Virus record (IMG/VR): IMGVR_UViG_3300010354_000050 | Coordinates: 55,412-119,411 of that record | DNA length: 64,000 nt | Source of the DNA: a virus | Reading direction: 5' to 3' (one strand) | Shown: positions 1 to 64,000 of the stretch, piece after piece | Layout: every line of letters begins with the position of its first letter | Position numbering within the stretch: position 1 is the stretch's first letter | The notes under the pieces: model-generated | What the model was told of the DNA's origin: nothing | The model's database searches: none | What the model saw: the letters and a program-made list of their open reading frames with translations, nothing else | Made by a program: the position numbers and the translations under genes

Positions 1-2
1 AC

Positions 3-131
3 ATGGAGCTTGATCTTGATTTTATCATTGAATCTTCTAAAGATTTAAGAAATGTCCTTTAACTTCTTGATACCCAAGTTCGTAAAGATCTAGAAGGAAG
101 CATATTTGTAGCTAATTCTGACATTGGCTAA
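3..131 (+). pseudogene. Small gene interrupted by one nonsense codon (or 3' part of an upstream gene)
   Basis: One frame is open from base 3 to the TAA at 129-131 except for a single TAA at 60-62. The first part reads MELDLDFIIESSKDLRNVL and the second LLDTQVRKDLEGSIFVANSD, which would be continuous with one sense codon at position 60. The window edge may cut off the real start. No family is recognised. It fits the pattern of decayed small genes elsewhere in the window. Confidence 0.4.
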
Positions 132-194
132 AACTCCCCAGATCTTTCCTTGTCTAAAGATTAATTTTTCAACTAGAGGATTTTGCTTTAGGAC

Positions 195-223
195 TTGACA
201 ACATCCCTAAAATGCCTTAGAAT
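195..223 (+). promoter_or_regulatory. Sigma-70-type promoter
   Basis: TTGACA at 195-200, a 17-bp spacer, then TAGAAT at 218-223. It would transcribe the genes starting at 286 and 494. Confidence 0.75.
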
Positions 224-285
224 CTAAGTGTAATCAAATTAAGGTCAAAATGAGTTTTTCTACTTTTAGTTAAGAAGAAGACAAA

Positions 286-468
286 ATGTACAAGTATGAT
301 AACCCTTACCATTGGTTTAGCCAATACGTTGATCAATTAGATCAAACACAACTTAAAAACTTGTTGCTAGAACTTGCAAGTTCTTTAGATTTTGATACTT
401 TGACAGATAAGTTTCAGTCTGAAATGGTAAAGGAGGGGTTTTTTGACCCCATTGAACAAGATCAATAG
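286..468 (+). CDS. Hypothetical protein, 60 aa
   Basis: An acidic 60-residue protein with no signal peptide or membrane segment. It is first after the promoter at 195-223 and starts at an ATG preceded by AAGAAGAAG, a plausible ribosome binding site. The amphipathic central stretch (LDQTQLKNLLLELASSL) looks like a helix that could mediate a protein contact. I do not recognise the family. The next gene follows after 25 bases, so the two are probably co-transcribed. Confidence 0.6.
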   Translation: MYKYDNPYHWFSQYVDQLDQTQLKNLLLELASSLDFDTLTDKFQSEMVKEGFFDPIEQDQ

Positions 469-493
469 TATTTATTAAAGAAAGGTAAAAGAA

Positions 494-847
494 ATGATTA
501 TTGAAAGCTTTCAGGATATTGAAAAAGCCAGTTTGCAAGAAATCTTTGACCAGGTTTCACAAGGCTTGTTAAGGCAAGGTAAAAAGTCTTTAGTTGAAGG
601 AGAATGTGAATACTGGGGAGAGAATAATTGCCGCTGTTCCTTTGGATTCTTGATGTCTCCTGAAGAGGCTGCTTTCTATGCAGGTAAAGGCCCATATTGT
701 ATTTCAGGGTGGGATAACCTTAGTCCAGAAAAACAACTTCTGCTAATTTGCCTTATGGATTGCCATGATGATTACAAGGTTAGTGAATGGAAGAAAATGT
801 TAGAAACCATTGCTGATCAATTTGAGCTAAATTGCAATTTTTCTTAA
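494..847 (+). CDS. Conserved phage-type hypothetical protein, 117 aa
   Basis: The N-terminal half (LQEIFDQVSQGLLRQGKKSL, then Cys-rich ECEYWGENNCRCSFGFLM) resembles a family of short proteins common in phages that start with a similar 'LQEIFDxVxxxLLxQxKKSL' pattern followed by a Cys-containing 'C..GFL' segment. The function of that family is not known to me. It contains seven cysteines, some of which could bind a metal. The gene follows the 60-aa gene and precedes a frameshifted gene at 860, in one apparent operon. Confidence 0.65.
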   Translation: MIIESFQDIEKASLQEIFDQVSQGLLRQGKKSLVEGECEYWGENNCRCSFGFLMSPEEAAFYAGKGPYCISGWDNLSPEKQLLLICLMDCHDDYKVSEWKKMLETIADQFELNCNFS

Positions 848-859
848 GGAATTACCTTA

Positions 860-1172
860 ATGAATTGGTTTGATCACCAAATAAAGCTTACAAAGTCTTT
901 TAGATATATTGACCCTGATCAAGTCCCACCAAACTATCTTTTCATTAACCTCCTAGACAGCAGGTTAATAATTTCTTTAGGGGTTGATCTAGATGTATGG
1001 GAAAATACATCTATTGATGTTTCTAGCCCTGGAACTTATCTCTTTTATGGGAAGTGGTATGGGAGAAATGTAAAAAAACATTTCATCTTATGGCAAAGTA
1101 ACTCATTTTGAACCCTGGATGATGCCCGTAGGCCATATAGATAGTTTTGAACTAAAAGATTCTGACATTTGA
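860..1172 (+). pseudogene. Small gene frameshifted in an A7 run
   Basis: The ATG frame is open to a TGA at 1109-1111 (83 aa), but natural-looking protein continues in another frame after the A run at 1072-1078. With one fewer A the sequence continues as ISSYGKVTHFEPWMMPVGHI and ends at TGA 1170-1172. The C-terminal part (G-YLF-G-WYG, then ISxYGK) matches the decayed gene at 14334-14742, which supports the corrected frame. Function unknown. The corrected stop lies inside the next -35 element. Confidence 0.6.
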
Positions 1173-1197
1173 CATCTTGAGCTAAATCTGTTACTAT
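1169..1197 (+). promoter_or_regulatory. Sigma-70-type promoter
   Basis: TTGACA (1169-1174), 17-bp spacer, TACTAT (1192-1197). It drives the gene starting at 1235. The -35 contains the TGA stop of the corrected upstream frame. Confidence 0.75.
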
Positions 1198-1234
1198 ATT
1201 GTTATCAACCTGTTTAAGAGGTAAGAGTCGAGCT

Positions 1235-1582
1235 ATGGCGAATAACATCAAAAAAGCTCTAAGTGCTAAGACTGAAAAATTTTTAAGCGTACAAATGAAC
1301 TATCGCAGGTTTGGAGTGCTTACCCGGAAGCAATTTTGTCACAAGATGTTTGAATTAGGGGCTATTCCTAGTATTAAGCAAATCCCTCGCGTTCAATATG
1401 ACCGGAGCAAGTTTAACCGCATGGATTACAAAAAGCAGCGAGAATATGAGAAGCTGCTGGCTAAAACTAAACCAGAGTATCAGCTTTACTATCCCGATGA
1501 AGTTGGTATTTGTGCTATTATCACTAAGACCGAGTTTAATTACTTTCTCAGCTTAATGGGTGAGGGGCAAGAGAAGGCATAG
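1235..1582 (+). CDS. Hypothetical basic protein, 115 aa
   Basis: The frame is open from a TTG at 1199, but that lies next to the -10 hexamer. The ATG at 1235 has GAGGTAAGAG upstream and is the better start. The product is rich in Lys, Arg and Tyr (YDRSKFNRMDYKKQREYEKLL), so nucleic-acid binding is possible but unproven. Base composition is less AT-rich than neighbouring small genes, which hints at separate acquisition. No family recognised. Confidence 0.6.
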   Translation: MANNIKKALSAKTEKFLSVQMNYRRFGVLTRKQFCHKMFELGAIPSIKQIPRVQYDRSKFNRMDYKKQREYEKLLAKTKPEYQLYYPDEVGICAIITKTEFNYFLSLMGEGQEKA

Positions 1583-1693
1583 ATAGATAGTTTGTTTGGC
1601 AAGTAGTTTACTAACGAGGAAGGGGAGGGGAGCAATTTTGCCCCCCCCCCTAATCAGTCCAACAATTCAAGAGCCAACATTAACATCAAGTAA

Positions 1694-1719
1694 AAGCTTG
1701 CTTTATGGCAAGCTTTTTT
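1694..1719 (+). terminator. Rho-independent terminator
   Basis: AAGCTTGC and GCAAGCTT form an 8-bp stem with a 6-base loop, followed by a T run. It lies directly before the promoter at 1721. Confidence 0.8.
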
Positions 1720-1720
1720 G

Positions 1721-1749
1721 TTGACAGGCTTAAGCAACTGAGATATAAT
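1721..1749 (+). promoter_or_regulatory. Consensus sigma-70 promoter
   Basis: TTGACA (1721-1726), 17-bp spacer, TATAAT (1744-1749): a perfect consensus immediately after a terminator. Confidence 0.85.
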
Positions 1750-1777
1750 AGGAAAGTAAGCAAACAAAGGGAACCAG

Positions 1778-2056
1778 ATGAACTTCTTTTCTAGCCTAGT
1801 TAGTCTTTGTACTCCCAGGATCTATAGAAGTGCTACTTATAATGCAAATAGTTTAACCAAGGATACCAATGATATAGAAATAAACTACGAAACAGTATCA
1901 AAATTTGCAGAAAACGCTTCTAAAGAAGATGTAATTTTAGTGTTGTCATCTGCCATTTGTGCTTTGCAAAGATATTCTGCAATTCCAAAAGCACAAGTTT
2001 TAGAAAACCTAGAAAAGGGATTTGAAGAATATTCTGGTTGGAGTGAAACTGTTTAG
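1778..2056 (+). CDS. Hypothetical protein, 92 aa
   Basis: First gene after the consensus promoter at 1721-1749. AAAGGGAACCAG precedes the ATG. The C-terminal half is predicted helical (SKEDVILVLSSAICALQRY), with no membrane segment or signal peptide. No family recognised. Confidence 0.6.
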   Translation: MNFFSSLVSLCTPRIYRSATYNANSLTKDTNDIEINYETVSKFAENASKEDVILVLSSAICALQRYSAIPKAQVLENLEKGFEEYSGWSETV

Positions 2057-2083
2057 TATCCAAAAGATTTAGGAAATTAGAAG

Positions 2084-2335
2084 ATGAAAGAATTGACACC
2101 TAACGAAGCCTATGACCTTTATGTAGGTATGATCACAGTAGATGAATTCTTAGCCTCTTTTGACGGCAATATTGATCAAGCTATTGATCAACTCATGGTT
2201 GAGAAGTGGTGGTCAGGTGAAGGCGGTAGTCACCCTGATAACCTGCCAGAACTAATTAAGGAATATGTGGTTAATCAGGAAAGCATTGCTTTTTTCAACC
2301 ATGAGGAAGAATTGTCTTATCGTTATGGGGGTTAA
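2084..2335 (+). CDS. Hypothetical acidic protein, 83 aa
   Basis: It follows the 92-aa gene by 27 bases and shares its promoter. The protein is acidic and contains AIDQLMVEKWWSGEGGSHPD. No signal peptide, no membrane segment and no known motif. A 12-codon ATG ORF (2338-2376) after it is too short to call. Confidence 0.6.
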   Translation: MKELTPNEAYDLYVGMITVDEFLASFDGNIDQAIDQLMVEKWWSGEGGSHPDNLPELIKEYVVNQESIAFFNHEEELSYRYGG

Positions 2336-2386
2336 TTATGAATGAAGAGCCAATGGTTTTAGGACTAAGCATCTAAAGCTAAAGAA

Positions 2387-2698
2387 ATGACAGAAAACTT
2401 GGATCGAGATAATTCATACAGGTGTGAAATGAAAAACCAGTCAGACTTTATAAATAAAGTTCTCCTTGCTAAACTTGAAGAGAATTTGGCATTTGAAGAA
2501 ATCTTTGTTAAATACCTGAGTAATAAGGAGAATCCTTTAGGAGAAAGGTGGGAGAACTTTCAATTTGCAACCACAAATAATATCTTCAACAAGACTAAAC
2601 CTTTTGTCTACTATTCTCCTATCTTAGAAAAAATAGAAAACTTCACTTGGTACGATAATAGATTGGGATCAAGTAGCGGAAGAATGGAATTTTTTTAA
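2387..2698 (+). CDS. Hypothetical protein, 103 aa
   Basis: An ATG frame of 103 codons ending one base before the next -35 element (TTGACA from 2699). The second half is rich in Asn, Lys and aromatic residues (FNKTKPFVYYSPILEKIENF). No family recognised. The C-terminus ending in poly-T could be altered by slippage in the T run before the stop. Confidence 0.5.
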   Translation: MTENLDRDNSYRCEMKNQSDFINKVLLAKLEENLAFEEIFVKYLSNKENPLGERWENFQFATTNNIFNKTKPFVYYSPILEKIENFTWYDNRLGSSSGRMEFF

Positions 2699-2728
2699 TT
2701 GACAATACTGGCCTAAACCTGTTATAAT
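2699..2728 (+). promoter_or_regulatory. Sigma-70-type promoter before a decayed gene
   Basis: TTGACA (2699-2704), 18-bp spacer, TATAAT (2723-2728). The only gene it serves is the frameshifted one at 2753. Confidence 0.75.
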
Positions 2729-2752
2729 TGCATTAGTTTAGGGAAGTTACCA

Positions 2753-2895
2753 ATGACCCTCTGATTAAGTTTATTGAAAAGCAAGGAAGTGACAGTTTTC
2801 TAAAGAACTATGTTCAAAAAATAGAAATGGACACATATATTATATACTCACAACATCGAGTCAAGATACAGGTGGAAAAATGTTGGACTTTTTGA
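2753..2895 (+). pseudogene. Small gene with a frameshift just after the start codon
   Basis: The ATG at 2753 runs into TGA after four codons, but the frame one base away is open from the same point to TGA 2893-2895 and reads DPLIKFIEKQGSDSFLKNYV onward. A single-base deletion next to the start codon explains this. The promoter at 2699 and the ATG are intact. Function unknown. Confidence 0.5.
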
Positions 2896-2912
2896 CAGAA
2901 TTTTGCTATAAT
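2883..2912 (+). promoter_or_regulatory. Probable sigma-70-type promoter
   Basis: TATAAT at 2907-2912 with TTGGAC at 2883-2888 (18-bp spacer). A second TTGACA at 2892-2897 is too close to serve as -35. It drives the gene at 2947. Confidence 0.55.
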
Positions 2913-2946
2913 CTTGTAGTCCCAGGTTAAAAAAAATGGAATTAAA

Positions 2947-3261
2947 ATGATTCTTAAAGATTTAATTCAAGCTCTGGAAGAAGAATATAACCTAAATCCT
3001 GACTATATAGTAAAACTGGGATTTGCTTATCCCCATAGTTACCGAGGTTTTTACGATGCTTTAGCTTTTGAGCTTGTAGAACACATTACCATATCTGAAA
3101 TGTTAAATGAAGCTAAATCAGCACCTGGAAAGACCTTTGAAGGTTACAAAGGTGGTGATTTCCTTATGACAGAGTATTCTGAAGTTTATTTGGCTAACTA
3201 TGGTGAACTTGGTGAAGAGCTAGGCCCAATGTTGCTAAAATTCATTCTCAACCAAATTTAA
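2947..3261 (+). CDS. Hypothetical protein, 104 aa
   Basis: A 104-residue protein starting at an ATG close behind the TATAAT at 2907 and followed at once by a terminator, so it is a single-gene unit. It has a helical N-terminus (ILKDLIQALEEEYNLNPDY) and a hydrophobic C-terminus (ELGPMLLKFILNQI). No family recognised. Confidence 0.6.
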   Translation: MILKDLIQALEEEYNLNPDYIVKLGFAYPHSYRGFYDALAFELVEHITISEMLNEAKSAPGKTFEGYKGGDFLMTEYSEVYLANYGELGEELGPMLLKFILNQI

Positions 3262-3266
3262 TCGAT

Positions 3267-3293
3267 AAAGGTTTGCCAAAAGGCAAACCTTTT
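3267..3293 (+). terminator. Rho-independent terminator
   Basis: AAAGGTTTGCC, AAAA loop, GGCAAACCTTT, then a short T run. It ends the unit of the 104-aa gene. Confidence 0.75.
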
Positions 3294-3343
3294 GTTATAA
3301 CTTTTGAGTTATAACCTCAGGTAAAACAACCCCCCCCCTGTGC

Positions 3344-3349
3344 TATAAT
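3344..3349 (+). promoter_or_regulatory. -10 element (TATAAT) with poor -35
   Basis: TATAAT precedes the gene at 3379 by 30 bases. The position expected for -35 holds no TTGACA-like hexamer, so an activator or a TG-extended -10 (TGC before it) may compensate. Confidence 0.4.
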
Positions 3350-3378
3350 GTTCAAGTCTCCTAACAGATAAAACAATC

Positions 3379-3676
3379 ATGATGGTTCCTAATAAATTTA
3401 AGTATAGTAGCAACTTCTATAATAAAAGATCAGTAGAAGATCAGTTGAGAAATCTTGGCTTTGCAATTTGGAAAAAAGATCAACATCAATTAGAAATTGT
3501 TCCGCCTATAGGTTGGACTATTACTATTGAAGGAAATGGAGATAAAAACTTTTACAATATGGACATGATTTTGAAGATTAGCCTAAAGTCTAATAAACTG
3601 TACCTATGGTGATAATGATTTTTGTTATCTCTATGTTCATCAAGATGTAAACCCTTACATTAATCCCAAATATTAA
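3379..3676 (+). pseudogene. Small gene with a frameshift near its 3' end
   Basis: The ATG frame gives 77 aa and stops at 3610-3612. The last codons look unnatural, while another frame is open through the same point and reads TYGDNDFCYLYVHQDVNPYI up to TAA 3674-3676. A single indel near 3590-3600 reconciles them into a protein of about 99 aa. Function unknown. It may still make a truncated product. Confidence 0.45.
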
Positions 3677-3679
3677 GAA

Positions 3680-3862
3680 ATGATTAAACTTCGTCACTTA
3701 AAAGATCTAGTTGTATTCTTTGGAGCCTTGTCCATAGTAAGCTTAATTTCTTCCCTTTTGGTAAATTTTGGCTTTGCAATTTTAGTTTTTTCTATTGCAT
3801 CTAGCTTGTTTTTGTTTCAGTATGTTTTGTTTGAATCTGTTTTTGGGAAATTTAACAAGTAA
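3680..3862 (+). CDS. Small membrane protein, copy 1
   Basis: A 60-residue protein with two hydrophobic segments (about residues 11-32 and 35-52). Its C-terminal LFLFQYVLFESVF closely matches LFQYVLFELAF in the gene at 4420, so the two are paralogues. Each copy is followed by a gene of the MKIYLNLS type, indicating duplication of a two-gene unit. Likely acts in the host inner membrane; role unknown. Confidence 0.6.
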   Translation: MIKLRHLKDLVVFFGALSIVSLISSLLVNFGFAILVFSIASSLFLFQYVLFESVFGKFNK

Positions 3863-3869
3863 TACATAA

Positions 3870-4406
3870 ATGAAAATTTATCTCAACTTGTCAAGATGCA
3901 ACATTCATTTAGAAAAAGGAACTGACTATGGTTCTGTAGAAGTTTCAGAAGGAATTAAATACAGGGTAGATCAGGAAGACAACCTATTTATAGACTTCAT
4001 TGATACCCTAGATCTACCTGAAGACTTGTCCCAATACGGTTTTGTCAGGGTAAAGGTTCCCCAGAAAAACAAACCCTTAGACTTAGTAGCTAACCTAGAC
4101 TGCTGCCATTTGATTCAAAAGGCGATTGTCCAAGATTGCGTAATAAATTCTAAAGGAAATACTATTTTGTCTACCTGGTCAAAAAACCTTGTAGCAAATT
4201 TGCAAGATTCAGCTATAGCTAACTTTCTTGTAGAAAATGGGGACGCTAATATTAGGTCTTCTGGGAGTTCTACTATTGAATTAGAAGGTAAAGTTAATGG
4301 TCTTCTTTTGAGTCTGAAAGGAGGATCAGAGGTTTTCCTGAATGCTGAAGTTCAAGGGAAAATAGACCTTGTTTCAGATAAAGTTTCAAAAGTTTACCAT
4401 AATTGA
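3870..4406 (+). CDS. Beta-repeat protein resembling DUF2807/DUF4097-type proteins, 178 aa
   Basis: The sequence alternates short beta-strand-like stretches with small polar residues (NTILSTWSKNLVANLQDSAI, then NIRSSGSSTIELEGKVNGLL). This resembles the right-handed beta-helix of auto-transporter adhesin-like DUF2807/DUF4097 proteins; that is inference from texture, not a motif. It starts seven bases after the small membrane protein. Its N-terminal 40 residues are repeated in the truncated paralogue at 4607-4732. Confidence 0.5.
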   Translation: MKIYLNLSRCNIHLEKGTDYGSVEVSEGIKYRVDQEDNLFIDFIDTLDLPEDLSQYGFVRVKVPQKNKPLDLVANLDCCHLIQKAIVQDCVINSKGNTILSTWSKNLVANLQDSAIANFLVENGDANIRSSGSSTIELEGKVNGLLLSLKGGSEVFLNAEVQGKIDLVSDKVSKVYHN

Positions 4407-4419
4407 GTTAAAGGATAAA

Positions 4420-4620
4420 ATGAAAAAACACCTAGACTTGTTAATCTTTATAACTGTAATAGGAATATCTTCTGCATTGTTGACCATATGGGTTCCTAAA
4501 GTACTTATGCTGGCCCTAGCTACAGCAGCAGTAACTATATTTTTGTTTCAGTATGTCTTGTTTGAATTAGCTTTTAATAAGTCTATGAACAATAATGGAG
4601 AAAAAGATGAAAACAATTAA
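4420..4620 (+). CDS. Small membrane protein, copy 2
   Basis: The frame opens earlier (4369), but the ATG at 4420 has AAAGGA just upstream, so I choose it (66 aa). It has hydrophobic segments at about residues 6-22 and 27-46, a shared FLFQYVLFE block with copy 1, and a charged tail. It overlaps the next ATG (4607) by 14 bases. Confidence 0.6.
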   Translation: MKKHLDLLIFITVIGISSALLTIWVPKVLMLALATAAVTIFLFQYVLFELAFNKSMNNNGEKDENN

Positions 4621-4732
4621 TCTAAATTTAGTAAATACTACTGTTGTTCTTGAGCAAGGTAAACTCAACTGGACAATACTGGAAATTTCTGACGGATTAG
4701 ATTATAAACTTGACTCCGCAAACTTGATGTAG
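4607..4732 (+). pseudogene. Truncated paralogue of the 3870 gene
   Basis: An ATG frame of 41 codons reads MKTINLNLVNTTVVLEQGKL and onward, aligning with the first 40 residues of the 178-aa protein at 3870, then stops at TAG 4730-4732. The rest of the domain is missing. With the membrane-protein pair it marks a tandem duplication followed by loss of most of the second beta-repeat gene. Confidence 0.55.
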
Positions 4733-4776
4733 AAAAAGTTGGAAGTTGCAAAATTTTTTATTCTAAAGGAGAATAA

Positions 4777-4962
4777 ATGAACCCTTATTTACAAATGACT
4801 GATACTGAACTCCTTTTTGCTTATATTAGTGAAAGGGATTCAGATGAGATTAATGTACCTTTGTGGGTGGAGCATAACAAAAGATTCATTTCCGATGGAA
4901 ACTACAGCAGTAAATTTGTTCGACTATTGACCAAGGAAGATTTTTTCATTTCCAACCCTTGA
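4777..4962 (+). CDS. Hypothetical protein, 61 aa
   Basis: A 61-residue acidic protein whose ATG is preceded by AAAGGAG, a good ribosome binding site. The N-terminal MTDTELLFAYISERDSDEI is probably helical. The next -35 hexamer overlaps its last codons. No family recognised. Confidence 0.55.
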   Translation: MNPYLQMTDTELLFAYISERDSDEINVPLWVEHNKRFISDGNYSSKFVRLLTKEDFFISNP

Positions 4963-4987
4963 TCTCCTAACACATTAGTGCTATACT
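4959..4987 (+). promoter_or_regulatory. Sigma-70-type promoter
   Basis: TTGATC (4959-4964), 17-bp spacer, TATACT (4982-4987), upstream of the gene at 5026. The TGA stop of the previous gene lies inside the -35. Confidence 0.65.
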
Positions 4988-5025
4988 AATTAGGTAATAA
5001 GGGACAAGAAAACGAAAACTAGGAT

Positions 5026-5424
5026 ATGTTAACAAGCAAAAAACTAAAGGAAGCCTGGAAAAACAAAATCTTTCTGTTGATGGAAGAGTTGAATGCCCAG
5101 GATGTTACTCCTGGTGTTCAAGCTGACTATGCTAAAGTTTGGAACATCCAAACCCATGTTGGGATTCTACAAGTAACTTTTTTCCATTCTGATAACTTTT
5201 TGAATGAACTAACTGTTTATGCGAAATGGCTAGATGTTAAAAAAGCTTTAAGTTGGGGAATCGATTGTAACCTTTACAATGGGAAATGGAACTTCCACTT
5301 TTCTCAAAAAGGAAAAATGAATGGCAATGAAAAAATTCAATTCATGGATAAGGCTATTAACCAAGTGAGGAACAAGATTCTGAACTACACTTCTTACAGT
5401 GTTTGCAACACCCTAACCAAGTAA
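5026..5424 (+). CDS. Hypothetical protein, 132 aa
   Basis: A single-gene unit between the promoter at 4959 and the terminator at 5431. The protein mixes helices at both ends with a central strand-rich part (THVGILQVTFFHSDNFLNEL). No signal peptide or known motif. It looks intact. No family recognised. Confidence 0.6.
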   Translation: MLTSKKLKEAWKNKIFLLMEELNAQDVTPGVQADYAKVWNIQTHVGILQVTFFHSDNFLNELTVYAKWLDVKKALSWGIDCNLYNGKWNFHFSQKGKMNGNEKIQFMDKAINQVRNKILNYTSYSVCNTLTK

Positions 5425-5430
5425 TTAAAA

Positions 5431-5454
5431 AGCGAGCTATTTGCTCGCTTTTTT
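5431..5454 (+). terminator. Rho-independent terminator
   Basis: AGCGAGC, short loop, GCTCGCT and a T6 run, directly followed by the -35 at 5456. Confidence 0.85.
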
Positions 5455-5455
5455 G

Positions 5456-5484
5456 TTGACATTTAAGGAGCTATAGGTTATAAT
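5456..5484 (+). promoter_or_regulatory. Consensus sigma-70 promoter before a decayed gene
   Basis: TTGACA (5456-5461), 17-bp spacer, TATAAT (5479-5484): a perfect consensus, abutting a terminator. Confidence 0.85.
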
Positions 5485-5509
5485 CTTTTTAGCCTATACA
5501 TGAAAACTA

Positions 5510-5778
5510 ATGAATAGGAATCAGTTTATCCCTCCTGCTACTGGATTTTCCATAGCAGATCTCAAGATGATGTTCTTATCCAGACAGCCGCTAAAGATCT
5601 AGAAACTCCTCAGCAACTAACTGAAGAGCTTTTTCCTGATCAGTTTGAAGAATGGGTTGAGGATGCTAGTGATTGGGAATTTGCTATTTTTAACATCAAC
5701 TATACTACAATAAAAGGAATAGAAATGTTAAAAGACCTAGATTCAACTGTAGTGTCTACTGACAAAGGAGATATGTAG
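5510..5778 (+). pseudogene. Decayed small gene with a frameshift
   Basis: The ATG at 5510 reads MNRNQFIPPATGFSIADLK and stops after 30 codons. A different frame is open across the junction near 5565 and reads DDVLIQTAAKDLETPQQLTE onward to TAG 5776-5778. One indel joins them into about 88 codons. The 3' end contains CTAGATTCAACTGTAG, which recurs at the start of the RHH gene at 5822, suggesting a recombination scar. Confidence 0.5.
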
Positions 5779-5821
5779 TAAAAGGGTTGTCATTATTTTC
5801 TAGTTTAGGAGAAATATGTAA

Positions 5822-6040
5822 TTGAAAAACCTAGATTCAACTGTAGAAGTAAGTTTTAACTTAACCTTGCAGGATTTGGCAAGTTTGCAAAAAATTGCTA
5901 TTGATGAACACATTAGCCCAACTTTTGCATTAAGGAAAGCTGTAGCAGCTTTAGCCTATATCAGAGAAAAGCAAAAATCCGGTTCTAAATTCTTCATTCA
6001 AGAGGAAAATGGAACAATAAAATCTGTTGATTTTCATTAA
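5822..6040 (+). CDS. Ribbon-helix-helix (CopG-like) DNA-binding protein, 72 aa
   Basis: The product has the RHH layout: a short strand (EVSFNLTLQ), helix 1 (DLASLQKIAIDEHIS), a turn and helix 2 (PTFALRKAVAALAYIREKQK), then a C-terminal G-K-F-I strand seen in many cyanobacterial RHH proteins. Such proteins bind DNA as dimers and usually repress. It starts at TTG 5822 behind AGGAGAAATATG. It lies directly before the topoisomerase gene and could regulate it or the palindrome-bearing promoters, which is speculation. Confidence 0.65.
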   Translation: MKNLDSTVEVSFNLTLQDLASLQKIAIDEHISPTFALRKAVAALAYIREKQKSGSKFFIQEENGTIKSVDFH

Positions 6041-6069
6041 ATAGTTGGCTTAAAAAAAGGGCAAAACAA

Positions 6070-8040
6070 ATGGAAGAAAGAATTGAAAATGTTTCCTTAG
6101 TTGAGGAAATGAAAACAGCCTACCTAGACTACTCTATGGCAGTTTTGCTAGGTAGGGCTATTCCCTCACTATATGATGGTCAAAAGCCTGTAAGCCGAAG
6201 AGTTCTAACAGCTATGAAGTGGTTAGGGCTAAATCCTGAAGCCAAGTACATGAAGGCAGCTAGGGTAGAAGGCGAAACCATGGGTAAACTTCACCCCCAT
6301 AGTGGTGCCTATGGAGCCATGGTAACAATGGCTTCCTGGTGGTCAAACAATAACCCTTTAGTCAATGGTCATGGTAACTGGGGATCACCAACAGACAATG
6401 CAGCAGCACCAAGATATACCGAGTGTAAACTAACTCCTTTTGCTTGGGAAGTTTTGCTTCAAGATTCTCAAACATGGGAAACTAAAGACAATTATGACGG
6501 CTCCTTGCAAGAACCTGTTCTACTCAATACTAAATTCCCTGTTGTGCTAGTCAATGGTGGTGAAGGGATTGGAGTAGGGTATTCGACTAAGATCCCCCCT
6601 CATAATCTCAGAAGTTTGGCAAAAGCTTTAAGGTTTGTTTCCGAAGGGAATTTAGTTGGAGCTAATAAGCATCTTTGCCCTGATTTCCCTACAGGTTGCA
6701 ATGTAGTCAAGGATGAAGGTTTGCTAGAATATTTGCAAACTGGAACAGGATCTATTCGCATGAGGGCTTTGTGTGAAGAAGACAAGGTACAGCATGGGAA
6801 GACTAAAAGAAATGCCTTGAACTTTACTAACCTACCTTTACACATCAATACTGAAGCAATTTCTGACCAAATCCGTGAGGGGATTGAAAAAGGAAAAATC
6901 ACTACTGTAGCTGATGTCAGAGATGAAACAGATCGCAGTGGTATCCGGTTAGTTGTTATTTTGAAGACAACGGCTGATATTGAACTAGCAAAATCTGAAT
7001 TATTTAGCTATACTAGCCTAGATTCTAAGTTTTCAGCTAAGAACTTAGTTATTGATGGTCTTGAACCTGTTTGCCTACCTCCCGTAGAAATTCTACAAAA
7101 GTGGCTAAAGTGGAGAGATGTAAAAACTGTTGTTATTTTCTCTGATGAACTTGCAAACATTACTGCAAGATTAGAGATTGTAGAAGGATTGATTAAAGGA
7201 ACTTCTTCTATGGATCAAGTCATTGAACTGATTCGCAGTTCTAATGATCCTAAGTCAGCTAAAGGAAAATTAGTTAAGGAAGGTTTTTCTGACTCCCAAG
7301 CTCAAGCTGTTTTGGCAATGAAGCTAAGCCAACTAACTAAATTAGACGTTAGAGAACTTAAAGGAGAAGAAAAACAAATTAAAGCAAGAGTTAAGCAGCT
7401 AGAAAAGTTGCTAAGCTCTGATCAGGAACGCCTAGTCTATATTCTTGAAGAAGTAGATCAAATTGCTGAGAGGTTTGGGAATGCCCGTCGATCACTAGGA
7501 ATTGAACCTCCTATTTACCTAGTCGATCCTAAAAAATCTACCATTAGCGATGAGGGCAAGGTTGTAAAAAATCGTTACATGAAACTAGATTCTAACAAAG
7601 GGGTTGTTTCCCAGATGAAGACAACCAAAGGATCTAACCTGATTTGTCCTGACGATCAAAAAGCTGTTTTAGTTTGCGACAATGGGTTTGTCTACAAAAT
7701 TGGGTCTAAGTTTCAAGGCCCATTGGCATCTCAATCGACAAAGGTTTTAGCTAAAACCTTGAGTAGCAAAACACCTCTTGACCTTTTAGCTATTTGGAAA
7801 TTAGATGGTTGTCTTTACTCTAATGTGTTAGATTGGGAAACCTTGGCTAAAACAACATCTAGCGGGAAAAGATGGATGCCTGAAGGAGCAGAATTGGTTT
7901 ATTTGGGCAGTAAAGATTGGGAATTGAAGTTTACGTCTAAGCGGAAAAATCCACAAACTATTTCCTTGAAAACCACTAAACCTAGGACATTAGGGAGTAA
8001 AGGTAATAAACTAGCCAGTCTAGATGAAGTTAAAATTTAG
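6070..8040 (+). CDS. Type IIA DNA topoisomerase, A subunit (gyrase/topo IV-like)
   Basis: A 656-residue protein homologous to the DNA-cleaving A subunit. It starts with the winged-helix region (LDYSMAVLLGRAIP, KPVSRRVL), then KLHPHSGAYGAMV and AAAPRYTE, whose Tyr (about residue 116) is the catalytic tyrosine. The tower (GGEGIGVGYSTKIPPHNLR) and a coiled-coil gate (about residues 370-470) follow. The C-terminal part is short, without a clear six-bladed GyrA-box domain, so it resembles a phage medium subunit with extra C-terminal sequence. The ATPase (B) subunit is not in the window. A terminator follows. Confidence 0.9.
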   Translation: MEERIENVSLVEEMKTAYLDYSMAVLLGRAIPSLYDGQKPVSRRVLTAMKWLGLNPEAKYMKAARVEGETMGKLHPHSGAYGAMVTMASWWSNNNPLVNGHGNWGSPTDNAAAPRYTECKLTPFAWEVLLQDSQTWETKDNYDGSLQEPVLLNTKFPVVLVNGGEGIGVGYSTKIPPHNLRSLAKALRFVSEGNLVGANKHLCPDFPTGCNVVKDEGLLEYLQTGTGSIRMRALCEEDKVQHGKTKRNALNFTNLPLHINTEAISDQIREGIEKGKITTVADVRDETDRSGIRLVVILKTTADIELAKSELFSYTSLDSKFSAKNLVIDGLEPVCLPPVEILQKWLKWRDVKTVVIFSDELANITARLEIVEGLIKGTSSMDQVIELIRSSNDPKSAKGKLVKEGFSDSQAQAVLAMKLSQLTKLDVRELKGEEKQIKARVKQLEKLLSSDQERLVYILEEVDQIAERFGNARRSLGIEPPIYLVDPKKSTISDEGKVVKNRYMKLDSNKGVVSQMKTTKGSNLICPDDQKAVLVCDNGFVYKIGSKFQGPLASQSTKVLAKTLSSKTPLDLLAIWKLDGCLYSNVLDWETLAKTTSSGKRWMPEGAELVYLGSKDWELKFTSKRKNPQTISLKTTKPRTLGSKGNKLASLDEVKI

Positions 8041-8064
8041 TTTCAACTAGATGCAGTAAATCTA

Positions 8065-8091
8065 AGGTTTGCCAAGAGCAAACCTTTTTTT
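8065..8091 (+). terminator. Rho-independent terminator
   Basis: AGGTTTGC, CAAGA loop, GCAAACCT and a T7 run after the topoisomerase gene. Its T run overlaps the next -35. Confidence 0.8.
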
Positions 8092-8118
8092 GACAGCTCT
8101 TTTCAATTATGCTAATAT
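8090..8118 (+). promoter_or_regulatory. Sigma-70-type promoter
   Basis: TTGACA (8090-8095), 17-bp spacer, TAATAT (8113-8118). Serves the decayed gene at 8134 and probably the methyltransferase. Confidence 0.65.
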
Positions 8119-8133
8119 GGGAAATTCAGTTAA

Positions 8134-8324
8134 ATGACTAATACAACAGCAGATCAAAAACTAAGCAAGATCATCACAGACCTAAAAAAAAGGTTAAAGA
8201 AGATTTGCTAAAATGGTTCCTAGACGATAGTGAGTGAGGTAGGAGTGGTTACACTCAGGGATATGAATATAGAGTCCAAGAAGCCTTAATAGGGTTGAGG
8301 AAAATCAGAAAAAGCATTGATTAG
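8134..8324 (+). pseudogene. Small gene with an A8-run frameshift and a TGA nonsense codon
   Basis: The ATG frame MTNTTADQKLSKIITDLKK stops at TAA 8209. Adding one A to the A8 run (8184-8191) continues it as KVKEDLLKWFLDDSE up to TGA 8235-8237, and the same frame then reads GRSGYTQGYEYRVQEALIGL to TAG 8322-8324. Two lesions are therefore needed. The N-terminus resembles the remnant at 10537-10650. Confidence 0.55.
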
Positions 8325-8347
8325 TTCTTTTATAGGGGAAGGCTACA

Positions 8348-9532
8348 TTGAACAAAATTTTTTTTGGTAATTGTTTGGAAATTATGAAAACCTTGAAAGA
8401 CAATAGTATTGATTCCATTGTTGCTGATCCTCCTTATGGATTAAGCAAAGAACCTAAGATTGAAGAAGTTCTTTCCCATTGGCTTGCAGGAAGTGAATAC
8501 CAACATGGGAGCAAAGGGTTCATGGGGAAATCTTGGGATTCTTTTGTCCCTAACCCTGATGTCTGGAAGGAATGTTTCAGGGTGTTAAAGCCAGGTGGAC
8601 ATATTCTATGCTTTGCAGGAACTCGTACCCAAGACCTAATGGGCATTTCCCTCAGGTTAGGTGGTTTTGAAATTCGAGATCAAATTCAATGGGTATATGG
8701 TAGCGGATTCCCAAAAAGCCTGGATGTTTCAAAAGCAATTGGTAAATCTTTGGGCATTGAAAGGGAAGTCTTAGATACCCAGGTTAGAAAAAGTGGGGAG
8801 ATGGCTCACATCATGAAAACAAACAGTGAGCAGGGTTATCGACCTGAAGACTATTACAAAGATTTTGGAAACATCCTTAAAATCACAAAGCCAGAAAGTG
8901 AAGAAGCAAAACAGTGGGAAGGATGGGGCACTTCTCTAAAACCCGCTACTGAACCTATTATTTTGGCTCGTAAACCTTTCAAAACCACTGTAGCTAATAA
9001 TGTACTAGAGTGGGGAACTGGTGCTATAAATATTGATGGTTGCAGGGTTTGTCCAAGTGAAGGCAGTCTGGGGAGGTGGCCTGCTAATTTTATCCATGAT
9101 GGTAGTGATGAAGTTTTAGAGCTATTCCCTCAAACTGGAACTAACAAGAAAGGTGGAAAACCTTATTCCTACCAAGGAAAAGAGTACAATAATTCTAAAA
9201 CTTCTATGTTCAATGGGGATAAGCCACAAGCCTTCAGTAATTATAACGATTTTGGTTCAGCAGCTAGATTTTTCTATTGTACAAAAGCATCTAAAAAAGA
9301 AAGAACTTGTAATGGCAAAGTAGTAAATAACCACCCTACCGTTAAGCCACTAGCCCTGGTAGAGTATTTGGTTAGGTTGATTACCCCTCCAGGAGGAATT
9401 GTCTTAGATCCTTTTGCAGGAAGTGGAACTACAGGCATAGCTGCACTTAAAGAAGGATTTCAATATGTCCTTATTGAGTTTGAAGAGGAAAGCTATAATA
9501 TCTGTTGTGAAAGAATAAATTCTTTCCTGTAG
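8348..9532 (+). CDS. DNA methyltransferase (N6-adenine/N4-cytosine type), no restriction partner
   Basis: A 394-residue protein with the catalytic motif DPPY (about residues 27-30, VADPPYGLS) near the N-terminus and the S-adenosylmethionine motif FAGSGTTG near the C-terminus (about residue 357). This order is that of the permuted beta-type amino-methyltransferases. HPTVKPLALVEYLVRLI precedes the FAGSG motif, as in other phage enzymes. The central 200 residues would hold target recognition. It starts at TTG 8348 behind GGGGAAGG. No endonuclease gene is adjacent, so protection of phage DNA or host-gene control is more likely than a restriction system. Confidence 0.85.
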   Translation: MNKIFFGNCLEIMKTLKDNSIDSIVADPPYGLSKEPKIEEVLSHWLAGSEYQHGSKGFMGKSWDSFVPNPDVWKECFRVLKPGGHILCFAGTRTQDLMGISLRLGGFEIRDQIQWVYGSGFPKSLDVSKAIGKSLGIEREVLDTQVRKSGEMAHIMKTNSEQGYRPEDYYKDFGNILKITKPESEEAKQWEGWGTSLKPATEPIILARKPFKTTVANNVLEWGTGAINIDGCRVCPSEGSLGRWPANFIHDGSDEVLELFPQTGTNKKGGKPYSYQGKEYNNSKTSMFNGDKPQAFSNYNDFGSAARFFYCTKASKKERTCNGKVVNNHPTVKPLALVEYLVRLITPPGGIVLDPFAGSGTTGIAALKEGFQYVLIEFEEESYNICCERINSFL

Positions 9533-9544
9533 GTTGGAAATTAC

Positions 9545-9572
9545 TTGACAAACTTAAAAAGTAAACTAAAAT
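9545..9572 (+). promoter_or_regulatory. Probable sigma-70-type promoter
   Basis: TTGACA (9545-9550), 16-bp spacer, TAAAAT (9567-9572), upstream of the frameshifted gene at 9602. Confidence 0.55.
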
Positions 9573-9601
9573 AGCTTTTAGTTCTATTTAGGTTATAGAA
9601 T

Positions 9602-9753
9602 ATGAAAGTTCAAGATCTTTGGGAAATGTATGATGGGGGCATACCCCCTCTTGAGATCAAAAAAAAAGATGTGAATCCAAACTTATTGCTAACAAAGCTT
9701 TAGCAGAAGCTATGGAAGACATATGGATAGACTATGATTTTCTTCTTGAATAA
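9602..9753 (+). pseudogene. Small gene frameshifted in an A9 run
   Basis: The ATG frame (MKVQDLWEMYDGGIPPLEI) stops at TAG 9701-9703. If the A9 run at 9659-9667 had ten A, the frame would continue as RCESKLIANKALAEAMEDIW and end at TAA 9751-9753, giving 50 aa. An A9 run is long enough for transcriptional or replication slippage, so residual expression or phase variation is possible. Function unknown. Confidence 0.55.
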
Positions 9754-9770
9754 TTAATTGATTGATTAGA

Positions 9771-9796
9771 GCTAACTTATTAAAGTTAGCTTTTTT
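9771..9796 (+). terminator. Rho-independent terminator
   Basis: GCTAACTT, ATTAA loop, AGTTAGC and a T6 run, directly before the -35 at 9798. Confidence 0.8.
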
Positions 9797-9797
9797 G

Positions 9798-9826
9798 TTG
9801 ACAAACTCCTAACATAGTGATATACT
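9798..9826 (+). promoter_or_regulatory. Sigma-70-type promoter
   Basis: TTGACA (9798-9803), 17-bp spacer, TATACT (9821-9826), for the gene at 9852. Confidence 0.8.
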
Positions 9827-9851
9827 AGGATAGTAGAGTAAGAGAATAAAA

Positions 9852-10472
9852 ATGAAAACCTACCTAGACCTGATTAACTTTGCAGACAAACAACCTAAAG
9901 AAAACATCCCTAATTGGGAATTTGAAAAGATAGAAAGAGTTCTGGATCTGCCTTACGAGTTCCTGTCTGAAGTAGAACAGGAATTTGAACAGATTGAAGA
10001 AGCTATTGTAATTTCTACCAACGTAGGGAGTGCAAGTTCCTATAGGACTTACCATGTTTCTGTCGTCTACTTTGAAAATACCCCTTTTGCTATCTATAGC
10101 TGGGGTGGAAGAAGTACTTCAGATTTTGAAGAAGTTTTAGTAGTTAGTAGGGAAATCCAAAGTAAAGCAAAGCAATATGCTCTAGGGTTGCTTCCTGAAA
10201 GTGACACAGAAGAAGTTGACCTAAACTCCCACATTGAACCTGGCTATGCTGGTAACTATGTTTGGGAATTTCTAAGTCCTGAACACAAGCCGGATTTTTA
10301 CAAAGTTTCTATGGCAGAACCTTGGGTTTTTAAGGGAAGAGAATTTTCTTTTGAAGGCTTTGGTTACACTCCCATAGAAGCATTAAAAGATCTTGAGCAA
10401 AAAGTCGACTACTTTAATAGCAAGTTTTGCATTCAAATTGAAATAGGGGCCATAAAAGGAAAAAAACTTTGA
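9852..10472 (+). CDS. Hypothetical acidic protein, 206 aa
   Basis: A 206-residue soluble protein with many Glu and aromatic residues (LSEVEQEFEQIEEAIVISTN and HVSVVYFENTPFAIYSWGGR). It has mixed helix and strand, no signal peptide and no motif I recognise. It is a single-gene unit with its own promoter, and its TGA stop lies in a TTTGACA stretch upstream of the next promoter. Confidence 0.6.
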   Translation: MKTYLDLINFADKQPKENIPNWEFEKIERVLDLPYEFLSEVEQEFEQIEEAIVISTNVGSASSYRTYHVSVVYFENTPFAIYSWGGRSTSDFEEVLVVSREIQSKAKQYALGLLPESDTEEVDLNSHIEPGYAGNYVWEFLSPEHKPDFYKVSMAEPWVFKGREFSFEGFGYTPIEALKDLEQKVDYFNSKFCIQIEIGAIKGKKL

Positions 10473-10480
10473 CATTTTTC

Positions 10481-10508
10481 TTGACAATCTTCCTATACCT
10501 GGTATAAT
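10481..10508 (+). promoter_or_regulatory. Sigma-70-type promoter before a gene remnant
   Basis: TTGACA (10481-10486), 16-bp spacer, TATAAT (10503-10508). Confidence 0.75.
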
Positions 10509-10536
10509 GAAGAAGTTAATTCGAGTTAATTAATTG

Positions 10537-10650
10537 TCATTAACTACTACAGCAGATAGCAATTTAAACCCAATTATTCAGGATTCTAAAGTCGAAAAAG
10601 ATCTTTTTCAAGGAAAACTAGAAAAAAAATTAAAATTAGTAAAGTCATAA
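10537..10650 (+). pseudogene. Gene remnant lacking a start codon
   Basis: A frame from about 10537 reads LTTTADSNLNPIIQDSKVEK and onward to TAA 10648-10650 but has no start codon. It resembles the N-terminus of the decayed gene at 8134 (TTAD, then II.DL/DS and VKEDL/VEKDL). An upstream ATG at 10507 leads only to an 8-codon ORF. I infer a lost start. Confidence 0.4.
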
Positions 10651-10689
10651 GAAGTAATACTACCCCAACTTTTTTATTTGATTTGGTCT

Positions 10690-10989
10690 ATGAAATTAAC
10701 AAATAATGAACTGACAACTCTATGGCTAGGGGGATTCAGGTATTATCTAGGCAGACAAACCTATGCTGTTGAAGATTTTTGCAATTGCCTAATTTCAAAT
10801 TGGTCATTTCTACCTGACCACTGCAAAAGATTAATTGCCAAGGAATTGAAGGAAGCGTTTAAGCAAGATGACTTAGACAGGCTAGATGAGATGAAAACCT
10901 ATCATCGCTTAGGACACAATTGTGATAGGCAAAGTTGGGCAAAAGTCTTAGATGTTGTAAATAAATATTTTGTTGACAACTTTCTCTAA
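10690..10989 (+). CDS. Conserved hypothetical protein, 99 aa
   Basis: The frame opens at a TTG (10678), but the ATG at 10690 gives the start usual for this family. The block LWLGGFRYYLGRQTYAVEDF and the later LGHNCDRQSWAKV match a small protein family widespread in phages and prophages (pattern W-x-GAFRYYLGRxTYAV, then LGHDCDRxxW). Its function is unknown to me. Its last codons contain the -35 of the next promoter (TTGACA 10973-10978). Confidence 0.7.
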   Translation: MKLTNNELTTLWLGGFRYYLGRQTYAVEDFCNCLISNWSFLPDHCKRLIAKELKEAFKQDDLDRLDEMKTYHRLGHNCDRQSWAKVLDVVNKYFVDNFL

Positions 10990-11001
10990 TTGTGTTAGAC
11001 T
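10973..11001 (+). promoter_or_regulatory. Sigma-70-type promoter inside the 3' end of a gene
   Basis: TTGACA (10973-10978), 17-bp spacer, TAGACT (10996-11001). The transcript would begin near GTTGAG (11008-11013), a sequence shared by several leaders here. Confidence 0.75.
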
Positions 11002-11031
11002 AAAGTAGTTGAGTTTGGAAATCAAAAAAAA

Positions 11032-11952
11032 ATGAAAACCATTGACTTTATCAAAACCAGTGAAGGATTTCTAGTAAACCTTCCGGCATCTAGCAGCAAA
11101 TTTATCAATGGTGAAAAACTTCTGCCAACCTTTAACAAAAACTGGTCAAAGGTTAATACTAAGCCAAAGACCTTGACTGAAACTTCTAATAAAGTAGTTG
11201 AACGGGTATGGAAGTTAAAACCCCTGATTTCTGATTTTTCCCAACTTCCAAAAACTCTAGAATACTTTGATTATGATGACATGGAAACCCGTTATCCTGA
11301 TTACGAAGGTTTCTATGAATCCTTTACTACTTATGGAGAAGGAATTAAGGAAGTTGAAGTGCAATTTGTAAAAATTGCAGAGGTTAACCTGGTTCCTGGA
11401 ATTGTCCCCTTCAGCTACCAAACCAAAGATCCCTTCCCTATTACTGAAAAGAGTGTAAAATACCCACTGGTTTCTACCATTACTGTTCCAGATATTTTGC
11501 TACCTGAAACTCCTTGTTTTTTAAGTAGCAGGGAAACCTATGAAATTATTCGGAATTTTGTAAAAAAGAATATTGATCCCAAAGCAGCACAAGTTACTTC
11601 TGATTACGATTTCTGCTTTGAAGTTTCCAAATTAGTAGAACTCCATGAGCCTGAATCTTACCAGGTTGACCTAAACTGGAATAGGAAAAAAGCAAAGCCT
11701 AAATATGAAACTCGATTCAGGACTGATCGAAAAGTAAAATGCTTTTCTATGACCCATGATGAAAGGAATTATGAAGGAAAAAGCAATGGATTCCCTGTAA
11801 TTGAAGGTTTTTCTGCAAATTCTCAAAAGGAACTTAAAGAAAAAATTGACAATTACTTGAAGGAATTGATTGAAAACATCAATAAGCCTTTAGTAGAGTG
11901 CCCTTGCTGTAAAGGTTTAGGAGTTGTTGAAAATCAAGACCTAGTTCAATAA
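11032..11952 (+). CDS. Hypothetical protein with a C-terminal zinc-binding CxxC..CxGxG-like motif, 306 aa
   Basis: A 306-residue protein, mostly strand- and loop-rich. Near the C-terminus ECPCCKGLGVV (about residues 290-300) resembles half of a DnaJ-type CxxCxGxG zinc finger. YDYDDMETRYPDYEGFYESF in the first third is strongly aromatic and acidic. The ATG follows an A9 run with no clear Shine-Dalgarno sequence. A terminator follows at 11973. No family recognised. Confidence 0.6.
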   Translation: MKTIDFIKTSEGFLVNLPASSSKFINGEKLLPTFNKNWSKVNTKPKTLTETSNKVVERVWKLKPLISDFSQLPKTLEYFDYDDMETRYPDYEGFYESFTTYGEGIKEVEVQFVKIAEVNLVPGIVPFSYQTKDPFPITEKSVKYPLVSTITVPDILLPETPCFLSSRETYEIIRNFVKKNIDPKAAQVTSDYDFCFEVSKLVELHEPESYQVDLNWNRKKAKPKYETRFRTDRKVKCFSMTHDERNYEGKSNGFPVIEGFSANSQKELKEKIDNYLKELIENINKPLVECPCCKGLGVVENQDLVQ

Positions 11953-11972
11953 TTTTAATGAAGGTTTAACTA

Positions 11973-12002
11973 AGGAAAGCTAAAGGGCTTTCCTTTTTTT
12001 TT
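11973..12002 (+). terminator. Rho-independent terminator
   Basis: GGAAAGC, TAAAG loop, GGCTTTCC with a long T run, abutting the -35 at 12004. Confidence 0.8.
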
Positions 12003-12003
12003 C

Positions 12004-12032
12004 TTGACAACTTTTGATTCTTGTGTTAACAT
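12004..12032 (+). promoter_or_regulatory. Sigma-70-type promoter
   Basis: TTGACA (12004-12009), 17-bp spacer, TAACAT (12027-12032). The leader again starts with GTTGAG (12041-12046). Confidence 0.75.
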
Positions 12033-12059
12033 AGTAATATGTTGAGTTCAAAACTTCAA

Positions 12060-12401
12060 ATGACTGATAAAGATGTAACCAAAGTAATCTTTCGCAAGAT
12101 GAAAGATAACAGAGAAATCATTGCCCTATTTGTAGAAGTACCAGGGACTAATGAGTTCTACACTTGCTTAGCCTATGCCCATGTAGGCCAACATTTTGCA
12201 GTTGATCCTACGCTAGTTATTTCTACTATCACCTTAGCAACTCAGGATGAATATCAAGATTTGAAAGAGGAACTTGAACAAAGGGGTTATAGCCTGAAGG
12301 TGATTAAACGCTACCAACGAAGCCATTTAGACAATAGGATGTGGAACCTAGTTCCCCATCAGGAAATGGGTGATAATCTTTACGATTTCTTCAAGCCCTA
12401 G
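12060..12401 (+). CDS. Hypothetical protein, 113 aa
   Basis: An upstream ATG at 12039 lies only six bases after the -10 and within the GTTGAG leader motif, so the ATG at 12060 (MTDKDVTKVIFRKMKDNREI) is the better start. The strands IIALFVEVPGTNEFYTCLAY and AVDPTLVISTITLATQDEYQ alternate with helices. No family recognised. No terminator is obvious before the next gene. Confidence 0.6.
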   Translation: MTDKDVTKVIFRKMKDNREIIALFVEVPGTNEFYTCLAYAHVGQHFAVDPTLVISTITLATQDEYQDLKEELEQRGYSLKVIKRYQRSHLDNRMWNLVPHQEMGDNLYDFFKP

Positions 12402-12487
12402 TTAACCAAATAGGGCATTGGTTTTTCTAAATTACAATCATTTAGTTTTATCAATGCCCCATTGTTTCAAAAGGTGGTAAAATTCTT

Positions 12488-12685
12488 ATGGCTAATTCAA
12501 TTTCAGAAAAAAAAGAAATGTATCAAGAACCCTTACAAAATTACCTTAAGGTATCTGAGCAAATTCAAGAACTTAAATTGAAGCTACAGGTTTTACTAGA
12601 TAATTTGCCAATAAAAGTTGACAATATTGTAAGACATAATTCAGAAGTTTGTAAAGTTTCTTTTATTTCCCATAATCACCATTGA
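12488..12685 (+). CDS. Hypothetical protein, 65 aa
   Basis: A short protein with a coiled-coil-like helix (residues 14-38, LQNYLKVSEQIQELKLKLQV), then a polar tail rich in His. There is no clear ribosome binding site or promoter directly upstream. No family recognised. Confidence 0.45.
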   Translation: MANSISEKKEMYQEPLQNYLKVSEQIQELKLKLQVLLDNLPIKVDNIVRHNSEVCKVSFISHNHH

Positions 12686-12722
12686 CCAGTAACAAAGAGC
12701 AATCATTCACAGGTAAGAAACA

Positions 12723-12947
12723 ATGCGTAGCACTAGCCAACCTTGGCACGGGATTTATAAGCAACGTGGGCAACACTGGTATGCAACGGCTCACACAGAG
12801 TTGGGATCAGTTGTTGGAGCGGTCAATGGAGAGTATAGCCTAGATTGTTTTACTAATGGAGTAGAGGATTTATCTAGTATGGTAGATAAAATGTTTCAGA
12901 CTATCTACCGATACAGTCATAGTGGTTGTGTTTGGTTAAGGAGGTAG
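12723..12947 (+). CDS. Hypothetical protein, 74 aa
   Basis: A compact 74-residue protein rich in Trp, His and Tyr (QPWHGIYKQRGQHWYATAHT). Its base composition is less AT-rich than its neighbours, similar to the gene at 1235. A ribosome binding site (AGGTAAGAAACA) precedes the ATG. No family recognised. Confidence 0.5.
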   Translation: MRSTSQPWHGIYKQRGQHWYATAHTELGSVVGAVNGEYSLDCFTNGVEDLSSMVDKMFQTIYRYSHSGCVWLRR

Positions 12948-13162
12948 GATAGGTTTTGAAATGGGAGCAAATAGTTTTTTTTTATTTCCCTATAGTCCAC
13001 TAATTGAAGGGTTTTGAGTTATGACCTTTGATTACCTAAGGAATTCTTGTAACTTCTTTGCATGAACTGAGTAGTGATCTCTACAGTAATCCCGCATCTA
13101 TTTTGGGATTTTTGTAGAAGATCTTGACCTTTATCTGTAATTAATTCAGGAGCTAAAAGAAA
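12948..13162 (+). other. Gene debris between small genes
   Basis: About 215 bases without a convincing gene. Short ATG ORFs (12961, 13021) end within 20 codons, and a start-less frame reads ILVTSLHELSSDLYSNPASI near 13040-13115. A T9 run is present at 12975-12983. I read it as remnants of one or two small genes. Confidence 0.35.
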
Positions 13163-13525
13163 ATGATTACTTCTGTTGAAGACATTCTAGCCTTAACAGC
13201 AAATTCTCAATTAGAAGATGTTGATGTAGATTGGTTTGTAAATCAACAATTTATCCCCCTACCAACTTCTAAGTATCTTGATGCAACAGAGGGGTTTCAA
13301 GGAAGACTAGAACAAAAGAACTACTGGGATGGAGAAGACTATTCTTGCACTTTGTTTTTCTATAACGGCAAACCATTCCTAGTCAAAGATGCTTACGATG
13401 ATGGTGAAGACTATTGGGATGAAGATTTTGAGATTATTGATAAGCAAGTAGCTTTGGAATTTGTCAAGGAAACCCTTGAGGTCTATAAAAATTTCTACCT
13501 AAAGCTCGTTGAAGAAGATTTTTAA
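13163..13525 (+). CDS. Hypothetical acidic protein, 120 aa
   Basis: A strongly acidic protein (clusters such as DDGEDYWDEDFEIIDK) with aromatic strand segments (YSCTLFFYNGKPFLV). AGGAGCTAAAAG precedes the ATG. Acidity and small size could suit a DNA-mimic or inhibitor role, but nothing in the sequence proves it. No family recognised. Confidence 0.6.
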   Translation: MITSVEDILALTANSQLEDVDVDWFVNQQFIPLPTSKYLDATEGFQGRLEQKNYWDGEDYSCTLFFYNGKPFLVKDAYDDGEDYWDEDFEIIDKQVALEFVKETLEVYKNFYLKLVEEDF

Positions 13526-13531
13526 CAAAGG

Positions 13532-13600
13532 ATGTTAAACGTAATGCTAAATGTGAAAAAGTTAGAAGCACTACTGTCTACCAGCAAACCTGTTTTGTAA
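13532..13600 (+). CDS. Possible 22-aa peptide
   Basis: An ATG six bases after the previous stop, preceded by AAAGG, opens a 22-codon frame (MLNVMLNVKKLEALLSTSKP) ending at TAA 13598-13600. It could be a real small peptide or the N-terminus of a decayed gene. Weak call. Confidence 0.25.
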   Translation: MLNVMLNVKKLEALLSTSKPVL

Positions 13601-13607
13601 CAAAAGC

Positions 13608-13636
13608 TTGACAATTCTAGTAGCCTGTGTTATAAT
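13608..13636 (+). promoter_or_regulatory. Consensus sigma-70 promoter with a long leader
   Basis: TTGACA (13608-13613), 17-bp spacer, TATAAT (13631-13636). The leader to the ATG at 13776 is about 130 bases and contains GATGATT and AATCATC as a possible stem, unusually long for this genome. Confidence 0.8.
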
Positions 13637-13775
13637 GGCATAAATTAGATGATTCAGCCATTTATATTAAATAAGTAAATCATCATCATCTAGTTTCAAT
13701 AGGTGTTTGGCAGTACATCTTCAGCCTATAGTTTAACTCTACTATGAGCAAACTGCTGTTGAGTTAAAAGGAAAA

Positions 13776-14123
13776 ATGAAAAAACTTTTTGCAACTTCCC
13801 TATTATCCCTAGCTGCCCTAGTTTCTATGCCAACAGTAGCAGAAGCCAGTTGTGGTCAAGCTTCATGGTATGGGCCAGGATTCCACGGTAGGCTTACAGC
13901 AAGTGGGGAAACATTTAACCAAAATGACCTAACTGCTGCACATCCTTCTCTTCCGTTTGGTACAAGGGTAAGAGTAACGAGAAATGGGAGAAGTGTCGTA
14001 GTTAGGATTAATGATCGTGGGCCTTATACAGGTGGCAGAATAATTGATCTTTCTGCTGCTGCTGCTTCTCAAATTGGCCTAAGATCAATTGGTGTAGGTA
14101 GTGTTTGTATAACTAGCCTATAA
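13776..14123 (+). CDS. RlpA-like double-psi beta-barrel protein, secreted; candidate lysis enzyme
   Basis: A 115-residue protein with a clear signal peptide (charged MKK, hydrophobic residues 5-20, cleavage near AEA-SC). The rest is one RlpA-like domain: [36 protein letters not shown], and [19 protein letters not shown]. The conserved Glu of ASGE, His of AAH and Asp of NDRGP fit the lytic transglycosylase-type RlpA site. No SPOR domain is present. It would act in the periplasm on peptidoglycan, so it is a plausible lysis enzyme, although capture from a host is also possible. No holin is recognised next to it. Confidence 0.85.
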
Positions 14124-14143
14124 AAATCTTAGTTTTAAGTTAA

Positions 14144-14177
14144 AAGGCAATAGTAATAAATATTGCCTTTTTTTTTG
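14144..14177 (+). terminator. Rho-independent terminator
   Basis: AAAGGCAATA, 8-base loop, TATTGCCTTT with a long T run, abutting the promoter of the tRNA gene. Confidence 0.85.
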
Positions 14178-14206
14178 TTGACAACAAGACAAATCCAAAC
14201 TATAAT
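14178..14206 (+). promoter_or_regulatory. Consensus sigma-70 promoter for tRNA-Thr
   Basis: TTGACA (14178-14183), 17-bp spacer, TATAAT (14201-14206), 21 bases before the tRNA. Confidence 0.85.
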
Positions 14207-14226
14207 AAAATAGTCTAAAACAAAAT

Positions 14227-14299
14227 GCACCTATAGCTCAGTTGGTAGAGCGGCTAACTTGTAATTAGCAAGTCGAGAGTTCAAGTCTCTTTGGGTGCT
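14227..14299 (+). tRNA. tRNA-Thr (anticodon TGT)
   Basis: The sequence folds as a cloverleaf: acceptor GCACCTA with TGGGTGC, D arm GCTC/GAGC, anticodon stem GCTAA/TTAGC with loop CTTGTAA (anticodon TGT), and T arm GAGAG/CTCTT with loop TTCAAGT. No CCA is encoded. It has its own promoter. It would read ACA and possibly other ACN codons, common in this AT-rich genome. Confidence 0.93.
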
Positions 14300-14333
14300 T
14301 TCTTCCCAATCCTGTTGCAAATAATCGTTCTAG

Positions 14334-14742
14334 AATGCTAAACTAGACGAATATCGTAAAAGATTTAATAGCATAGTAGAATTTGCAGAATGGTACTTTC
14401 AAAATTTTGAGCCTGACATTTTCTTTGGAAATATTTTTCTGGAGGGAGAAATAAATAATGGCTATGAAGATTACTTATTAAGTCTTCAACAACAATCCTT
14501 TTGCAGACTTAATCAAGAGGATACCTTCTTAGATGAGGATATAGAATGGGTTTCCTTATTGTCAGTTACAATGATTTGCTAAGTGACCTACACCTAAATG
14601 CAGATAGTGAAGGTTACTACTTGTTTTCTGGAAGATGCTATGGAAATGATCCTTTGCTAATATCAAATTACGGCAAAATGATGGAACCCTATTGCCTGTT
14701 GTTCCTTTGAAATCTATCCTTAAGCAGCAAGCAGTTTACTAA
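14334..14742 (+). pseudogene. Larger decayed gene (about 135 codons) with several lesions
   Basis: No ORF track gene covers this stretch, yet consecutive frames read as natural protein. They are LDEYRKRFNSIVEFAEWYFQ from 14334, then NDLLSDLHLNADSEGYYLFS after a frameshift near 14570, then DGTLLPVVPLKSILKQQAVY after another near 14681, ending at TAA 14740-14742. There is no start codon in frame. The second and third parts match the family of the frameshifted gene at 860 (G-YYLF-G-CYG, ISNYGK). Function unknown. Confidence 0.6.
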
Positions 14743-14746
14743 AAAA

Positions 14747-14775
14747 TTGACTTTAGTGAATAGACCTGATATAAT
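14747..14775 (+). promoter_or_regulatory. Sigma-70-type promoter for the RNA ligase
   Basis: TTGACT (14747-14752), 17-bp spacer, TATAAT (14770-14775). The leader begins with GTTGAG (14783-14788). Confidence 0.8.
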
Positions 14776-14801
14776 TTCTTTAGTTGAGTGAAAAATTAAA
14801 G

Positions 14802-15860
14802 ATGTACTTTTTTGCAGAATTCCTGGAAATCACCCTAAATACCAAAGGTCTTGATTGGGTCAAGGATCAGGGTATATTAGTAACTCATAACCCTGACTAC
14901 CCTAACCTATACTGCTTAAAATATGGGCCTAGGGCGGTTAAAAACTCTACTTTGACAAAAGCCTGTAGGGGTACTGTTGTTGAAGAAATTGAAGGCAATT
15001 TCAAAGTAGTTTGCTATGGGTTAACTCGCTTTTTCAATTTAGATGAACCCGACACTCCTACCGGAATACAGTTCTTTGATTGGGAAAGCTTTGTAGCTTA
15101 TGAGAAATACGATGGAAGTTTAATCAAATTATTCAATTACAATAGCAATTGGTTAATTTCAACTTCAGGTACTATAGAGGGAGAAATCAATCAGATAGGG
15201 GCTTCTGAAGTATTTTGGAAAACTTTTAATCTAATGGACTACAGTACCAAAGATTTAGACCCCAGTGTGATCTATGTTTGGGAACTTTGCACTAAGGAAA
15301 CTGCTAATGTAGTAACATATAGTGAGGATTTCCTTTCCCTGATTGCCGTCAGGTCTAGAGTCAACTTTGAGGAGCTGTATCTAGAAAACTTCTCTAAAAA
15401 ATTTTCAGTAGCCCAACAGTTTTCTTTTTCTAGCCAAGAAAACGTAATCAAGTTTGCAAACTCAAGAAGAGGATCAAAATCTGAAGGGTTAGTTCTAAAA
15501 GATTGGTTAGGAAATCGGCTAAAGGTGAAGTCAAAAGAATATGTTAAATTTCACCTGTTGCTAAACAACAAATTGCCTGATTTATTTTTGATCTGGAAAT
15601 TAGGTGAACTAGATGAATTTTTAACATATTTCCCCCAGTATATTCCAGAAGCCGATCTTTTGCTAAGTCAAATTTACCCTATGGAAAAAGAAGTAGAGAA
15701 TTTTGTTAAAGAAAACTCTTTTTTAGAACAGAAAGGATTTGCAGAAAAGGCTATAAAGAAATTTGGCAAATTTTCTGGAGCTGCTTTTGCAATACGATCA
15801 AGGAAGGAAAGGAGTTTTCAAGATTGGTTAAGAAACAAATGCAGAACTAATCCGTTTTAA
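14802..15860 (+). CDS. RNA ligase, T4 Rnl1-like nucleotidyltransferase
   Basis: A 352-residue ATP-dependent ligase. ACRGTVVE and GLTRFFNLDE precede the nucleotidyl-lysine motif I (KYDGS, Lys about residue 102). Later SEGLVLKD fits motif IV and LKVKSKEYVKFH motif V, with a helical C-terminal region. The order matches T4 RNA ligase 1-type enzymes that reseal tRNA cut by host anticodon nucleases. A TTG at 14784 is in frame but falls in the leader motif, so I start at ATG 14802. A terminator follows. A polynucleotide kinase/phosphatase partner is not seen. Confidence 0.85.
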   Translation: MYFFAEFLEITLNTKGLDWVKDQGILVTHNPDYPNLYCLKYGPRAVKNSTLTKACRGTVVEEIEGNFKVVCYGLTRFFNLDEPDTPTGIQFFDWESFVAYEKYDGSLIKLFNYNSNWLISTSGTIEGEINQIGASEVFWKTFNLMDYSTKDLDPSVIYVWELCTKETANVVTYSEDFLSLIAVRSRVNFEELYLENFSKKFSVAQQFSFSSQENVIKFANSRRGSKSEGLVLKDWLGNRLKVKSKEYVKFHLLLNNKLPDLFLIWKLGELDEFLTYFPQYIPEADLLLSQIYPMEKEVENFVKENSFLEQKGFAEKAIKKFGKFSGAAFAIRSRKERSFQDWLRNKCRTNPF

Positions 15861-15870
15861 TTAAAATAAA

Positions 15871-15910
15871 GTAAAGGAAATTCCCTAGATTTTCCTTTAC
15901 TTACTTTTTT
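15871..15910 (+). terminator. Rho-independent terminator
   Basis: GTAAAGGAAA, 10-base loop, TTTCCTTTAC, then a T-rich stretch after the ligase gene. Confidence 0.7.
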
Positions 15911-15924
15911 GAGAAAAGCACAAA

Positions 15925-16122
15925 ATGATAAAACCTCCAACTTTCACATTGGTAGACCCATCTTCAGGACTATATTACTCTCACATGATCTATGAGGAAG
16001 GCAGCTATAAACCTCTCTATACAGATAATGTCAAATCTGCTGCTGTATTTTTTATCAATACAGCCATGGACATTATCAAACTTTTCCCTTACTTGCAATT
16101 AACCAGTAAAACAAATGATTAA
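15925..16122 (+). CDS. Hypothetical protein, 65 aa
   Basis: A 65-residue protein with the strand pattern FTLVDPSSGLYYSHMIYEEG and a hydrophobic helix near the end (VFFINTAMDIIKLFPYL). It overlaps the start of the DUF4230 gene by eight bases (stop 16120-16122, next ATG 16115), so translation is probably coupled. No family recognised. Confidence 0.55.
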   Translation: MIKPPTFTLVDPSSGLYYSHMIYEEGSYKPLYTDNVKSAAVFFINTAMDIIKLFPYLQLTSKTND

Positions 16123-16774
16123 AAAACTCTTAGTTATCTTAATCTTTTCCACCATCTTAACAGGAAGTTCGTTTCTGTTTGGAGTGAGCCTTACTTCTAA
16201 GGACTCAGGAGAATCAGAAATTAAACAGGAAGAACCCCAAGTAGTAGAACCACTATCTGTTTCTTTAGACTCTATTAAGCAAATTTCAGAACTTGCTACG
16301 GCACAAACTACCTTGGAAGTTATTGTCCCTGTAGAAAGTAGCAGAGTGTTGCTTGGGGTAAATGTAGGAACTTCAGCTATCTTATACAGGGCTAGGGGGG
16401 TAGCTAAAGCAGGGATTGACCTTCAGCAGTTGACCCAAGAAAACTTTATTGTAGAAGGCAAAAAAGTAACTGTAAGGTTGCCTAATGCAAAACTTCTAGA
16501 TGTATACCTAGATTTACAAAATTCTGAAATTCATGAGTCTTCAAGGGGTACTTTGAACCTTGGGCCTGACAACCTAAGTGAGCTTTTGGATTACGCCCAA
16601 AAGCAAGCTACCGAAGAAATGAAACAAACAGCTTGTTTGACTTTGATTCCTGAAGCTGAAACAAATTCTGAAGTAGCTATTGAAAACCTACTAAAAGCAG
16701 CAGGGTTTGAAGAAGTTGTATTTGTCCCTGTAGAAGTAGGAAAAACTTCTGAATGTGGTATGATGGTGTTGTAA
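16115..16774 (+). CDS. DUF4230 family membrane-anchored protein, 219 aa
   Basis: An N-terminal hydrophobic segment (residues 5-25) acts as signal or anchor, followed by a low-complexity linker (about 28-45). The main domain has the DUF4230 pattern: ELATAQTTLEVIVPVESSRV, a strand with RARGVAKAGIDLQQL, then VTVRLPNAKLLDVYLD and a Cys-containing end. Such proteins are frequent in cyanobacteria and of unknown function. The C-terminal PVEVGK is repeated, with its DNA, at the end of the gene at 16856. Confidence 0.65.
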   Translation: MIKKLLVILIFSTILTGSSFLFGVSLTSKDSGESEIKQEEPQVVEPLSVSLDSIKQISELATAQTTLEVIVPVESSRVLLGVNVGTSAILYRARGVAKAGIDLQQLTQENFIVEGKKVTVRLPNAKLLDVYLDLQNSEIHESSRGTLNLGPDNLSELLDYAQKQATEEMKQTACLTLIPEAETNSEVAIENLLKAAGFEEVVFVPVEVGKTSECGMMVL

Positions 16775-16799
16775 ATATTGTAACTTTGCAACTTTTTTA

Positions 16800-16828
16800 T
16801 AGACAAAATAATGAAAAAATGTTATAAT
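16800..16828 (+). promoter_or_regulatory. Sigma-70-type promoter
   Basis: TAGACA (16800-16805), 17-bp spacer, TATAAT (16823-16828). It rules out the upstream ATG at 16811 as the start of the next gene. Confidence 0.65.
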
Positions 16829-16855
16829 AATTTGGCAACTCTAATGGGGGTACAT

Positions 16856-17011
16856 ATGAAATTTGCCATTTCAACTTTAACAATCCTGTCTATCTTTGCT
16901 GCATTTGCTTTCCCTTCTCATGCCAATAGCCGAGATGACTTCCCTGGTAGGCGGCAAGGTGGTGGAACTTGGAACTCTGAACCTGTCCCTGTAGAAGTAG
17001 GAAAGATCTAG
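16856..17011 (+). CDS. Small secreted protein, 51 aa
   Basis: The promoter at 16800-16828 lies inside the longer frame, so the ATG at 16856 (after GGGGGTACAT) is the start. Residues 1-20 form a signal peptide (MKFAISTLTILSIFAAFAFP, cleavage near SHA-N). The short mature part is polar (RDDFPGRRQGGGTWN). The last residues PVPVEVGK match the DUF4230 neighbour over 21 identical bases, suggesting the 3' end came from that gene by duplication. Confidence 0.55.
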   Translation: MKFAISTLTILSIFAAFAFPSHANSRDDFPGRRQGGGTWNSEPVPVEVGKI

Positions 17012-17017
17012 ATGCAA

Positions 17018-17054
17018 GCAAACCCTATAGGTTTATCTACGGGGTTTGCTTTAT
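17018..17054 (+). terminator. Rho-independent terminator
   Basis: AGCAAACCC and GGGTTTGCT pair across a 15-base loop and are followed by TTATT, just before the -35 at 17058. Confidence 0.7.
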
Positions 17055-17057
17055 TGC

Positions 17058-17086
17058 TTGACAAATTTCACTCAGTAGGTTATAAT
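17058..17086 (+). promoter_or_regulatory. Consensus sigma-70 promoter (first of a run of four similar ones)
   Basis: TTGACA (17058-17063), spacer AATTTCACTCAGTAGGT, TATAAT (17081-17086). The spacer resembles those of the next three promoters. Confidence 0.85.
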
Positions 17087-17126
17087 GTACTCTAGTCTAT
17101 AAAACTTCACCCTAGAGGTAATATTA

Positions 17127-17306
17127 ATGGACAATCTCTCACAGATAAGTGATAATAAATCACTAAAAGATTTTATTAAGGCCATTATGGATCACCCTAA
17201 TGACAATTTAGATGAGATTCTTCAGATTGCCAGAAAGCATGACCCAACTTGGGATGAAGAAGATGATGAATATGTCTATTGGCGTTTAGAAGAATTGAAC
17301 AGTTGA
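17127..17306 (+). CDS. Hypothetical acidic protein, 59 aa
   Basis: An intact ATG frame of 59 codons beginning MDNLSQISDNKSLKDFIKAI and ending in the acidic WDEEDDEYVYWRLEELNS. RBS AGAGGTAATATT precedes it. It sits between two similar promoters, and its TGA stop (17304-17306) lies within the next -35 TTGACA. No family recognised. Confidence 0.6.
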   Translation: MDNLSQISDNKSLKDFIKAIMDHPNDNLDEILQIARKHDPTWDEEDDEYVYWRLEELNS

Positions 17307-17331
17307 CAAATTCAGTCTACTAGGTTACAAT
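17303..17331 (+). promoter_or_regulatory. Sigma-70-type promoter
   Basis: TTGACA (17303-17308), spacer AATTCAGTCTACTAGGT, TACAAT (17326-17331). The -35 contains the previous stop codon. Confidence 0.8.
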
Positions 17332-17357
17332 ATTTTCATTGAGCTAAAAAAACACAA

Positions 17358-17651
17358 ATGAAAAAAGTTTACAACCGTCAAGGTAGTCTAGTAGGTTATG
17401 TGAATGGCAATGTAGCTTACAGTAGTCTGGGTAAAATCCTGGGCTATGCAGAAGCAGGAGTAGTTAGAAACCAAAATCGTTCTAGGTTAGGTTATGTCAA
17501 GAATAACAGTATTCTTGATTCTAGTAGCCAAATCGTAGCTAATTTTAACAGCAGGAGGATCAAGGATCAGAACAATTGCTACATTGGCTATGTCAATAAT
17601 GCAAACTACCTTGAATTATCTTGTGCTGCTGCTTTGTTAACTTTGCTTTAG
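17358..17651 (+). CDS. Beta-repeat protein (possible 5-fold beta-flower type), 97 aa
   Basis: The protein is built of five short imperfect repeats around G-x-(L/V)-GYV: GSLVGYVNGNVAYSS, GKILGYAEAGVV, SRLGYVKNNSI, an intermediate unit, and CYIGYVNNANY. Such repeats occur in small bacterial beta-flower or beta-propeller-like proteins of unclear role. The C-terminus is hydrophobic (CAAALLTLL). It is a single-gene unit behind the promoter at 17303. Confidence 0.5.
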   Translation: MKKVYNRQGSLVGYVNGNVAYSSLGKILGYAEAGVVRNQNRSRLGYVKNNSILDSSSQIVANFNSRRIKDQNNCYIGYVNNANYLELSCAAALLTLL

Positions 17652-17658
17652 AGAATAG

Positions 17659-17687
17659 TTGACAAATTTTCTAATGTAGGCTATCAT
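17659..17687 (+). promoter_or_regulatory. Sigma-70-type promoter
   Basis: TTGACA (17659-17664), spacer AATTTTCTAATGTAGGC, TATCAT (17682-17687). Confidence 0.75.
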
Positions 17688-17711
17688 AAATCATGAATTA
17701 AGAAAGATACA

Positions 17712-18073
17712 ATGACTACGGGTTTATTTAGATTCACTGTAAAAATTTTTTAGCAGAGATGCAAGCAATGTTATTAGGTGTAAAGCGATTAGGGGATCTC
17801 ATTGTGGGAGATCGCATAGCCTTCAAAGCTAATCAGCTTGACAACTGGCACCAGAACTATTCAAAGCCCCATTTGAAGCTTACTTCCTCTGTCATCAATA
17901 TTGACACTCTAGATTCTGGAAAACGGCAACTAACAACTGCTTCAGGGAAACTCAAAATTTACCCTAATAGCATGATCTTTGAAGTAGCTGGCCCTGATTA
18001 CGATGGGAAAGCTTTTCAGACACAATATGTTGTCAATGTCCCTGAGAAATTTAACGGAATTAGTATAGAATAA
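17712..18073 (+). pseudogene. Hypothetical gene with an N-terminal frameshift in an A/T run
   Basis: The ATG at 17712 gives MTTGLFRFTVKIF and stops at TAG 17751. The frame that is open to TAA 18071-18073 passes through the same point as KNFLAEMQAMLLGVKRLGDL. One base change in the A5T6 run at 17741-17750 joins them into about 120 codons. The part from ATG 17759 (104 aa, with GDLIVGDRIAFKANQLDNWH) may still be made but lacks a good ribosome binding site. Function unknown. Confidence 0.5.
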
Positions 18074-18077
18074 TTAG

Positions 18078-18106
18078 TTGACAAATTTCTAGTTGCAGGT
18101 TACACT
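18078..18106 (+). promoter_or_regulatory. Sigma-70-type promoter upstream of the tRNA pair
   Basis: TTGACA (18078-18083), spacer AATTTCTAGTTGCAGGT, TACACT (18101-18106). Confidence 0.75.
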
Positions 18107-18365
18107 AAATAAGTAACTGGAAAATGACAAATTAACCGATTGGTTAAGTATTCTTCTGCAAAAGAAATTAATCAGGCTTTGTTTTTGCTATAATGAATAA
18201 AGATAGTTCAGCAATACTTTAATCTTCTAGGGGAGCAAAAACCATCTTATCCTTTACAAATAGATGAATCAGCAATTTACTATTTATCTGGTAAAATTCA
18301 TCTAGTAAACCAACAGATAATTCAGCAACTTTTAACAATAAGTGGTAAAAATTATCTAGTTTTAA
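18107..18365 (+). other. Non-coding leader before the tRNA genes
   Basis: About 260 bases without an ORF. A TATAAT at 18189-18194 has no good -35. Two similar stretches, TCTGGTAAAATTCATCTAG (18289) and AGTGGTAAAAATTATCTAG (18342), flank the end. It probably holds gene debris and the 5' end of the tRNA transcript. Confidence 0.35.
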
Positions 18366-18438
18366 CGGGGTGTAGCTCAGTTTGGTAGAGCGCTGGTTTT
18401 GGGAACCAGAAGTCACAGGTTCAAATCCTGTCATCCCG
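18366..18438 (+). tRNA. tRNA-Pro (anticodon TGG)
   Basis: The cloverleaf has acceptor CGGGGTG/CATCCCG, D arm GCTC/GAGC, anticodon stem CTGGT/ACCAG with loop TTTGGGA (anticodon TGG), and T arm ACAGG/CCTGT with loop TTCAAAT. No CCA is encoded. Confidence 0.93.
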
Positions 18439-18467
18439 ATTTCTTTTCTGTTAGAAAAGAATAACAA

Positions 18468-18536
18468 TGGTGTGTAGCTCAAAGGAAGAGCAATCGTGTT
18501 AGCCGATAGGTTGAAGGTTCGAGTCCTTTCACACCA
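18468..18536 (+). tRNA. Aberrant tRNA, probably derived from tRNA-Asn (GTT)
   Basis: Acceptor TGGTGTG/CACACCA, D arm GCTC/GAGC and T arm GAAGG/CCTTT with loop TTCGAGT are good. The anticodon arm is abnormal. Only ATCG/CGAT pairs around a TGTTAGC loop, so the GTT of an Asn-like TGTTA is displaced, and the arm looks two bases shorter than tRNA-Asn. It may be a decayed tRNA or one with altered function. Confidence 0.55.
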
Positions 18537-18616
18537 ATTCTCTATTTAATAAATTTAGAATTTGACATTTAAGAGGATCTAGGTCAGAAATCCATCGGAA
18601 ATACCACAAATAAGTG

Positions 18617-18645
18617 TTGACAATTTTCCCATCTTAAGCTACTAT
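18617..18645 (+). promoter_or_regulatory. Sigma-70-type promoter
   Basis: TTGACA (18617-18622), 17-bp spacer, TACTAT (18640-18645), overlapping a TATAAT at 18643. It drives the DUF2828 gene. Confidence 0.75.
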
Positions 18646-18680
18646 AATAAAGAACAAAAGAAAAAACAAGGAGAAAATAG

Positions 18681-20144
18681 ATGTTTGTAGATCATCTAGA
18701 AAACCAACTGAGCAACATTACTTCTACCCAAAATGGCGCTAAGGCATATGGCTCTACCTTAAATGCTTGCCTAGACCTTTTTGGCAAAATTGGTGCTTGT
18801 AGGGAAGACTTAAACCAGGCTAAGCAACTGTTTGCTAAAGCCTATGAAGAAAATGCACAACTGGCTACCCAAATTTTGTTTTGGGTTAGGGATATTCGGG
18901 GGGGTCAAGGTGAAAGGAAAGTTTTCAAGGAATTGTTAAAAGATTTAGCATCAATTGATCCCCAAATTGTTCAGAAACTAATTCCTCTAGTTCCTGAATT
19001 TGGCCGCTGGGATGATCTACTTATCCTAGAAGATACTTCTGTTTGGGAAAATGTTCTGGAGTTGTTTAAGCAACAACTTGATAGAGATCTGAAGGCTAAA
19101 GAAAAGCAAATTTCTCTTCTAGCTAAATGGTTGCCATCTATTAATGCTTCTAGCAAAGATAGTAAGCGTCAAGGTAGGAAAATTGCAGCGTCTCTGGGGT
19201 ATTCTGAAAAGCAGTATCGCAAAACCTTGTCAACGTTGCGCTTAAAGATCAAAATCGTTGAGCAAAAGATGTGTGCAAATGAGTGGGGAAACATTGAGTA
19301 CAGCAAAGTTCCTTCCCGTGCTTCATTTATGTACCGTAATGCTTTCAAAAGCCACGATATTCAGCGGTATTCTGAATTTCTTGCTGATGTAGCCTCAGGT
19401 AAGAAAAAAATCAATGCTTCTACCCTATACCCCTATGACATTATTCATCAATTCCTGTATAGTGAAGTAGAAGTAGAAGACCAAACCCTTGAACTTCTTT
19501 GGAACAACTTGCCTAACTACCTAGAAGACCAGCAAGAAGGCTTCAATGGCCTAGTAGTAGCTGATGTTTCTGGGTCAATGTATGGTCAACCTATGGCTGT
19601 TTCTATTTCTCTAGCAATGTACATTGCTGAAAGGAATCAAAGTGAGGTTTGGAAAAACAAATTCTTGACCTTCACTGATAAACCTTCCCTAGAAACCATC
19701 GAAGGTTCTACCCTTCAGGAAAAAATCAATAACCTTGGAAACAGCGATTGGGGTTACAATACCAATCTAGTGAAAGTGTTTGAAGCTATCCTTCAAGCTG
19801 CTAAAGTAGGCAAGGTTCCTCAAGACCAAATGCCACAGAAACTAATCATTGTTTCTGATATGGAATTTGATGAAGCTTGTCAGTATAATGACCTGACCAA
19901 CTTTGAACATATTTCACATATGTTTGAAAAAGCAGGTTACAAACTTCCTGACTTAATTTTCTGGAATGTGAATTCAGGCAGTAGCGTACCTGTCACTGTT
20001 CATGATTCTGGAACTGCTTTGCTGTCAGGTTACAGTCCATCTGCACTAAAGGCAATTTTTTCATCAGAAGGCATTACTCCTTTGTCAGTAATGTTAGAAT
20101 CAGTAGATTCTGAACGATACTTGCCTATTAAGCAGGTTTTCTAG
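18681..20144 (+). CDS. DUF2828 family protein (TROVE/Ro-like fold with von Willebrand A domain), 487 aa
   Basis: The N-terminal helical half (residues 1-270) has the family signature ILFWVRDIRGGQGERKVFKE and VPEFGRWDDLL. The C-terminal half is a vWA domain with the MIDAS motif DVSGSM (about residue 296), GYNTNLVKVFEAIL, IIVSDMEFD and LIFWNVNSG, then TALLSGYSPSALK. This set is typical of DUF2828, found in plants, fungi, bacteria and large viruses and related to the RNA-binding Ro protein. A role in RNA quality control or RNA binding is inference. RBS AAGGAGAAAATAG precedes the ATG. Confidence 0.85.
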   Translation: MFVDHLENQLSNITSTQNGAKAYGSTLNACLDLFGKIGACREDLNQAKQLFAKAYEENAQLATQILFWVRDIRGGQGERKVFKELLKDLASIDPQIVQKLIPLVPEFGRWDDLLILEDTSVWENVLELFKQQLDRDLKAKEKQISLLAKWLPSINASSKDSKRQGRKIAASLGYSEKQYRKTLSTLRLKIKIVEQKMCANEWGNIEYSKVPSRASFMYRNAFKSHDIQRYSEFLADVASGKKKINASTLYPYDIIHQFLYSEVEVEDQTLELLWNNLPNYLEDQQEGFNGLVVADVSGSMYGQPMAVSISLAMYIAERNQSEVWKNKFLTFTDKPSLETIEGSTLQEKINNLGNSDWGYNTNLVKVFEAILQAAKVGKVPQDQMPQKLIIVSDMEFDEACQYNDLTNFEHISHMFEKAGYKLPDLIFWNVNSGSSVPVTVHDSGTALLSGYSPSALKAIFSSEGITPLSVMLESVDSERYLPIKQVF

Positions 20145-20170
20145 AAAAACCCTGAGACTCCTTAAGAAAT

Positions 20171-20200
20171 AGGAAAAGGTTAAACCTTTTCCTTTTTTTT
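20171..20200 (+). terminator. Rho-independent terminator
   Basis: AGGAAAAGGT, TAA loop, ACCTTTTCCT with a T8 run after the DUF2828 gene. Confidence 0.85.
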
Positions 20201-20220
20201 GTTGCCAACTTCTGATAAAA

Positions 20221-20346
20221 GTGCTAAAAACTGTAGTAGCTTACTTTGTAGTTCCATCCCATATCTCTAATGATGAATTGTGGGATGCCGTGAACTATGA
20301 TAAAGTGTCTGAAAGACACCCTGAAGTAGGAATTTACTACGTTTAG
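20221..20346 (+). pseudogene. Small gene remnant without an ATG start
   Basis: A frame from GTG 20221 to TAG 20344-20346 reads VLKTVVAYFVVPSHISNDEL and onward, 41 residues that look like a strand-helix protein. The only start is a GTG overlapping a possible promoter (TTGCCA 20202, TAAAAA 20225), so the original start is probably lost. A terminator follows at once. Confidence 0.4.
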
Positions 20347-20351
20347 TTTCT

Positions 20352-20380
20352 AAAAGACCTTGCTTTAAGGTCTTTTTTTA
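20352..20380 (+). terminator. Rho-independent terminator
   Basis: AAAAGACCTT, short loop, AAGGTCTTTTTTT. Confidence 0.75.
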
Positions 20381-20409
20381 CTCTACCAAAAAGCATAACA
20401 ATTTCCTGA

Positions 20410-20458
20410 GAAAACCTAGAAGGTTTTCCTTGACAACTCCCCCCATATCTGGTAAGAT
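20410..20458 (+). promoter_or_regulatory. Palindrome-linked sigma-70 promoter
   Basis: The palindrome GAAAACCTAGAAGGTTTTCC (20410-20429) abuts TTGACA (20430-20435), followed by a 17-bp spacer and TAAGAT (20453-20458). The same palindrome-TTGACA layout recurs on the minus strand between 61 and 64 kb. It may be an operator. Confidence 0.7.
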
Positions 20459-20485
20459 AGGGTTAACCGAGTTGAGAAACTGACC

Positions 20486-21175
20486 ATGACTTTTGCTTTA
20501 ATTGGAGACATTCATTCCCAGGCTACCAACTGCTATGATGCAGTAAACTACTGCGTAGCCAATGGATACACTCCTGTCTTCCTAGGAGATCTTTTTGATT
20601 CCCGTACTTGGGAATCTGATTCCGTAGGAGTTTACAAAATTGCCCGTGAAGCAGAAAATGAATTAGGAGCAGTTATTATTGCCTCTAATCACCAAGATAA
20701 ATTACGAAGGTGCCTGTGGGGAAACCCTGTTGATCTGAGTTCTGCACCGGAACTTGTTAGAACCCTAGAAGATTTTGAAGCTTCTGGGATTGATAACCAA
20801 GAATTGAATTTTTGGTTGTCTAACCTTCCCTATGGTTTTTGCTTTAAGGAAGGTGGCAGGGAATACCGCTGTTCCCATGCTTATTTTTCTGCCCTCGTTC
20901 CTATTCCCAAATATACCAGTTCCCATTGTGTCTACTTCAAAGACATCACCAAAAAAACCCGCTCTTGGATATTATACGGGAAAAGATCTTTTGATGGTTC
21001 AAGGGTATACTGGTGGGAAAAGCCTAACCTTAACCCTTGGATAAGGGTAGCAGGACATTATCACATTATCCACATTGATCTACCCAATGGAAACCTAGTC
21101 CTTGATGGAAATTGTGGTGGTGGTGGTCAATTACCCCTATACCTAGTAGATAAGGGTGAACTACTCTTGTTCTAG
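20486..21175 (+). CDS. Calcineurin-like metallophosphoesterase, 229 aa
   Basis: It carries the metallophosphatase motifs: GDIHSQ (residues 7-12), GDLFDS (about 34-39), SNHQDKLRR in the position of GNHD (about 72), SHAY (about 134) and AGHYHIIH (about 190). These ligate two metal ions in lambda phosphatase and PrpE-type enzymes. The GN-to-SN change is tolerated in some relatives. Substrate unknown: it could dephosphorylate proteins or cleave nucleotides. It is a single-gene unit with a palindrome-linked promoter. Confidence 0.8.
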   Translation: MTFALIGDIHSQATNCYDAVNYCVANGYTPVFLGDLFDSRTWESDSVGVYKIAREAENELGAVIIASNHQDKLRRCLWGNPVDLSSAPELVRTLEDFEASGIDNQELNFWLSNLPYGFCFKEGGREYRCSHAYFSALVPIPKYTSSHCVYFKDITKKTRSWILYGKRSFDGSRVYWWEKPNLNPWIRVAGHYHIIHIDLPNGNLVLDGNCGGGGQLPLYLVDKGELLLF

Positions 21176-21179
21176 AACA

Positions 21180-21211
21180 TAAGGAAGAAGAGTTTTCTTC
21201 TTCCTTTTTTT
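21180..21211 (+). terminator. Rho-independent terminator
   Basis: AAGGAAGAAGA and TCTTCTTCCTT pair around GTTT, with a T run following. Confidence 0.8.
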
Positions 21212-21219
21212 ATTAAGGG

Positions 21220-21248
21220 TTGATCTTTCTAAAGAACTATAGTACAAT
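21220..21248 (+). promoter_or_regulatory. Sigma-70-type promoter
   Basis: TTGATC (21220-21225), 17-bp spacer, TACAAT (21243-21248). The 130-base leader to 21382 has no ORF beyond a 6-codon stub at 21274. Confidence 0.6.
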
Positions 21249-21381
21249 GGTAAAGAATTTACCAAAGGAATATCATGTTGGAAGTAAGATAATATAAATA
21301 GATTTCAGGCTATCTAGTCAAAGCAACATGAATTTAACAAGTAGCGTAAAATAAGTAAGGGATACTGATTAGGTGTAAACA

Positions 21382-21912
21382 ATGATCAAACAATTTCAAT
21401 ACAAAGTAGCAATATTAATTAAACACCCTGAATACTTTGATATTCTAGAAGAAGGGTTAGGAGGCCCAGATTCCGAAACACTACAAGAAGCTTTTCATGC
21501 TCTACTAGAAGACATAGACCACATCGACAGTAAACTTCAAGTAGTATTCAGGGTGTTTGTTGAAGATGGTACAGTAGAAATAATCCTTTCAACAGGGCAA
21601 GCTGTTGTCATTACTATTTCAGCAGAAGACTACATTTGCAATATTAAGTCCCAAGAGGAAATGGAATTAGCTTCTGAACTATACTATAGGTTGGTTAGAG
21701 CTATTGAAAGGGAACTCCCTTCCAAGTACAAGTATAATATTGCTCTAGTAGACCCCCCCTGTCCTTCTACTAATTTTCTTATTTCTGACACTGAAAATGA
21801 TGTTTTCTGCGGAAAGTTCTACCACCTAGGGGAACCCGAAGTAAGCTACAATTGGACTGTAGAAGTAATTAACCCTGATACTACTGACCTAAAGGCCCAA
21901 GTTTACCTATGA
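21382..21912 (+). CDS. Hypothetical protein, 176 aa
   Basis: A 176-residue acidic protein. The N-terminal helix (FQYKVAILIKHPEYFDILEE) is followed by strands (LQVVFRVFVEDGTVEIILST) and a probable loop-rich C-terminus. It overlaps the next gene by ATGA (21909-21912), so the two are translationally coupled. No family recognised. Confidence 0.6.
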   Translation: MIKQFQYKVAILIKHPEYFDILEEGLGGPDSETLQEAFHALLEDIDHIDSKLQVVFRVFVEDGTVEIILSTGQAVVITISAEDYICNIKSQEEMELASELYYRLVRAIERELPSKYKYNIALVDPPCPSTNFLISDTENDVFCGKFYHLGEPEVSYNWTVEVINPDTTDLKAQVYL

Positions 21913-22856
21913 GATTAGACCAACTAAATACATCTGAAGAAAAGTTCTCAAACATTGTTGAAGGATGTGAAAGTTCTTTAGATAATCTGCAAAGCTATGT
22001 TGAATCAGAAGTTCAAAATGTAAAAGCTAAATTTGATCTGGAAGTTGTAAAGCTAAGTAACCGTTTTACAGCAGAAATAAACAAAGTCAAAAAGCAGCTT
22101 AATAAAGCTGAACGGTACTCTAAGCAGTTGGAACAGGCGCTAGATTCCTATAAACGTTCCTTAGAAAGAGAAACAAGAGCAGAAAACAAGAAACTCAAAG
22201 AAAAAATTGTAGAATTAGAAAAGTTCATCAGCAGTATAGAATTTATTGATGATGATGTTGAAAAGAAAGAATTAGAAGCAGATCTAAAAGAAAAGGAAGA
22301 AAAAGAAAAGCAACATTTTCTTAGGGCAAGGACATTTGCCTTCTTCCAAAAAATCCTTATGATGATTGGGAAATGGTCAGATGATATACTCCCTGCTGAA
22401 GATTTTGAAATTGTTAGTAGGTCAATCTTAATCCCCTCAGTATACATGAGAATTTCTAAATATGAACCAAATTATTTGCTTGAAAGTCTACCCCAGTGCA
22501 AAGAAATAGTAATCAATGGTAGAGAATACATTTCTGCCTTAAGAAAAGAATATCCTACTAATCTAGCTTCTAGGAGTGTTTGGGATTCTGCTACAGAAGA
22601 AATCAAAATTTGGTGGACTGATTATGCCTTGCCAGAAATCTTTGGTTGGCGCGATGAAAGGTGGGATCATGATCAACACCTAGATTGGGAAATTTCTAAT
22701 AAATGGGAAAATAACCCTACTGACCAAATGACATTATTTCCCCCAGTTTACGATACAATGTATAGCATGAGGTGTTATGATTCTCTGACATCACCTATGA
22801 GGGAATTGGCTTTAGAATTAGAGGATAAAAAGTACAAGTTTCCTTCTAATTTGTAA
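21909..22856 (+). CDS. Coiled-coil protein, 315 aa
   Basis: Residues 1-125 are a long heptad-rich coiled coil (EVVKLSNRFTAEINKVKKQL, then RETRAENKKLKEKIVELEKF), with strongly charged KELEADLKEKEEKEKQ. The C-terminal half is Trp-rich and compact (EIFGWRDERWDHDQHLDWEI). It is coupled by ATGA overlap to the 176-aa gene, so the two products may form a complex. No family recognised. Confidence 0.6.
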   Translation: MRLDQLNTSEEKFSNIVEGCESSLDNLQSYVESEVQNVKAKFDLEVVKLSNRFTAEINKVKKQLNKAERYSKQLEQALDSYKRSLERETRAENKKLKEKIVELEKFISSIEFIDDDVEKKELEADLKEKEEKEKQHFLRARTFAFFQKILMMIGKWSDDILPAEDFEIVSRSILIPSVYMRISKYEPNYLLESLPQCKEIVINGREYISALRKEYPTNLASRSVWDSATEEIKIWWTDYALPEIFGWRDERWDHDQHLDWEISNKWENNPTDQMTLFPPVYDTMYSMRCYDSLTSPMRELALELEDKKYKFPSNL

Positions 22857-22888
22857 GAAATGCTACTTTATATCTAACCTAGAGATTT

Positions 22889-22919
22889 AAGCAACTTCTA
22901 AAAGGAGTTGCTTTTTTTA
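22889..22919 (+). terminator. Rho-independent terminator
   Basis: AAGCAACTTC, short loop, GGAGTTGCTT with a T7 run. Confidence 0.8.
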
Positions 22920-22936
22920 TTGAATAGACCTATAAT
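22906..22936 (+). promoter_or_regulatory. Weak sigma-70-type promoter
   Basis: TATAAT at 22931-22936 with only TTGCTT (22906-22911, 19-bp spacer) as -35. It precedes a series of six or seven closely spaced genes. Confidence 0.45.
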
Positions 22937-22976
22937 GTAGTTAATCTGAGAAAACATAGAAAAAGAGAAAAAAAAA

Positions 22977-23399
22977 ATGATTGAACCTTATTTTGTAGAA
23001 AGGCAGCTTCAAACTTGGACAGGGTGGAACCCCTATGATAGGGCTAACCCTGTAAGAAGAAGTAGAGGGCATGGTATAAATTTTCTAGAAAACTTTCAAG
23101 GTTTTTCTTTTTGGAAATGGGATTCTTATAGAGAACTTTGCCAGATCATAGTTTTTAACCAGGATAAAGAAGAAGTTGGCTATATTGGTTACTACCTTGG
23201 TGGCTATTGTGTAAGTATCTACGTAGACCCTAAGTTCAGATGTCTGGGCTTAGGATCAAGGTTAATTAGCCTAGTTCCTAACTTAAAGGTCTTTCAAGAA
23301 GATGTAGGGTCATTCAACAAAAAATTAGACAAACAAGACCCTTTACATTCTAGGGAGTACCTGTTAGAATGGTATAGTAAGAAGGGAGTTTTGAGGTAA
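22977..23399 (+). CDS. GNAT-like acetyltransferase, 140 aa
   Basis: The central part contains VGYIGYYLGGYCVSIYVDPK followed by FRCLGLGSRLI, which matches the GNAT motif A (V-x-P-x-x-R-x-x-G-x-G) that binds acetyl-CoA. The protein is short, but strands and helix 3 are recognisable. Substrate unknown. It starts a tight gene series with gaps of 2-10 bases. Confidence 0.6.
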   Translation: MIEPYFVERQLQTWTGWNPYDRANPVRRSRGHGINFLENFQGFSFWKWDSYRELCQIIVFNQDKEEVGYIGYYLGGYCVSIYVDPKFRCLGLGSRLISLVPNLKVFQEDVGSFNKKLDKQDPLHSREYLLEWYSKKGVLR

Positions 23400-23401
23400 C
23401 T

Positions 23402-23632
23402 ATGAAACATATTAACAAGGCTATTGTTGCAGACAAAGTAGAATACCTTCAGATTCTAGGTACTATAAAGGAAAATGCTCTAGTACGTACTAGGGGCAAG
23501 AGCCTCTATGCAGTAACCGAAATCACTAAGAGGAGTGAGGTAAAAACTTACTTTGTCTTGAGGGTTAACGGAAAACTCACAGGGATTTATTACAATCTTG
23601 AACAAGCTACCCATGAATACAATAACAAGTAG
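23402..23632 (+). CDS. Hypothetical protein, 76 aa, tandem copy 1
   Basis: It begins two bases after the GNAT gene. It aligns along its length with the next gene: E-x-L-x-I-L-G, K-x-LY-V-E, K-x-YF-L-VNG-L-GIY, then a C-terminal AxxxYN. The pair is therefore a tandem duplication of a small alpha/beta protein. Function unknown. Confidence 0.6.
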   Translation: MKHINKAIVADKVEYLQILGTIKENALVRTRGKSLYAVTEITKRSEVKTYFVLRVNGKLTGIYYNLEQATHEYNNK

Positions 23633-23638
23633 AACCAG

Positions 23639-23860
23639 ATGAAGCTACCTCTGAAAAAGGAAAAAACAGAATTTGTAGAAATTCTAGGATTCAAGAAAGA
23701 ATTTCCCATTGCTATAGGAAAAAACAAAGCCCTTTACATTGTATCTGAACTAGATAAATATGGGGAGGCAAAGGTTTACTTTTATCTCAAGGTTAATGGC
23801 TACCTGAAGGGGATCTACTTTGATCCTGAAGAAGCCCATGTACAATATAATTTGAGGTAA
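23639..23860 (+). CDS. Hypothetical protein, 73 aa, tandem copy 2
   Basis: It is the diverged copy of the 76-aa gene directly upstream (shared VNG-L-GIYF and YN near the end). It has its own weak ribosome binding site (GAACCAG). Function unknown. Confidence 0.6.
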   Translation: MKLPLKKEKTEFVEILGFKKEFPIAIGKNKALYIVSELDKYGEAKVYFYLKVNGYLKGIYFDPEEAHVQYNLR

Positions 23861-23869
23861 TTTGAAATT

Positions 23870-24124
23870 ATGGCTACTGAAATCAAGAACCACCAAGACT
23901 TAATCAATTGGATTAATTCTGATGATCTTAATAAGATTTCCCGTGAAAATCTAAAACAAATTTTCCAAGCAGGAAAGTCAAACCCTATTGCAGTAATTTT
24001 AGCCTTAGCTAAACTTGATGTAGAAGAAGGTGTAGAACCTAAATCTTCTAATCCTATTTACTTGGATTGTTACCAGTTTTGGTACAGGGCGTTATCTATA
24101 GATGTTAAAGCAGTAGAACAATAG
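23870..24124 (+). CDS. Hypothetical protein, 84 aa
   Basis: A mainly helical 84-residue protein (NHQDLINWINSDDLNKISRE, then NPIAVILALAKLDVEEGVEP). It lies nine bases after the previous gene and two before the next, within the same series. No family recognised. Confidence 0.55.
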   Translation: MATEIKNHQDLINWINSDDLNKISRENLKQIFQAGKSNPIAVILALAKLDVEEGVEPKSSNPIYLDCYQFWYRALSIDVKAVEQ

Positions 24125-24126
24125 CA

Positions 24127-24381
24127 ATGAAAACCCATAAAACCAGGAACGGGAAATTTATTCCTATAAGTAAACTAGAAGACGATCATTTGCTTAACAT
24201 TATCAGGTTTTACCAGAGAAAAGCAAAAGAAGGTCTTTTAGTTTGCTATAGGAGTCCTAGTTTGCATGACAGTTTCGATGACCATTTCTTTGACATTGTT
24301 TATGGAGAAGAAGCCTTAGAAAACCTAGGGTATTATTTCTATGTTGAAGAAGCTGAAAAAAGATTCAGGAGTAATAAATGA
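24127..24381 (+). CDS. Hypothetical protein, 84 aa
   Basis: A basic N-terminus (MKTHKTRNGKFIPISKLEDD) is followed by HLLNIIRFYQRKAKEGLL and a C-terminal helix. The last four bases overlap the macrodomain start (ATGA at 24378-24381), so the two are translationally coupled. The N-terminal pattern is seen in small phage proteins of unknown function. Confidence 0.55.
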   Translation: MKTHKTRNGKFIPISKLEDDHLLNIIRFYQRKAKEGLLVCYRSPSLHDSFDDHFFDIVYGEEALENLGYYFYVEEAEKRFRSNK

Positions 24382-24839
24382 TTAAATATATCAAAAAAGG
24401 CAACATCTTTGAGTCCAACTGTGAAGCCCTAGTTAACCCTGTCAATACTGTGGGGGTAATGGGAGCGGGTTTAGCCAAACAATTTAAAAAAAGGTATCCA
24501 AAAAACTTTGTAGCATACCAAGACTACTGTAACCAAGGAAAGCTAAAACCAGGTGGAGTCTTTGTTTTCCTGGAAGAAGGTGACATTATTGTTAACCTGG
24601 CAACCAAAGACCACTGGAAAGATCCTTCTGAAGTTGACTATGTTGAAAAAGGGTTGCAGCAACTTTTGCAGTTTATCCAAATTCAAGAAGTTGTATCAGT
24701 GGCTATCCCTGCCTTAGGATGTGGTCTTGGTGGTCTAGACTGGGCTGATAACGTTCTTCCTTTAATTGAGTATTACTTCCAAGACAATGAAGAAGTAAGC
24801 AATGTGGAAGCAAAGGTTTATGTTCCCTACGGTTATTGA
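24378..24839 (+). CDS. Macrodomain protein, DarG-like ADP-ribosyl hydrolase
   Basis: A 153-residue single macrodomain. GNIFESNCEALVNPVNTVGV, then MGAGLAKQFKKRYP, NLATKDHWKDPSEVDYVEKG and AIPALGCGLGGLDW give all the ADP-ribose-binding elements and closely match the DarG-type macrodomains that remove ADP-ribose from thymidine in DNA. No DarT toxin gene is adjacent. A phage would benefit from such an enzyme by reversing DNA ADP-ribosylation by host DarT, or it could process ADP-ribose phosphates. It is translationally coupled to the 84-aa gene upstream. Confidence 0.85.
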   Translation: MIKYIKKGNIFESNCEALVNPVNTVGVMGAGLAKQFKKRYPKNFVAYQDYCNQGKLKPGGVFVFLEEGDIIVNLATKDHWKDPSEVDYVEKGLQQLLQFIQIQEVVSVAIPALGCGLGGLDWADNVLPLIEYYFQDNEEVSNVEAKVYVPYGY

Positions 24840-24864
24840 TTTGTAAAAGGTTGAGGAGAAATTT

Positions 24865-25068
24865 GTGAAAAATTCATTAAAGCCTTTTATTTTTGGTACT
24901 TTGTTTAGTTTCTCGGTATCTTTCATACTTACGTTGGCTATTTTTGGAACAACTCCAAGTTCCCCAATAAAGGAAAACCTAATTGAGTCATTAATAATGA
25001 CAGTTTTTTATCACTCTTCAAGCTTAGCAGGTTTCCTAATTGGGGCTAGTTTAACAGACGGCAAATAA
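24865..25068 (+). CDS. Small membrane protein, 67 aa
   Basis: GTG start at 24865 behind GAGGAG. Two hydrophobic segments (about residues 8-29 and 44-62, SLAGFLIGASL) indicate a two-pass membrane protein. A holin-like role is conceivable from size and topology only. It is the last gene of the series. Confidence 0.5.
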   Translation: MKNSLKPFIFGTLFSFSVSFILTLAIFGTTPSSPIKENLIESLIMTVFYHSSSLAGFLIGASLTDGK

Positions 25069-25123
25069 AAATAGGAGCCAAAAAATAATTTCAGAATTGT
25101 CCAACCTTCCACTAGATAGCTGC

Positions 25124-25152
25124 TTGACTTTTAGGCCCCACTCCTTTATACT
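25124..25152 (+). promoter_or_regulatory. Sigma-70-type promoter (copy 1 of a duplicated leader)
   Basis: TTGACT (25124-25129), 17-bp spacer ending CACTCCTT, TATACT (25147-25152). The downstream leader AAGTAATCAGTCAGGTAAAA recurs almost exactly before the gene at 25563. Confidence 0.7.
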
Positions 25153-25177
25153 AGAAAAGTAATCAGTCAGGTAAAAA

Positions 25178-25519
25178 ATGCTAAAAATTATGGCAACGCA
25201 AGAACAACCCCTTTTCGGTAGTAACTATGGATATTTTGATATTTCCGTAGTAGGCTACTTTCCTGTAGATCCTACTCTACCCCCATTTGAACCTCAACTT
25301 TCAAAATTTGTTAAAACAGATGCCTTTGAAAGTGAACCTATTGCCAATTTTGCATGGGTGAGTCATGATGGTAACGGTAAAGTAGATGGTTTTCCAATCT
25401 GTGAATCTTGGGAGGAAGAATCTAAAAACCCCTTTCTTTACTTGTCCTTTCTGGATGACTATCTTCTTCCTGAAGACTCTGACTGCCACATTCCTGTTTT
25501 AGCACCCTTTGCACTTTAA
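25178..25519 (+). CDS. Hypothetical protein, 113 aa
   Basis: A 113-residue acidic protein with strand-rich texture (GYFDISVVGYFPVDPTLPPF). The start follows CAGGTAAAAA, identical in layout to the next gene's start. An ATG four codons later is an alternative. No family recognised. Confidence 0.6.
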   Translation: MLKIMATQEQPLFGSNYGYFDISVVGYFPVDPTLPPFEPQLSKFVKTDAFESEPIANFAWVSHDGNGKVDGFPICESWEEESKNPFLYLSFLDDYLLPEDSDCHIPVLAPFAL

Positions 25520-25537
25520 GCCTTAATCCTTTACACT
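25509..25537 (+). promoter_or_regulatory. Sigma-70-type promoter (copy 2 of a duplicated leader)
   Basis: TTGCAC (25509-25514), 17-bp spacer ending AATCCTT, TACACT (25532-25537). It overlaps the 3' end of the previous gene. Confidence 0.55.
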
Positions 25538-25562
25538 AAAGAAGTAATCAGTGAGGTAAAAA

Positions 25563-25889
25563 ATGAACCTTGAACAAATTTGGAATCTAGTACAACTACC
25601 TGAAGAAGCTCAGGTGACGATTCACAATTTTGCCGCTATTGATGGAGGTAAGTTGCTTTTTCAGAGTAATGAAAAAGTGATCGGGGAGTACGATTATAGA
25701 GATCCTGATGGGGGTCGATCTATTCATGGTGCTGCTACTGTAAAACTAGATGATTTTATCATTGAGTTTTCCTATCGTGAAAAATGGTGGGAGGGTCTGC
25801 GGGTGTTGGTTAAGGAAGAAGGTAAAAAATACTTTTCTGAAGCTTACTTTGATGAAGATTTTCCTAATTGGGCTTTTCAGGAAGACTAA
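25563..25889 (+). CDS. Hypothetical protein, 108 aa
   Basis: A 108-residue protein with the segment RDPDGGRSIHGAATVKLDDF and aromatic strands near the end. GAGGTAAAAA precedes the ATG. A terminator follows. No family recognised. It shares only its leader, not its protein sequence, with the gene at 25178. Confidence 0.6.
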   Translation: MNLEQIWNLVQLPEEAQVTIHNFAAIDGGKLLFQSNEKVIGEYDYRDPDGGRSIHGAATVKLDDFIIEFSYREKWWEGLRVLVKEEGKKYFSEAYFDEDFPNWAFQED

Positions 25890-25909
25890 TCAACTTTAAT
25901 AAAAACACT

Positions 25910-25939
25910 AAGAACCTTAAAAAAAGGTTCTTTTTTTTA
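25910..25939 (+). terminator. Rho-independent terminator
   Basis: AAGAACCTT, A-rich loop, AAGGTTCTT with a T8 run, abutting the promoter at 25940. Confidence 0.8.
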
Positions 25940-25968
25940 TTGACTTGGAGTACAAAGGCTGTTAGAAT
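25940..25968 (+). promoter_or_regulatory. Sigma-70-type promoter for the polymerase exonuclease half
   Basis: TTGACT (25940-25945), 17-bp spacer, TAGAAT (25963-25968). Confidence 0.75.
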
Positions 25969-25999
25969 AGAAAAGAAAGCTAGAAAGAAGTAGAAAAAA

Positions 26000-26254
26000 A
26001 TGGAAAAAGTAACACTATATACTAATCTAGACTACATAATTTTTCCTAAATATGAGTCCAAATTTCCCCCCCCCCCGATTGGTAGTTACATCTTGTGTTC
26101 CACTAGTAATCCCAGCAGAAAAGCAAAGCTTGAAGTTATGCAACTGACTTATGATGAAAAAGGATGGAAAGCTGAGTTGCACATTCCCTCTTTAGTTTTA
26201 GAAAGAATGTCTGTTAAGCAGTGGTACAAACAATACCTAGGAGTAGATATTTAG
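26000..26254 (+). CDS. Hypothetical protein, 84 aa
   Basis: A strand-rich 84-residue protein (SKFPPPPIGSYILCSTSNPS) with a helical end. It lies directly before the polymerase exonuclease gene: its stop codon (26252-26254) abuts the next ATG. Co-expression suggests a link to replication, but no homology supports it. It contains a C10 run at 26069-26078. Confidence 0.55.
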   Translation: MEKVTLYTNLDYIIFPKYESKFPPPPIGSYILCSTSNPSRKAKLEVMQLTYDEKGWKAELHIPSLVLERMSVKQWYKQYLGVDI

Positions 26255-27874
26255 ATGAAACTTAACCCTATTGGTTATCCTGTAATCTCTGACCAAACTT
26301 TTTCTAAAGTTTTTGGAGAATTCACTAAAAGGTCAATTCCCACATCTACAGAAAAAACTAGAAAACTTCTTCAGGCAAACACTATTCCTTTTCCTGTAGA
26401 CTACCCTGAAAACTTATTTGATGGGGAATTACCTTTTCCAGATCTTAAAGCAAAAACTTTGGATCAACATTTTGAAAAAATTGCTGAAGATTTTGTAGGC
26501 CAATATTTGCAAGATGCCGAAACTTTAGCTACTTGTAAAATCCCACCCATCCCACCTATTCAAGAACTTGTTCCCGAAGTAGGCTGGACAAAATATACTT
26601 TTGAAAATGAAACATGGATTAAAGAACCTGTCCCCTACCCTTTAGAATCTGGGATATTTGATACTGAAACTTTTGTAGAAGGTGGGGCTTTCCCAGTTAT
26701 TGGTACTGCTTTAACCCATAAAGCTGCCTACATCTGGTTAGCTTCTGAATTTGTTAACCCTGATCTCCCTGTAGAGCAATGGGATCAATTTGGGCTAATT
26801 CCCTTAGGAACTGACAAGTTCATTATTGGTCATAATATTTCCTATGATAGAGTTAGGGTTCAAGAAGCATACAACCTTACCAACAATTTACCAGAAAACT
26901 TCTACTTCGATACCCTTTCTGCACATATTGGTGTATCCGGGTTGGCTTCTGGTCAACGTTGGCTCTATGTTCTAGCAGCAAAAGACCCAGATTCCCTTAC
27001 TGAACAAGAAAAGCGCCAACTACGCTTTTCTCCTAAATGGGCTTCTGAAGGAAGTACAAACTCCTTGATTGAAACCTATAACTTCCATGTAGCTGCACCC
27101 AAAGAACTTTTTCAAGATGGAGATTTTAGGTTAAAGGAATCTGATAAGGAAGTCAGGGATTTGTTTGTAAAAGCAAAAACCATGAAGGAGTTGGCTAACC
27201 CCTCTGATTTCTACAAACTAATCGACTACGCGATTAAGGACGTTTTCTATACTTTTGAGCTATATCAAGCCCTATGGCCTAAGTACAGAGAATCTACTCC
27301 TAGTACAGTAGCCTTAGCAGGTCATTACTTTTTAGCAGGCTCTAAGATTCCCCTTGTTGACAACTGGGAAAGTTGGATTGATAAAACTGAAGAAGTTTTT
27401 CAAGCTCAAATGGAAGAAATGGATCAGATTTGCAAAGACCTAATGAAAACCCATGTAGAAGAATGGGGGAAAGAGTTAGACAAAGATCTGCTACAAATTT
27501 CCTATAGGTTTGAAGAAGAACCTGAAAAATTAGTAGAAGAAGTTGGTTTGCAGAAAAAGAAAACTGTAAAGCTAACTGATGTTTTGAAAGCACTAGATAA
27601 ACTAGAAATTGAATGGAGGTTTAACTCTAAACAGTGGGCTGAACAAGACCCCTGGCTAAAACAGCTAGATTGGACACCGCAAAACTACACAGGAAAGTTT
27701 GCCTTTATGCCTAAGTGGGCTTGTAAATTTTTAGCTGAACCTGAAAAGAATAAGTTTTCAGTTAAAAACCGTGCTGCCCATTTACTCCTTAAACTAAAGT
27801 GGGAAGGAAAGCCTATCTTATGGGTTGACGGTCAAGGCTGGTGCTTTGAAGTAGAAGATGAAGCTGATGCTTAA
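26255..27874 (+). CDS. DNA polymerase gamma-like protein, exonuclease and linker half
   Basis: A 539-residue protein matching the N-terminal part of mitochondrial DNA polymerase gamma. Exo I is GIFDTET (about residue 134), Exo II IIGHNISYDRV (about 190) and Exo III YAIKDVFYT (about 325). FDTLSAHIGVSGLASGQR closely parallels LDTMSMHMAISGLSSFQR, and NWESWIDKTEEVFQAQMEEM parallels the following linker region of human POLG. WTPQNY...FAFMPKWACKFL...GWCF matches the linker end. It would proofread 3' ends. The gene stops before the polymerase domain, which lies 849 bases downstream. Confidence 0.9.
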   Translation: MKLNPIGYPVISDQTFSKVFGEFTKRSIPTSTEKTRKLLQANTIPFPVDYPENLFDGELPFPDLKAKTLDQHFEKIAEDFVGQYLQDAETLATCKIPPIPPIQELVPEVGWTKYTFENETWIKEPVPYPLESGIFDTETFVEGGAFPVIGTALTHKAAYIWLASEFVNPDLPVEQWDQFGLIPLGTDKFIIGHNISYDRVRVQEAYNLTNNLPENFYFDTLSAHIGVSGLASGQRWLYVLAAKDPDSLTEQEKRQLRFSPKWASEGSTNSLIETYNFHVAAPKELFQDGDFRLKESDKEVRDLFVKAKTMKELANPSDFYKLIDYAIKDVFYTFELYQALWPKYRESTPSTVALAGHYFLAGSKIPLVDNWESWIDKTEEVFQAQMEEMDQICKDLMKTHVEEWGKELDKDLLQISYRFEEEPEKLVEEVGLQKKKTVKLTDVLKALDKLEIEWRFNSKQWAEQDPWLKQLDWTPQNYTGKFAFMPKWACKFLAEPEKNKFSVKNRAAHLLLKLKWEGKPILWVDGQGWCFEVEDEADA

Positions 27875-27911
27875 AAACCTGTTTTCTATTGCAATTGAAT
27901 AGTTTGGTTGA

Positions 27912-28025
27912 AAAAATCAGGATAGTGATGATGATGGAATATCTCAGACAGTCTTAGGCTTTATTAGTTCATTTGTTCCTTCAAAACCTGAATCAAGAGT
28001 TTATGCTAGAATTAACCCTTGGTAA
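27912..28025 (+). pseudogene. Gene remnant in the polymerase interruption
   Basis: A start-less frame from 27912 reads KNQDSDDDGISQTVLGFISS onward to TAA 28023-28025. No promoter or start codon is present. It may be leftover cassette DNA or an eroded piece of the polymerase linker, which it does not visibly resemble. Confidence 0.35.
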
Positions 28026-28050
28026 TGTCATGTAACCCTGACATTGAATA

Positions 28051-28078
28051 AGAAACCTTTTCAGGTTTCTTTTTTTTT
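28051..28078 (+). terminator. Rho-independent terminator
   Basis: AAGAAACCT, TTT loop, AGGTTTCTT with a long T run. Confidence 0.8.
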
Positions 28079-28079
28079 G

Positions 28080-28108
28080 TTGATATAGGTAAACTGTTCC
28101 TATACAAT
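28080..28108 (+). promoter_or_regulatory. Sigma-70-type promoter
   Basis: TTGATA (28080-28085), 17-bp spacer, TACAAT (28103-28108). Confidence 0.7.
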
Positions 28109-28132
28109 AGGATTGTAGATAAGATTTCAATC

Positions 28133-28468
28133 ATGTTTAACCTATATGTTTGCCTTCCACCTATTACTGGCGTAGTTCTAGCTTATGTCTTCAGGAACCT
28201 AGGGCTATATCAATTTCAATTTCTGTCTTTGTTTGGAGTTTACCTGTATTACTTGTGCTTCAATTTGGTTTTCTTCAGGAAACTTAGAGGAGCCCGAATA
28301 ACCCTCACAGGATTACTTTCTTTCATATACCTTGTACTCAGTTTTCTCTTTCCTGTTTACCATCAAATACCTGAACAACTCTTGGCTGTAGAAAGAGTAA
28401 TCCTTTTAGCTGATTTCAGAGAAAACCTTTACAAGGTTTCCTTTTTTATTCTTTGTAGAACTACCTAA
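28133..28468 (+). CDS. Small multi-pass membrane protein, 111 aa
   Basis: Three or four hydrophobic segments (about residues 5-20, 27-48, 59-80) mark a membrane protein. The frame runs through a terminator hairpin (28421-28447), so the natural stop was probably earlier and the last 20 residues may be read-through after an indel. It lies between the two polymerase halves with its own promoter. No family recognised. Confidence 0.45.
   Translation: MFNLYVCLPPITGVVLAYVFRNLGLYQFQFLSLFGVYLYYLCFNLVFFRKLRGARITLTGLLSFIYLVLSFLFPVYHQIPEQLLAVERVILLADFRENLYKVSFFILCRTT
28421..28447 (+). terminator. Rho-independent terminator inside a reading frame
   Basis: GAGAAAACCTT, ACA, AAGGTTTCC followed by a T6 run. 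It lies within the last codons of the 28133 frame. Confidence 0.65.
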
Positions 28469-28499
28469 ACAGTAAAAAAGCAAGTAGCTAATGAATTTC

Positions 28500-28528
28500 T
28501 TGACAACTAACATATACTAGGTTAAAAT
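28500..28528 (+). promoter_or_regulatory. Sigma-70-type promoter for the polymerase domain half
   Basis: TTGACA (28500-28505), 17-bp spacer, TAAAAT (28523-28528). It serves the decayed gene at 28555 and then the polymerase half at 28723. Confidence 0.75.
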
Positions 28529-28554
28529 AGAAATGTGTACTTCAGGAGCAAGTA

Positions 28555-28720
28555 ATGTTTAAGTGCAAATGCTTTCTTTATGCTGATGACGAATATTTTA
28601 CAGATATTACCCTCAAAGTAAAGCCAGTGCAAAACAATAACTTACATTGTTGAATCTGTAGTTATCCACCCCTACGGCCTAGATGACTATGATTTCACAC
28701 TGTCCCTTTCTGATTATTAA
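28555..28720 (+). pseudogene. Small gene with a single-base frameshift
   Basis: The ATG frame MFKCKCFLYADDEYFTDITL stops at TGA 28651. Another frame, one base away near CAATAAC (28635-28641), continues TYIVESVVIHPYGLDDYDFT to TAA 28718-28720. The joined protein has 54 residues. The ATG has AGGAGCAAGTA upstream, so expression signals are intact. Function unknown. Confidence 0.55.
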
Positions 28721-28722
28721 GC

Positions 28723-30027
28723 ATGAAAAAATCTATTAAAAGAATACCCCACCCTAGCGGAAAAGATGAAAATGTAGGAGGATTGTTTTCTAAAGAATTT
28801 ATTGTAGATATGGAAGTTGGAAGGCTCTCTAGCGATAGTCCATTAGCCCAACGTGCTATTGATATTGCCAACAGTACCTCCTATTGGAACTCTATTAGGA
28901 AGAGGGTTACAGAAAGGATCTACGTACCTACAGAAAACCCACTAGATAGTGACAACAAAGCCAATATCACTATCCCTAACATTCTCCCCCATGGCACCGT
29001 TACCAGAAGAACTGTAGAACCTATGATGGTTACAATGTGTTCTACAAAGCCAAATAGGATAGGTACAGAACTTAAGACAAGGATCAAAGCCCCTAAAGGT
29101 TGGAAAATTGTAGGTGCTGACTTTGACGGTCAAGAGTTACAAATTGCTTCTACCTATGCTGACAAGTGGGAAGGTGGGTTCATTGGAGCTTCTCCTATGA
29201 CCTACATTATTCTAGCAGGTAGTAAGGATAAAGGTACAGATGCCCATACCTTGCTATCTAAGAAAATCAATACAGATAGAGATACGGCTAAGGGTGTAGG
29301 CTTTGCTATCTTGTATGGTGCTGGTTCATTAACTATTGCTAACACTATCAAGAAAAAGTTCAAAGATCGTCATGAAGCTGAACTAAGAGGTTTTGGTGAA
29401 GAGGCAATTAAGTTCAAGAAAGGTTTGAAAGATTCTGAAGGTTACTACTATGGTGGAACCGATTCAGGTTGCTACAATTTCATGGAAAACATTGCCTTAC
29501 GTTCCAGAATCCCTACTTTACCTTGTCTAAAAACTAAAATTTCTACTGCATTGAGGCCAAATGTAGTCGATAATAAATTTGTTACAGGTAGGGTCAACTG
29601 GACTATTCAGGCTTCGGGTGCAGAAGTTTTATCTATTTTCCTAACTTCCGTTCACTGGTTAGCAAGTTATTTCAAGATTCCTGCCCAATTCATCATCAGT
29701 ATCCATGATGAGACTTGGTTCATGGTTCCTGAAAAGTTTGCTGAGCAATTTTGTGTCATCTTTCAAATGGCCCATTTGTATACCTGGTCAAGGTTTCATT
29801 ATGGTGTAGGAATTAATGATCTCCCCCTTAGTCGAGCATTCTTTTCTTCAGTAGCTATTGATGAGAGGATCAGGAAAACACCAAAAGAAAAAACTATTAC
29901 TCCCTCCCACCCTGAAGGAATTAATGAACCCTCTGGTGAAGAATTTTCTATGAAGCAAATGGATGAACTTGGTTGGGTGAAGAAGTTAGGAACAAGAAAA
30001 CAGCTTATTGAAAAAGGAATTTTGTGA
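28723..30027 (+). CDS. DNA polymerase gamma-like protein, polymerase half (family A)
   Basis: A 434-residue protein matching the C-terminal polymerase domain of POLG. LPHGTVTRRTVEPM and PNRIGTELKTRIKAP mirror the POLG palm. Motif A is VGADFDGQEL (about residue 130), motif B DTAKGVGFAILYGAG (about 190) and motif C ISIHDE (about 325). The C-terminus LPLSRAFFSSVAIDERIRK parallels LPQSVAFFSAVDIDRCLRK of human POLG. Residues 1-90 (HPSGKDENVGGLFSKEF) match the POLG segment just before the palm, so only about 150-180 linker residues are missing between the halves. All catalytic acids are present. It has its own promoter at 28500. Confidence 0.92.
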   Translation: MKKSIKRIPHPSGKDENVGGLFSKEFIVDMEVGRLSSDSPLAQRAIDIANSTSYWNSIRKRVTERIYVPTENPLDSDNKANITIPNILPHGTVTRRTVEPMMVTMCSTKPNRIGTELKTRIKAPKGWKIVGADFDGQELQIASTYADKWEGGFIGASPMTYIILAGSKDKGTDAHTLLSKKINTDRDTAKGVGFAILYGAGSLTIANTIKKKFKDRHEAELRGFGEEAIKFKKGLKDSEGYYYGGTDSGCYNFMENIALRSRIPTLPCLKTKISTALRPNVVDNKFVTGRVNWTIQASGAEVLSIFLTSVHWLASYFKIPAQFIISIHDETWFMVPEKFAEQFCVIFQMAHLYTWSRFHYGVGINDLPLSRAFFSSVAIDERIRKTPKEKTITPSHPEGINEPSGEEFSMKQMDELGWVKKLGTRKQLIEKGIL

Positions 30028-30263
30028 TGAAGAACACAATAAAAATTGGCCCTTATTTAGTTTGTTTTGAAACTAACCCTGGTGGAATAGGGAAACTTTT
30101 CTACTTCTATCAGCCTAATGATCCACCAACCAAGCAAAAATTAGCTTTTGCTATAACTATTTTAGAAAGAATTTATGTCGGAGAAGAAGATACAGGACTA
30201 GAAGTTCATCAAGCTTTACAAATACTTCTTCTAGGTCTTTGCTTGACAATTGCTAAGATCTAA
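30024..30263 (+). CDS. Hypothetical protein, 79 aa
   Basis: It overlaps the polymerase stop by ATGA (30024-30027), so it is translationally coupled to the polymerase domain. It has strands at the N-terminus (IKIGPYLVCFETNPGGIGKL) and a hydrophobic C-terminus (ALQILLLGLCLTIAKI). A link to replication is suggested by coupling only. Confidence 0.6.
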   Translation: MMKNTIKIGPYLVCFETNPGGIGKLFYFYQPNDPPTKQKLAFAITILERIYVGEEDTGLEVHQALQILLLGLCLTIAKI

Positions 30264-30291
30264 ACCGTTGTTGTCTATTAACTTAAACAAG

Positions 30292-30879
30292 ATGTCTAAA
30301 CTACTCATTGTTGTATCTGGCCCTGATCGTGTAGGGAAATCGACTTTAATTGACACTTTAATGTTTTATAAGGGTTTTTCTGCTAAAAACTTTTATGTAA
30401 AACACCATAGCAAACCGCCGCTAGATTATGATAATGTCTATGACTATCACAAAGATAGTGTCAAAGGTTGGCTTGAATCGGGTAAGCAATATGCAATTTT
30501 CGACCGTTCCTGGCCTTGCACCTACATTCTGGAACGTCTAAGGGATGGAAATACAGGCCATTTTGATCAACTTATTGATTTTGAAATTGAATTGTACGAT
30601 TTGATGGAGAAGAAAGAAGCAAAAGTTGTTCACCTAGGTATTACAAAACCTTGGCATTGGTCTGGGCCACATCATTTGAAGGAACTCAGGGAGTTTTACG
30701 GATCAGATAAGAAAAGAGCAATTAGGGATAACTACATTGTTAGGATGCAAGAACATGAAAATTATTTGTCAGAATTGGTAAATTTCTGTAATCAAATTAC
30801 ACTTTTCCCATCCTTGTTTCTAGAATTTCCTGAGGTAAATGAAGTTTGGGATTCAATCTATAATACTATTGGTAGTTAA
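30292..30879 (+). CDS. Nucleoside/nucleotide kinase, thymidylate kinase-like, 195 aa
   Basis: The P-loop GPDRVGKST (about residues 9-17) and FDRSWPCTYILE (about 78) are typical of thymidylate/deoxynucleoside kinases. In-frame TTG codons upstream (30250) give a longer form, but the ATG at 30292 starts immediately before the P-loop strand as in this family. The helical C-terminal half lacks a recognisable lid arginine motif. It would supply dNTP precursors for phage replication. Confidence 0.75.
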   Translation: MSKLLIVVSGPDRVGKSTLIDTLMFYKGFSAKNFYVKHHSKPPLDYDNVYDYHKDSVKGWLESGKQYAIFDRSWPCTYILERLRDGNTGHFDQLIDFEIELYDLMEKKEAKVVHLGITKPWHWSGPHHLKELREFYGSDKKRAIRDNYIVRMQEHENYLSELVNFCNQITLFPSLFLEFPEVNEVWDSIYNTIGS

Positions 30880-30880
30880 G

Positions 30881-31117
30881 ATGTTCCCGCCTAGCAAAGA
30901 TCCTCTCTTCTTATTAGTTGCAGCTAAGGATTGGAAGGAGGATGTTGAAGAAAGGCTTGAGATAGGGAGGGTAGAACAAGCTAAGGAAAGCTTGCAAGAA
31001 GCTATCTTAACCTATAATCAATTGCCACCCGGTTACAAAGACCTAGACCTAGAAGAACAATTAGCAAAATTGTCCTCAAAAGTCTATAATAGGTTGAATG
31101 GTAAATTACCATTGTAG
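30881..31117 (+). CDS. Hypothetical protein, 78 aa
   Basis: An earlier ATG (30839) overlaps the kinase gene. The ATG at 30881, one base after the kinase stop, is preferred. The protein has helical, charged regions (KDWKEDVEERLEIGRVEQAK) and lies 23 bases before the tail-assembly genes. It may be a head or tail accessory protein, but no homology is seen. Confidence 0.5.
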   Translation: MFPPSKDPLFLLVAAKDWKEDVEERLEIGRVEQAKESLQEAILTYNQLPPGYKDLDLEEQLAKLSSKVYNRLNGKLPL

Positions 31118-31140
31118 TTATTTTTATTGGAATTAAACAG

Positions 31141-31515
31141 ATGAGTGGAGTAAAAGTTCTTAGAAGGGGTGAAGATTCCCCCCAATCTGATGATCAAGGT
31201 TCTGTTTCCTCTACCTCGAAGACATCAGAAGTCTTTTGTGCAACCCTTAGCACTGGTCAGGAAATTTGCATCAGACCCATGAAAGCGTCTGACATTATGT
31301 GGATGGAAACTTTAGACAGAGGTAAGGAGCCTGTAGGGGATGTTCAAAAATCCTTGAAGCTAGTTGCCAGGTTGTCTACAAAAACCCAACACCCCATTAC
31401 TTTCCCTTTCCTAATGGATTTGTCCATGCCAGATCTTAAAATTGTAACAGATCTGTTGGCAAAGGCAAGTGGGACTAAGGAAGAAGAAGTTGACGATTTT
31501 GACCCAAACTTCTAA
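31141..31515 (+). CDS. Tail assembly chaperone, first frame (124 aa)
   Basis: The central part (ATLSTGQEICIRPMKASDIM) resembles the small phage tail assembly chaperones of the Mu gp41/P2 E/lambda G class. The C-terminus is acidic (EEEVDDFDPN). Its stop follows a canonical -1 slippery heptamer (31503-31509), and the -1 frame continues into the next gene, as in lambda G and GT. The position just before a gpG-like tail gene supports this. The tape-measure gene, usually nearby, is not in the window. Confidence 0.7.
   Translation: MSGVKVLRRGEDSPQSDDQGSVSSTSKTSEVFCATLSTGQEICIRPMKASDIMWMETLDRGKEPVGDVQKSLKLVARLSTKTQHPITFPFLMDLSMPDLKIVTDLLAKASGTKEEEVDDFDPNF
31503..31509 (+). promoter_or_regulatory. 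-1 ribosomal frameshift site CCCAAAC
   Basis: The heptamer is C CCA AAC in the frame of the 31141 gene (codons CCA 31504-31506, AAC 31507-31509), the X XXY YYZ form. A -1 slip re-reads it as CCC AAA and continues open to the stop at 31955. The 0-frame stop TAA follows at 31513. It is analogous to the lambda G-T slippery site. Confidence 0.75.
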
Positions 31516-31955
31516 AAACCACTGCTACTGAAGATTTCTCTTACATAGTAGAATTAGGGGAAAAAATTACCTTGAACATAAGGGAATTGACCCCTAAAGA
31601 CTACTACCTTGTAAGTTTAATTCAAAATGATTACCCGGATATGTCTTCTTTAGTATTTAATTTCCTCCTGTTACAAAAGTTAGCCAATATTACTGAAGAA
31701 GAATTAGATCAAATTCCTGTATATTTCTTCAAACCTTTGTTCAAATGGATCAATGATGAAATACTGGAAGGGAAGGTAATGACAGTAGAACAGTGGTTAT
31801 CCCTGGCTTTTCACCTTTGCAAACAAAGATGGGATCAATCAATAGACTGGTTAGAGCAACAGCCTGTCAGCAAAATCCTACTTATGTTGAAAATTCAATC
31901 AGATTTTGTTGAAAAAGAAAAGCAAGAAATGAAAAAATCAGCAAGGAAGAAATGA
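31503..31955 (+). CDS. Tail assembly chaperone, second (-1) frame, made as a fusion to the 31141 product
   Basis: This frame is open from 31503 (after a TGA at 31500-31502) to TAA 31953-31955. The part before the TTG at 31572 reads KLLKTTATEDFSYIVELGEK, which looks like real protein, and no ATG is near the 5' end. Together with the slippery site this argues that it is translated by -1 frameshifting as a G-T type extension of about 270 residues total. TTG 31572 (with GGGGAAAA upstream) could start a separate product. The C-terminus is helical and basic. Confidence 0.65.
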   Translation, partial: PKLLKTTATEDFSYIVELGEKITLNIRELTPKDYYLVSLIQNDYPDMSSLVFNFLLLQKLANITEEELDQIPVYFFKPLFKWINDEILEGKVMTVEQWLSLAFHLCKQRWDQSIDWLEQQPVSKILLMLKIQSDFVEKEKQEMKKSARKK

Positions 31956-32317
31956 TAAGCTTTGAAGTTAGTTTTCCAGAGTTTGATCCAAACTGGTTGC
32001 AAAAGTGTAAAGATGAAATAGTTAAGGTTGTCGAAGAGGAAAACAGATCTTCTTGGAAGCAGGAACAAAACCCCACTACAGGTGCAAAATGGCCCCCTAG
32101 GAAACAGCCTACAGGGTCATGGCCTTTGCTTAACAAGACTGGGAGAATGTTTAGCCAGACTAAGTTTGAAGCTAAGGGAAGTGGTAACTCTTTACCTATA
32201 AAAGCACAATTTCCTTTTTATGGCCAATTCCACCAGAACAACAGACCTTGGTTAGGGGTTCCTCCTTCCTCTAGCCCAAAGATCGGTCAAATCATTGCTA
32301 AAAATGTATTCAAGTAA
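31952..32317 (+). CDS. Tail completion / virion morphogenesis protein (Mu gpG-like), 121 aa
   Basis: It starts in an ATGATAA overlap with the chaperone frame. AKWPPRKQPTGSWPLLNKTG, then FPFYGQFHQNNRPWLGVPPS matches the pattern W-P-x-RK...LL-x-TG...YGxxHQ...RPxLG of the phage virion morphogenesis family (Mu gpG, P2 gpS). Those proteins complete the tail or its connection to the head. It ends the tail-assembly group. Confidence 0.75.
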   Translation: MISFEVSFPEFDPNWLQKCKDEIVKVVEEENRSSWKQEQNPTTGAKWPPRKQPTGSWPLLNKTGRMFSQTKFEAKGSGNSLPIKAQFPFYGQFHQNNRPWLGVPPSSSPKIGQIIAKNVFK

Positions 32318-32340
32318 TTTAGAAACTTTCAATTAACTAC

Positions 32341-32369
32341 TTGACATTAGTAAAGTTCTTTGCTATAGT
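32341..32369 (+). promoter_or_regulatory. Sigma-70-type promoter
   Basis: TTGACA (32341-32346), 17-bp spacer, TATAGT (32364-32369). It opens an early-type island between virion genes. Confidence 0.75.
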
Positions 32370-32404
32370 AGTTATGTAGTTGAAAAAAAAGGGGGAATAA
32401 GCCC

Positions 32405-32650
32405 ATGATGATCTACAACCCTTCTATTGCCAATCCTGAAGCCGATCTTTCTCAAATTCCTGCATTTATTTTAGAAGATGGGGGAACGGTTTACTGGAAT
32501 GCTCTTGACAAAGAGCAGTGTAAGGAATTTTTTGATTATGCTATGGGGTATATCTGGCAAGACAATGTAGGGTCTACTATGGCTTGCGAAATCCTTGGTT
32601 GCCTAGAAGACACTTATCCTGATTGGGTAGAGGAATTTGAAAATTTGTAA
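32405..32650 (+). CDS. Hypothetical acidic protein, 81 aa
   Basis: A single-gene unit with GGGGGAATAAGCCC before two consecutive ATG codons (32405, 32408). It is acidic with an amphipathic centre (EQCKEFFDYAMGYIWQDNVG). A terminator follows. No family recognised. Confidence 0.6.
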   Translation: MMIYNPSIANPEADLSQIPAFILEDGGTVYWNALDKEQCKEFFDYAMGYIWQDNVGSTMACEILGCLEDTYPDWVEEFENL

Positions 32651-32659
32651 ATAATCTAA

Positions 32660-32690
32660 AAGGAGACTTAAGTAAGTCTCCTTTTTTTAT
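32660..32690 (+). terminator. Rho-independent terminator
   Basis: AAGGAGACTTA, AG, TAAGTCTCCTT with a T7 run. Confidence 0.8.
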
Positions 32691-32705
32691 TCATGGGTTT
32701 GTTGG

Positions 32706-32734
32706 TTGACAATAAACTAATAATGTTTTACAAT
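32706..32734 (+). promoter_or_regulatory. Sigma-70-type promoter
   Basis: TTGACA (32706-32711), 17-bp spacer, TACAAT (32729-32734). Confidence 0.75.
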
Positions 32735-32762
32735 AGGAAAAGTTAAGCAAAAGGCAATTCAG

Positions 32763-33020
32763 ATGGAATACCAAGAACCCTTGTTTAGTATGTATGAAGA
32801 GTTAGAACAAGCTAAAACAGTTTATTCTGAACCTTTTGAAATTTTCCTTGTTGAAGCTGTTGAGTACCAAAATTCTGAAGGAGAAATCCAATATGATGCT
32901 GCAATTTTTAATTGGGATGCAGTAATCAAGAGTAGGGCTAAAGGTTTTAACTCCTTACCTGAATGCTTAGAAGCTCTGGCAGAAACCCAGTATGCCAAAT
33001 TAATTGGTTGGGTGCCATGA
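32763..33020 (+). CDS. Hypothetical protein, 85 aa, paralogue A
   Basis: It shares FEI(F/Y)(L/V)(V/I)EAVEY and GFNSLPECLEALAE with the next gene. The DNA of the second block is identical over about 35 bases, so a recent duplication or gene conversion occurred. The protein is acidic. Function unknown. Confidence 0.6.
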   Translation: MEYQEPLFSMYEELEQAKTVYSEPFEIFLVEAVEYQNSEGEIQYDAAIFNWDAVIKSRAKGFNSLPECLEALAETQYAKLIGWVP

Positions 33021-33101
33021 GGTTGTTGTAATCTTTAGCAATCTTTTTCAACTCTAATACACTACATACAGTAAGCTTAATTTATAAACAGTGGGATTTT
33101 T

Positions 33102-33356
33102 ATGATCTGTGAAATTTACAGGGATAACTTTGAAATTTATGTTATTGAAGCTGTAGAGTATGAAGATGGGGAAGGAAAACTCAAATATTATTCTAAGTTT
33201 ACTACTCAAGAAGGAGTACCTATGTGTGAAGCAGTAGGTTTTAACTCCTTACCTGAATGCTTAGAAGCTCTAGCAGAGATTTCTATTATCAAAGGAATCG
33301 GGTGGAAACCTTTAAGAAATTTTAGTGGACATTTTTCTAAAAGTGTAGTAGAATAA
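33102..33356 (+). CDS. Hypothetical protein, 84 aa, paralogue B
   Basis: A paralogue of the 32763 gene (EIYVIEAVEYEDGEGKLKYY, GFNSLPECLEALAE), with a different N-terminus and an extended basic C-terminus. Sequence similarity is much higher in the 3' block than elsewhere. Function unknown. Confidence 0.6.
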   Translation: MICEIYRDNFEIYVIEAVEYEDGEGKLKYYSKFTTQEGVPMCEAVGFNSLPECLEALAEISIIKGIGWKPLRNFSGHFSKSVVE

Positions 33357-33384
33357 GATCAGTTAAGCAAAAGGAATACAACCA

Positions 33385-33606
33385 ATGGCCCACACAATTA
33401 CTTTTGAAGATGTTAAAGGTTTCCACAATGTTGTAGACCTTGCAGGGAGTTTTGGAAAAGACTCAAACAAAAAGCTTCAGGCTATCTTGAACCTGAATGA
33501 AGATGGAACTTTGGGATATAAGTTCCAAGTAAAGAGTAATAAGGAAGTTCAAGTCTCTACAGAAAACCTGTATCAGGCTGTATCCGTTTATAACAGCTTG
33601 CCCTAA
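33385..33606 (+). CDS. Hypothetical protein, 73 aa
   Basis: A small strand-rich protein (ITFEDVKGFHNVVDLAGSFG). The leader AGTTAAGCAAAAGGAATACA resembles that before the 32763 gene (AGTTAAGCAAAAGGCAATTC), another sign of cassette duplication here. No family recognised. Confidence 0.55.
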   Translation: MAHTITFEDVKGFHNVVDLAGSFGKDSNKKLQAILNLNEDGTLGYKFQVKSNKEVQVSTENLYQAVSVYNSLP

Positions 33607-33613
33607 ACTACAT

Positions 33614-33645
33614 CGGGGAAACTCCTTGAGGAGTTTCCCCCTATT
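33614..33645 (+). terminator. Possible terminator hairpin
   Basis: GGGGAAACTCC, TTGA, GGAGTTTCCCC is a strong stem, but the following T run is poor (CTATTTAA). Confidence 0.6.
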
Positions 33646-33666
33646 TAATCCCTAGGCTTTTATCTT

Positions 33667-34104
33667 ATGAATCTATTACCCGGAATGATTTTTGAAATTG
33701 ACGGTTCTCTGTGGGAATTTAGCTGTAATTACTTCCATGAAGCTGAATTTATAAATCCCACTAAACCATACAAGCTAAGTTTTTCCTTCAAGGATGAATT
33801 CAGTAAGGAAAAGGTTGAAAGTGTAAAAGGTCTTGACAACTACAAACTCATCTTTCACCCTAACCAAGAAATCTACAACAAGTTTGAACAGATTGGTGAA
33901 AATCCTGAAATTGAAGAAGAAGGGGTTGAAACTATGTCTTATTTTTCTTTATTACGTAGTGATCTGGAAATTTACAGAGATAAATCTGGAAGCTTTGTTT
34001 TCTGCTATGTTTCAGGAGATGAAAATCATGAAATTAAATTTGATTTAGTTAATTCCTTAAAAGATTTGAATGATTGGGTTTTTGACATAATTGTAGGTAA
34101 TTGA
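33667..34104 (+). CDS. Hypothetical protein, 145 aa
   Basis: A 145-residue acidic, strand-rich protein (MIFEIDGSLWEFSCNYFHEA). There is no obvious ribosome binding site. It is followed after one base by the next ATG, so the two genes are probably coupled. No family recognised. Confidence 0.6.
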   Translation: MNLLPGMIFEIDGSLWEFSCNYFHEAEFINPTKPYKLSFSFKDEFSKEKVESVKGLDNYKLIFHPNQEIYNKFEQIGENPEIEEEGVETMSYFSLLRSDLEIYRDKSGSFVFCYVSGDENHEIKFDLVNSLKDLNDWVFDIIVGN

Positions 34105-34105
34105 A

Positions 34106-34363
34106 ATGAAACTATACTCGGTTGAACGGAATTACAGAGAAAAGAGATATGTATCTTTTCCTAATCCAGCAGAATATGTTGTGGATAGAGCCTTATCTGG
34201 AGGCTCTGAATCTGAACAGTTAGTAAAAATCAGAGGTCTTATCTCCATCTTAACTGACAAACTTCTAGATGCAGGTTTACTAGAGCTAGAAGAGATTAAA
34301 TATCTCTTTGAAGATAGCCCTGATGGCCCCTTCTACAAAACAAAAGAAGAGGCAGACAAATGA
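34106..34363 (+). CDS. Hypothetical protein, 85 aa
   Basis: A helical protein (QLVKIRGLISILTDKLLDAG) with a basic N-terminus (MKLYSVERNYREKRYVSFPN). It starts directly after the 145-aa gene. No family recognised. Confidence 0.55.
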   Translation: MKLYSVERNYREKRYVSFPNPAEYVVDRALSGGSESEQLVKIRGLISILTDKLLDAGLLELEEIKYLFEDSPDGPFYKTKEEADK

Positions 34364-34427
34364 AATAACCTTCTTCAAGGTTAATTTCAAAGAAAAGAGC
34401 TTGGCTATAAGTTCCTTTTTTTATTGG

Positions 34428-34549
34428 AAAGTTTACTTACCTTGACAAAAATTGAGAAAATGAACACCATGCCTTAGCAGATGCCCAGTGAAATAAAGGA
34501 GCTTGGGGTTTATGTCTAAGTTTAGTTGAAAGAATGATAAGTAAACTTT
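34428..34549 (+). repeat. 12-bp inverted repeat flanking a gene remnant
   Basis: AAAGTTTACTTA (34428-34439) and TAAGTAAACTTT (34538-34549) are perfect inverted copies separated by 98 bases. They bracket most of the exonuclease-like remnant. They could be ends of a tiny mobile element or one long-range RNA stem. Confidence 0.45.
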
Positions 34550-34575
34550 GTGAAAAAATAGTTGACAACCTTTAG
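34456..34575 (+). pseudogene. 3' remnant of a DnaQ/RNase T-like exonuclease gene with a TGA nonsense codon
   Basis: A start-less frame reads ENEHHALADAQ, then TGA (34489-34491), then NKGAWGLCLSLVERMISKLC to TAG 34573-34575. HxALADA is the Exo III region of DnaQ-fold exonucleases, where the last acid sits two or three residues after His-x-Ala-Leu. The stop falls where Trp is plausible (TGG to TGA). The last codons overlap the next promoter. The upstream two-thirds of such a gene is absent. Confidence 0.4.
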
Positions 34576-34590
34576 CTAATCTGGTATACT
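34562..34590 (+). promoter_or_regulatory. Sigma-70-type promoter
   Basis: TTGACA (34562-34567), 17-bp spacer, TATACT (34585-34590). The leader starts with GTTGAG (34598-34603). Confidence 0.8.
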
Positions 34591-34617
34591 ACATGTAGTT
34601 GAGTTTGGAAATTGCCA

Positions 34618-34869
34618 ATGGCTACTGTATTTACTAAAGAAATCCCCGCCACCTATCAAGAAGAATGGGAAACCGGAGAGTACTACCAGGCTATTACAGA
34701 ATTTGGACTAGAGTTTGGTAAAGGAGTATTTACCATTTACCAGAATGGAACTTGCCCTCTGAACTTCCCTTCTTTCTGTAGCGTAGAAAGGGAAAAATAC
34801 CCCCTTCACCTTCAACGGGCTAATAGAGCTTATGAAATTGCTACTGAAATCCTGGTAGCAAATATGTAA
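34618..34869 (+). CDS. Hypothetical protein, 83 aa
   Basis: The ATG at 34618 is preferred over the TTG at 34612, given GGAA upstream. The protein has helical ends and a central aromatic stretch (FGLEFGKGVFTIYQNGTCPL). It is a single-gene unit followed by a terminator. No family recognised. Confidence 0.6.
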   Translation: MATVFTKEIPATYQEEWETGEYYQAITEFGLEFGKGVFTIYQNGTCPLNFPSFCSVEREKYPLHLQRANRAYEIATEILVANM

Positions 34870-34889
34870 AACAGTAGAATTAGAAAAAG

Positions 34890-34918
34890 AAGGGAGATTT
34901 CTCCCTCCTTTTTTTATT
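34890..34918 (+). terminator. Rho-independent terminator
   Basis: AAGGGAGA, short loop, TCTCCCTCC followed by a T7 run. Confidence 0.75.
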
Positions 34919-34945
34919 GACAAAAATCTTTTCCCAAGTTAAAGC
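34917..34945 (+). promoter_or_regulatory. Weak promoter before a non-coding or decayed unit
   Basis: TTGACA (34917-34922) with TAAAGC at 34940 (17-bp spacer). Between here and the terminator at 35043 no ATG gene exists; a start-less frame reads FRILKELIDKFAKLVSQLVS. Confidence 0.4.
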
Positions 34946-35042
34946 AGGACTATTCCTACATTTAGAATCCTCAAAGAACTAATAGATAAGTTTGCCAAGC
35001 TTGTTAGTCAGTTAGTTAGTAAATCAACATTACTTTTCAGGT

Positions 35043-35070
35043 AGGCTCTAGTAGCCTACCTTTTTTTTAT
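35043..35070 (+). terminator. Rho-independent terminator
   Basis: GTAGGCTC, TA, GTAGCCTAC with a T8 run, ending the early-type island before the virion genes. The 125 bases after it hold no gene. Confidence 0.75.
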
Positions 35071-35196
35071 TAAGGAAGATGCTCAAGCTTATTGGCTAAG
35101 AAGGTAGTCTTAGAATTAGTCTAGGCTTTCTTATTCTGATACTCATTGCTAAGTTGGTAAGGGGTAAATTTCTATTAAATTCTAATATGGTTTCAA

Positions 35197-35586
35197 ATGG
35201 CTAAAACAAGAATTTGGCAAGAAGGAGATAGTTGGTCAAAGGTTGCCTATTTAGAAACCTTTGATTCAAGAAATTTTAGGAAAATCTTAAAACTAAACCC
35301 TAGTTTTGACATTAGAACTTACCCAGCACCAGGAGTTCCAATTTTAGTAAGTCAATCTGGAGTAGGTTCAAAAGGCGTAGGAACTATCAACCAACTTGAT
35401 CTAACATTAGACCTGAGAAGATCAAATTCAAATTCCAACCTAAGAGATAGCATCTATCCTTGGGAAACGCTTTCAGAATTTACCTCAAGATTAACTGAAT
35501 ATACAGCCGCAGCACTTCTACAATCAGATAGAACCAACGGATTTAGTCTAGATTCACCCCAAGCACTAAGGGGGCCAAGAAAATAA
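35197..35586 (+). CDS. LysM/gpX-like tail protein, 129 aa
   Basis: Residues 5-45 (RIWQEGDSWSKVAYLETFDS and onward to LKLNPSFD) follow the LysM-like pattern of phage tail protein X (GDxxxxIA...I...NP). Pro-rich PAPGVPILV follows, as in tail or baseplate LysM proteins that link tube to hub. It stands directly before the sheath gene. The short upstream GGGGTAAATT at 35161 recurs before the gene at 46339 and may belong to a late promoter. Confidence 0.6.
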   Translation: MAKTRIWQEGDSWSKVAYLETFDSRNFRKILKLNPSFDIRTYPAPGVPILVSQSGVGSKGVGTINQLDLTLDLRRSNSNSNLRDSIYPWETLSEFTSRLTEYTAAALLQSDRTNGFSLDSPQALRGPRK

Positions 35587-35684
35587 ATATCAGGATTTGG
35601 GTAATATAGTCTGTAGGTCAAAGGGTATAGACAGAAACTTTAAGCTTAATATTTCCTTTTACCTTACATACTTGTTAGTTAAAA

Positions 35685-35758
35685 CGTGGTTAGGCACTCC
35701 TACGGGAACCACGGGTGGATTTTCCGAAGCCACCAGTTGCCTAAACCCAAAAGAAGGA
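35685..35758 (+). ncRNA. Structured leader of the sheath gene with two exclusive helices
   Basis: GGTTAGGCA (35688-35696) can pair with TGCCTAAACC (35738-35747), enclosing a GGTGG/CCACC stem (35714-35718 with 35730-35734). Alternatively CGTGGTT (35685-35691) can pair with AACCACG (35707-35713), which would disrupt the outer helix. The segment is GC-richer than its surroundings and ends just before AAGGAG of the sheath gene. A switch or a processed structure is possible; the class is not recognised. Confidence 0.4.
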
Positions 35759-35771
35759 GAATTTATTCTAA

Positions 35772-38700
35772 ATGGCTACAATTTCCATTGGTAGAGGTGG
35801 TGCGCCCGGAACTTTTATCTACGAATCCGGTATTGCATCCCAAGCAGGTACAGCAAGTTTTAATACAGTTTATATGCTAGTAGAGGCTCCAAATGAAGCT
35901 TCTACTTTTGTTTTTCCATTCAATACTCCTCTTTTTGTAGGGAGTCTGAATGAATACGAGAATTTGATTGGTGGGATCCCTGCTTCTGGTGCAGAACTAG
36001 ATTCCTACTATGCCGTCAAGAGCTTTTTCCAGCAAGCAAACATTGGTGATCTAAGGGTAATCAGGGTTGGCACCCCTAGTACTATTGTACAAGTAGGTTT
36101 CAGTCCCTCTGCTAACAAGGATAATGGAGTTTCTGCTCCTACACCTTTGCTAAGAAATGATAAGGTCTACATCAAACTAGAAGTTAATGGTATTCGTCTT
36201 GGTGATGTAACACCTTCTGGTGCTTGGCTTGGCGTTCCTGTCACTATTCCTGTAGACTATGTGGCTGGAAGTGTTGACAACAATCTAAAGATCTCTAATG
36301 CTATTGTAAATGCAGTAGCAGAAGCTATTAAGACTAATGCAGATATTTCTTCTGGGATCTATGTCCGAGAAATTAAAACTGGAATCCCTTGTGCAGAATG
36401 TTCTAGTCTACATCTTGCCAACAGGGTATTCAATGGCCCAGTAGAAATTATCAACTATTCCGATGTAACAGGGAATCAATTCATCCTTGCTTCTTCTGGC
36501 TACAGCATTGATACTGTTTCTTTTTCAGAAGTTTCAGTTTACGACTGGATTCAGTGTGTCCAAACTAGCCTAGATGGTGCAAGTTTGCCTAAGGGTTATC
36601 TAATTGCTCCTGCTGCTTTCAAGAAGTACAAAAAAGCAGATAGGGTCAATCTTGGTCAAGCTATGGAAGAAGTTTGCTCTGTTATCAAATGGATGGCCCT
36701 AGTAGATTGTGGCCCATTCAATGTAACAGATATTTCTGAATTTAGTTTGTTTGAAGAACATATTCCTGCTGACGGGTTCTTTCCCTCTGGCAAATATCTA
36801 ATTAGCAATGCAATTTTTGAATGGATTTCTACTAATCCATTGCTTTTTACATCTGCTAATTACAAAGAAGATTCTGCCCTCCTATCTGCTAATAGAAACC
36901 TAGCTAATGGGCAAAGATTAGCCCTCAAGGATGATCGAAGAATTAATGTTGGTGTAGGTGCAAATACCTCAGGAAATTATCTAATTCTTGAAGAAAATTG
37001 GCCTTCTAACCTCAGGTCAGGCGAGTTAGTATTTATTGAAGCCTTTGATGCAACTCCTGTACCTACTCTGCCTTTGTATACAGATGCTTATACCGACACC
37101 TACAACCAACCTCTTTCTGGCCCCTTTTACCTAATTGCCAAAGATGTTGATCCTACCCTAGAAGCCAATCAAATTAGACTGGCAACTTCTAAGGTAAGGG
37201 CACTAGGGAACATTTCTATTGATTTACTAACAGCGGGGACTCCCCAAGGTGGTGGATTAATTACTCTCACTTATGATAACCCTTCCTGGGAATTAGAAGT
37301 AGAAATTGATTCTAAAGTTTCTAGCTTAGTAGAATCCAAAGGTGCATCATTCAATTCCCTGCATTTGCCTGGTTCACTTCAAAAACCTACTGCTGAATTT
37401 GATTTCAAAGCTACTATTAGGCAACTGACTAACCCCAGCTTGTCAATTTTCAAAGGTGGCATTTCCCTTTCCTACTTCAATTCTACCAATGTAAATACTT
37501 CTACTGGAACCTTTACCATTCCTAACCATGGCTATGCTACTGGTGATATGGTAAATTACTACAGTTTACCAAGTGCGGCTGCTCCTGGTGGACTTTCCAG
37601 TTTTGCTACTTACTATGTTATTAGAATTGACAACAATTCATTAAAACTTGCTACTACTTTAGCAAATGCTAATGCTGGTACTTCAGTCACCCTAACTACT
37701 ACTGGGACAGATTCTTCAACTGTAAAATCTCCTTCTGGTGGCAGTGCCCAATCCATCCTTACTACTGGTGGAGATTGTCTGATCTTTTCTTCTGAACATG
37801 ACATCAAAACAGCCGACAGGGTTTACTTTAATGCCAACATTCTATCACAAAATTCAGATATTGTCTTCAGAGGGTCAACAGAAACCTCAGTAACAACCTA
37901 CTTTGCAAACTTAGTAGACAGAAACTTCTTTACTCTAGCTAACTCTAGTTCTAATTTAGCTGCTGGTGCTTTCATAGATTACCCTGTTTCTAATATTGGA
38001 ACTACTGCTTCTCGACTGGTTTACAAGAAACTAGGAGTAACTCTAGATGGGGGAACCTTTACTGAATCTGGTCTAATCCGGTTTATTCGAGGGAGGAAAT
38101 ATCAACTAGATGTAACTTTAGCAGTTTTCCTAGTCAAAGATGAAGCAAATGTTTCTGTAGTATCTGGTGAAGATAATCCTTATGGTACTGCGTATACAGC
38201 CGACATTTCAACCGACTTACGGTTATCCTACAGTGAATTTCCTGTAGCACCCCCTGTCTTCAGAGTAGCGGCTGAAGATGTTAATGATGTTGACAGCGAA
38301 TTTACTATTACTGGACATGGCTATCAAACTGGAGATTCTGTAACCATTGATGTTGCTCCTGATGCAATTCTGGCTGATGGCCTAGAAAATTCTGTTACCT
38401 ACTACATTATTAAAGTAGATAACAACACTGTTCAACTAGCAACTTCAGTAACCAATGCTGTTGCGGGGACTTTTATTTCTTTGGGAGATGCAGGTACTAA
38501 CAACTCCTTCGGAATTGAATTTTTTGTATCCTCTGCATCTTCTCCCTTTACTTTCCAATATACTGAAGACTTTGAATCTGCCCCACTAAATTCAGCTAGT
38601 GATTTTGCAGGAGAAAACAATTTCTACTGTGTTCCTTTAACAACTGGAATCCAAGCTAATGCTTCTGTAGATAATGTCTACTTGCACTTAGTTGTAGAAA

Positions 38701-39647
38701 GTGGTTCTTCCCAATCTACCATGTATGGGGGATTTACTGACATTCAATTTGTAGAACCCTCTTCTACAGTTCCTTCAACCCTTTGGAACTTCAGAGTTAT
38801 CACTTCTAATGATTTAGTTAGTGAAGCCTTAAGGGGTTTGAATAGTGGGGGAGTTCCACAGATTAAAGTTTTGGAAGCAGGTATAGATTCTCATGCTAGA
38901 CTACAATCTGATTGCGAATCCTATTCTACTACAGCAGGTTTCCTTGCCTACTATGCTCCTTACATTAAAAATGATGTTGGTTCCTTCATTGCCCCTTCTT
39001 CCTTTGTAACAGGATTGGCAATAAGGCGCTATAGGGATGAAGCAGCAGGTTTTAGGCTACCTCCTGCTGGTACGAAATATTCCTTAGCTGGTGCAAGAGG
39101 AGTTCAGATCCCAATTACAACTGCTCAACAGGATATTTCTAACCGGATTGGCCTAAATGCCCTTAGGCAGCTTCCAGGTTACAGCACTGTTGACCCCCTT
39201 ACCGGAGAAGTATTTGGCCCTGTATTTGTATGGGGTTCAAGAACTAGGGTAAACAGGGCTAATGCTACCCAAGCCCTATACCAATTTGTAAATACCAGGG
39301 TTATTCTTAATGTAATCTATGGTTCACTGCAAAATGCCTTAGATGGGCAAATCTTTTCTATTGTAGATGGTCAATCAGTAACATTTAATCAGATTAATAC
39401 TTTGATTACAAATGTTCTCTACAACAACTTCTATATTCCTGGTGCATTGTTTGGTGAAACTCCTGCTGATGCTTTCCAAGTTGTAGTAGATGAAAGGGTT
39501 AATCCGCCAAACCAGGTTGAACAAGGTGTCATTAATGCTAAGGTATTTGTAGTACCTGTACCTACCCTTGAAAGGATTGAGATTGATCTTATCAGGGTTA
39601 ATATTGGTGCTGCCCAATCTACTTTAGTAGACCTTGGCCTACAATAA
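35772..39647 (+). CDS. Contractile tail sheath protein, 1291 aa, with inserted repeat domains
   Basis: The N-terminal GRGGAPGTFIYESGIASQAG and the C-terminal domain (PITTAQQDISNRIGLNALRQ, VFVWGSRTRVNRANATQALY, YQFVNTRVILNVIYGSLQNA) are those of a myovirus sheath. It is two to three times the usual length. The excess lies at about residues 480-990 and contains two copies of a 65-residue domain (FTIPNHGYATGDMVNYY near 580 and FTITGHGYQTGDSVTID near 846, both ending in an LATxxxNAxAGT strand). These probably decorate the tail surface. The ATG has AAGGAGAATTTA upstream. A terminator follows. Confidence 0.88.
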   Translation: MATISIGRGGAPGTFIYESGIASQAGTASFNTVYMLVEAPNEASTFVFPFNTPLFVGSLNEYENLIGGIPASGAELDSYYAVKSFFQQANIGDLRVIRVGTPSTIVQVGFSPSANKDNGVSAPTPLLRNDKVYIKLEVNGIRLGDVTPSGAWLGVPVTIPVDYVAGSVDNNLKISNAIVNAVAEAIKTNADISSGIYVREIKTGIPCAECSSLHLANRVFNGPVEIINYSDVTGNQFILASSGYSIDTVSFSEVSVYDWIQCVQTSLDGASLPKGYLIAPAAFKKYKKADRVNLGQAMEEVCSVIKWMALVDCGPFNVTDISEFSLFEEHIPADGFFPSGKYLISNAIFEWISTNPLLFTSANYKEDSALLSANRNLANGQRLALKDDRRINVGVGANTSGNYLILEENWPSNLRSGELVFIEAFDATPVPTLPLYTDAYTDTYNQPLSGPFYLIAKDVDPTLEANQIRLATSKVRALGNISIDLLTAGTPQGGGLITLTYDNPSWELEVEIDSKVSSLVESKGASFNSLHLPGSLQKPTAEFDFKATIRQLTNPSLSIFKGGISLSYFNSTNVNTSTGTFTIPNHGYATGDMVNYYSLPSAAAPGGLSSFATYYVIRIDNNSLKLATTLANANAGTSVTLTTTGTDSSTVKSPSGGSAQSILTTGGDCLIFSSEHDIKTADRVYFNANILSQNSDIVFRGSTETSVTTYFANLVDRNFFTLANSSSNLAAGAFIDYPVSNIGTTASRLVYKKLGVTLDGGTFTESGLIRFIRGRKYQLDVTLAVFLVKDEANVSVVSGEDNPYGTAYTADISTDLRLSYSEFPVAPPVFRVAAEDVNDVDSEFTITGHGYQTGDSVTIDVAPDAILADGLENSVTYYIIKVDNNTVQLATSVTNAVAGTFISLGDAGTNNSFGIEFFVSSASSPFTFQYTEDFESAPLNSASDFAGENNFYCVPLTTGIQANASVDNVYLHLVVESGSSQSTMYGGFTDIQFVEPSSTVPSTLWNFRVITSNDLVSEALRGLNSGGVPQIKVLEAGIDSHARLQSDCESYSTTAGFLAYYAPYIKNDVGSFIAPSSFVTGLAIRRYRDEAAGFRLPPAGTKYSLAGARGVQIPITTAQQDISNRIGLNALRQLPGYSTVDPLTGEVFGPVFVWGSRTRVNRANATQALYQFVNTRVILNVIYGSLQNALDGQIFSIVDGQSVTFNQINTLITNVLYNNFYIPGALFGETPADAFQVVVDERVNPPNQVEQGVINAKVFVVPVPTLERIEIDLIRVNIGAAQSTLVDLGLQ

Positions 39648-39676
39648 TTAGATAACCACGCAATAAGGTAAAAAAA

Positions 39677-39706
39677 AGAAGGGAGTATATACTTCCTTCT
39701 TTTTTG
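39677..39706 (+). terminator. Rho-independent terminator
   Basis: AGAAGGGAGTATATACTTCCTTCT is a long near-perfect stem with a T6 run after the sheath gene. Confidence 0.8.
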
Positions 39707-39734
39707 TTGAAACTTCTTAGTCAAAAGATATAAT
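39707..39734 (+). promoter_or_regulatory. Sigma-70-type promoter within the virion cluster
   Basis: TTGAAA (39707-39712), 16-bp spacer, TATAAT (39729-39734). It is one of very few such promoters between 35 and 60 kb. Confidence 0.65.
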
Positions 39735-39776
39735 AATTGAGAACAGGTAGATAAAAAATCAAGAGGTAAGAAACTT

Positions 39777-40046
39777 GTGACTATTAGGAAGTTGAACATA
39801 GACATTGATGAACATCTTCACAATAAGTTAAAAGAAGTAGCTAAATCTAAAGGTTTAACCTTGAAAGCTTTTTGCTCAGAAATCCTAGAAAGTAGCTTGA
39901 AGCAAACTGATCCTACAAATTATTGCCTACTTCCTTTAGATAGCTTAAGGACTTTGTACAAGAAACTAATTACCGAAAAGCCTGAAAATTGGGTTACTTT
40001 ATCTAGAAAAATAGATAATGAAATCAGGAGGAGATTTAGAACTTGA
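39777..40046 (+). CDS. Ribbon-helix-helix (Arc/CopG-like) DNA-binding protein, 89 aa
   Basis: The N-terminal half RKLNIDIDEHLHNKLKEVAK and SKGLTLKAFCSEILESSL has the strand-helix-helix form of Arc/CopG repressors. GTG start at 39777 behind AAGAGG. It has its own promoter and lies between the sheath and baseplate genes, so it may be an early regulator embedded in late genes, perhaps a late-gene switch. The target is unknown. Confidence 0.65.
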   Translation: MTIRKLNIDIDEHLHNKLKEVAKSKGLTLKAFCSEILESSLKQTDPTNYCLLPLDSLRTLYKKLITEKPENWVTLSRKIDNEIRRRFRT

Positions 40047-40077
40047 AATTTTGAAAAGTTAAAAGGAATATTACCTT

Positions 40078-40434
40078 ATGTCTACCATCAGGGGTTTAAC
40101 ATACCCGCTCAGTGTAAAAAATGGTCAACTGTCTGTGTCTAGGGATGCGAAACTAGTAGAAGAACACGTACTGTCAGTTCTAGAAACAAGACCTTTTGAA
40201 AGGGTTTTAAGAGCAGATTACGGTCTAAAAGACCAAATTTTTAACACTATTAACCCCCAAGATATAAATTCGCTCATCATTCTTTCTATTCAGGAAAATG
40301 TACCGGAAGTTAAAGATTTAGAAATTTCTGGGAATTGGGAAAGAAGGGCAGATGAAGGAATATACAATATTAAATTGTCCTATAAAATCAACAGTGTACC
40401 CCAACCACCATTAAACCTGTCCTTAAACTTCTAG
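40078..40434 (+). CDS. Baseplate wedge protein, gp25/GPW-like, 118 aa
   Basis: The sequence RGLTYPLSVKNGQLSVSRDA, then HVLSVLETRPFERVLRADYG and PQDINSLIILSIQENVPEVK matches the gp25/W family, in which a small protein nucleates sheath assembly at the baseplate. The typical 'T-x-P-G-ER-x-x-x-PxYG' appears as TRPFERVLRADYG. It precedes the portal gene, an unusual neighbour. Confidence 0.82.
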   Translation: MSTIRGLTYPLSVKNGQLSVSRDAKLVEEHVLSVLETRPFERVLRADYGLKDQIFNTINPQDINSLIILSIQENVPEVKDLEISGNWERRADEGIYNIKLSYKINSVPQPPLNLSLNF

Positions 40435-40450
40435 ATTAATAATTCTAATT

Positions 40451-41941
40451 ATGGCAAAAAGATTTTCTATCCCTCCTGTACCTACAGGAGAAGTGGCTAA
40501 TTACACTAATGATCCTTATATTCAAAATACCATTGGTGGATACCCTTGGATAGCAGGAAATAAAGGGGATGTTCTGCTAAGACCCCAAGATGAATTACTA
40601 ATTCAGAAGGGTGGGAACCAAGCATTTAGCATCTATCAGAAACTACTATTTGATAGTACCGTTCAAGCTGCATGGAATAAAATAGTACAAGATGTTATTT
40701 ACAGAAAGCTTGTAGTAAAACCTGTTTCAGAAAAGCCAGGTGATGTTGCTGTTAAAGAGTCTGTAGAAAACCAACTTAGAAATATACCCTTTGATCAAAT
40801 TACCAAAGGATTTCTAGAAGCCTATATAGTGGGTTTTTCAGTTGGGGAAATATTGTGGGAAAAGGGGAAGAATGGAAACACTGTTTCTAATATTGTAATT
40901 AGAGATGCTAGAAGATTTAGGTTTGTTGAGGTTCCAAATAAGCCAAGTTTTGACTTAAGGTTGATCACCAGGGAAGAAGTTTTTTCAGGAGAAAAGGTTC
41001 CCCCTAGAAAATTTATTGTTTTTCAGTATTGGACACAAGCTAATGGTGATCCTTATGGTTGTGGACTAGGGAGAATCCTTTACCCACTTGTAAAGTTCAA
41101 ACGTAGGGCGGTAGAATCTCAACTATTATACTCAGATCGGTATGCAAATCCTACTGCCGTAGCTACAGCACCTTTATCTGCTACGGCACAAGAAATAGAA
41201 ACCTTATATAGCCACTTGTCTAATTTATCCCAAGAAACTGCTCTTGTATTGCCTGAGGGATATAGCATTAATTTCATCAATCCTTCAGGAACTCCTGATA
41301 CTTTTATTGATATTAGGGAATCTTTGGTTAAAGAAATTAATATGTTGATTACTGGAGAAGATGAAGCTGGAACTTCTGGTGCAGGTTCTAGGGCATCTTC
41401 TGAAGTTGCACTTAGGATTAGAGAAGTCAGGGCAGAAGAGCTTAGTGAGTTACTTTGTGAAGTCCTAAATAGAACATTAATTAGGTGGATGGTAGATGTA
41501 AATTTTGGTGTAGATGTAGAATCTCCCAGGATTTACCGTGATTTTTCTGTCCACGAAGATCTGAAACTAACTATCGGAGATCTAGCAACTCTTTCTGAAA
41601 GACTAGGACATACTGCCAAAAGATCTTGGATTGAAGAAAACTATAGTGTTTCTTTTGAAGAACCTGTACCTGAAGAAGAACCTTTAGACCCTAACAATAT
41701 TTCTGTTGATTCTTTAGTAGATGATGTCCTAAATGAAGTTGATCAGGTCATAGATCAAGAAATTGTCCCTGAAGATAGTCAAATAGAAGGATCAATTAGC
41801 GATGAAAGTATTGATATTGAAGAATTAGCAGATCAAATTCTAGCTGATACACCTAACATTGATCAAATAATTGATGAGGCTATTGAAGAAGATGGGGACA
41901 TAAATATAGACCAGATTATTGATGAAGTTGTAGAAAGTTGA
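40451..41941 (+). CDS. Portal protein, DUF935 (Mu gp29-like), 496 aa
   Basis: The core (residues 60-400) has DSTVQAAWNKIVQDVIYRKL, FLEAYIVGFSVGEILWEKG, then PRKFIVFQYWTQANGDPYGC and LYPLVKFKRRAVESQLLYSD, which is the portal pattern of DUF935 phages. The last 90 residues are very acidic with repeated DQIIDE units (NIDQIIDEAIEEDGDINIDQ), probably disordered. The portal forms the dodecamer through which DNA is packaged. The terminase genes are not in the window. Confidence 0.87.
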   Translation: MAKRFSIPPVPTGEVANYTNDPYIQNTIGGYPWIAGNKGDVLLRPQDELLIQKGGNQAFSIYQKLLFDSTVQAAWNKIVQDVIYRKLVVKPVSEKPGDVAVKESVENQLRNIPFDQITKGFLEAYIVGFSVGEILWEKGKNGNTVSNIVIRDARRFRFVEVPNKPSFDLRLITREEVFSGEKVPPRKFIVFQYWTQANGDPYGCGLGRILYPLVKFKRRAVESQLLYSDRYANPTAVATAPLSATAQEIETLYSHLSNLSQETALVLPEGYSINFINPSGTPDTFIDIRESLVKEINMLITGEDEAGTSGAGSRASSEVALRIREVRAEELSELLCEVLNRTLIRWMVDVNFGVDVESPRIYRDFSVHEDLKLTIGDLATLSERLGHTAKRSWIEENYSVSFEEPVPEEEPLDPNNISVDSLVDDVLNEVDQVIDQEIVPEDSQIEGSISDESIDIEELADQILADTPNIDQIIDEAIEEDGDINIDQIIDEVVES

Positions 41942-42033
41942 TGATTTTTCTAAAATAAACTGGGGGGGAACTTTGTTACGAACCCAGAATTATTTCTGGG
42001 TAAAAACAACATGATTATAATTCCCTACTGATT

Positions 42034-43623
42034 ATGCTAAAAGAAGTTAATATCTTCAAGGCAGGACTGCAAACTGCTGAAAGTGGTATGTCTAGGGAAT
42101 TTACACTTTCAGAACTAGATGAAATTGTAAATTCCTATGATCCTTTGGCCCATGAAGCCCCTATCAGAATTGGTCATGAAGACAATGACAAAGTTCCGGC
42201 TTGGGGGTGGGTTAAAGGGTTAATCCGTAAAGGCGAAGATCTCTATGCAAAAGTAGACTTTTCTCCTCTAGCTAAAGATTTTATTAAGAACGGTCTTTAC
42301 AAAAAAGTAAGTGCTTCTTTCTACTCTCCTGCTTCAAAAATCAACCCTCACCCTGGAAAATGGAGTTTAAGACACGTAGCACTTCTAGGTGCCCAACCTC
42401 CTGCTGTAAAAGGTCTTAAGGGTTTTGCCTATGAAGAAGCCCAATCTGAATGTTGGAGTTTTTCTTCTGAACTTAAACCTGAAGAAGTTTATGATGCAGA
42501 ATTGGGGCCAACCATGAAACAATCTTTAAGTCCTTTACAAATGTTGAAAGAAAAGATCAATATGGCTAAAGAAATGATGCAAGAAGATGAAGGAAAAACT
42601 CTAGATATGAAAGAAAAATCTAAAGAAAAAGAAGTAGAAATGGAAATGGAAATGAAGGAAAAGACTAAGAAACCAAATAAAGAAGAAGTTTCTGAAATGG
42701 AAATGCCAGATTCTACAGAAGAAGTAGAACTCAAAGAAAAAGCTAAGGCTAAAAAGAAAAATCCTGAAATGGAAATGCCTGAAGAAGTAGAAGAAATTGA
42801 TGAAGAAGAAGTGGAACTAAAAGAACCTACTAAGGCTAAAAAGAAAAATCCTGAAATGGAAATGCCTGAAGAAGTAGAAGAAATTGATGAAGAAGAAGTG
42901 GAACTTAAGGAGAAAGCTAAGGTAAAGGCAAAGAAAGAAATGGAAATGCCTGAAGAAGAGGAAGAAGAGGAATTGGAAGATGTTGAAGAAGTTGAGCTAA
43001 AGGAGAAGCCTAAGGCCAAAGAAAAATCTTCTAAGGTTTCTAAAAAAGACATTTCTGCTGAAATGGATAAAGAAGTCTCTAAGCTCCTAAAGGAATTAGA
43101 TATTGATGTAGAAGACATGGGAGAGGAACTTGTAGAAGAAGTTGACATGGGGGACTATAAGAAGGAAAAGTCCAAGAAAGTCACATCTTTTTCTGAAATG
43201 GGAAATCCTGATCTAGATAAGGTTCTAGCCCGAATTAAGGAACTGGAAGAAGCCAATTCTCGCCTAAAAGCTGATGTAGAATTTGCAGAAAAGAAAGCTT
43301 TCCGTACCAGCCTACAACGCTTTACTGACACCCTTTATGAAAGTGGGAAACTAACCGAATCAGTAATCAAGCAAGATGAGTTGATTGATTACATGGAGGG
43401 TCTAGAATATGGTACATATCAGTTTTCTGAAAGTGAAAGTATCATTACTCCCTTAGTAACTCTCCTGAACCGTTTGCCTCAAATGGTTTCATATGAGGAA
43501 TTTGCTCCTGAATCTAAAGCTGTAATCCCTGAACCAACTGATCCCCATGAAAAAGCTCTAGGGATTGCTAGAGAAGAAGGGATTAGCTATTCAGAAGCTC
43601 TTAAGAAAGCCCTATTTGGTTAA
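42034..43623 (+). CDS. Prohead protease with scaffold tail (Mu I-like), 529 aa
   Basis: Residues 1-150 (VNIFKAGLQTAESGMSREFT, APIRIGHEDNDKVPAWGWV, LYKKVSASFYSP, WSLRHVALLGAQPPAVKGL) match the Mu I-type protease, with the catalytic Ser of KVSASF and the His of IGHED. The middle (about 180-390) is a highly charged helical scaffold with 29-residue repeats. The C-terminus (NSRLKADVEFAEKKAFRTSL) is helical. In this class the protease domain and the scaffold are one gene, possibly with an internal start for the scaffold alone. Confidence 0.82.
   Translation: MLKEVNIFKAGLQTAESGMSREFTLSELDEIVNSYDPLAHEAPIRIGHEDNDKVPAWGWVKGLIRKGEDLYAKVDFSPLAKDFIKNGLYKKVSASFYSPASKINPHPGKWSLRHVALLGAQPPAVKGLKGFAYEEAQSECWSFSSELKPEEVYDAELGPTMKQSLSPLQMLKEKINMAKEMMQEDEGKTLDMKEKSKEKEVEMEMEMKEKTKKPNKEEVSEMEMPDSTEEVELKEKAKAKKKNPEMEMPEEVEEIDEEEVELKEPTKAKKKNPEMEMPEEVEEIDEEEVELKEKAKVKAKKEMEMPEEEEEEELEDVEEVELKEKPKAKEKSSKVSKKDISAEMDKEVSKLLKELDIDVEDMGEELVEEVDMGDYKKEKSKKVTSFSEMGNPDLDKVLARIKELEEANSRLKADVEFAEKKAFRTSLQRFTDTLYESGKLTESVIKQDELIDYMEGLEYGTYQFSESESIITPLVTLLNRLPQMVSYEEFAPESKAVIPEPTDPHEKALGIAREEGISYSEALKKALFG
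42745..42918 (+). repeat. Two tandem 87-bp repeats in the scaffold region
   Basis: AAGGCTAAAAAGAAAAATCC at 42745 recurs at 42832, an exact 87-bp period coding for KAKKKNPEMEMPEEVEEIDE and nine more residues. A degenerate third unit follows at about 42919-42985. Copy number could vary between isolates. Confidence 0.8.
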
Positions 43624-43628
43624 TCAAA

Positions 43629-44192
43629 ATGGCAAACTTTCCAACTTTGTCCCAAGTTCTAGGGAGGAAGGATTACATTTGGGATTTATCAAAATCCTAC
43701 TACAAACAAAATCCTTCCTTCCTTGACCTTGAATTTTTCTTCAATGAAGAACTTTCTAAGTTGGAACTGAAGCTAATCAATGGTTTAATCACCCAAGCAG
43801 AATATAAGCGGTACTTGCTAGACTTATGTTTAGGATGCTGCTTATGTTCTGTTTTTATTGGCATTGAATCAGTTCCAAAAAGTTCTAGTGAACAATTATC
43901 CATTTTCTCAAAAGTAATGGATCAACTCAATTATTACACATTGGGTAATAATACTATGTCAGCCCAACAAATGACAGATCCCTTTCATCGTTGGTTTTGT
44001 TACGGGAAAGATCTACACCATAGAAAATTGGGTTACAAAAATTCCAAACTACTTGTAAACAATTGCTGCAAAGGTTGTCAAAGCTGCAAAGATTATGCAG
44101 CTTTAGGTTGGCAACCTATAGGGACTATCCCTATTCCCGGTTTTCGTTGCAAGTCCATGGAAAATTGCCGATGTGGACTTCAATATAAATAA
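43629..44192 (+). CDS. Cys-rich minor head protein, resembling the C-terminus of MuF/gp7 proteins, 187 aa
   Basis: The C-terminal part (NNCCKGCQSCKDYAALGWQP, then GTIPIPGFRCKSMENCRC) matches the 'C..C...A..G..P....G..C..NCRC' end of MuF/SPP1 gp7-type head morphogenesis proteins, a likely zinc site. The N-terminal half is helical. Position between scaffold and decoration genes agrees with a minor capsid protein that enters the head near the portal. Confidence 0.6.
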   Translation: MANFPTLSQVLGRKDYIWDLSKSYYKQNPSFLDLEFFFNEELSKLELKLINGLITQAEYKRYLLDLCLGCCLCSVFIGIESVPKSSSEQLSIFSKVMDQLNYYTLGNNTMSAQQMTDPFHRWFCYGKDLHHRKLGYKNSKLLVNNCCKGCQSCKDYAALGWQPIGTIPIPGFRCKSMENCRCGLQYK

Positions 44193-44244
44193 AAAAGTTC
44201 ATTAGGGTATAAAAAATAATAGAGTCCTTTTCAAACTAATTGCC

Positions 44245-44685
44245 ATGACTTTACCAGTTTACGGGAGACAGCTAATTAGGTTTGCTGAAACCTTTTATGT
44301 TGCCCCTGAAAAAGAAGTTAATTCCTATCGTGTAGTTGTTCTAGATACCCCTACTGGCCCTTCCATGCCTCTCAGTGTTGAGCAAGGTAATGGTGGTGCG
44401 GTTGGTATTTCTCAATTCCAAGTTGCTGACAATGTTCCACCTACTGGTTTCGGTTCTGATCGTGTTAGAACTCTTACCGTTGCTACCAGTGGTCTTTTGC
44501 TAGTAGAAGCTGACGGCACCCTAGATGCTGCTGATATTGGTACTGCCTTAGTAGCTACTGCTACTGGCATTGCTACTCCTTCTTCTAATGTAGGTGGTGA
44601 AGCGGTTACTGTCAATGGTATGACTCCCACTATTAGGGAAATTGTTGACATTGGTGAAACCCAGTTTGTTGTTATTTCCCTCTAA
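44245..44685 (+). CDS. Capsid decoration protein (DUF2190-like), 146 aa
   Basis: A Gly-, Val- and Thr-rich beta protein directly upstream of the major capsid gene, the usual place of head decoration or stabilising proteins. Segments such as SDRVRTLTVATSGLLLVEAD and DAADIGTALVATATGIATPS fit a DUF2190-like beta-barrel that trims capsid surfaces. The exact family is inferred from position and composition. Confidence 0.6.
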   Translation: MTLPVYGRQLIRFAETFYVAPEKEVNSYRVVVLDTPTGPSMPLSVEQGNGGAVGISQFQVADNVPPTGFGSDRVRTLTVATSGLLLVEADGTLDAADIGTALVATATGIATPSSNVGGEAVTVNGMTPTIREIVDIGETQFVVISL

Positions 44686-44721
44686 TCCTTAAATAAAAAC
44701 CATTAGGAGAACTTTTCAAAA

Positions 44722-45780
44722 ATGATGAATCTTAGAGACACTTACGGTGGTGTCGATCCTATTCTAACTACTCTGGCTCAAGGCTTCATGCTGCCAGAAA
44801 CTTCCATTGCAAACTTTATTGCTCCTGTAGTAGATACCCCTACCCGTGCTGGTAAAATCCTTCGCTTTGGCAAAGAAGCCTTTGCTGTAGCCGATTGCCG
44901 CCGAGCTTATGGTGCTAATATTCCTGCTGTCCAAAGCAGATTTGACACTGAACCTTATGCTCTAGAACAAGAAGTCATTGCTTGGGAACTTCCTGAAGAA
45001 GTCATTGAGAACGCAGGTGAAGGGCCAGCCCAAGTAGACCTACGGGAAATTGAAACCCGTAATGCTATGAGCCGCTTGATGAACTCCTATGAAGTAACTG
45101 TTTCTAATGCAGTCTCTACTGTTGCCAACTATGAGCCAGGTGTTATTGCTGTTAGCGGGACTTTGGGCCTTGGCTATTCTTCTTGGGGTGACTATCAAAC
45201 TGATGCTACTACCATTGGTCTTGCTGCTTCTACTGCGGATTGGGGTAGCAATGGTAACAATCCTATTGTAGATGTTCTAAACTGGAAACGTGCTGTTTCT
45301 AATCAAATTGGTATTAGACCTAACAGCGCTGTTCTAGGTACTGCTGTTTTTGACAGTCTGCTAACCAACCCTGCAATTCTAGAAAGAATTCAGTTTACTA
45401 CCGCTGACTCAATTGATATTGATGTTCTAGCTCGTTATTTTGGCCTAGAACGTGGTATCCGAGTTGCGGAAGGTAGAAAACTAGATGCAAATGGGATGCT
45501 TAAGCCTGTATTCCCTGAAAATGCAGTTCTGTTATTCTATTCTCCTCCTGGTGTCTCTGATAGCGTTATGCCAGCTTCCGGTGCAAGTGCAGCTACTCCT
45601 GCTTTTGCCTATACCTATCAGCTAACAGGTACTCCTGCTGTTCGTCCTGAATACTATATTCGTGAACGTCGGGTAGTTCGTGCAGAAATTACCGTTGAAA
45701 GAACTGTAAATATTACTGGTCTTGGTGCTACTAATAAGTACGGGTCTGGCTTCTACATCGAAAACGTATTTGATGATTAA
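44722..45780 (+). CDS. Major capsid protein, HK97 fold, 352 aa
   Basis: The N-terminus LTTLAQGFMLPETSIANFIA and PVVDTPTRAGKILRFGKEAF, the spine segment AQVDLREIETRNAMSRLMNS, and YEVTVSNAVSTVANYEPG, then VLNWKRAVSNQIGIRPNSAV and a C-terminal AEITVERTVNITG follow HK97-fold major capsid proteins of this type. Codon use is less AT-rich than neighbouring genes, as expected for the most abundant protein. Two ATG codons (44722, 44725) are possible starts behind AGGAGAAC. Confidence 0.87.
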   Translation: MMNLRDTYGGVDPILTTLAQGFMLPETSIANFIAPVVDTPTRAGKILRFGKEAFAVADCRRAYGANIPAVQSRFDTEPYALEQEVIAWELPEEVIENAGEGPAQVDLREIETRNAMSRLMNSYEVTVSNAVSTVANYEPGVIAVSGTLGLGYSSWGDYQTDATTIGLAASTADWGSNGNNPIVDVLNWKRAVSNQIGIRPNSAVLGTAVFDSLLTNPAILERIQFTTADSIDIDVLARYFGLERGIRVAEGRKLDANGMLKPVFPENAVLLFYSPPGVSDSVMPASGASAATPAFAYTYQLTGTPAVRPEYYIRERRVVRAEITVERTVNITGLGATNKYGSGFYIENVFDD

Positions 45781-45819
45781 TCCCATCTAATGCCGTTTTC
45801 TCTCTAAGAGGAAAAACCA

Positions 45820-46239
45820 ATGCCAATCTTAAAGCCTATTGCCAAGTCTGCATTTATTGTTACCATTTCTGGAATGGAAACAATTTGGACTACCTTTTCT
45901 GGGATTGTAGATACGGCTGAAAGTGGTCAATATGCCAACGGAACAGGAAACAGGATCTATAAAGTTATCGGCCCTAGGGCTGTTGATGATGTCACCTTAT
46001 CTGCTCCTTATGACCCTATCCTAGCTGCTACTATTGAAAGGATTTGGTTACAGTATAATTGTGAATACATAACAATTATTATTCAGCCAACTACTTGTAA
46101 TGGTACTACCAGAAATGGCCCACCTTATGTCCTCAACGGCTGTCAATTGCAGCAACTAACTGTTGCAGAAATGGATAGAGAATCTGGAGATGTAGGAACT
46201 ATTGAGCTAGTATTTACTGTAAACTCCTGGACAAGATAA
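45820..46239 (+). CDS. Tail tube protein (T4 gp19-like), 139 aa
   Basis: The pattern SAFIVTISGMETIWTTFSG, then SGQYANGTGNRIYKVIGPRA and VDDVTLSAPYDPILAATIER matches tail tube proteins (a strand with 'FxVxIsG...W..fSGi', then 'pG...v.dvtLs...d'). It directly follows the major capsid gene and has AGAGGAAAAACC before its ATG. A strong terminator follows, so capsid and tube are one operon end. Confidence 0.72.
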   Translation: MPILKPIAKSAFIVTISGMETIWTTFSGIVDTAESGQYANGTGNRIYKVIGPRAVDDVTLSAPYDPILAATIERIWLQYNCEYITIIIQPTTCNGTTRNGPPYVLNGCQLQQLTVAEMDRESGDVGTIELVFTVNSWTR

Positions 46240-46260
46240 TTAAAACCCGGTTCTGTAGAA

Positions 46261-46290
46261 AATCCTTCCTTTTGGAGGGATTTTTTTTTT
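46261..46290 (+). terminator. Rho-independent terminator
   Basis: AATCCTTCC, TTTT loop, GGAGGGATT with a T10 run after the tube gene. Confidence 0.85.
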
Positions 46291-46338
46291 AATCTTTAAG
46301 GGGTAAATTCAAATATAGAGTTGAAAGTAAACATATAA

Positions 46339-46770
46339 ATGTCTAAAACGCTTTTTGGGCCAGGAGTTATTGTAACTTCTAATTGGCTGAATGGTGCAAG
46401 AGAAATAAGGTTTGATGGTGAAGATGCAGATTGGCATTATCCACCTATCAATGCTAGGGATATTCAAAGAGGTGGAGTTTCAGGATTAGACTCAGTTTTC
46501 TTAACTCTAGACACAGAACAGAGTTATGGGAATAATCCTGTACAAGGTTCAAAAAGTTTTATGGGGTTAGTTCAATTTGGGGATCAATCTAATACAAATC
46601 CTAATTATTCTCCTTTGTTCTGGAATACTAATGCCAAGTTTAATCAAGGTGGTAGATTTCAAGATTTTGCTGTAAAATATGCTCAGTTAGATTCTGCCGA
46701 TGTTATAACAAAAGAAGTTTTAACAGAAAGGTTGTCAAACTTCCCAATTGTTGATGAAGGTTTCTTTTAG
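46339..46770 (+). CDS. Hypothetical virion protein, 143 aa
   Basis: A beta-rich 143-residue protein (WLNGAREIRFDGEDADWHYP) between the tube and baseplate genes, probably a virion or baseplate part. The leader shares GGGGTAAATT with that of the 35197 gene. No family recognised. Confidence 0.6.
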   Translation: MSKTLFGPGVIVTSNWLNGAREIRFDGEDADWHYPPINARDIQRGGVSGLDSVFLTLDTEQSYGNNPVQGSKSFMGLVQFGDQSNTNPNYSPLFWNTNAKFNQGGRFQDFAVKYAQLDSADVITKEVLTERLSNFPIVDEGFF

Positions 46771-46829
46771 ATTATAGCCTATTACCCTATAAATTTTAAC
46801 TTAGTAAATTCTTAATAAAGAAAAAGTAA

Positions 46830-49787
46830 ATGCCAAGATATGCACCTTTATCTAGAATACAACTAGACCCTAGAAGTGAATCAGAATTAGTATCTGCTGC
46901 TGCCCAAAGAGTATTTGAAGCATCGGGAGCTACTATTAATGATTTTTCTGCTGGATCTCCTATCATGGCTTTGCTGGAAGGCCAAGCATTTGCACAGGCA
47001 GAATTTTTGCAATTTGCTAATGAGTTTCCTGAAGCTGTTTTATTAGATTGGGTTGGGCCTTTTCTTGGTGCCCAAAGGAGGACTGGCTCAGGATCTATTG
47101 CAGGTATAACGTTTGAAATTAACCCAAGGGATCAAGATTTTGTTATTTTTGAAGGTTTTGAAGTAACAACTAACCCTTCATTAACTTTCGGGGAAACTAT
47201 TAATTTTGTAACAACTCGAACCCTAGTCATACCTGCTGGACAAAGCGAAGGAACTGTAGAAGCAGTTTCAGTTTTTGTAGGCATCAATACTAACGTAGCA
47301 GCAAATTCTATAGTTAGGAATGTTACCAGTTTAGCAGGTATTAAAAGAATCTATAATAAAGAACCCGCTGTTGGAGGTTCTGATGTAGAGCTTCTTTCTG
47401 AGGTAAAAGAAAGGTTCTTTTCTTTAATACGTAGGAGGAACCCTGTCTCCAGGGAAGACTGGGTAGACTTCTTCACTGATGCTATGGGAGTGGGAGCAGT
47501 AGTAAATGTTTTGCCTAATCGGTCTGAAAGGGAGTTTTACCAATACAACCAGAAAAATCCCTATGTATCGTTCTTCTTACTAAACCCCAATGGAACTACC
47601 TTAACTGAAGTCCAGACAAAGGCTCTAGAAAATCTGGTAAAATGGTCTTTGCCTGTCCAATTTCAAGGAAAAATATACCCTGTTGAACTCAGTGATCTAG
47701 ATGTTCTGCTAGAAGTTGCCTATAATCCTGATAACAATTTTTCAATTGATTTGCAATCTGTTTCTAAAACAATTAGAAATAATTTAGCTGCAATCCTGTC
47801 ACCTAATGCAGTTTTTCCACCGGACTATCAACTAACGGCTAATGAGGTTTCTTCTAAACTTGACTTGACTTTCCCGCAAGTATTTGGAACAGTATTTGAC
47901 CCAACTATTTTGAACTTTACAGGTTACTTCACTCCTAATAAACTATCTAGTTCTAATATTTTTGCAAAGGTTGTCCCCTATCAAACTGGGAAAGTTGCCA
48001 AAGTCAATGATCTAGTCAAAATAGATTCTGTTGTTGAATCTAGTTTATACCCTGTTGTCAATGAATTTAGCCCACAACTAGGAGATGAGTTCTACCATGC
48101 TAACTTGGGAGATCTTAACTTACAAATCATCAAACCTTTAGTTCCAGGTCAGTATAAAACTGGAGAAGTCATTTCAGATAAAGGAGTTATCTATGTGGTG
48201 TTATCTTCTTTTCTATATACAGGTACTAGAACTATTCTAGACCTTATCAACCAAGGGTTCCTTAGTGTTGAAAAATCTTTTTCTCCTTTTCAAGTAGGGT
48301 CTAACTACCGGGCTATTACAGATAGTGGCAAGTATGATCCCCAGATAATTGAATTTACAGCAAATTCTAATAAAGTTTATGAACCCCAGCTTCCACAAGA
48401 TGTTGCCCTAACTTCAAGAGTAGGGTATCCAATTTGGGTAGTTGCCAAGAATTTTACTCGGCTTGAAAACTTGACTGACTTAGGATCAACTCAGGCTTCA
48501 GGTTTTGTTAGCAAAGATGAAGTTTTTATCAAACCTTTGCAAGTTTTAATTACTTACAGGAAAGGAGAATATGTAGAAACTCCCAATCCTAGCAAACAAC
48601 TATCAGCTTTCCCTGACCCTGAATCTTGTTATTTAGATCAAAATCTTGGAGCTTTCGTCCTTACCTTTATCGTAAATAATGATTTTACATTTAGATTAGA
48701 AGAAGGAAAATCTTTCAAGGAAGTAATAGATTCTTTGGTTTCATTGGGAGTTATTTCAGAAATTCAAACTATACCTTTCATAGGTTGTGACGGTAAAGGG
48801 TATTTTGCTTCTCAACCTTTCAAATACAATACTAGATTTACTATTGGAGAGTATGTTAGATTTAGACCTAGAGGGGGTTTTAATTCTTCTGAATTAGAAA
48901 ACTGCTTAAGGCAAGTTGATGTTTGCCCTTCCTTACAAGGTTCCTGTAAAAAGCTTTTAGAAGCTGAATTGCCCTTACCTTCTTACTTCCTAGTTGCCAA
49001 AGACTTTACTCCCAATTCTTCAAACATTCAAGACCCTATCAGCAGCGGTTATTTAGTTCCTGTAGATAGGTCTATTTTCTTCCCTAGCTATACTGTACTT
49101 TGTCCAGAATCTAAAGAAATAGTAGATGAAAGTTGCATTTCTTCTTTCCTATTTGATCAACAGATCATAACCTCTATTGGTCAGTTAATTGTTGGCCAAG
49201 TTACAGAAGTAGTAGATTCACTAGGAAACCCCTTAAATTACTATACTTGGACTGGAACCAGTTGGGTTACTAATCCGAATCCCTTCCCTACTTATCGTGA
49301 ATTGTTCAGATTTGCTCCTGGTGATGTGGCTTCTTTCAAGCAAAGAAATTCTATTTTTAACTATGAATCAACTTCCCATGTAACTCCCTTTACAGAAATA
49401 GATGTTTACTACAAAGCAGGTATATTTACACCTACTAGCAAAACAGAAACAGTAAAGTTTTTTGATCCTTTATACAGATTAGAAACAATTTCTACTAATA
49501 ACAATAAGTTCTACAGAACCATTACTCCTTTTACTTCTGAAGAAGATATAAGTATTGAAGAAGTAGAACTTTCTGGAAAAGTTCAGAAAATAGTCTGTAA
49601 GGGTGAAGGGTCAGAAAAGCTTTTTCCAAGACTTGATCCTCAAGCTTCCATGTTGACCTTAGGAAACATCCAAGTTAAAATGAGATCAAAAGGTTCTACA
49701 GAAACCTTCCAGAGTTTTACTTGGGGTAAATCTAATAATTCTGTAGCAAGCCCTGAATCCTATGGTAATGGGACTTTGGGTTTATAG
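46830..49787 (+). CDS. Baseplate J-like / T4 gp6-like protein, 985 aa
   Basis: Residues 1-330 follow baseplate J/gp6: SAAAQRVFEASGATINDFSA, then GSPIMALLEGQAFAQAEFLQ and VGPFLGAQRRTGSGSIAGIT, plus VGGSDVELLSEVKERFFSLI and RRRNPVSREDWVDFFTDAMG. The remaining 600 residues are beta-rich and contain carbohydrate- or tail-tip-type sequence, much longer than Mu gp47 (about 380). It would form the baseplate wedge and link fibres. It has an ATG start at 46830 behind AAAGAAAAAG. Confidence 0.85.
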   Translation: MPRYAPLSRIQLDPRSESELVSAAAQRVFEASGATINDFSAGSPIMALLEGQAFAQAEFLQFANEFPEAVLLDWVGPFLGAQRRTGSGSIAGITFEINPRDQDFVIFEGFEVTTNPSLTFGETINFVTTRTLVIPAGQSEGTVEAVSVFVGINTNVAANSIVRNVTSLAGIKRIYNKEPAVGGSDVELLSEVKERFFSLIRRRNPVSREDWVDFFTDAMGVGAVVNVLPNRSEREFYQYNQKNPYVSFFLLNPNGTTLTEVQTKALENLVKWSLPVQFQGKIYPVELSDLDVLLEVAYNPDNNFSIDLQSVSKTIRNNLAAILSPNAVFPPDYQLTANEVSSKLDLTFPQVFGTVFDPTILNFTGYFTPNKLSSSNIFAKVVPYQTGKVAKVNDLVKIDSVVESSLYPVVNEFSPQLGDEFYHANLGDLNLQIIKPLVPGQYKTGEVISDKGVIYVVLSSFLYTGTRTILDLINQGFLSVEKSFSPFQVGSNYRAITDSGKYDPQIIEFTANSNKVYEPQLPQDVALTSRVGYPIWVVAKNFTRLENLTDLGSTQASGFVSKDEVFIKPLQVLITYRKGEYVETPNPSKQLSAFPDPESCYLDQNLGAFVLTFIVNNDFTFRLEEGKSFKEVIDSLVSLGVISEIQTIPFIGCDGKGYFASQPFKYNTRFTIGEYVRFRPRGGFNSSELENCLRQVDVCPSLQGSCKKLLEAELPLPSYFLVAKDFTPNSSNIQDPISSGYLVPVDRSIFFPSYTVLCPESKEIVDESCISSFLFDQQIITSIGQLIVGQVTEVVDSLGNPLNYYTWTGTSWVTNPNPFPTYRELFRFAPGDVASFKQRNSIFNYESTSHVTPFTEIDVYYKAGIFTPTSKTETVKFFDPLYRLETISTNNNKFYRTITPFTSEEDISIEEVELSGKVQKIVCKGEGSEKLFPRLDPQASMLTLGNIQVKMRSKGSTETFQSFTWGKSNNSVASPESYGNGTLGL

Positions 49788-49833
49788 TTGATCTTTTAGT
49801 TTTTGTTAATTGTAGTTGTAAATCCTGAAGAAT

Positions 49834-51222
49834 ATGGTCGATTCATTTGTAAAAATAAAATTATATGACCAGAAAGCTTTAAGGGTCAAAGGGCTAATCC
49901 CTACAAAAACTTCTTGGAGTAGGGAAGAAGGTAGACCTATCTATGACCGTTTACCTTCTGGTTCAGAAACTTATCAAATTCAGTCACCTGAAGATGTACT
50001 GGTATACTTAGAAGGTAATCCTCAAAGTCTTTCTGTAGGAGCTTGGCAAGAATCACCTTCTGTTCTAGTTATTCAGTCAGGAAAATTAACCTGGGAACAT
50101 GGTCAAGTTCCTGTTGAATCCTATGCTATAAATGTTAGGGCATTAGGTTTGCAAGATGGGGACTACCAAGTTGGTTATTATTTAGACTATGTTCAAGAAG
50201 AGTTTTTACCTGAACAATTAATAGAAGGAGATAATATTTCCTTATCTAGATCCTTGTGCTTGTTTGAATCTTCTAAGTCAGGGATAAACCAACTCTTTCA
50301 AAACTTTGCAGAAGGAATAAGGTGGGAAACATCGCCCAATAAGGAAGAATGGTTTGCAATAGATTTTTCTAGACCAGTACTTCCTAGGATCTTTAACTTT
50401 TTTGCAAACATAGATCCTACTAAACCAAGTTACTATTCCTTGTATGGCTCTAATGATGCTATAGTGTGGGAACTTGAAACTACAGGTACTATTGTTCAAG
50501 GGCAAACTGCTATAGGTATAAATAGGGATTTGCCTAAACGATATTGGAAATTTTATTTTTCAGGTGGGGTTTCCAGCTTCTTTTCTATAAGTTATTCTGG
50601 TGAAGCTGTTTACCCTAATACTAGACCCTCTGGTAAAATATCTAGGGTTACTCCCTTCATTGATAATAAGTTTGCTGAACTAGAACAAATTGGTATTGTT
50701 CTAGCTTACATTACTGTAAAAAATGGAGAAATAGTTCAAACTGTTGATGCCAGGAGAACTACTGAAAACTCTTATGAACCTGTAGCAAAGTGGTTAACTA
50801 CTTTTCAGGATGAAAGGTTAAAATCATTATTTGATGATGTTTCTAATTATTCAAAGAGGTTCCTTTCTCCAACTGAAGGGTTGTATTCTGTATACAATGA
50901 ATTAACACAAGATCCCAACTTCTCCATAGGTGATTATAAGGATAAACCCAAATTCCAATTCCCTTCCCGTATAGATTTAGATCAACCTAAGACAATTGTA
51001 ACCAATGCTGAACTAATTAGTTCTGAATTTAGGGACATAATTGTTGAAAGGGAAGAACTACAATTAGAAGGAGAGAACATTCCTCTAACCGTTACCAATG
51101 CTCTTATCAATCCTTTTAGAATTATTAATTTAGACTATCCCATAGAGCAAGCTGATGTTGCCAACAAAATTTATCTGGAAAAAGAATTTAACATCCCTGT
51201 AGACAATGGAACATACAACTAA
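49834..51222 (+). CDS. Tail/baseplate appendage protein, 462 aa
   Basis: The middle (NFFANIDPTKPSYYSLYGSN, then IGINRDLPKRYWKFYFSGGV) resembles F5/8 discoidin-like beta-sandwiches that bind sugars in tail proteins. The C-terminus ends in a fibre-type segment (VTNALINPFRIINLDYPIEQ, then ADVANKIYLEKEF) and DNGTYN. It is upstream of and overlaps the small fibre gene at 51206. No clear family overall. Confidence 0.6.
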   Translation: MVDSFVKIKLYDQKALRVKGLIPTKTSWSREEGRPIYDRLPSGSETYQIQSPEDVLVYLEGNPQSLSVGAWQESPSVLVIQSGKLTWEHGQVPVESYAINVRALGLQDGDYQVGYYLDYVQEEFLPEQLIEGDNISLSRSLCLFESSKSGINQLFQNFAEGIRWETSPNKEEWFAIDFSRPVLPRIFNFFANIDPTKPSYYSLYGSNDAIVWELETTGTIVQGQTAIGINRDLPKRYWKFYFSGGVSSFFSISYSGEAVYPNTRPSGKISRVTPFIDNKFAELEQIGIVLAYITVKNGEIVQTVDARRTTENSYEPVAKWLTTFQDERLKSLFDDVSNYSKRFLSPTEGLYSVYNELTQDPNFSIGDYKDKPKFQFPSRIDLDQPKTIVTNAELISSEFRDIIVEREELQLEGENIPLTVTNALINPFRIINLDYPIEQADVANKIYLEKEFNIPVDNGTYN

Positions 51223-51385
51223 TTTTGAAATAACTGGTATCCTAAATATGTCAGGTAATAGAATAGAAGGTTTAGCTCCTGTCCCCAATGAACCCAGTGA
51301 AGCCGTATCTAAGTCCTATGTAGATCAGTTAAAGAAAGAAATAGAGTCCCGTTTACCCACTTTACTTGATAATGGAAATTTTTGA
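51206..51385 (+). CDS. Small fibre-segment protein, 59 aa
   Basis: ATG 51206 to TGA 51383-51385, overlapping the genes on both sides (16 and 14 bases). It reads MEHTTNFEITGILNMSGNRI, then EGLAPVPNEPSEAVSKSYVD, the common 'LNMxGNxIxNLxxPxxxxDAxxKxYVD' unit found repeated in tail fibres, here alone in one small gene. It may be a small collar or assembly part. It ends in LLDNGNF, like its neighbours. Confidence 0.6.
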   Translation: MEHTTNFEITGILNMSGNRIEGLAPVPNEPSEAVSKSYVDQLKKEIESRLPTLLDNGNF

Positions 51386-54300
51386 TCCCAAACAGTATGA
51401 ATTAAGAGGTGCTTTGCCAGAAGTTTTTACATCTGGTCAAAAAGAACTGCTTAACAGAACCGTAAGCAGGGTTCAAGGTCAATTAGATTGGAATGCCCAA
51501 TTATTAGGATTTAATGGCCCTAATTACTGGGGAACTAGGCTTGCTACTACAGATAGGTCATATCAATGGAAAGGTTTTCCTGAAACTGCTTTTGAAAAAA
51601 GATCTTTGCAAGTTGGGGCATTTGGAGTTTATAACAAAAATTTAGAATATTCTCAAAGACCTTTTCCCTTCAACCGTTCTGAAATTAATACATCTGGGGA
51701 TCAGACTTTTTCTGTTATAGAAGAAAATGGCAAAACAGTTGTTTTTCCTTTTGGAATGACAAAGGATTTTTCTTATGAAGAATCACCTTATGTTTATCAA
51801 AAAGCTGTTTATATTTTTGATCAATTAGTAGAAGTTAAGGAAGAATCGGGTAATCAGGTTTATGTTATTCAAGATAAGAGTCAAGGAATTACCCAAGTCG
51901 AACTCTTTTCTGAAGATATACAAACTCTTTCTATAAGATTAGAAAATTCAATAGCTAAACCTTTTATTTTCTTTGTACTCCCTTGGCAAGATATTTCTGA
52001 TTGGCAAGATCCCCTATTAAATTCCTTGTTTATTGGTTTATGGGGGAACAAAGGTAATGAACTTCCTCTACATTTTTCTTTTGATGCCTTAAACCTCCAT
52101 GGGTTCAATGAAGAAAATTCCCTACTGTTGAATAAAGTAAGGGAAAGTTTTACCCTGGAGAAACTCCTTGAAAAGGTTGGACTTACTCCAACCATATCTA
52201 CTTATTTAACTGGAAATAGCTTTAGATTTTGGGCTGAAGGTTGCCTAGATTTCTTTCAACCTGATACTTCCTTAAACTCAAAAATTTCAACTTTTCAAAC
52301 CCAAGACTTTTTTGATTTACAGACAGAATCAGGACTATCTATTGGCCTAGATGATGGAGATTGTTTCAGCCAGGAATTTTACGTTTTTGAAACAGATGGT
52401 ATAGAGGAAAATCAGGGGAAATATGATAATGGCGATTTTGACTTTACAGAGGAAATTCTTGGATTTTTGGATAATGGTTTGTATCCTTTTCAAATTCCCC
52501 CTACGGATACTGTTTCAGATGGTGGTTTCTCCTTTAATCAGCCTTTCCAAATAACAACTGAAGATGATAAACTTCTGGCGCAAAATCAATTTGAATTAGA
52601 CACTAAACCTTGTTACTTTCTACCAGAGTCTAAATTTGGAGAGTGTATAACTCCTAATTATAAAATTGAATTTTTTCAAAACTATGACACATCTGATTTA
52701 TCTTTAGCTCCTGATCCTGGCCCTGAAATTTCTTTCCCACTTGGGTGTAATGGAGTTTCTGGCTTAGCTCCTATTGGATGTGGAATTGACAATAATATTT
52801 ATGAGGTAACAGGAGTTCCTGAATTCTCCCTAGATAACGGGGATATAGATAACATTAGCCTTCCCTTGTCTAATATTTATAATGGTTTTTATGACCAAGA
52901 TCCTAACTCCCTTTGCGAAAATAACCAATTTGATCCAGAAAGAAATATTGAAGGCGATGAACTTGTTATTGATGTTGGTGGAGAAGCAGGGCCAATTTTA
53001 TATACAGACCTGGGTTCAGATCAAATCTATACTTTGTCAGGATTTGATTTAGACTTAGGAGAATTTGAAATAGGTTTTGATGGCCCAAGGTTTAGTAACT
53101 TTGAAATTACCTATGAAGCTCTGACAACATTAGGAAAGGTTGAATTTCCCATAGTAGAATGGGAATTTGATCTAAACCTTAACAATGGCACATACTTCCC
53201 TAATACTGGAGATTACCCCATTACTAATGCTGATGATGGGTTCTATAATAATACAGGCAATGTTAATGAAGGTTATGTTTGGGATGAAGGTGAATACGAT
53301 CCCCAATCTGAAATCTTAATTGTAGACCAAGGTATCTTAAACCAAGACTCAGTAAATTGTGGAGTAGATAATGGTTACTTAATCTATGGGGAAGTTCCCT
53401 ACTCAAGTCCAAATATTGTAGATGGCAATGGGTCTATTAAACTAGACGATAGTTGCATTGTTTATGACAATGGTACAGAATTTGAAGCTGACTTAACCCC
53501 CGTCTGTGAACTAGATAATGGCATAGAATTTGAAAGTTTGCCAAATGAAATTGCAGATGAAGGGACTTACAATAAAGGACTAGAAATTTGTACTCCCTGT
53601 GGTAATGATCAAGTTGAACAGGTTAATGAATCTTCCAACCTTAGACTAAACTTATTCAAAGATCTCTATTCTGCTTTGTCTTGGAAAATGGCTCCTTCTG
53701 TTGCCAATTCTTCTTCACCATTAAGGATCTGGAAAAACAGACCTTTGGTTACAGACTTTAACCTGGCAGCAGATCAGAACAATGGTAGTGAACCTATAGA
53801 CAACTATTTGTATTATATTCGATTACCTATTGAATACCCTAGAAATCAAAAGCTTTGGAATAGGGCAGAAAAAACCTGTCATAATTTTGGCTACTTCGGC
53901 CAATCCTTGACCAATACTACTGTTGAAAATGTACTTGAAACTAGAAGACCTGAAATCTACAGTAGTAGTAAAGATTTTTATGCAGATGGAGAAATTATTT
54001 ATTATGAACCTTTTCTGGAATCTTCTGCTGATCAAGAGTTTTCAAAAAGTCAAGAGGGATTTACTGACTCACAGATAAACCTAGATCAAGAATATGTAAA
54101 CTTTTCTACCGGAAAAATTACAGAATACGACCCTTTTGACTTTAGGGTTCCAACTACAAATGGTAATTGGAAAGGGAGTTATTACTACGGCAGTGGTAGA
54201 AAAAGTTCGGGACACTTAGAGCAAGATTTATTAGATACTATTTTATTTCCAGCAGATCGAAGTCAAATTCCAATTTGGGATTCAAGCCCATTACTCTACC

Positions 54301-54575
54301 CTGAAATTTCCCCACCTGAATTAGAAGTTGGTAAGATAATAAAAGGTCATTCAGTATCCTATGCTTACTTTGTAGCTGATTTTTCCGCTTCTGATGAGCC
54401 TGTATTTGACCCTGCTGTACCATTCTGTCACAGAGGAAAGACTATCAAAGGTAAGATTTCAGTAAGCAACAATTTCAGCATAGAGACTGAAAATGGTATC
54501 TTAATTTCTTCTGAAGAAGTTGAAATTAAGGATTTAGAAAGAGAAAGCAGAACAGCTTACTTACTTCATAATTAA
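51372..54575 (+). CDS. Large tail/baseplate protein with repeated D-N-G-Y motifs, 1067 aa
   Basis: The ATG at 51372 is chosen (a TTG two codons earlier is also in frame). From residue 350 the sequence repeats a short acidic unit around DNG or DG followed by an aromatic or Phe (DNGDFDF, DNGLYPF, NNGTYFPNTGDY, DDGFYNN, DNGYLIYG, DEGTYNKG). This spacing suggests a calcium-binding or stacked beta structure. The N-terminus (EIFDPKQYELRGALPEVFTS) resembles tail-tip or fibre hubs. Very acidic overall. No exact family recognised. Confidence 0.6.
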   Translation: MEIFDPKQYELRGALPEVFTSGQKELLNRTVSRVQGQLDWNAQLLGFNGPNYWGTRLATTDRSYQWKGFPETAFEKRSLQVGAFGVYNKNLEYSQRPFPFNRSEINTSGDQTFSVIEENGKTVVFPFGMTKDFSYEESPYVYQKAVYIFDQLVEVKEESGNQVYVIQDKSQGITQVELFSEDIQTLSIRLENSIAKPFIFFVLPWQDISDWQDPLLNSLFIGLWGNKGNELPLHFSFDALNLHGFNEENSLLLNKVRESFTLEKLLEKVGLTPTISTYLTGNSFRFWAEGCLDFFQPDTSLNSKISTFQTQDFFDLQTESGLSIGLDDGDCFSQEFYVFETDGIEENQGKYDNGDFDFTEEILGFLDNGLYPFQIPPTDTVSDGGFSFNQPFQITTEDDKLLAQNQFELDTKPCYFLPESKFGECITPNYKIEFFQNYDTSDLSLAPDPGPEISFPLGCNGVSGLAPIGCGIDNNIYEVTGVPEFSLDNGDIDNISLPLSNIYNGFYDQDPNSLCENNQFDPERNIEGDELVIDVGGEAGPILYTDLGSDQIYTLSGFDLDLGEFEIGFDGPRFSNFEITYEALTTLGKVEFPIVEWEFDLNLNNGTYFPNTGDYPITNADDGFYNNTGNVNEGYVWDEGEYDPQSEILIVDQGILNQDSVNCGVDNGYLIYGEVPYSSPNIVDGNGSIKLDDSCIVYDNGTEFEADLTPVCELDNGIEFESLPNEIADEGTYNKGLEICTPCGNDQVEQVNESSNLRLNLFKDLYSALSWKMAPSVANSSSPLRIWKNRPLVTDFNLAADQNNGSEPIDNYLYYIRLPIEYPRNQKLWNRAEKTCHNFGYFGQSLTNTTVENVLETRRPEIYSSSKDFYADGEIIYYEPFLESSADQEFSKSQEGFTDSQINLDQEYVNFSTGKITEYDPFDFRVPTTNGNWKGSYYYGSGRKSSGHLEQDLLDTILFPADRSQIPIWDSSPLLYPEISPPELEVGKIIKGHSVSYAYFVADFSASDEPVFDPAVPFCHRGKTIKGKISVSNNFSIETENGILISSEEVEIKDLERESRTAYLLHN

Positions 54576-54590
54576 CAAGGAAGATTTACC

Positions 54591-54767
54591 ATGTCTGAAG
54601 AATTAAAAGAAAAAGAATTGCCAATTGAAGGAGAAGTTTTTCAGGAAGGAGAAGTAAAAAAACCCAAATCTAGAAGAAAAACCCAAAGAAACAATTACCC
54701 AAAAACCCAAGAACCCAAATACAAATTCTTTGACTTAGTAAGACCCATTAAGAAACTATATAAATGA
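54591..54767 (+). CDS. Hypothetical basic/acidic small protein, 58 aa
   Basis: ATG 54591 (behind AAGGAAGATTTACC) to TGA 54765-54767. The N-terminus is acidic (MSEELKEKELPIEGEVFQEG) and the C-terminus basic (KPKSRRKTQRNNYPKTQEPK). It overlaps the next gene by ATGA. It was not among the longer frames but has good signals. It may be a tail assembly or connector peptide. Confidence 0.6.
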   Translation: MSEELKEKELPIEGEVFQEGEVKKPKSRRKTQRNNYPKTQEPKYKFFDLVRPIKKLYK

Positions 54768-55405
54768 GAAATGATCTTGACAGGCTTGGAAATTTGCTTT
54801 ACTATACTATCAGAAGTTCCCAGAAATCTGAAGTTTTAAGCAACCAAGCTTTACCGACCTATGGTACTGTAGTTGATGTCAATGATCCCCAAAGGAGAGG
54901 GAGGGTTAGGGTTATTTTAGATGAAGTAAACCCACAGATTTTAGAAGAGTGGGGTTTTGAACAGAAAGATGCTATTCCTTCTGAATCTGATTGGATTGAA
55001 CCTTTAGTCCCCTTTTCAGGATTGCAACCCCAAGCCCTTCAGAGTAACTCCTTAAGAGTTCCCATTATTCCTAGAAATGGAGATCCTAACCGATTAGCTT
55101 TTGGAGATCCTGTCTTTGATGCGGATCAAACTCGATATGCAGTTCCTCCTGCTAATTCGTCTATGACACGTTTACCTGTTTATCCTTCTGGCCAACTACC
55201 AGAAGCCTCAGGAGAAAACGTAGGGTGCATGGTAGTAGAACAGGGGGGGCCACAAGGCTATGATTGGCTTTGTGTTTGCTTGAACAGGGGTGGGTACAAG
55301 TGGGTTAGACACATCGATCTCAAGCACACCCATGGAGGCCAAGCTAGTGATAGCAGGGGAGATACAGAAGGGGTTGTAAATGATGATGTTAGTGCCACAA
55401 CATGA
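54764..55405 (+). CDS. Baseplate hub/spike OB-fold protein (gpV/gp5-like), 213 aa
   Basis: Residues 28-50 (LPTYGTVVDVNDPQRRGRVR) are the typical first strands of the OB-fold of baseplate spike and hub proteins ('G.V....DP...GRV.V'). The remaining sequence is Pro- and Gln-rich, and the C-terminus has HTHGG, often seen near the end of gpV-like proteins. It would form or cap the puncturing device. Confidence 0.65.
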   Translation: MRNDLDRLGNLLYYTIRSSQKSEVLSNQALPTYGTVVDVNDPQRRGRVRVILDEVNPQILEEWGFEQKDAIPSESDWIEPLVPFSGLQPQALQSNSLRVPIIPRNGDPNRLAFGDPVFDADQTRYAVPPANSSMTRLPVYPSGQLPEASGENVGCMVVEQGGPQGYDWLCVCLNRGGYKWVRHIDLKHTHGGQASDSRGDTEGVVNDDVSATT

Positions 55406-56345
55406 TAAATTCTTTTGGGGAGTTTACCGGGATTCAGAAGAAATTGAAGATGATGATGAAAATGATAATCATTATCCATCTTGGTATGATGAACCTTTGG
55501 TAGAAATAAACCCTTATAGGGAAACTTGGGTAGTTTACCAGACTTTCACAACTATTGAAGTAGATGAAGCTCCTGTAGAAATTGCCCAAGAAATTTACCC
55601 CTACATCAATACTTGGCAATGTTTCCAAAGCATTACTATTGTTTATGAATTTGAACCCTTCCAAGATCCCTTACTTAAATTTGATGAAACTCTAATAGGG
55701 AGAACTTCATTAGGGATAATATTCAATAGTGGGTTAATTGGAGAAGTTTATCAAACAATATATGATTCTGGAGAGTTCAATTCTGAAGGATTAATAGGGT
55801 ATACTGTGAAAAAGATATTAGCTGAAATTACTGTTTATGATTCCCTCCATTCTCAACCTGGAAATATCTATACAATCCCAGAAGATCTAGGCGTAATTGA
55901 AACAGAAGCAGAATTAGAAAATCCAGAATACTTGTTACAAGATTCAGAAAACAACCAAGTAACTGATGAAAATAAAGTTTCATTTGTTCTAGATGGTGAA
56001 GAGGCCACATCTAACACTATTGTTGGAGATGGAGATCAAGACTCGGTTTCCTTAGTAGTTTCAGGAAACAGTAACCCTACCTATGACAAACCTCCAGGTC
56101 ACTTATTAGCTTCTCTGAGCTATGAAATTTTAGGGTCAATTGCTACTATTACAGCTTGGTCACATCCTAATTGGGAAGATGATGCGCCACTTAGGAAAGC
56201 TGTAGAAACTATGATAAATAGTTTGCCAAATTGTGTTTTTGAAGTACAAGTAGAAGATGACCCTACAGCTTTCTGGACTTCTTTTGGATTTAGATCTGCT
56301 GTTAAAGGAGATCCTTTCCTTAGACTTTATTTGAATCCTAATTGA
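55380..56345 (+). CDS. Acidic tail protein with a GNAT-like C-terminus, 321 aa
   Basis: The frame begins with three consecutive ATG codons (55380-55388) overlapping the previous gene by 26 bases, so coupling is likely. The middle is acidic and repetitive (EIAQEIYPYINTWQCFQSIT). The last 85 residues (LLASLSYEILGSIATITAWS, then ALPxCVFEVQ-like and AFWTSFGFRS) resemble the C-terminal half of a GNAT domain, but the acetyl-CoA motif is not clear. Function unknown. Confidence 0.5.
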   Translation: MMMLVPQHDKFFWGVYRDSEEIEDDDENDNHYPSWYDEPLVEINPYRETWVVYQTFTTIEVDEAPVEIAQEIYPYINTWQCFQSITIVYEFEPFQDPLLKFDETLIGRTSLGIIFNSGLIGEVYQTIYDSGEFNSEGLIGYTVKKILAEITVYDSLHSQPGNIYTIPEDLGVIETEAELENPEYLLQDSENNQVTDENKVSFVLDGEEATSNTIVGDGDQDSVSLVVSGNSNPTYDKPPGHLLASLSYEILGSIATITAWSHPNWEDDAPLRKAVETMINSLPNCVFEVQVEDDPTAFWTSFGFRSAVKGDPFLRLYLNPN

Positions 56346-56360
56346 TAAGGTAGTGGTAAA

Positions 56361-57392
56361 ATGGCAGCACCTAAAATCCTAGAAGCTATCGTAAAAGAAT
56401 CTCCGTTCTTAGAACTTATCTTTGATCAACCTTTAGATACATCTATTTTCCCTCCTTTGACCTGCTTTTCTGTAAATTATGGGTTGTTTTTAGTTGCTGG
56501 TTGTAGGTACAAAGGTACTACTACTGTTGTACTAGAGTTAGGTAAGGAAATCAAGCCAGAAGACAATTTGTTTGTTAACTATGGCCCACCTGATAACATT
56601 GCCTTAGCTATCAGATCTCCAGTAAAAGAAGGTGCTTCTCAGGCTACAATCAGGAGAAATGTTGTCAGAGCTTTCTTCAAAGTTTCTGCGAAAAACTTTC
56701 TAAAACCTCCTGAAGAAGATTGGAAGAAAAATGCAAACTTAGGGAGTTATGCAGATGGAAGAGGTTATTCCAGAAGGGATAGGGGAAATAACCCTAGAAC
56801 TGCTTCTCCTGATGATTTCATATTAGCCTATGGTCTTAAGGAAGCTATCCAATTAACAAATATTGATGATGCTGATGCAAACCAACCCAATGTGGCAAGA
56901 TTGTGGATGGCTATTGAAGATGCTAATGCCTTAATTGATAGTTACATTAACCAGTCTACTAAGGCAGGGAAACTTTTAATAAGTTCTAATAGAAGAAGAA
57001 CTTCTCTAATTATTGCAAGGTATTATTTAGATACAGTTAGGAGAAGAGAAGATGTCCTAAAGGATTATGAAAGGGCTATTAAGGAATTAGATGCTTCAAC
57101 TACTCACAACCCTGCTATTAAACCTGATGCAGAATTAGCTATTAATTCTAAAGGAGGGATTTTAAGGTCATGGAGAGTTCCCCAACGCTATAATGGAGTT
57201 AGCGGTAAGGGTCTTAGTGGCTGGTGGACAGATTCAGCAGGGGATAGAACTAGGGATTGGCGCTATGACCAATATAATTCTGAAACCAATAATAATGAAG
57301 AAAACTGGGTAGGACATACCAATGGAGAGGGAATTTTTCCAGAGCAACCTACAGATAAAGGTGGCTCTACTTCTACTGATCCCCAAGTTTAA
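56361..57392 (+). CDS. SwmB-like domain fused to a DUF1320 (Mu Gp36-like) domain, 343 aa
   Basis: Residues 1-90 (FLELIFDQPLDTSIFPPLTC, then CRYKGTTTVVLELGKEIKPE) resemble an SwmB/SbsA Ig-like domain. Residues 150-245 (DDFILAYGLKEAIQLTNIDD, RLWMAIEDANALIDSYINQS, RTSLIIARYYLDTVRRREDV) match DUF1320/Mu Gp36, a head-tail joining or neck protein. The C-terminal tail is polar (SGWWTDSAGDRTRDWRYDQY). The fusion, and its location between fibre genes, is unusual. Confidence 0.7.
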   Translation: MAAPKILEAIVKESPFLELIFDQPLDTSIFPPLTCFSVNYGLFLVAGCRYKGTTTVVLELGKEIKPEDNLFVNYGPPDNIALAIRSPVKEGASQATIRRNVVRAFFKVSAKNFLKPPEEDWKKNANLGSYADGRGYSRRDRGNNPRTASPDDFILAYGLKEAIQLTNIDDADANQPNVARLWMAIEDANALIDSYINQSTKAGKLLISSNRRRTSLIIARYYLDTVRRREDVLKDYERAIKELDASTTHNPAIKPDAELAINSKGGILRSWRVPQRYNGVSGKGLSGWWTDSAGDRTRDWRYDQYNSETNNNEENWVGHTNGEGIFPEQPTDKGGSTSTDPQV

Positions 57393-57428
57393 TTTTCCTG
57401 AAAAATAAAGTAATTGGCAGATTGTCAG

Positions 57429-58106
57429 ATGAAAAAACTTGCAACTTTTCAACAACTCAGAACATTTGACAAAGAAACTCACCCAGTAGATTTAGAACCT
57501 GGACAATTTGCCATAAATATTTCTCCTGACAACTTGAATCCTGAAAATAATGATTACAATACATTTCTCTATATAGGGAATGGATCTAATCTAAGGATTG
57601 ATGAAGGGGGTTTGGTTTTAGTTGACAATGGCACTGAAGGGAAAGGTTGGGTCAGATACAGGTTAAGAAATGTAAGTCCAGAAGGTGATTCAGTTTATGG
57701 CAATTTAACCATATCTGGAGCTAATTTGGCTTTTCAGGCTAGGGGTAATAAGAAAGCAGAGTTAATTGTACCTAAATTAGCCAATAGTCCAGAGTTGGGA
57801 TCACAAGTTGGTTCTGTAAGGTGGAACAATACCAATTCTATTTTTGAGGCTTGGGATGGGGTCAAATGGGATACTACATCAAAAGTAACTGTTTCTGATG
57901 TTGCCCCTTCTAATCCCTCCAATGGCGATATGTGGTTTGATTCTGGGGCTACAACTAATTTATACATCTATGTTTCAACTCCCTATTTGTCTCCAAGGTG
58001 GGTAGTAGTTTCTTCAGGTTTAGTAGAAACTGCTTTGCAACCTGGCAATGGAGTAATACCAAATTCTGCTAATCAAATTAATATAATTGATCAAGGATCT
58101 TTCTAA
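57429..58106 (+). CDS. Tail fibre protein, 225 aa
   Basis: The ATG at 57429 is used; the frame opens slightly earlier. The protein starts with QQLRTFDKETHPVDLEPGQF, then AINIS and FLYIGNGSNLRIDEGG, a head domain common in tail fibre proteins ('LxxGxxAxNxxxxxLxxGDG'). It continues as beta-rich sequence with NGDMWFDSGATTNLYIYV. Its TAA stop overlaps the ATG of the next gene (TAATG). Confidence 0.68.
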   Translation: MKKLATFQQLRTFDKETHPVDLEPGQFAINISPDNLNPENNDYNTFLYIGNGSNLRIDEGGLVLVDNGTEGKGWVRYRLRNVSPEGDSVYGNLTISGANLAFQARGNKKAELIVPKLANSPELGSQVGSVRWNNTNSIFEAWDGVKWDTTSKVTVSDVAPSNPSNGDMWFDSGATTNLYIYVSTPYLSPRWVVVSSGLVETALQPGNGVIPNSANQINIIDQGSF

Positions 58107-60211
58107 TGGCCGTTAAAATTCAGCACCTTAGATCTGAGGTTGCTAGTAAAAGACCCCAAGCAACCAGCTTATTAACTGGTGAAATTGCCCTAAATATCAA
58201 CTCAGGTACATCTGGATTATTTATAAAGGATACCTTAGGCCAGGTTGTAAAAGTTGGGCCAGTTGAAGTAGGAAGTAGTGTGCCAAATGTTACTCCTGCT
58301 TCTGGAGGATCTTCTGGAAATTCTCTTGGAGAAATGTGGCTAGATACTGCCAATGCTGGGGGAAATGCCCAAAGAGTTCTAAAGGTTTATGATGGAACTT
58401 CTTGGAGAAACCCTGGATCTGTAACCATCGGCTCTACTAATATTGAAGTTGGCTCAACAGGTTCTACTACTCTATCTGGTCTAACTTCCTTAACTACTTC
58501 TGGTACTCTGTCTTTAGCCAACAGGGGTAGTTTATATTTTTATGAAACTGCCACAAACGGGACAAACTATTTAGGTTTTCAAGCTCCTGCTTCATTAGCT
58601 GGCGATGTTGTTTGGACTTTGCCTACCGGAGATGGGACTAATGGGCAATTTCTTCAAACAAATGGCAGTGGTGTTCTAAATTGGGGAACTGTAGATACTC
58701 ACATTATTAGTGCAGGTGATAGTTCTGTTTCTGTAACTGACACAGGTTCTAATGGGACTATTACGTTCAAGACTGATAATGTTGACAGATGGAAAATTGA
58801 TCCTTCTGGAAATTTACTACCTGCTACAGACTCTACTTATAACATTGGTTCAAGTGGTATAGAAGTACTAAATATTTACAGTGATAATCTGTATGGTACT
58901 TTACAAACTGCTTCCCAAACCAACATTACAGGAGTTGGAACCCTAACAGCAGGTACTTGGCAAGCTACAACCATTAACGCAGCTTATGGGGGTACTGGGC
59001 AGACTTCTTATACCGATGGGCAACTTTTAATTGGTAATTCAACAGGAAACACCCTTAGCAAGGCTACCTTAACTCAAGGAGATGGCTTACTAATTACCAA
59101 TGGTTCGGGAGCTATTACCTTAGCTACAGCAACTTCTGTACCCAACTCTTTTGTAGCAGATTCGGGAAGTCCAACTGGTGCAAGTTCTAGAAGCTTGAGC
59201 TTGCTTGGAGGGACTGGTTTAACCTCCGTTGCTACAGTAGGAGTGATTACCTTTAACCTGGACAATACTGCTGTTGTAGCAGGTTCTTACGGTTCAGCTT
59301 CCCAAGTTGCAACATTTACCGTTGATGCCCAAGGTAGACTAACTTCAGCAGCTTCCCAATCAATTTCTATCACTGCTTTTCAAGTAACAGATTTTGATAC
59401 GCAAGTAAGAACAAATAGACTTGATCAACTTGCAGTCCCAACAGCAAGCGTTTCCCTTAACAACCAATTAATTACTAATTTAGCAACACCTATAGCAGAT
59501 ACAGACGCAGCTAATAAAGGCTATGTCGATAGTGTTGCTCAAGGTCTAGATGTTAAGGGTTCTGTCAGAATTGCTACAACTTCAAATATTACTCTTTCTG
59601 GCCTTTTGACTGTTGATGGAGTAACACTTGTTGCGGGAAACAGAATCTTAGTTAAGAATCAGACCTTACCTGAAGAAAATGGTATTTATGTTGTTGCTTC
59701 TGGTGCTTGGGCAAGGTCTAGTGATTTAAGCCAAGCTGCTCAATTCCCAGGTGCTTTTACCTTTGTAGAGGAGGGTACATCATTTGCTAACAGTGGTTGG
59801 GTTTGCGCTACTGATTCTCCTGTTACGGTTGGAACTACACCAATCTTATTTGAACAATTTTCTGGTGCTGGTCAAATTACAGCAGGGAATGGTTTAAGCA
59901 AAACTGGCAATACACTAGATGTTAATGTAGACAATACTACAATAGAGATTTCTTCTGACAACCTGAGGGTTAAAACAACCTATACAGGGCAAACTAGCAT
60001 TACTACTTTAGGAACTGTTACTACAGGTACTTGGAACGGTAGTTTGATAGGCCTTGCTTATGGGGGGACTGGAGTTGATGCTACAAATATAACTGCTAAA
60101 TATGCGTTCATGGCTCCTAATGCTACTTCTGGTAATGCTTCCTTTAGAGAAATCTTAACCAGTGATATTGCTCCTATTACTGGTGGCAGTTTTGATGCTG
60201 GTACTTATTAA
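58106..60211 (+). CDS. Tail fibre protein, 701 aa
   Basis: The N-terminus IQHLRSEVASKRPQATSLLT, then GEIALNINSGTSGLFIKDTL is the shared attachment domain of fibre proteins. The body has repeats of 'GTWxA/GSxIxxAYGGTG' (two clear copies, near residues 290 and 640) and a collar-like unit (DTDAANKGYVDSVAQGLDVK). Gly-, Ser- and Thr-rich composition fits a trimeric fibre. It probably contacts the host. A terminator follows and the cluster ends. Confidence 0.78.
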   Translation: MAVKIQHLRSEVASKRPQATSLLTGEIALNINSGTSGLFIKDTLGQVVKVGPVEVGSSVPNVTPASGGSSGNSLGEMWLDTANAGGNAQRVLKVYDGTSWRNPGSVTIGSTNIEVGSTGSTTLSGLTSLTTSGTLSLANRGSLYFYETATNGTNYLGFQAPASLAGDVVWTLPTGDGTNGQFLQTNGSGVLNWGTVDTHIISAGDSSVSVTDTGSNGTITFKTDNVDRWKIDPSGNLLPATDSTYNIGSSGIEVLNIYSDNLYGTLQTASQTNITGVGTLTAGTWQATTINAAYGGTGQTSYTDGQLLIGNSTGNTLSKATLTQGDGLLITNGSGAITLATATSVPNSFVADSGSPTGASSRSLSLLGGTGLTSVATVGVITFNLDNTAVVAGSYGSASQVATFTVDAQGRLTSAASQSISITAFQVTDFDTQVRTNRLDQLAVPTASVSLNNQLITNLATPIADTDAANKGYVDSVAQGLDVKGSVRIATTSNITLSGLLTVDGVTLVAGNRILVKNQTLPEENGIYVVASGAWARSSDLSQAAQFPGAFTFVEEGTSFANSGWVCATDSPVTVGTTPILFEQFSGAGQITAGNGLSKTGNTLDVNVDNTTIEISSDNLRVKTTYTGQTSITTLGTVTTGTWNGSLIGLAYGGTGVDATNITAKYAFMAPNATSGNASFREILTSDIAPITGGSFDAGTY

Positions 60212-60241
60212 ATAAAATAAACAAAAATTTTTGGTCAAAAA

Positions 60242-60284
60242 AAAGAAAGAAAGAGGGAGTCAAAAGATTTCCTCTTTCTTTCTA
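60242..60284 (+). terminator. Bidirectional terminator between converging genes
   Basis: AAAGAAAGAGG and CCTCTTTCTTT pair across an 18-base loop, with A- and T-rich flanks on both sides. It separates the fibre operon from the minus-strand block. Confidence 0.75.
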
Positions 60285-60309
60285 ATTACTTGTATAACTT
60301 TCAAGTTAA

Positions 60310-60915
60310 TTATTCAACAATTGCTGCCAAAAAGCAATCATATAGCTCAATTTCAGCATTAACTCTAGTAACAACTTCCTGACTCCATTCGACCAACATA
60401 GAAAACCATAGATCATATTTAGGATTGGTCAAAAGCTTGTAGTAATCCCTGCTACTATGCCATAACTCTTCTGACGTAACTTTAGGAGGTTTCCCAAACG
60501 TTAAACCGCCAAAATGACTCAAGACTGTATGCTTTTTAGATTTTAGACTTGATACAACTTCTCCTTTAACCTCAATTACAACCTTATCTGGTACAGGTTT
60601 TCCCGCTATCACAGCTTCAATCACAGCGGTTTTGTGACCAATTCCAGCATACTGCATTAAATCATCTGTAATCAACTTGTAGGTGTCTTGAGAGCATTTG
60701 ATTACATTATTTACAACCGATCCGTCTTTAGCAATGCCTGAGAATACAGGCTTACGTTTAGGGAATACCTTAGTAACTATTAAGGCGTTTTTAACGTCAT
60801 CTAGGACGCGATCACCAACCTTTAGATCTCTAATTCCAACTACAGGACAAGCTTTGTAAGCTGCATCTACTAGGTTATAGAGTTCAACACCCGTATAACG
60901 CCATTTTTCAATCAT
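60310..60915 (-). CDS. Hypothetical protein, 201 aa
   Basis: A 201-residue protein with ACPVVGIRDLKVGDRVLDDV, then NALIVTKVFPKRKPVFSGIA near the N-terminus, a beta-rich part, and a helical C-terminus (NAEIELYDCFLAAIVE). AAGGAGCTTG precedes the ATG. It is the last gene of the minus-strand block and follows a 31-codon ORF. No family recognised. Confidence 0.6.
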   Translation of the reverse strand: MIEKWRYTGVELYNLVDAAYKACPVVGIRDLKVGDRVLDDVKNALIVTKVFPKRKPVFSGIAKDGSVVNNVIKCSQDTYKLITDDLMQYAGIGHKTAVIEAVIAGKPVPDKVVIEVKGEVVSSLKSKKHTVLSHFGGLTFGKPPKVTSEELWHSSRDYYKLLTNPKYDLWFSMLVEWSQEVVTRVNAEIELYDCFLAAIVE

Positions 60916-60975
60916 TTTTCAAGCTCCTTAGAATTACTGGACTACCCCCTACAATAGGGATTTGAAAATTGCCGC

Positions 60976-61071
60976 CTACTGGTTAAGCTTTAACTTGGCA
61001 TCGTTAAGGATCTTTTCAGCCATAACAATACGATCCTTAATCCATTGATCACTATTGGCTGATAAATCCAT
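60976..61071 (-). CDS. Small protein, 31 aa
   Basis: ATG at 61071 to stop at 60976, reading MDLSANSDQWIKDRIVMAEK and onward. It directly follows the minus-strand promoter at 61100-61148 and precedes the 201-aa gene, so it may be a short regulator or leader peptide. It is below usual gene length, but the helical sequence looks real. Confidence 0.45.
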   Translation of the reverse strand: MDLSANSDQWIKDRIVMAEKILNDAKLKLNQ

Positions 61072-61099
61072 AGTAATTACTGTTCTCAACTATAAATGT

Positions 61100-61148
61100 A
61101 TTTTATCTTATTATGCTGAGGTTGTCAAGGAAAACCTTTCGGGTTTTC
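61100..61148 (-). promoter_or_regulatory. Palindrome-linked promoter
   Basis: On the minus strand, a palindrome (61129-61148, GAAAACCCGAAAGGTTTTCC) abuts TTGACA (61123-61128), then a 17-bp spacer and TAAAAT (61100-61105). It drives the 31-aa and 201-aa genes. It shares the layout of the operator family described at 20410. Confidence 0.75.
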
Positions 61149-61159
61149 TTTTGAAAACC

Positions 61160-61531
61160 TTAGTACTTTTTCAAAGAAAAACTTGTTGCAAAATTTTCCA
61201 TAAACTCCCCTACCCTATTAACAACCAAACTTAGGTCTTCTCCTTCAGGAGTTTGATATAGGGTAATGTAGTTAACCTTTGGATTAAGTCCAGATGAAAC
61301 GTCAACTACTACTGATCCCTGATAAAGCCCTAAGTTTAGTAGTTTAGTAAAGAAAACCTTTACTACTTGATCATAGTCAACTTCCGTCAAATAAACTTCA
61401 CAAACTGCTTTAGATTCATTACATAGCTGCCAAGAAGTCCAGACTTGTTTCTCAACTAACTTAGAAACCCGAAACCTAAAGTCTTGGCAAGTTTGCTCGT
61501 CATAGTTTGCTACTCGTGTTCTTGAAAACAT
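61160..61531 (-). CDS. Hypothetical protein, 123 aa
   Basis: A longer frame begins at 61612, but a promoter (61550-61597) lies inside it, so the ATG at 61531 (MFSRTRVANYDEQTCQDFRF) behind AGAGATTAG is the better start. Mixed alpha/beta, with GSVVVDVSSGLNPKVNYITL. No family recognised. Confidence 0.55.
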   Translation of the reverse strand: MFSRTRVANYDEQTCQDFRFRVSKLVEKQVWTSWQLCNESKAVCEVYLTEVDYDQVVKVFFTKLLNLGLYQGSVVVDVSSGLNPKVNYITLYQTPEGEDLSLVVNRVGEFMENFATSFSLKKY

Positions 61532-61549
61532 TTCTAATCTCTCTAATTT

Positions 61550-61597
61550 ATTACAACCCAAATTTCCCTTCAAGTCAAGAAAATTCCTAAGGTTTTC
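61550..61597 (-). promoter_or_regulatory. Palindrome-linked promoter
   Basis: GAAAACCTTAGGAATTTTC palindrome (61579-61597) next to TTGACT (61573-61578), 17-bp spacer, TGTAAT (61550-61555). It overlaps the 3' end of the 61596 gene. Confidence 0.6.
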
Positions 61598-62099
61598 AAA
61601 CAATAAGTTCATTCAACCGTCTGTATTTAACCCCTAAAGCCTCAAGGGCAATTTCTAGATCTTCTACACATTCACCATCAAAAGCCCCTGAGATATAAAC
61701 TTCTTTGTCAACCAACTCCAACATCCACTCTGCTACCCAAACAATTTCAGAATGGTTCCCGCCAGAAGTCCACAGGCTACAATCTTCGGCTTGATAAACT
61801 TCAGGATATTTGCTTAAACGCTGAAGATCATCTAGATCTTCAACATCTAGCATATCCAAGCACCAACCGTAGTCGTAGACTTGTACTTGATCAACATAAT
61901 CGACCAGTTGATCATATTCACTATAGCTAATGTCGAAATCTTCAAACCTAGTCAAGATCACCTTATCATAGTGGTTTTCTTCTAGGTGAAAAGTGAATTC
62001 TTCCTTTAAGATTTCAAAGGAAGTGCCATGATCCTTATAACCATTTTCCCACATTGGTTCTAGGTGGTGAATAATCAGGATTTTATCAGACATTTGCAT
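61596..62099 (-). CDS. Hypothetical acidic protein, 167 aa
   Basis: A strongly acidic protein (LEENHYDKVILTRFEDFDIS, then QLVDYVDQVQVYDYGWCLDM). Residues near the N-terminus (DKILIIHHLEPMWENGYKDH) form a strand and loop. GGGAA precedes the ATG at 62099. No family recognised. Confidence 0.6.
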   Translation of the reverse strand: MQMSDKILIIHHLEPMWENGYKDHGTSFEILKEEFTFHLEENHYDKVILTRFEDFDISYSEYDQLVDYVDQVQVYDYGWCLDMLDVEDLDDLQRLSKYPEVYQAEDCSLWTSGGNHSEIVWVAEWMLELVDKEVYISGAFDGECVEDLEIALEALGVKYRRLNELIV

Positions 62100-62119
62100 T
62101 TCCCAAACTCATTAATTCA

Positions 62120-62168
62120 ATTGTAGCCCATTAGCTCCCAAGAGTCAAGGAAAACCTTGCTGGTTTTC
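62120..62168 (-). promoter_or_regulatory. Palindrome-linked promoter
   Basis: Palindrome (62149-62168, GAAAACCAGCAAGGTTTTCC) abutting TTGACT (62143-62148), 17-bp spacer, TACAAT (62120-62125). Its upstream part lies in the 80-bp direct repeat. Confidence 0.7.
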
Positions 62169-62223
62169 TTTTGAAAACCTTAGCAATTTTCAGAAAAAAA
62201 AGGAAGTTGTTGCCAACTTCCCT
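62144..62223 (-). repeat. 80-bp direct repeat, copy 1
   Basis: This 80-bp segment is identical to 62273-62352. Each copy holds, on the minus strand, a terminator (62192-62221 here) followed by the palindrome and part of the next -35. The second copy has a promoter that meets no gene before the first terminator. Confidence 0.9.
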
Positions 62224-62243
62224 ATAGGAGAAAAATAAACTCT
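62192..62243 (-). ncRNA. Candidate small RNA or empty transcription unit (about 50 nt)
   Basis: The promoter at 62249-62297 would start transcription near 62243 on the minus strand. The terminator (GGAAGTTG, loop, CAACTTCC, T8) ends it near 62192. The roughly 50-base transcript has no ORF. It may be a small RNA or a scar left when a gene between two 80-bp repeats was lost. Confidence 0.4.
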
Positions 62244-62248
62244 TCTAC

Positions 62249-62297
62249 ACTATAACCCACTGAACAGATTTTGTCAAGGAAAACCTTGCTGGTTTTC
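62249..62297 (-). promoter_or_regulatory. Palindrome-linked promoter with no gene
   Basis: Palindrome (62278-62297) abutting TTGACA (62272-62277), 17-bp spacer, TATAGT (62249-62254). Confidence 0.7.
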
Positions 62298-62352
62298 TTT
62301 TGAAAACCTTAGCAATTTTCAGAAAAAAAAGGAAGTTGTTGCCAACTTCCCT
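62273..62352 (-). repeat. 80-bp direct repeat, copy 2
   Basis: Identical to 62144-62223, 129 bases away. Confidence 0.9.
62321..62350 (-). terminator. Rho-independent terminator
   Basis: GGAAGTTG, TTGC loop, CAACTTCC with, on the minus strand, a T8 run. It ends the 62383 gene. The same hairpin recurs at 62192-62221 and 62735-62762. Confidence 0.8.
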
Positions 62353-62382
62353 TAAAGCCTTTACTACTGTTCCAAGAAAAAT

Positions 62383-62589
62383 CTAACGATTTTCGGAAGA
62401 AAACCCGATAAACTCTACTACTTCTTCCCAACTATGACTATCAAAAACATCATAGCCTTCCTCATCAAAAACCAGGTAGTACACAGAGCTAGTCAAAGCT
62501 CCTTCTATCCACTCTACATTGGTCTGAATGGAAATTGTATAATTTCCTACAACCAGATCATGTTCAATGGTTTTCTCAAACAAAAACAT
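62383..62589 (-). CDS. Hypothetical protein, 68 aa
   Basis: A strand-rich protein (EHDLVVGNYTISIQTNVEWI, then SVYYLVFDEEGYDVFDSHSW) with an acidic end. It has its own promoter (62628-62676). No family recognised. Confidence 0.55.
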   Translation of the reverse strand: MFLFEKTIEHDLVVGNYTISIQTNVEWIEGALTSSVYYLVFDEEGYDVFDSHSWEEVVEFIGFSSENR

Positions 62590-62627
62590 AAGTGGTTTTC
62601 TCCGTAGTTTTTCACTTAACTATACCT

Positions 62628-62676
62628 ACTATAACCCATTACCCTACCCTTGTCAAGGAAATTCCTAAGGAATTTC
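62628..62676 (-). promoter_or_regulatory. Palindrome-linked promoter
   Basis: The perfect palindrome GAAATTCCTTAGGAATTTC (within 62657-62676) abuts TTGACA (62651-62656), 17-bp spacer, TATAGT (62628-62633). Confidence 0.75.
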
Positions 62677-62685
62677 AGATTTTCA

Positions 62686-62723
62686 GAAAATCCCTAGGGA
62701 TTTTCAATGTATAATTTTATACA
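62686..62723 (-). promoter_or_regulatory. Two further perfect palindromes upstream of the promoter
   Basis: GAAAATCCCTAGGGATTTTC (62686-62705) and TGTATAATTTTATACA (62708-62723) lie just upstream of the promoter-linked palindrome, a stack of three in 70 bases. Possible operator array. Confidence 0.55.
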
Positions 62724-62734
62724 TCACAACAATA

Positions 62735-62762
62735 GAAAAAAGGAAGTTGTTGCCAACTTCCC
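62735..62762 (-). terminator. Rho-independent terminator
   Basis: GGAAGTTG, TTGC loop, CAACTTCC with T run on the minus strand, ending the 62800 gene. Confidence 0.75.
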
Positions 62763-62799
62763 CTTGGATTACCATCTAAGAGTGAAATCAAATCTTCTA

Positions 62800-63009
62800 T
62801 TAATCTATGTCTTCTCCAATCCACACATTTAGGGGAATGTTGATCCAGGGCATAGTACCCGATTTCATCGTTACTGTAGCTCCTACATTAATTTCCTTCC
62901 AACCTTCAGGAAATTCAACTACTTTTTTGATTTGGGAAATTTGCTTTCCCAACAACGCAGCAGCTTTTTCCTTCAACATTTGCTGCTGGATCTTTTGTAA
63001 GTTTTCCAT
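62800..63009 (-). CDS. Hypothetical protein, 69 aa
   Basis: An N-terminal helix (ENLQKIQQQMLKEKAAALLG) is followed by strands (WKEINVGATVTMKSGTMPWI). Upstream, a palindrome and a TTGAAA occur only about 15 bases before the ATG, so no promoter position fits; it may be transcribed from the 63084 unit. No family recognised. Confidence 0.5.
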   Translation of the reverse strand: MENLQKIQQQMLKEKAAALLGKQISQIKKVVEFPEGWKEINVGATVTMKSGTMPWINIPLNVWIGEDID

Positions 63010-63048
63010 CTTGTTAACCCCATTTCAATAAAATTCCTTAGGATTTTC

Positions 63049-63073
63049 AAAAAAAGGAATTGTTGCCAATTCC
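63049..63073 (-). terminator. Rho-independent terminator
   Basis: GGAATTG, loop, CAATTCC with a T7 run on the minus strand, ending the 63084 gene. Confidence 0.65.
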
Positions 63074-63083
63074 TTAATGATTG

Positions 63084-63221
63084 CTAGAACTTGTCAGCGG
63101 TAATCCCTTGTTCTAGAACCAAGTACCGGATCGCCTCTTGACGATTTCCTCTGAACTTCCTGTCAGCCAACTTAGTGACAAGATTTTCAAATTTAATTTG
63201 CTGTTGTGCGGAGATCTGCAT
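63084..63221 (-). CDS. Small protein, 45 aa
   Basis: ATG at 63221 to TAG at 63084-63086, 45 codons: MQISAQQQIKFENLVTKLAD, then RKFRGNRQEAIRYLVLEQGI and a short end. AAAGGAATTCACC precedes the ATG. The helix-turn-helix-like layout (two helices, basic loop) could be a DNA-binding protein, but no family is certain. Confidence 0.6.
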   Translation of the reverse strand: MQISAQQQIKFENLVTKLADRKFRGNRQEAIRYLVLEQGITADKF

Positions 63222-63257
63222 AGGGTGAATTCCTTTCAGGTTTCAATTCAATAAAAC

Positions 63258-63307
63258 TACAATACCTGATTCCTAGAGAAAGTCAAGAAAATTGCTAAGC
63301 AATTTTT
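63258..63307 (-). promoter_or_regulatory. Palindrome-linked promoter
   Basis: Palindrome AAATTGCTTAGCAATTT (within 63287-63307) abuts TTGACT (63281-63286), then TATTGT at 63259-63264 (16-bp spacer). It drives the 45-aa gene. Confidence 0.6.
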
Positions 63308-63317
63308 GTTAGAAGGC

Positions 63318-63351
63318 AAAAAAGGAGAAGCTGGTGGTAATCAACTTCTCC
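63318..63351 (-). terminator. Rho-independent terminator
   Basis: AAGGAGAAG and CTTCTCCTT pair across a 16-base loop, with a T6 run on the minus strand. It ends the pentapeptide operon. Confidence 0.65.
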
Positions 63352-63363
63352 TTGGGGCATTAT

Positions 63364-63522
63364 TTATAGAACCTTCAGATCTGCTAGGATAGAAAGCAGG
63401 AGGCTTCCTAGCACTAAAACAGTAATAGTGAAGGAGGTAACTCCTTCAGCAGCAGGGTTAGATGCCCGTACTGCTTGAGCTTCCTGGTACTGTTGGTTGC
63501 TAATTTCCGTATAGAACTTCAT
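63364..63522 (-). CDS. Small membrane protein, 52 aa
   Basis: ATG at 63522 to TAA at 63364-63366. The N-terminal half is polar ([20 protein letters not shown]) and the C-terminal half is one hydrophobic helix ([20 protein letters not shown]). It overlaps the pentapeptide gene by ATGA, so the two are translationally coupled. It may anchor or help its partner. Confidence 0.6.
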
Positions 63523-63887
63523 GACTCAATTACACCGCTCAAGTTGGCATCGTACAGGTTGGCACCGCGCAGGTCGGCATAGCTCAGGTTGGCATAGCTC
63601 AAGTTGGCACGGCGCAGTTTGGCTCTGCGCAGGTCGGCACGGATCAGTTTGGCGTTGTTCAGGTCAGCCCCACTCAGGTCAGCCCCGCTCAGGTTGGCGT
63701 TGTTCAGGTCAGCCCCACTCAGTTCGGCATCACTCAGGTCAGCCCAGCTCAGGTCAGCCCAGCTCAGGTCAGCCCCGTCCAGGTTGGCATCGCTCAGGTC
63801 AACTTTTGCCCCCGGATTGGCTTCTCGCCATGCATTCCACCCCTTAACGCCCGCTTTGAGTAGATTGAGTTGCGTTAGGTTTGCCAT
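63519..63887 (-). CDS. Pentapeptide-repeat protein, 122 aa
   Basis: About 17 consecutive A(D/N)LxX repeats (residues 32-118) form a right-handed beta-helix, for example [20 protein letters not shown]. Pentapeptide-repeat proteins of the Qnr/MfpA type mimic DNA and shield gyrase; others are of unknown use and common in cyanobacteria. The gene is markedly GC-richer than the window. It is transcribed from 63921-63970 and coupled to the 52-aa membrane protein. Confidence 0.85.
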
Positions 63888-63920
63888 TTTTGTTGTTGTT
63901 TCCTCAATTCCTATAAATAC

Positions 63921-63970
63921 ATATTAGCAGTTTTGAAGGGAGTTGTCAAGGAAATTCCTTAGGAATTTCC
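63921..63970 (-). promoter_or_regulatory. Palindrome-linked promoter for the pentapeptide operon
   Basis: Palindrome GGAAATTCCTAAGGAATTTC (63950-63970 region) abuts TTGACA (63944-63949), 17-bp spacer, TAATAT (63921-63926). Confidence 0.75.
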
Positions 63971-64000
63971 ATTACTTTTTATTATGGAAATTGCCTTTTA

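Follow-up and report, generated by a model that had tools for sequence, protein, structure and literature searches.

POLG-type DNA polymerases have been published in the cyanophages A-HIS1/2, S-TIM5, S-CBWM1 and Mic1, and a common origin of the phage enzymes and opisthokont mitochondrial POLG has already been proposed (PMC7156551, PMC4928673). Chan (2011) and Sabehi (2012) are cited there for the proposal that the POLGs of S-TIM5 and A-HIS1/A-HIS2 are kin of the mitochondrial enzyme (PMC7156551, PMC4928673). Phage POLGs bear on where the mitochondrial replicase came from. Here we describe a locus that encodes a phage-borne, split, POLG-type family A DNA polymerase. It lies in the window, the 64-kb stretch analysed here, which is the right-hand part of a 119,411-bp IMG/VR virus record and comes from a single metagenomic contig. 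The POLG of S-CBWM1 belongs to the same family as the window enzyme (43-51% identity), but is one continuous ORF of 953 aa without an insert; those of S-TIM5 and A-HIS1/A-HIS2 are likewise POLG-type, but are unsplit and show ~30-40% identity. An earlier note on this DNA implied that a phage POLG would be new. The type has been in print since 2011 and is known; the modestly new part is the split at a homing-prone linker.

Results

Two ORFs encode the parts of one POLG-type polymerase

The two halves, polG-N and polG-C, are separated by 848 bp (Table 1). PolG-N matches the Pfam family DNApol_Exo, 'DNA mitochondrial polymerase exonuclease domain' (PF18136, E=7e-57), and every match to PDB sequences below E=0.1 was a POLG, the best at 6e-38. 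PolG-C matches DNA_pol_A (E=2e-11); among PDB sequences it matches POLG chains at 1e-66 to 7e-70 and Pol I no better than E=0.013. The PF18136 exonuclease is N-terminal to the family A polymerase domain, which is the domain order of POLG, and the Exo I-III and Pol A-C catalytic motifs are all intact across the two proteins. The earlier note had read a split POLG-type polymerase in two ORFs here and had proposed profile searches of both halves; the ORFs are present at the coordinates it gave, the Pfam and PDB matches agree with its reading, and both of the POLG lineage-specific motif pairs that it quoted can be seen in the PDB alignments. Its description of 26255-30027 as polymerase holds for the two ORFs but not for the 848 bp between them (27875-28722), which are non-polymerase. 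A single polypeptide, as opposed to two ORFs 848 bp apart, is typical of the POLG family but is not required for homology or chemistry.

Table 1. Features of the split POLG locus (window coordinates)
Feature	Coordinates	Strand	Details
polG-N, POLG-type 3'-5' exonuclease and thumb/spacer part	26255..27874	+	539 aa; ExoI FDTETF (aa 135), ExoII GHNISYDR (192), ExoIII DYAIKDVFYT (324); C-terminal end ...GWCFEVEDEADA, then stop
Insert between polG-N and polG-C	27875..28722	.	848 bp; 34% GC; at the GWC-to-IPHP linker
Intrinsic-terminator-like hairpin after polG-N	28050..28074	+	9 bp stem and T-run
Sigma70-like promoter TTGATA-17-TACAAT	28080..28108	+	10/12; precedes the 111-aa ORF
Orphan ORF, candidate small membrane protein	28133..28468	+	111 aa; three hydrophobic segments
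Second, weaker terminator-like hairpin	28418..28450	+	AAACCTTtacAAGGTTT and T-run; found by eye, under the scanner's G+C threshold
Sigma70-like promoter TTGACA-17-TAAAAT, presumed for polG-C	28500..28528	+	11/12
Small ORF, then a different open frame	28555..28720	+	ORF 28555-28653, 32 aa, AGGAG before ATG
polG-C, POLG-type palm/fingers	28723..30027	+	434 aa; motif A GADFDGQELQIAS (aa 131), B RDTAKGVGFAILYG (186), C SIHDETW (326); N-terminal start MKKSIKRIPHPSG

Fold predictions point the same way. Among the matches listed, L025 is the closest intact relative (61% identity). Its AlphaFold model (pLDDT 85) aligned with human POLG over ~1000 columns (TM 0.78, E=3e-54), and the best non-POLG match of the model was Klenow (E=5e-11, TM 0.37); the modelled fold of this intact relative is POLG-like. 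PolG-C modelled alone reached a pLDDT of 54 from a shallow alignment of 15 rows, a confidence too low to use.

Relatives carry the polymerase as a single gene

A tblastn search of named phages found POLG in S-CBWM1, S-TIM5 and its relatives, Mic1 and A-HIS1/2, with weak matches to phages of the Pol I and T7 types. In IMG/VR, POLG was a single ORF in 163 relative loci, which represent 85 distinct intact proteins of 893-1012 aa, and likewise in a further 55 loci from later scans, in both cases among the matches listed. These relatives are the best 80 per scan, and contigs fetched repeatedly make the locus counts larger than the contig counts; the number of distinct intact relatives is at least 85. 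IMG/VR relatives such as L025, L007 and L023, with identities of up to ~70% in the polymerase half, have one continuous ORF without an insert. Relatives of the L025 and L007 type share the genes downstream of the polymerase in the window, and relatives have topoisomerase II upstream. The ancestor thus had the whole polymerase in one gene, the state found in nearly all relatives among the matches listed. One 50-kb POLG-bearing contig (L174, CALGUV010000039.1) has been binned in a Microbacteriaceae MAG; POLG-bearing phages have so far been reported from cyanobacteria only, and this contig may be mis-binned.

The pol-domain tree contained phage POLGs, the POLGs of human, mouse and yeast (so that eukaryotic POLG is represented by opisthokont sequences only), and the polymerases of T7, Pol I, S-EIV1, Autographiviridae and other phage PolA. 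Support of 100/100 separated phage and opisthokont POLG from Pol I and from the polymerases of T7, S-EIV1 and Autographiviridae. A family A tree had been suggested in the earlier note as a check, and in the tree built here the window polymerase groups with POLG and other phages at that support. The window polymerase sits within an S-CBWM1-like phage clade, not adjoining the eukaryotes. Mic1 is the phage nearest to opisthokont POLG, as a sister at 89/76, which is not significant, and monophyly of the phage POLGs is not rejected (AU p=0.18). Forcing the window polymerase together with T7 and Pol I gave p=0.11 in the AU test, but this constraint only re-roots the POLG clade. The earlier note had weighed kinship with POLG against capture from a eukaryote: the grouping with POLG is supported, and the placement of the window polymerase among diverse phages rules out that this phage captured it recently from a eukaryote.

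The cut falls in a tolerant linker

The cut is clean and lies between the proofreading and copying parts of the enzyme, that is, between exonuclease/spacer and palm. The GWC-IPHP linker, which runs from the end of the exonuclease/spacer to the start of the palm, has nearly always 13 residues (69 relatives measured). In the window, polG-N stops 12 residues after GW and polG-C opens with MKKSIKR before IPHP; the halves together hold 19 linker residues, and therefore no polymerase sequence has been lost. In the AlphaFold model of L025 this linker forms the turn of a predicted beta-hairpin. Its length varies across POLG, being short in most phages and longer in A-HIS, yeast and human. As eukaryotic POLG and A-HIS carry a longer, variable spacer here, the site tolerates change. 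A split intein was considered and rejected, as the broken ends of polG-N and polG-C lie only a few residues from the linker and neither half has extra sequence.

These observations also bear on whether we are dealing with a broken polymerase pseudogene, or with a split produced by faulty assembly. A single metagenomic contig, an insert with no second copy found and a small ORF within it that looks frameshifted are compatible with such an origin. However, polG-N and polG-C keep 216 of 229 near-invariant columns (94%; S-CBWM1 keeps 216/224) and all catalytic motifs, each half is intact up to a few residues from the linker, and the flanking genes on both sides (topoisomerase upstream; kinase, tail and other genes downstream) come from the same phage lineage; we therefore regard decay or misassembly as very unlikely. 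Because the invariant residues are nearly all kept and the gene neighbours are normal, the split enzyme is probably active.

The insert contains expression signals and small ORFs

The 848-bp insert resembles two successive cassettes of promoter and ORF. Its 111-aa orphan ORF is longer than expected by chance (3/500 shuffles), and no homologue of it was found. The second open frame of the small ORF ends with TAA at 28718-28720, 2 nt ahead of the polG-C ATG, and the two frames together resemble a single small, frameshifted gene. PolG-C is without an obvious ribosome-binding site of its own. Across the window, perfect or near-perfect sigma70 promoters (TTGACA-17-TATAAT) are unusually frequent, with 19 on the forward strand and 4 on the reverse, and cluster in the first 18 kb. 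Shuffled sequences gave 0-2 forward promoters against these 19, and therefore promoters this good are genuine in this phage. The separate promoters suggest that polG-N and polG-C may be transcribed apart. No homologue of the insert was found in its own record, in phages or in IMG/VR, nor any second genome with the same insert.

It is also conceivable that the 848 bp splice themselves out as an intron, to give one continuous polymerase like that of Mic1. The Mic1 POLG gene has an intron of 298 bp (PMC7156551), which Rfam calls group I (45.5 bits, E=1.6e-10). We consider such splicing in the window extremely improbable. An Rfam search (RF00028) of the window insert gave no intron match even at E=5 although the Mic1 positive control worked, the Mic1 intron lies inside motif A whereas the window insert is in the linker, and polG-N and polG-C each have their own stop and start, with a terminator and promoters between them. 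Readthrough was rejected as well: ARAGORN reports a tRNA at window positions 18468-18537 (+) with the anticodon TTA, which would read the UAA stop, but past the polG-N TAA another stop soon comes and polG-C is unreachable. Position 33 of this tRNA is seemingly G, so that it may be degenerate; S-CBWM1 too has tRNA pseudogenes.

Phage POLG genes are interrupted repeatedly

A second POLG is split at the same turn as that of the window, in IMGVR_UViG_3300033571_013339 (L166/L074). The interruption (5992-6701) is by an HNH homing endonuclease, recognised by Pfam as HNH above cut-off and by PHROG as a homing endonuclease (2e-6). Its ORF (6018-6701) lies between the halves, and the stop of this ORF overlaps the start of the second POLG half. 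Compared with the intact gene of L038, the L166 gene is mostly 95-100% identical (88% at lowest) outside the insert flanks, whereas identity falls to 58-80% within ~250 nt on each side of the insert. From the alignment, these divergent flanks look like a co-conversion tract of the kind that homing leaves, a mechanism described previously (PMC2988022). In L166, nature thus offers a clear case of HNH homing into a POLG gene. On the tree, the junction splits of the window and L166 require two separate changes.

In another relative, IMGVR_UViG_3300009154_000101 (L150), the palm is split ahead of motif B by an insert at 6586-7311 that shows weak HNH-type similarity and in which Rfam found no intron. 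The interruptions in L166, L150 and Mic1 thus show that mobile elements have repeatedly targeted POLG in these phages. In two Mic1-like phages (L190 and L191), motif A is interrupted by an insert of ~900 bp at the place of the 298-bp group I intron of Mic1; this insert is probably the Mic1 intron plus an extra ORF.

The rest of the record

A search of the record for a DnaB-type helicase gave no match, with a good control; one for T7-like RNA polymerase, as a further part of a complete mitochondrial-type replisome, gave none either, and its control likewise matched nowhere. No psbA was found in the record, so that kinship with S-CBWM1 is the sole pointer to the host; it suggests a cyanophage-like virus. 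The window also encodes a homologue of the Gabija anti-defence protein Gad1 (11032-11952, +; PF25705, E=4e-66) and, a few genes ahead of polG-N, a macro-domain protein (24378-24839, +; PF01661, E=6e-17).

Discussion

Our results make it likely that a single-gene ancestor was opened at the linker, most probably by or after homing, and that the two halves assemble into a working two-chain POLG that replicates the phage genome. DNA would have been inserted in the surface-turn linker with the polymerase sequence left intact, most likely by, or following, invasion of the linker by a homing endonuclease. The endonuclease would since have been lost, or have given way to the present insert, whose two cassettes bring a terminator and promoters of their own. 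Searches for HNH and GIY-YIG genes found none across the 119-kb record, and no endonuclease ORF was detected in the window insert, so we infer the homing origin of this insert by analogy with L166. PolG-N would supply the proofreading exonuclease and thumb/spacer, and polG-C the palm and fingers. As thumb/spacer and palm are on different chains, the halves must associate, most likely non-covalently, to give a working polymerase for the phage genome.

A functional split enzyme could also have arisen by illegitimate recombination that brought in a moron-like two-gene cassette, a tolerant linker having been hit twice. The absence of HNH and GIY-YIG matches in the record, the two-cassette appearance of the insert, the variable linker length across POLG and a similar untranslated split in gene 43 of Aeromonas phage 44RR (PMC2988022) are in keeping with this. 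However, a homing endonuclease fills exactly this linker in the related L166, with a co-conversion-like tract; illegitimate recombination is thus a tenable but less probable source of the insert than homing. It seems doubtful that the phage uses the separate promoters to set the ratio of the two POLG subunits independently, an arrangement that would have been stabilised after repeated homing at the linker.

The place of the split is a permissive site of the POLG fold, within the spacer region, and a naturally split polymerase makes the exonuclease and polymerase approachable as separate chains. The dataset adds one diverged POLG and at least 85 distinct intact relatives toward a proper tree.

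Among known systems, human and mouse POLG and yeast MIP1 resemble the window enzyme in domain order, motifs and lineage-specific stretches, and in fold as judged from the model of the intact relative, but are encoded by nuclear genes as single chains with a longer spacer. The Mic1 POLG is annotated as two ORFs (ORF86/ORF85), as in the window, but there a group I intron interrupts motif A, and splicing would restore one protein. In Aeromonas phages 25 and 44RR, the replicative polymerase gene 43 is likewise two ORFs around an intercistronic insert, which in one phage has a homing endonuclease (PMC2988022). In phage 25, gp43A and gp43B co-purify, and polymerase activity comes with them (PMC2988022). 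Although gp43A/gp43B form a family B polymerase of T4-like phages, they are a fair precedent for the reassembly that we propose for polG-N and polG-C.

Follow-up and report, generated by a model that had tools for sequence, protein, structure and literature searches.

Two overlapping open reading frames in an uncultivated virus raise the question of whether a slippery heptamer at their junction joins them into one protein, and of which proteins they encode. The source is IMG/VR record IMGVR_UViG_3300010354_000050 (119,411 bases), of which the window, the whole stretch of DNA analysed here, covers 64,000 nucleotides (positions 55,412 to 119,411). The pair is best read as encoding, by means of a -1 programmed ribosomal frameshift, the tail assembly chaperones of a phage with a contractile tail, and the probability of this reading is estimated at about 0.93.

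The heptamer and the two reading frames

The junction is made up of the following features, numbered by window position.

31141-31515, + strand: ORF1, an open frame whose normal termination product would be a 124-aa short tail assembly chaperone
31503-31509, + strand: slippery heptamer CCCAAAC, putative -1 programmed frameshift site, read C CCA AAC
31513-31515, + strand: frame-0 stop codon TAA of ORF1, one codon past the heptamer
31503-31955, + strand: ORF2 (-1 frame), putative second gpE-like domain with a C-terminal helical extension

The first-pass annotation had placed CCCAAAC in the phase C CCA AAC near the stop of the gene starting at 31141, with the -1 frame open from the heptamer to 31955. 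Both points were borne out by direct reading of the codons. ORF1 ends in GAC CCA AAC TTC TAA, with the single sense codon TTC between the heptamer and the stop, and the -1 frame, which is closed immediately 5' of the heptamer, is open from 31503 over 150 codons to a TAA at 31953-31955. The predicted products are the 124-aa ORF1 protein and a 271-aa fusion (123 + 148 residues).

As a word, CCCAAAC is neither rare nor enriched in the window: it occurs 13 times, against 9.8 ± 3.2 expected, and 24 of 100 shuffles reach 13. A scan for in-phase XXXYYYZ heptamers on both strands, with Y being A or T, a frame-0 stop at most 10 codons away and no fewer than 60 open codons on each side, returned exactly one site in the window, that at 31503.

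Conservation of the junction and evidence for translation through it

When the window's ORF1 alone was used as a query of viral contigs, no relatives were retrieved; they were found by ORF2 alignment. The 150-aa -1 frame as scan query gave 5 loci, and an alignment that included the Synechococcus phage S-CBWM1 gave 80 viral loci and one metagenome-assembled contig. One of the loci found (L083) begins past the junction. The junction set comprises 82 records, namely the window and 81 relatives including S-CBWM1, which represent 64 distinct 180-nt contexts and fall into 48 clusters at 80% nucleotide identity and 18 at 70%.

CCCAAA is present in the same phase in all 82 records, all 64 contexts and all 48 clusters at 80% identity. 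Comparative conservation had been proposed as a check in the first-pass annotation, and each of the 81 related loci that hold the junction keeps CCCAAA(C/A/G) in phase, which excludes a chance origin altogether. Within the heptamer only the last base, Z, varies among the 64 contexts (C in 53, A in 8, G in 3 and T in none), as expected under tandem slippage. The base before CCA is C in 64 of 64 contexts, across six different residues; the codon that gives it is GAC in 57 contexts and AGC, TTC, AAC, TCC, GGC or GCC in the rest, and this supply by several different codons implies that the C is retained regardless of the residue. Elsewhere in these genes, CCA accounts for 24% of proline codons and GAC for 58% of aspartate codons. 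A frame-0 stop follows the heptamer directly in 53 of the 64 contexts (TAA in 36, TGA in 17) and one codon later in the remaining 11. Where the stop abuts the heptamer, as at L002:6001-6010, TAA and TGA account for all 53 contexts and TAG for none.

The first-pass annotation gave the second frame no ATG, which is not quite correct. The start codons of the -1 frame in the window are TTG at 31572 and ATG at 31641 and 31779, and no ATG, GTG or TTG lies before 31572; a start at this TTG would remove the first β-strands of the ORF2 domain. In two relatives (L005 and L006) the -1 frame reaches its first ATG, GTG or TTG only at codon 69. Few of the contexts have an ATG close to the beginning of ORF2, and most relatives lack one there. 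Among nucleotide differences between relatives in -1 codons 3-12 past the heptamer, 70% fall at the third position, equal to the value in mid-gene. The AlphaFold2 model of the -1 product has a mean pLDDT of 92.9, with residues 1-10 at 87 and a first strand at residues 4-8, so that the modelled ORF2 domain begins at the heptamer. The scarcity of early starts, the third-position pattern and the confident N-terminal model together indicate that translation of the protein runs through the heptamer.

The RNA past the heptamer folds more stably than its composition predicts. For the 80 nt beginning 5 nt past the heptamer, the mean z across the 48 clusters is -2.5 relative to dinucleotide shuffles, against a much weaker folding excess in other parts of the genes; the window's own 80-nt stretch has a z of -2.64. 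Under synonymous-codon permutation the excess peaks 12-66 nt downstream (mean z -1.77 ± 0.20, with 73% of sequences below -1), and z is near zero outside this interval. An excess of folding stability over about 50-80 bases 3' of the heptamer is therefore clear, and a stimulatory hairpin at this place is likely. Two hairpins are predicted in the window.

31522-31551, + strand: predicted RNA hairpin, possible 3' stimulator, 12 nt past the heptamer, at the family-wide peak of folding stability
31557-31594, + strand: another predicted hairpin within this folded stretch, from the window sequence only

RNAalifold found no common structure in 30 aligned sequences. A hand-defined stem gave 74% paired cells, compared with 31-45% when it was slid along the alignment, and its covariation score lay within the range of shuffles.

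ORF2 might instead be a separate gene, reached by translational coupling or by an internal non-ATG start, with the heptamer being incidental. The TTG at 31572 would suit such a start, and both L038 and S-CBWM1 (junction CCCAAAATGA) have an ATG overlapping the ORF1 stop, which makes coupling possible in S-CBWM1 as well; in cyanophage S-TIM5 (ATGAGTGA) the frame relation between ORF1 and ORF2 is a different one. However, the window and most relatives have no start codon that would take in the conserved first residues of ORF2, and L005 and L006 have no start of any kind before codon 69. Coding-type substitution in the -1 frame sets in at the heptamer, as does the folded domain, and an incidental sequence would drift, whereas this heptamer is invariant. 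A separately initiated ORF2 is thus very improbable. Slippage of the polymerase rather than the ribosome would likewise yield a mixture of two products, but no result of the analysis favours it. Known sites of polymerase slippage have a long homopolymer run, whereas the site here is CCC AAA, and its conserved X XXY YYZ phase agrees with the slippage of two tRNAs in tandem, which leaves a transcriptional origin scarcely credible. As for an assembly error or a broken gene, the split frame is the sole point in its favour, and comparison refutes both, the same junction being present in 82 records with an isolate genome among them; the chance of either is negligible.

Sequence comparison strongly supports the junction as a genuine and deeply conserved site of -1 frameshifting that belongs to a known kind. 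Under ribosomal frameshifting, most ribosomes would read ORF1 to the TAA at 31513 and release the 124-aa short chaperone. A minority would pause at C CCA AAC, held by the downstream RNA hairpin and perhaps also by the nearby stop codon, and the tRNAs on CCA and AAC would slip back onto CCC and AAA. Such ribosomes would resume at CTT (31509) and continue to the TAA ending at 31955, yielding the 271-aa fusion, which adds a second chaperone-like domain and a helical arm at the C-terminus.

Protein identity and gene neighbourhood

The heptamer had also been taken to settle the identity of the two genes. By itself it is insufficient for this purpose, and it was the family matches of the relatives that did so. 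These matches independently support the proposed tail assembly chaperone identity: Phage_TAC_7 (PF10109; P2 gpE/Mu gp41 type) is matched by 43 of 45 members of the ORF1 family at E ≤ 0.1 (best 2.1e-6), and phrog_344, a PHROG tail assembly chaperone, by 36 of 45. The window's ORF1 alone gave no significant family match in Pfam and PHROG profile searches. The window's ORF2 matches Phage_TAC_7 at E 0.016, and 21 of 48 members of its family match phrog_9001 (tail assembly chaperone), with the window's match covering the C-terminal part. No Pfam match to a lambda G-type family was found at E ≤ 0.1 among the 45 ORF1 and 48 ORF2 members, and sequence and fold searches of the PDB returned nothing useful.

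The two halves of the fusion resemble each other. Profile comparison of the ORF1 half with the ORF2 half gave an E of 7e-6 and a probability of 85%, and their AlphaFold2 models run through the same series of elements (strand, strand, helix, helix, short helix, helix), to which the ORF2 model adds two long helices; the quality of the ORF1 model is modest (pLDDT 72). The ORF2 profile also matches the L004 genome 5' of ORF2, at the place of ORF1 (E 4e-4), and the ORF1 model weakly finds the ORF2 homologue of S-TIM5 (E 0.05). This likeness in profile and model suggests that the fusion probably carries two related domains of the same fold together with a helical extension, the profile evidence being moderate. 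A more specific proposal is that of a tandem chaperone whose -1 part is a second domain copy with a tube-binding arm, S-TIM5 belonging to a wider lineage and having two overlapping genes instead of frameshifting; the odds of this are slightly short of even. If the tandem-domain reading is true, the two products would stand in a ratio of one-domain to two-domain chaperones, instead of that of a chaperone to the same chaperone with a tail added. On the model of lambda G/GT and P2 E/E', the short form would serve as the coat of the tape measure protein, the long form would in addition bring in tube subunits, and the ratio of short to long would matter for tail assembly.

Three tail genes lie downstream of the pair.

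31952-32317, + strand: Phage_tail_S/tail completion protein (PF05069, E 7e-4; phrog_26, E 2.5e-4), syntenic in relatives
35772-39647, + strand: tail sheath (phrog_17610, E 3e-38), syntenic in relatives
45820-46239: tube gene, downstream of the chaperone pair

The start of the tail completion gene overlaps the end of ORF2 (ATGA). In relatives the pair is followed by the tail completion gene and then by g35197, the sheath, gp25 and a Mu-type portal. The tail is contractile. The sheath is unusually long (1291 aa), and inserts near its residues 555-690 match baseplate wedge and tail fibre profiles. On the 5' side the pair is preceded by DNA polymerase and, in closer relatives, by a kinase-like gene too. 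Chaperone genes usually sit between the major tail gene and the tape measure gene (PMC2628397), a position that is typical and not defining; the window's pair departs from it, adjoining DNA polymerase well before the tube gene. A search for a tape measure gene recognised none in the window's tail region, and the record as a whole gave no match to PF10145. One candidate for the tape measure, a 1069-aa gene at 51366, was rejected: it has no tape-measure match, matches S-CBWM1 gp84, and is poor in alanine and rich in glycine, phenylalanine and tyrosine.

This neighbourhood bears on the possibility that the shift is real and the chaperone reading wrong, the joined proteins having some other role such as baseplate or neck assembly. 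The pair adjoins DNA polymerase and not a tape measure gene, the family matches of the C-terminal part of ORF2 are weak, and the BFVD fold comparison of ORF1 gave, among its weak matches, some proteins named baseplate hub assembly. Against these stand the Phage_TAC_7, phrog_344 and phrog_9001 matches across both families and the order of the genes that follow, tail completion and then sheath. Another role is accordingly improbable, and a tail assembly chaperone pair is the preferred identity.

Several other features of the region were observed. The family A DNA polymerase (window 26255-30027) is split into two ORFs of 539 and 434 aa, separated by about 850 bp in which a 111-aa ORF lies. The gene is uninterrupted in L002, L010 and S-CBWM1, and in the window it is broken between nearly adjacent residues; no intron was detected there by Rfam. 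A phage tRNA-Pro with anticodon UGG (window 18366-18439) reads CCA, the codon that is also found in the slippery site. ARAGORN classed a further tRNA at 18468-18537 (Rfam 53.5 bits) as a stop tRNA whose anticodon, UUA, would read UAA; its loop position 33 seems to hold G in place of U. Despite this tRNA, TAA ends 32 of 54 larger ORFs checked in the window.

Relation to known frameshift systems

The mechanism is a textbook phage device. Neither CCCAAAC at a tail-chaperone frameshift nor frameshifting in this phage group, which includes a Synechococcus isolate, was found reported in the open-licence literature. Here it comes with a probable domain duplication and an unusual position of the genes. 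Two hypothetical genes gain names throughout a large group of phages with contractile tails, most of them uncultured, and the 48 diverged copies of one slippery site, with their varied 3' RNA and stop contexts, form a natural series.

In S-CBWM1 (MG450654), gp79 and gp80 are homologous to the window's pair, carry an in-phase CCCAAAA and have the same genes around them. They are annotated as two separate hypothetical proteins, an annotation that the present reading corrects. In the more distant cyanophage S-TIM5 (JQ245707), AEZ65665 and AEZ65664 are structural homologues of both halves and lie adjacent to each other beside the sheath gene (L091 2238-3012, which is S-TIM5 48737-49511, minus strand). 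There is no slippery heptamer in S-TIM5: ORF1 ends ..GATGAGTGA and ORF2 starts from an overlapping ATG in the +1 (= -2) frame. This may represent a loss of frameshifting or an alternative to it, and such a homologous pair lacking the heptamer provides a testable case of its gain or loss.

Among reported sites, C_CCA_AAG is highly shift-prone in Escherichia coli and G_GGA_AAC is the g-t gene site of a halovirus (PMC5009743). A second codon AAC, which results from the usual Z = C here, is reported to be mammalian-like and not of bacterial type (PMC5009743), and this counts against the frameshift reading. Mu shifts by -2, and the two products of lambda are made at about 30:1 (PMC5009743).

The lambda G/GT arrangement proposed in the first-pass annotation holds insofar as this is a chaperone pair with a -1 frameshift: the slip lies just before the end of the first gene and would give a short and an extended tail chaperone. 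In contrast to lambda, no G-type family match was found, the tail is contractile and not that of a siphovirus, and the second frame seems to go beyond a T-like extension; the family and the tail point to P2 gpE/E' and Mu gp41 instead. P2 also has a short chaperone, E, and a frameshift-extended form, E+E'. The window's pair differs from P2 E/E' in that its -1 frame is probably a second domain of the same fold, its heptamer is C CCA AAN, and it lies beside DNA polymerase, well before the tube gene. Because the ORF1 family matches Phage_TAC_7 and the tail is contractile, P2 E/E' is the closest working model, nearer than lambda G/GT.
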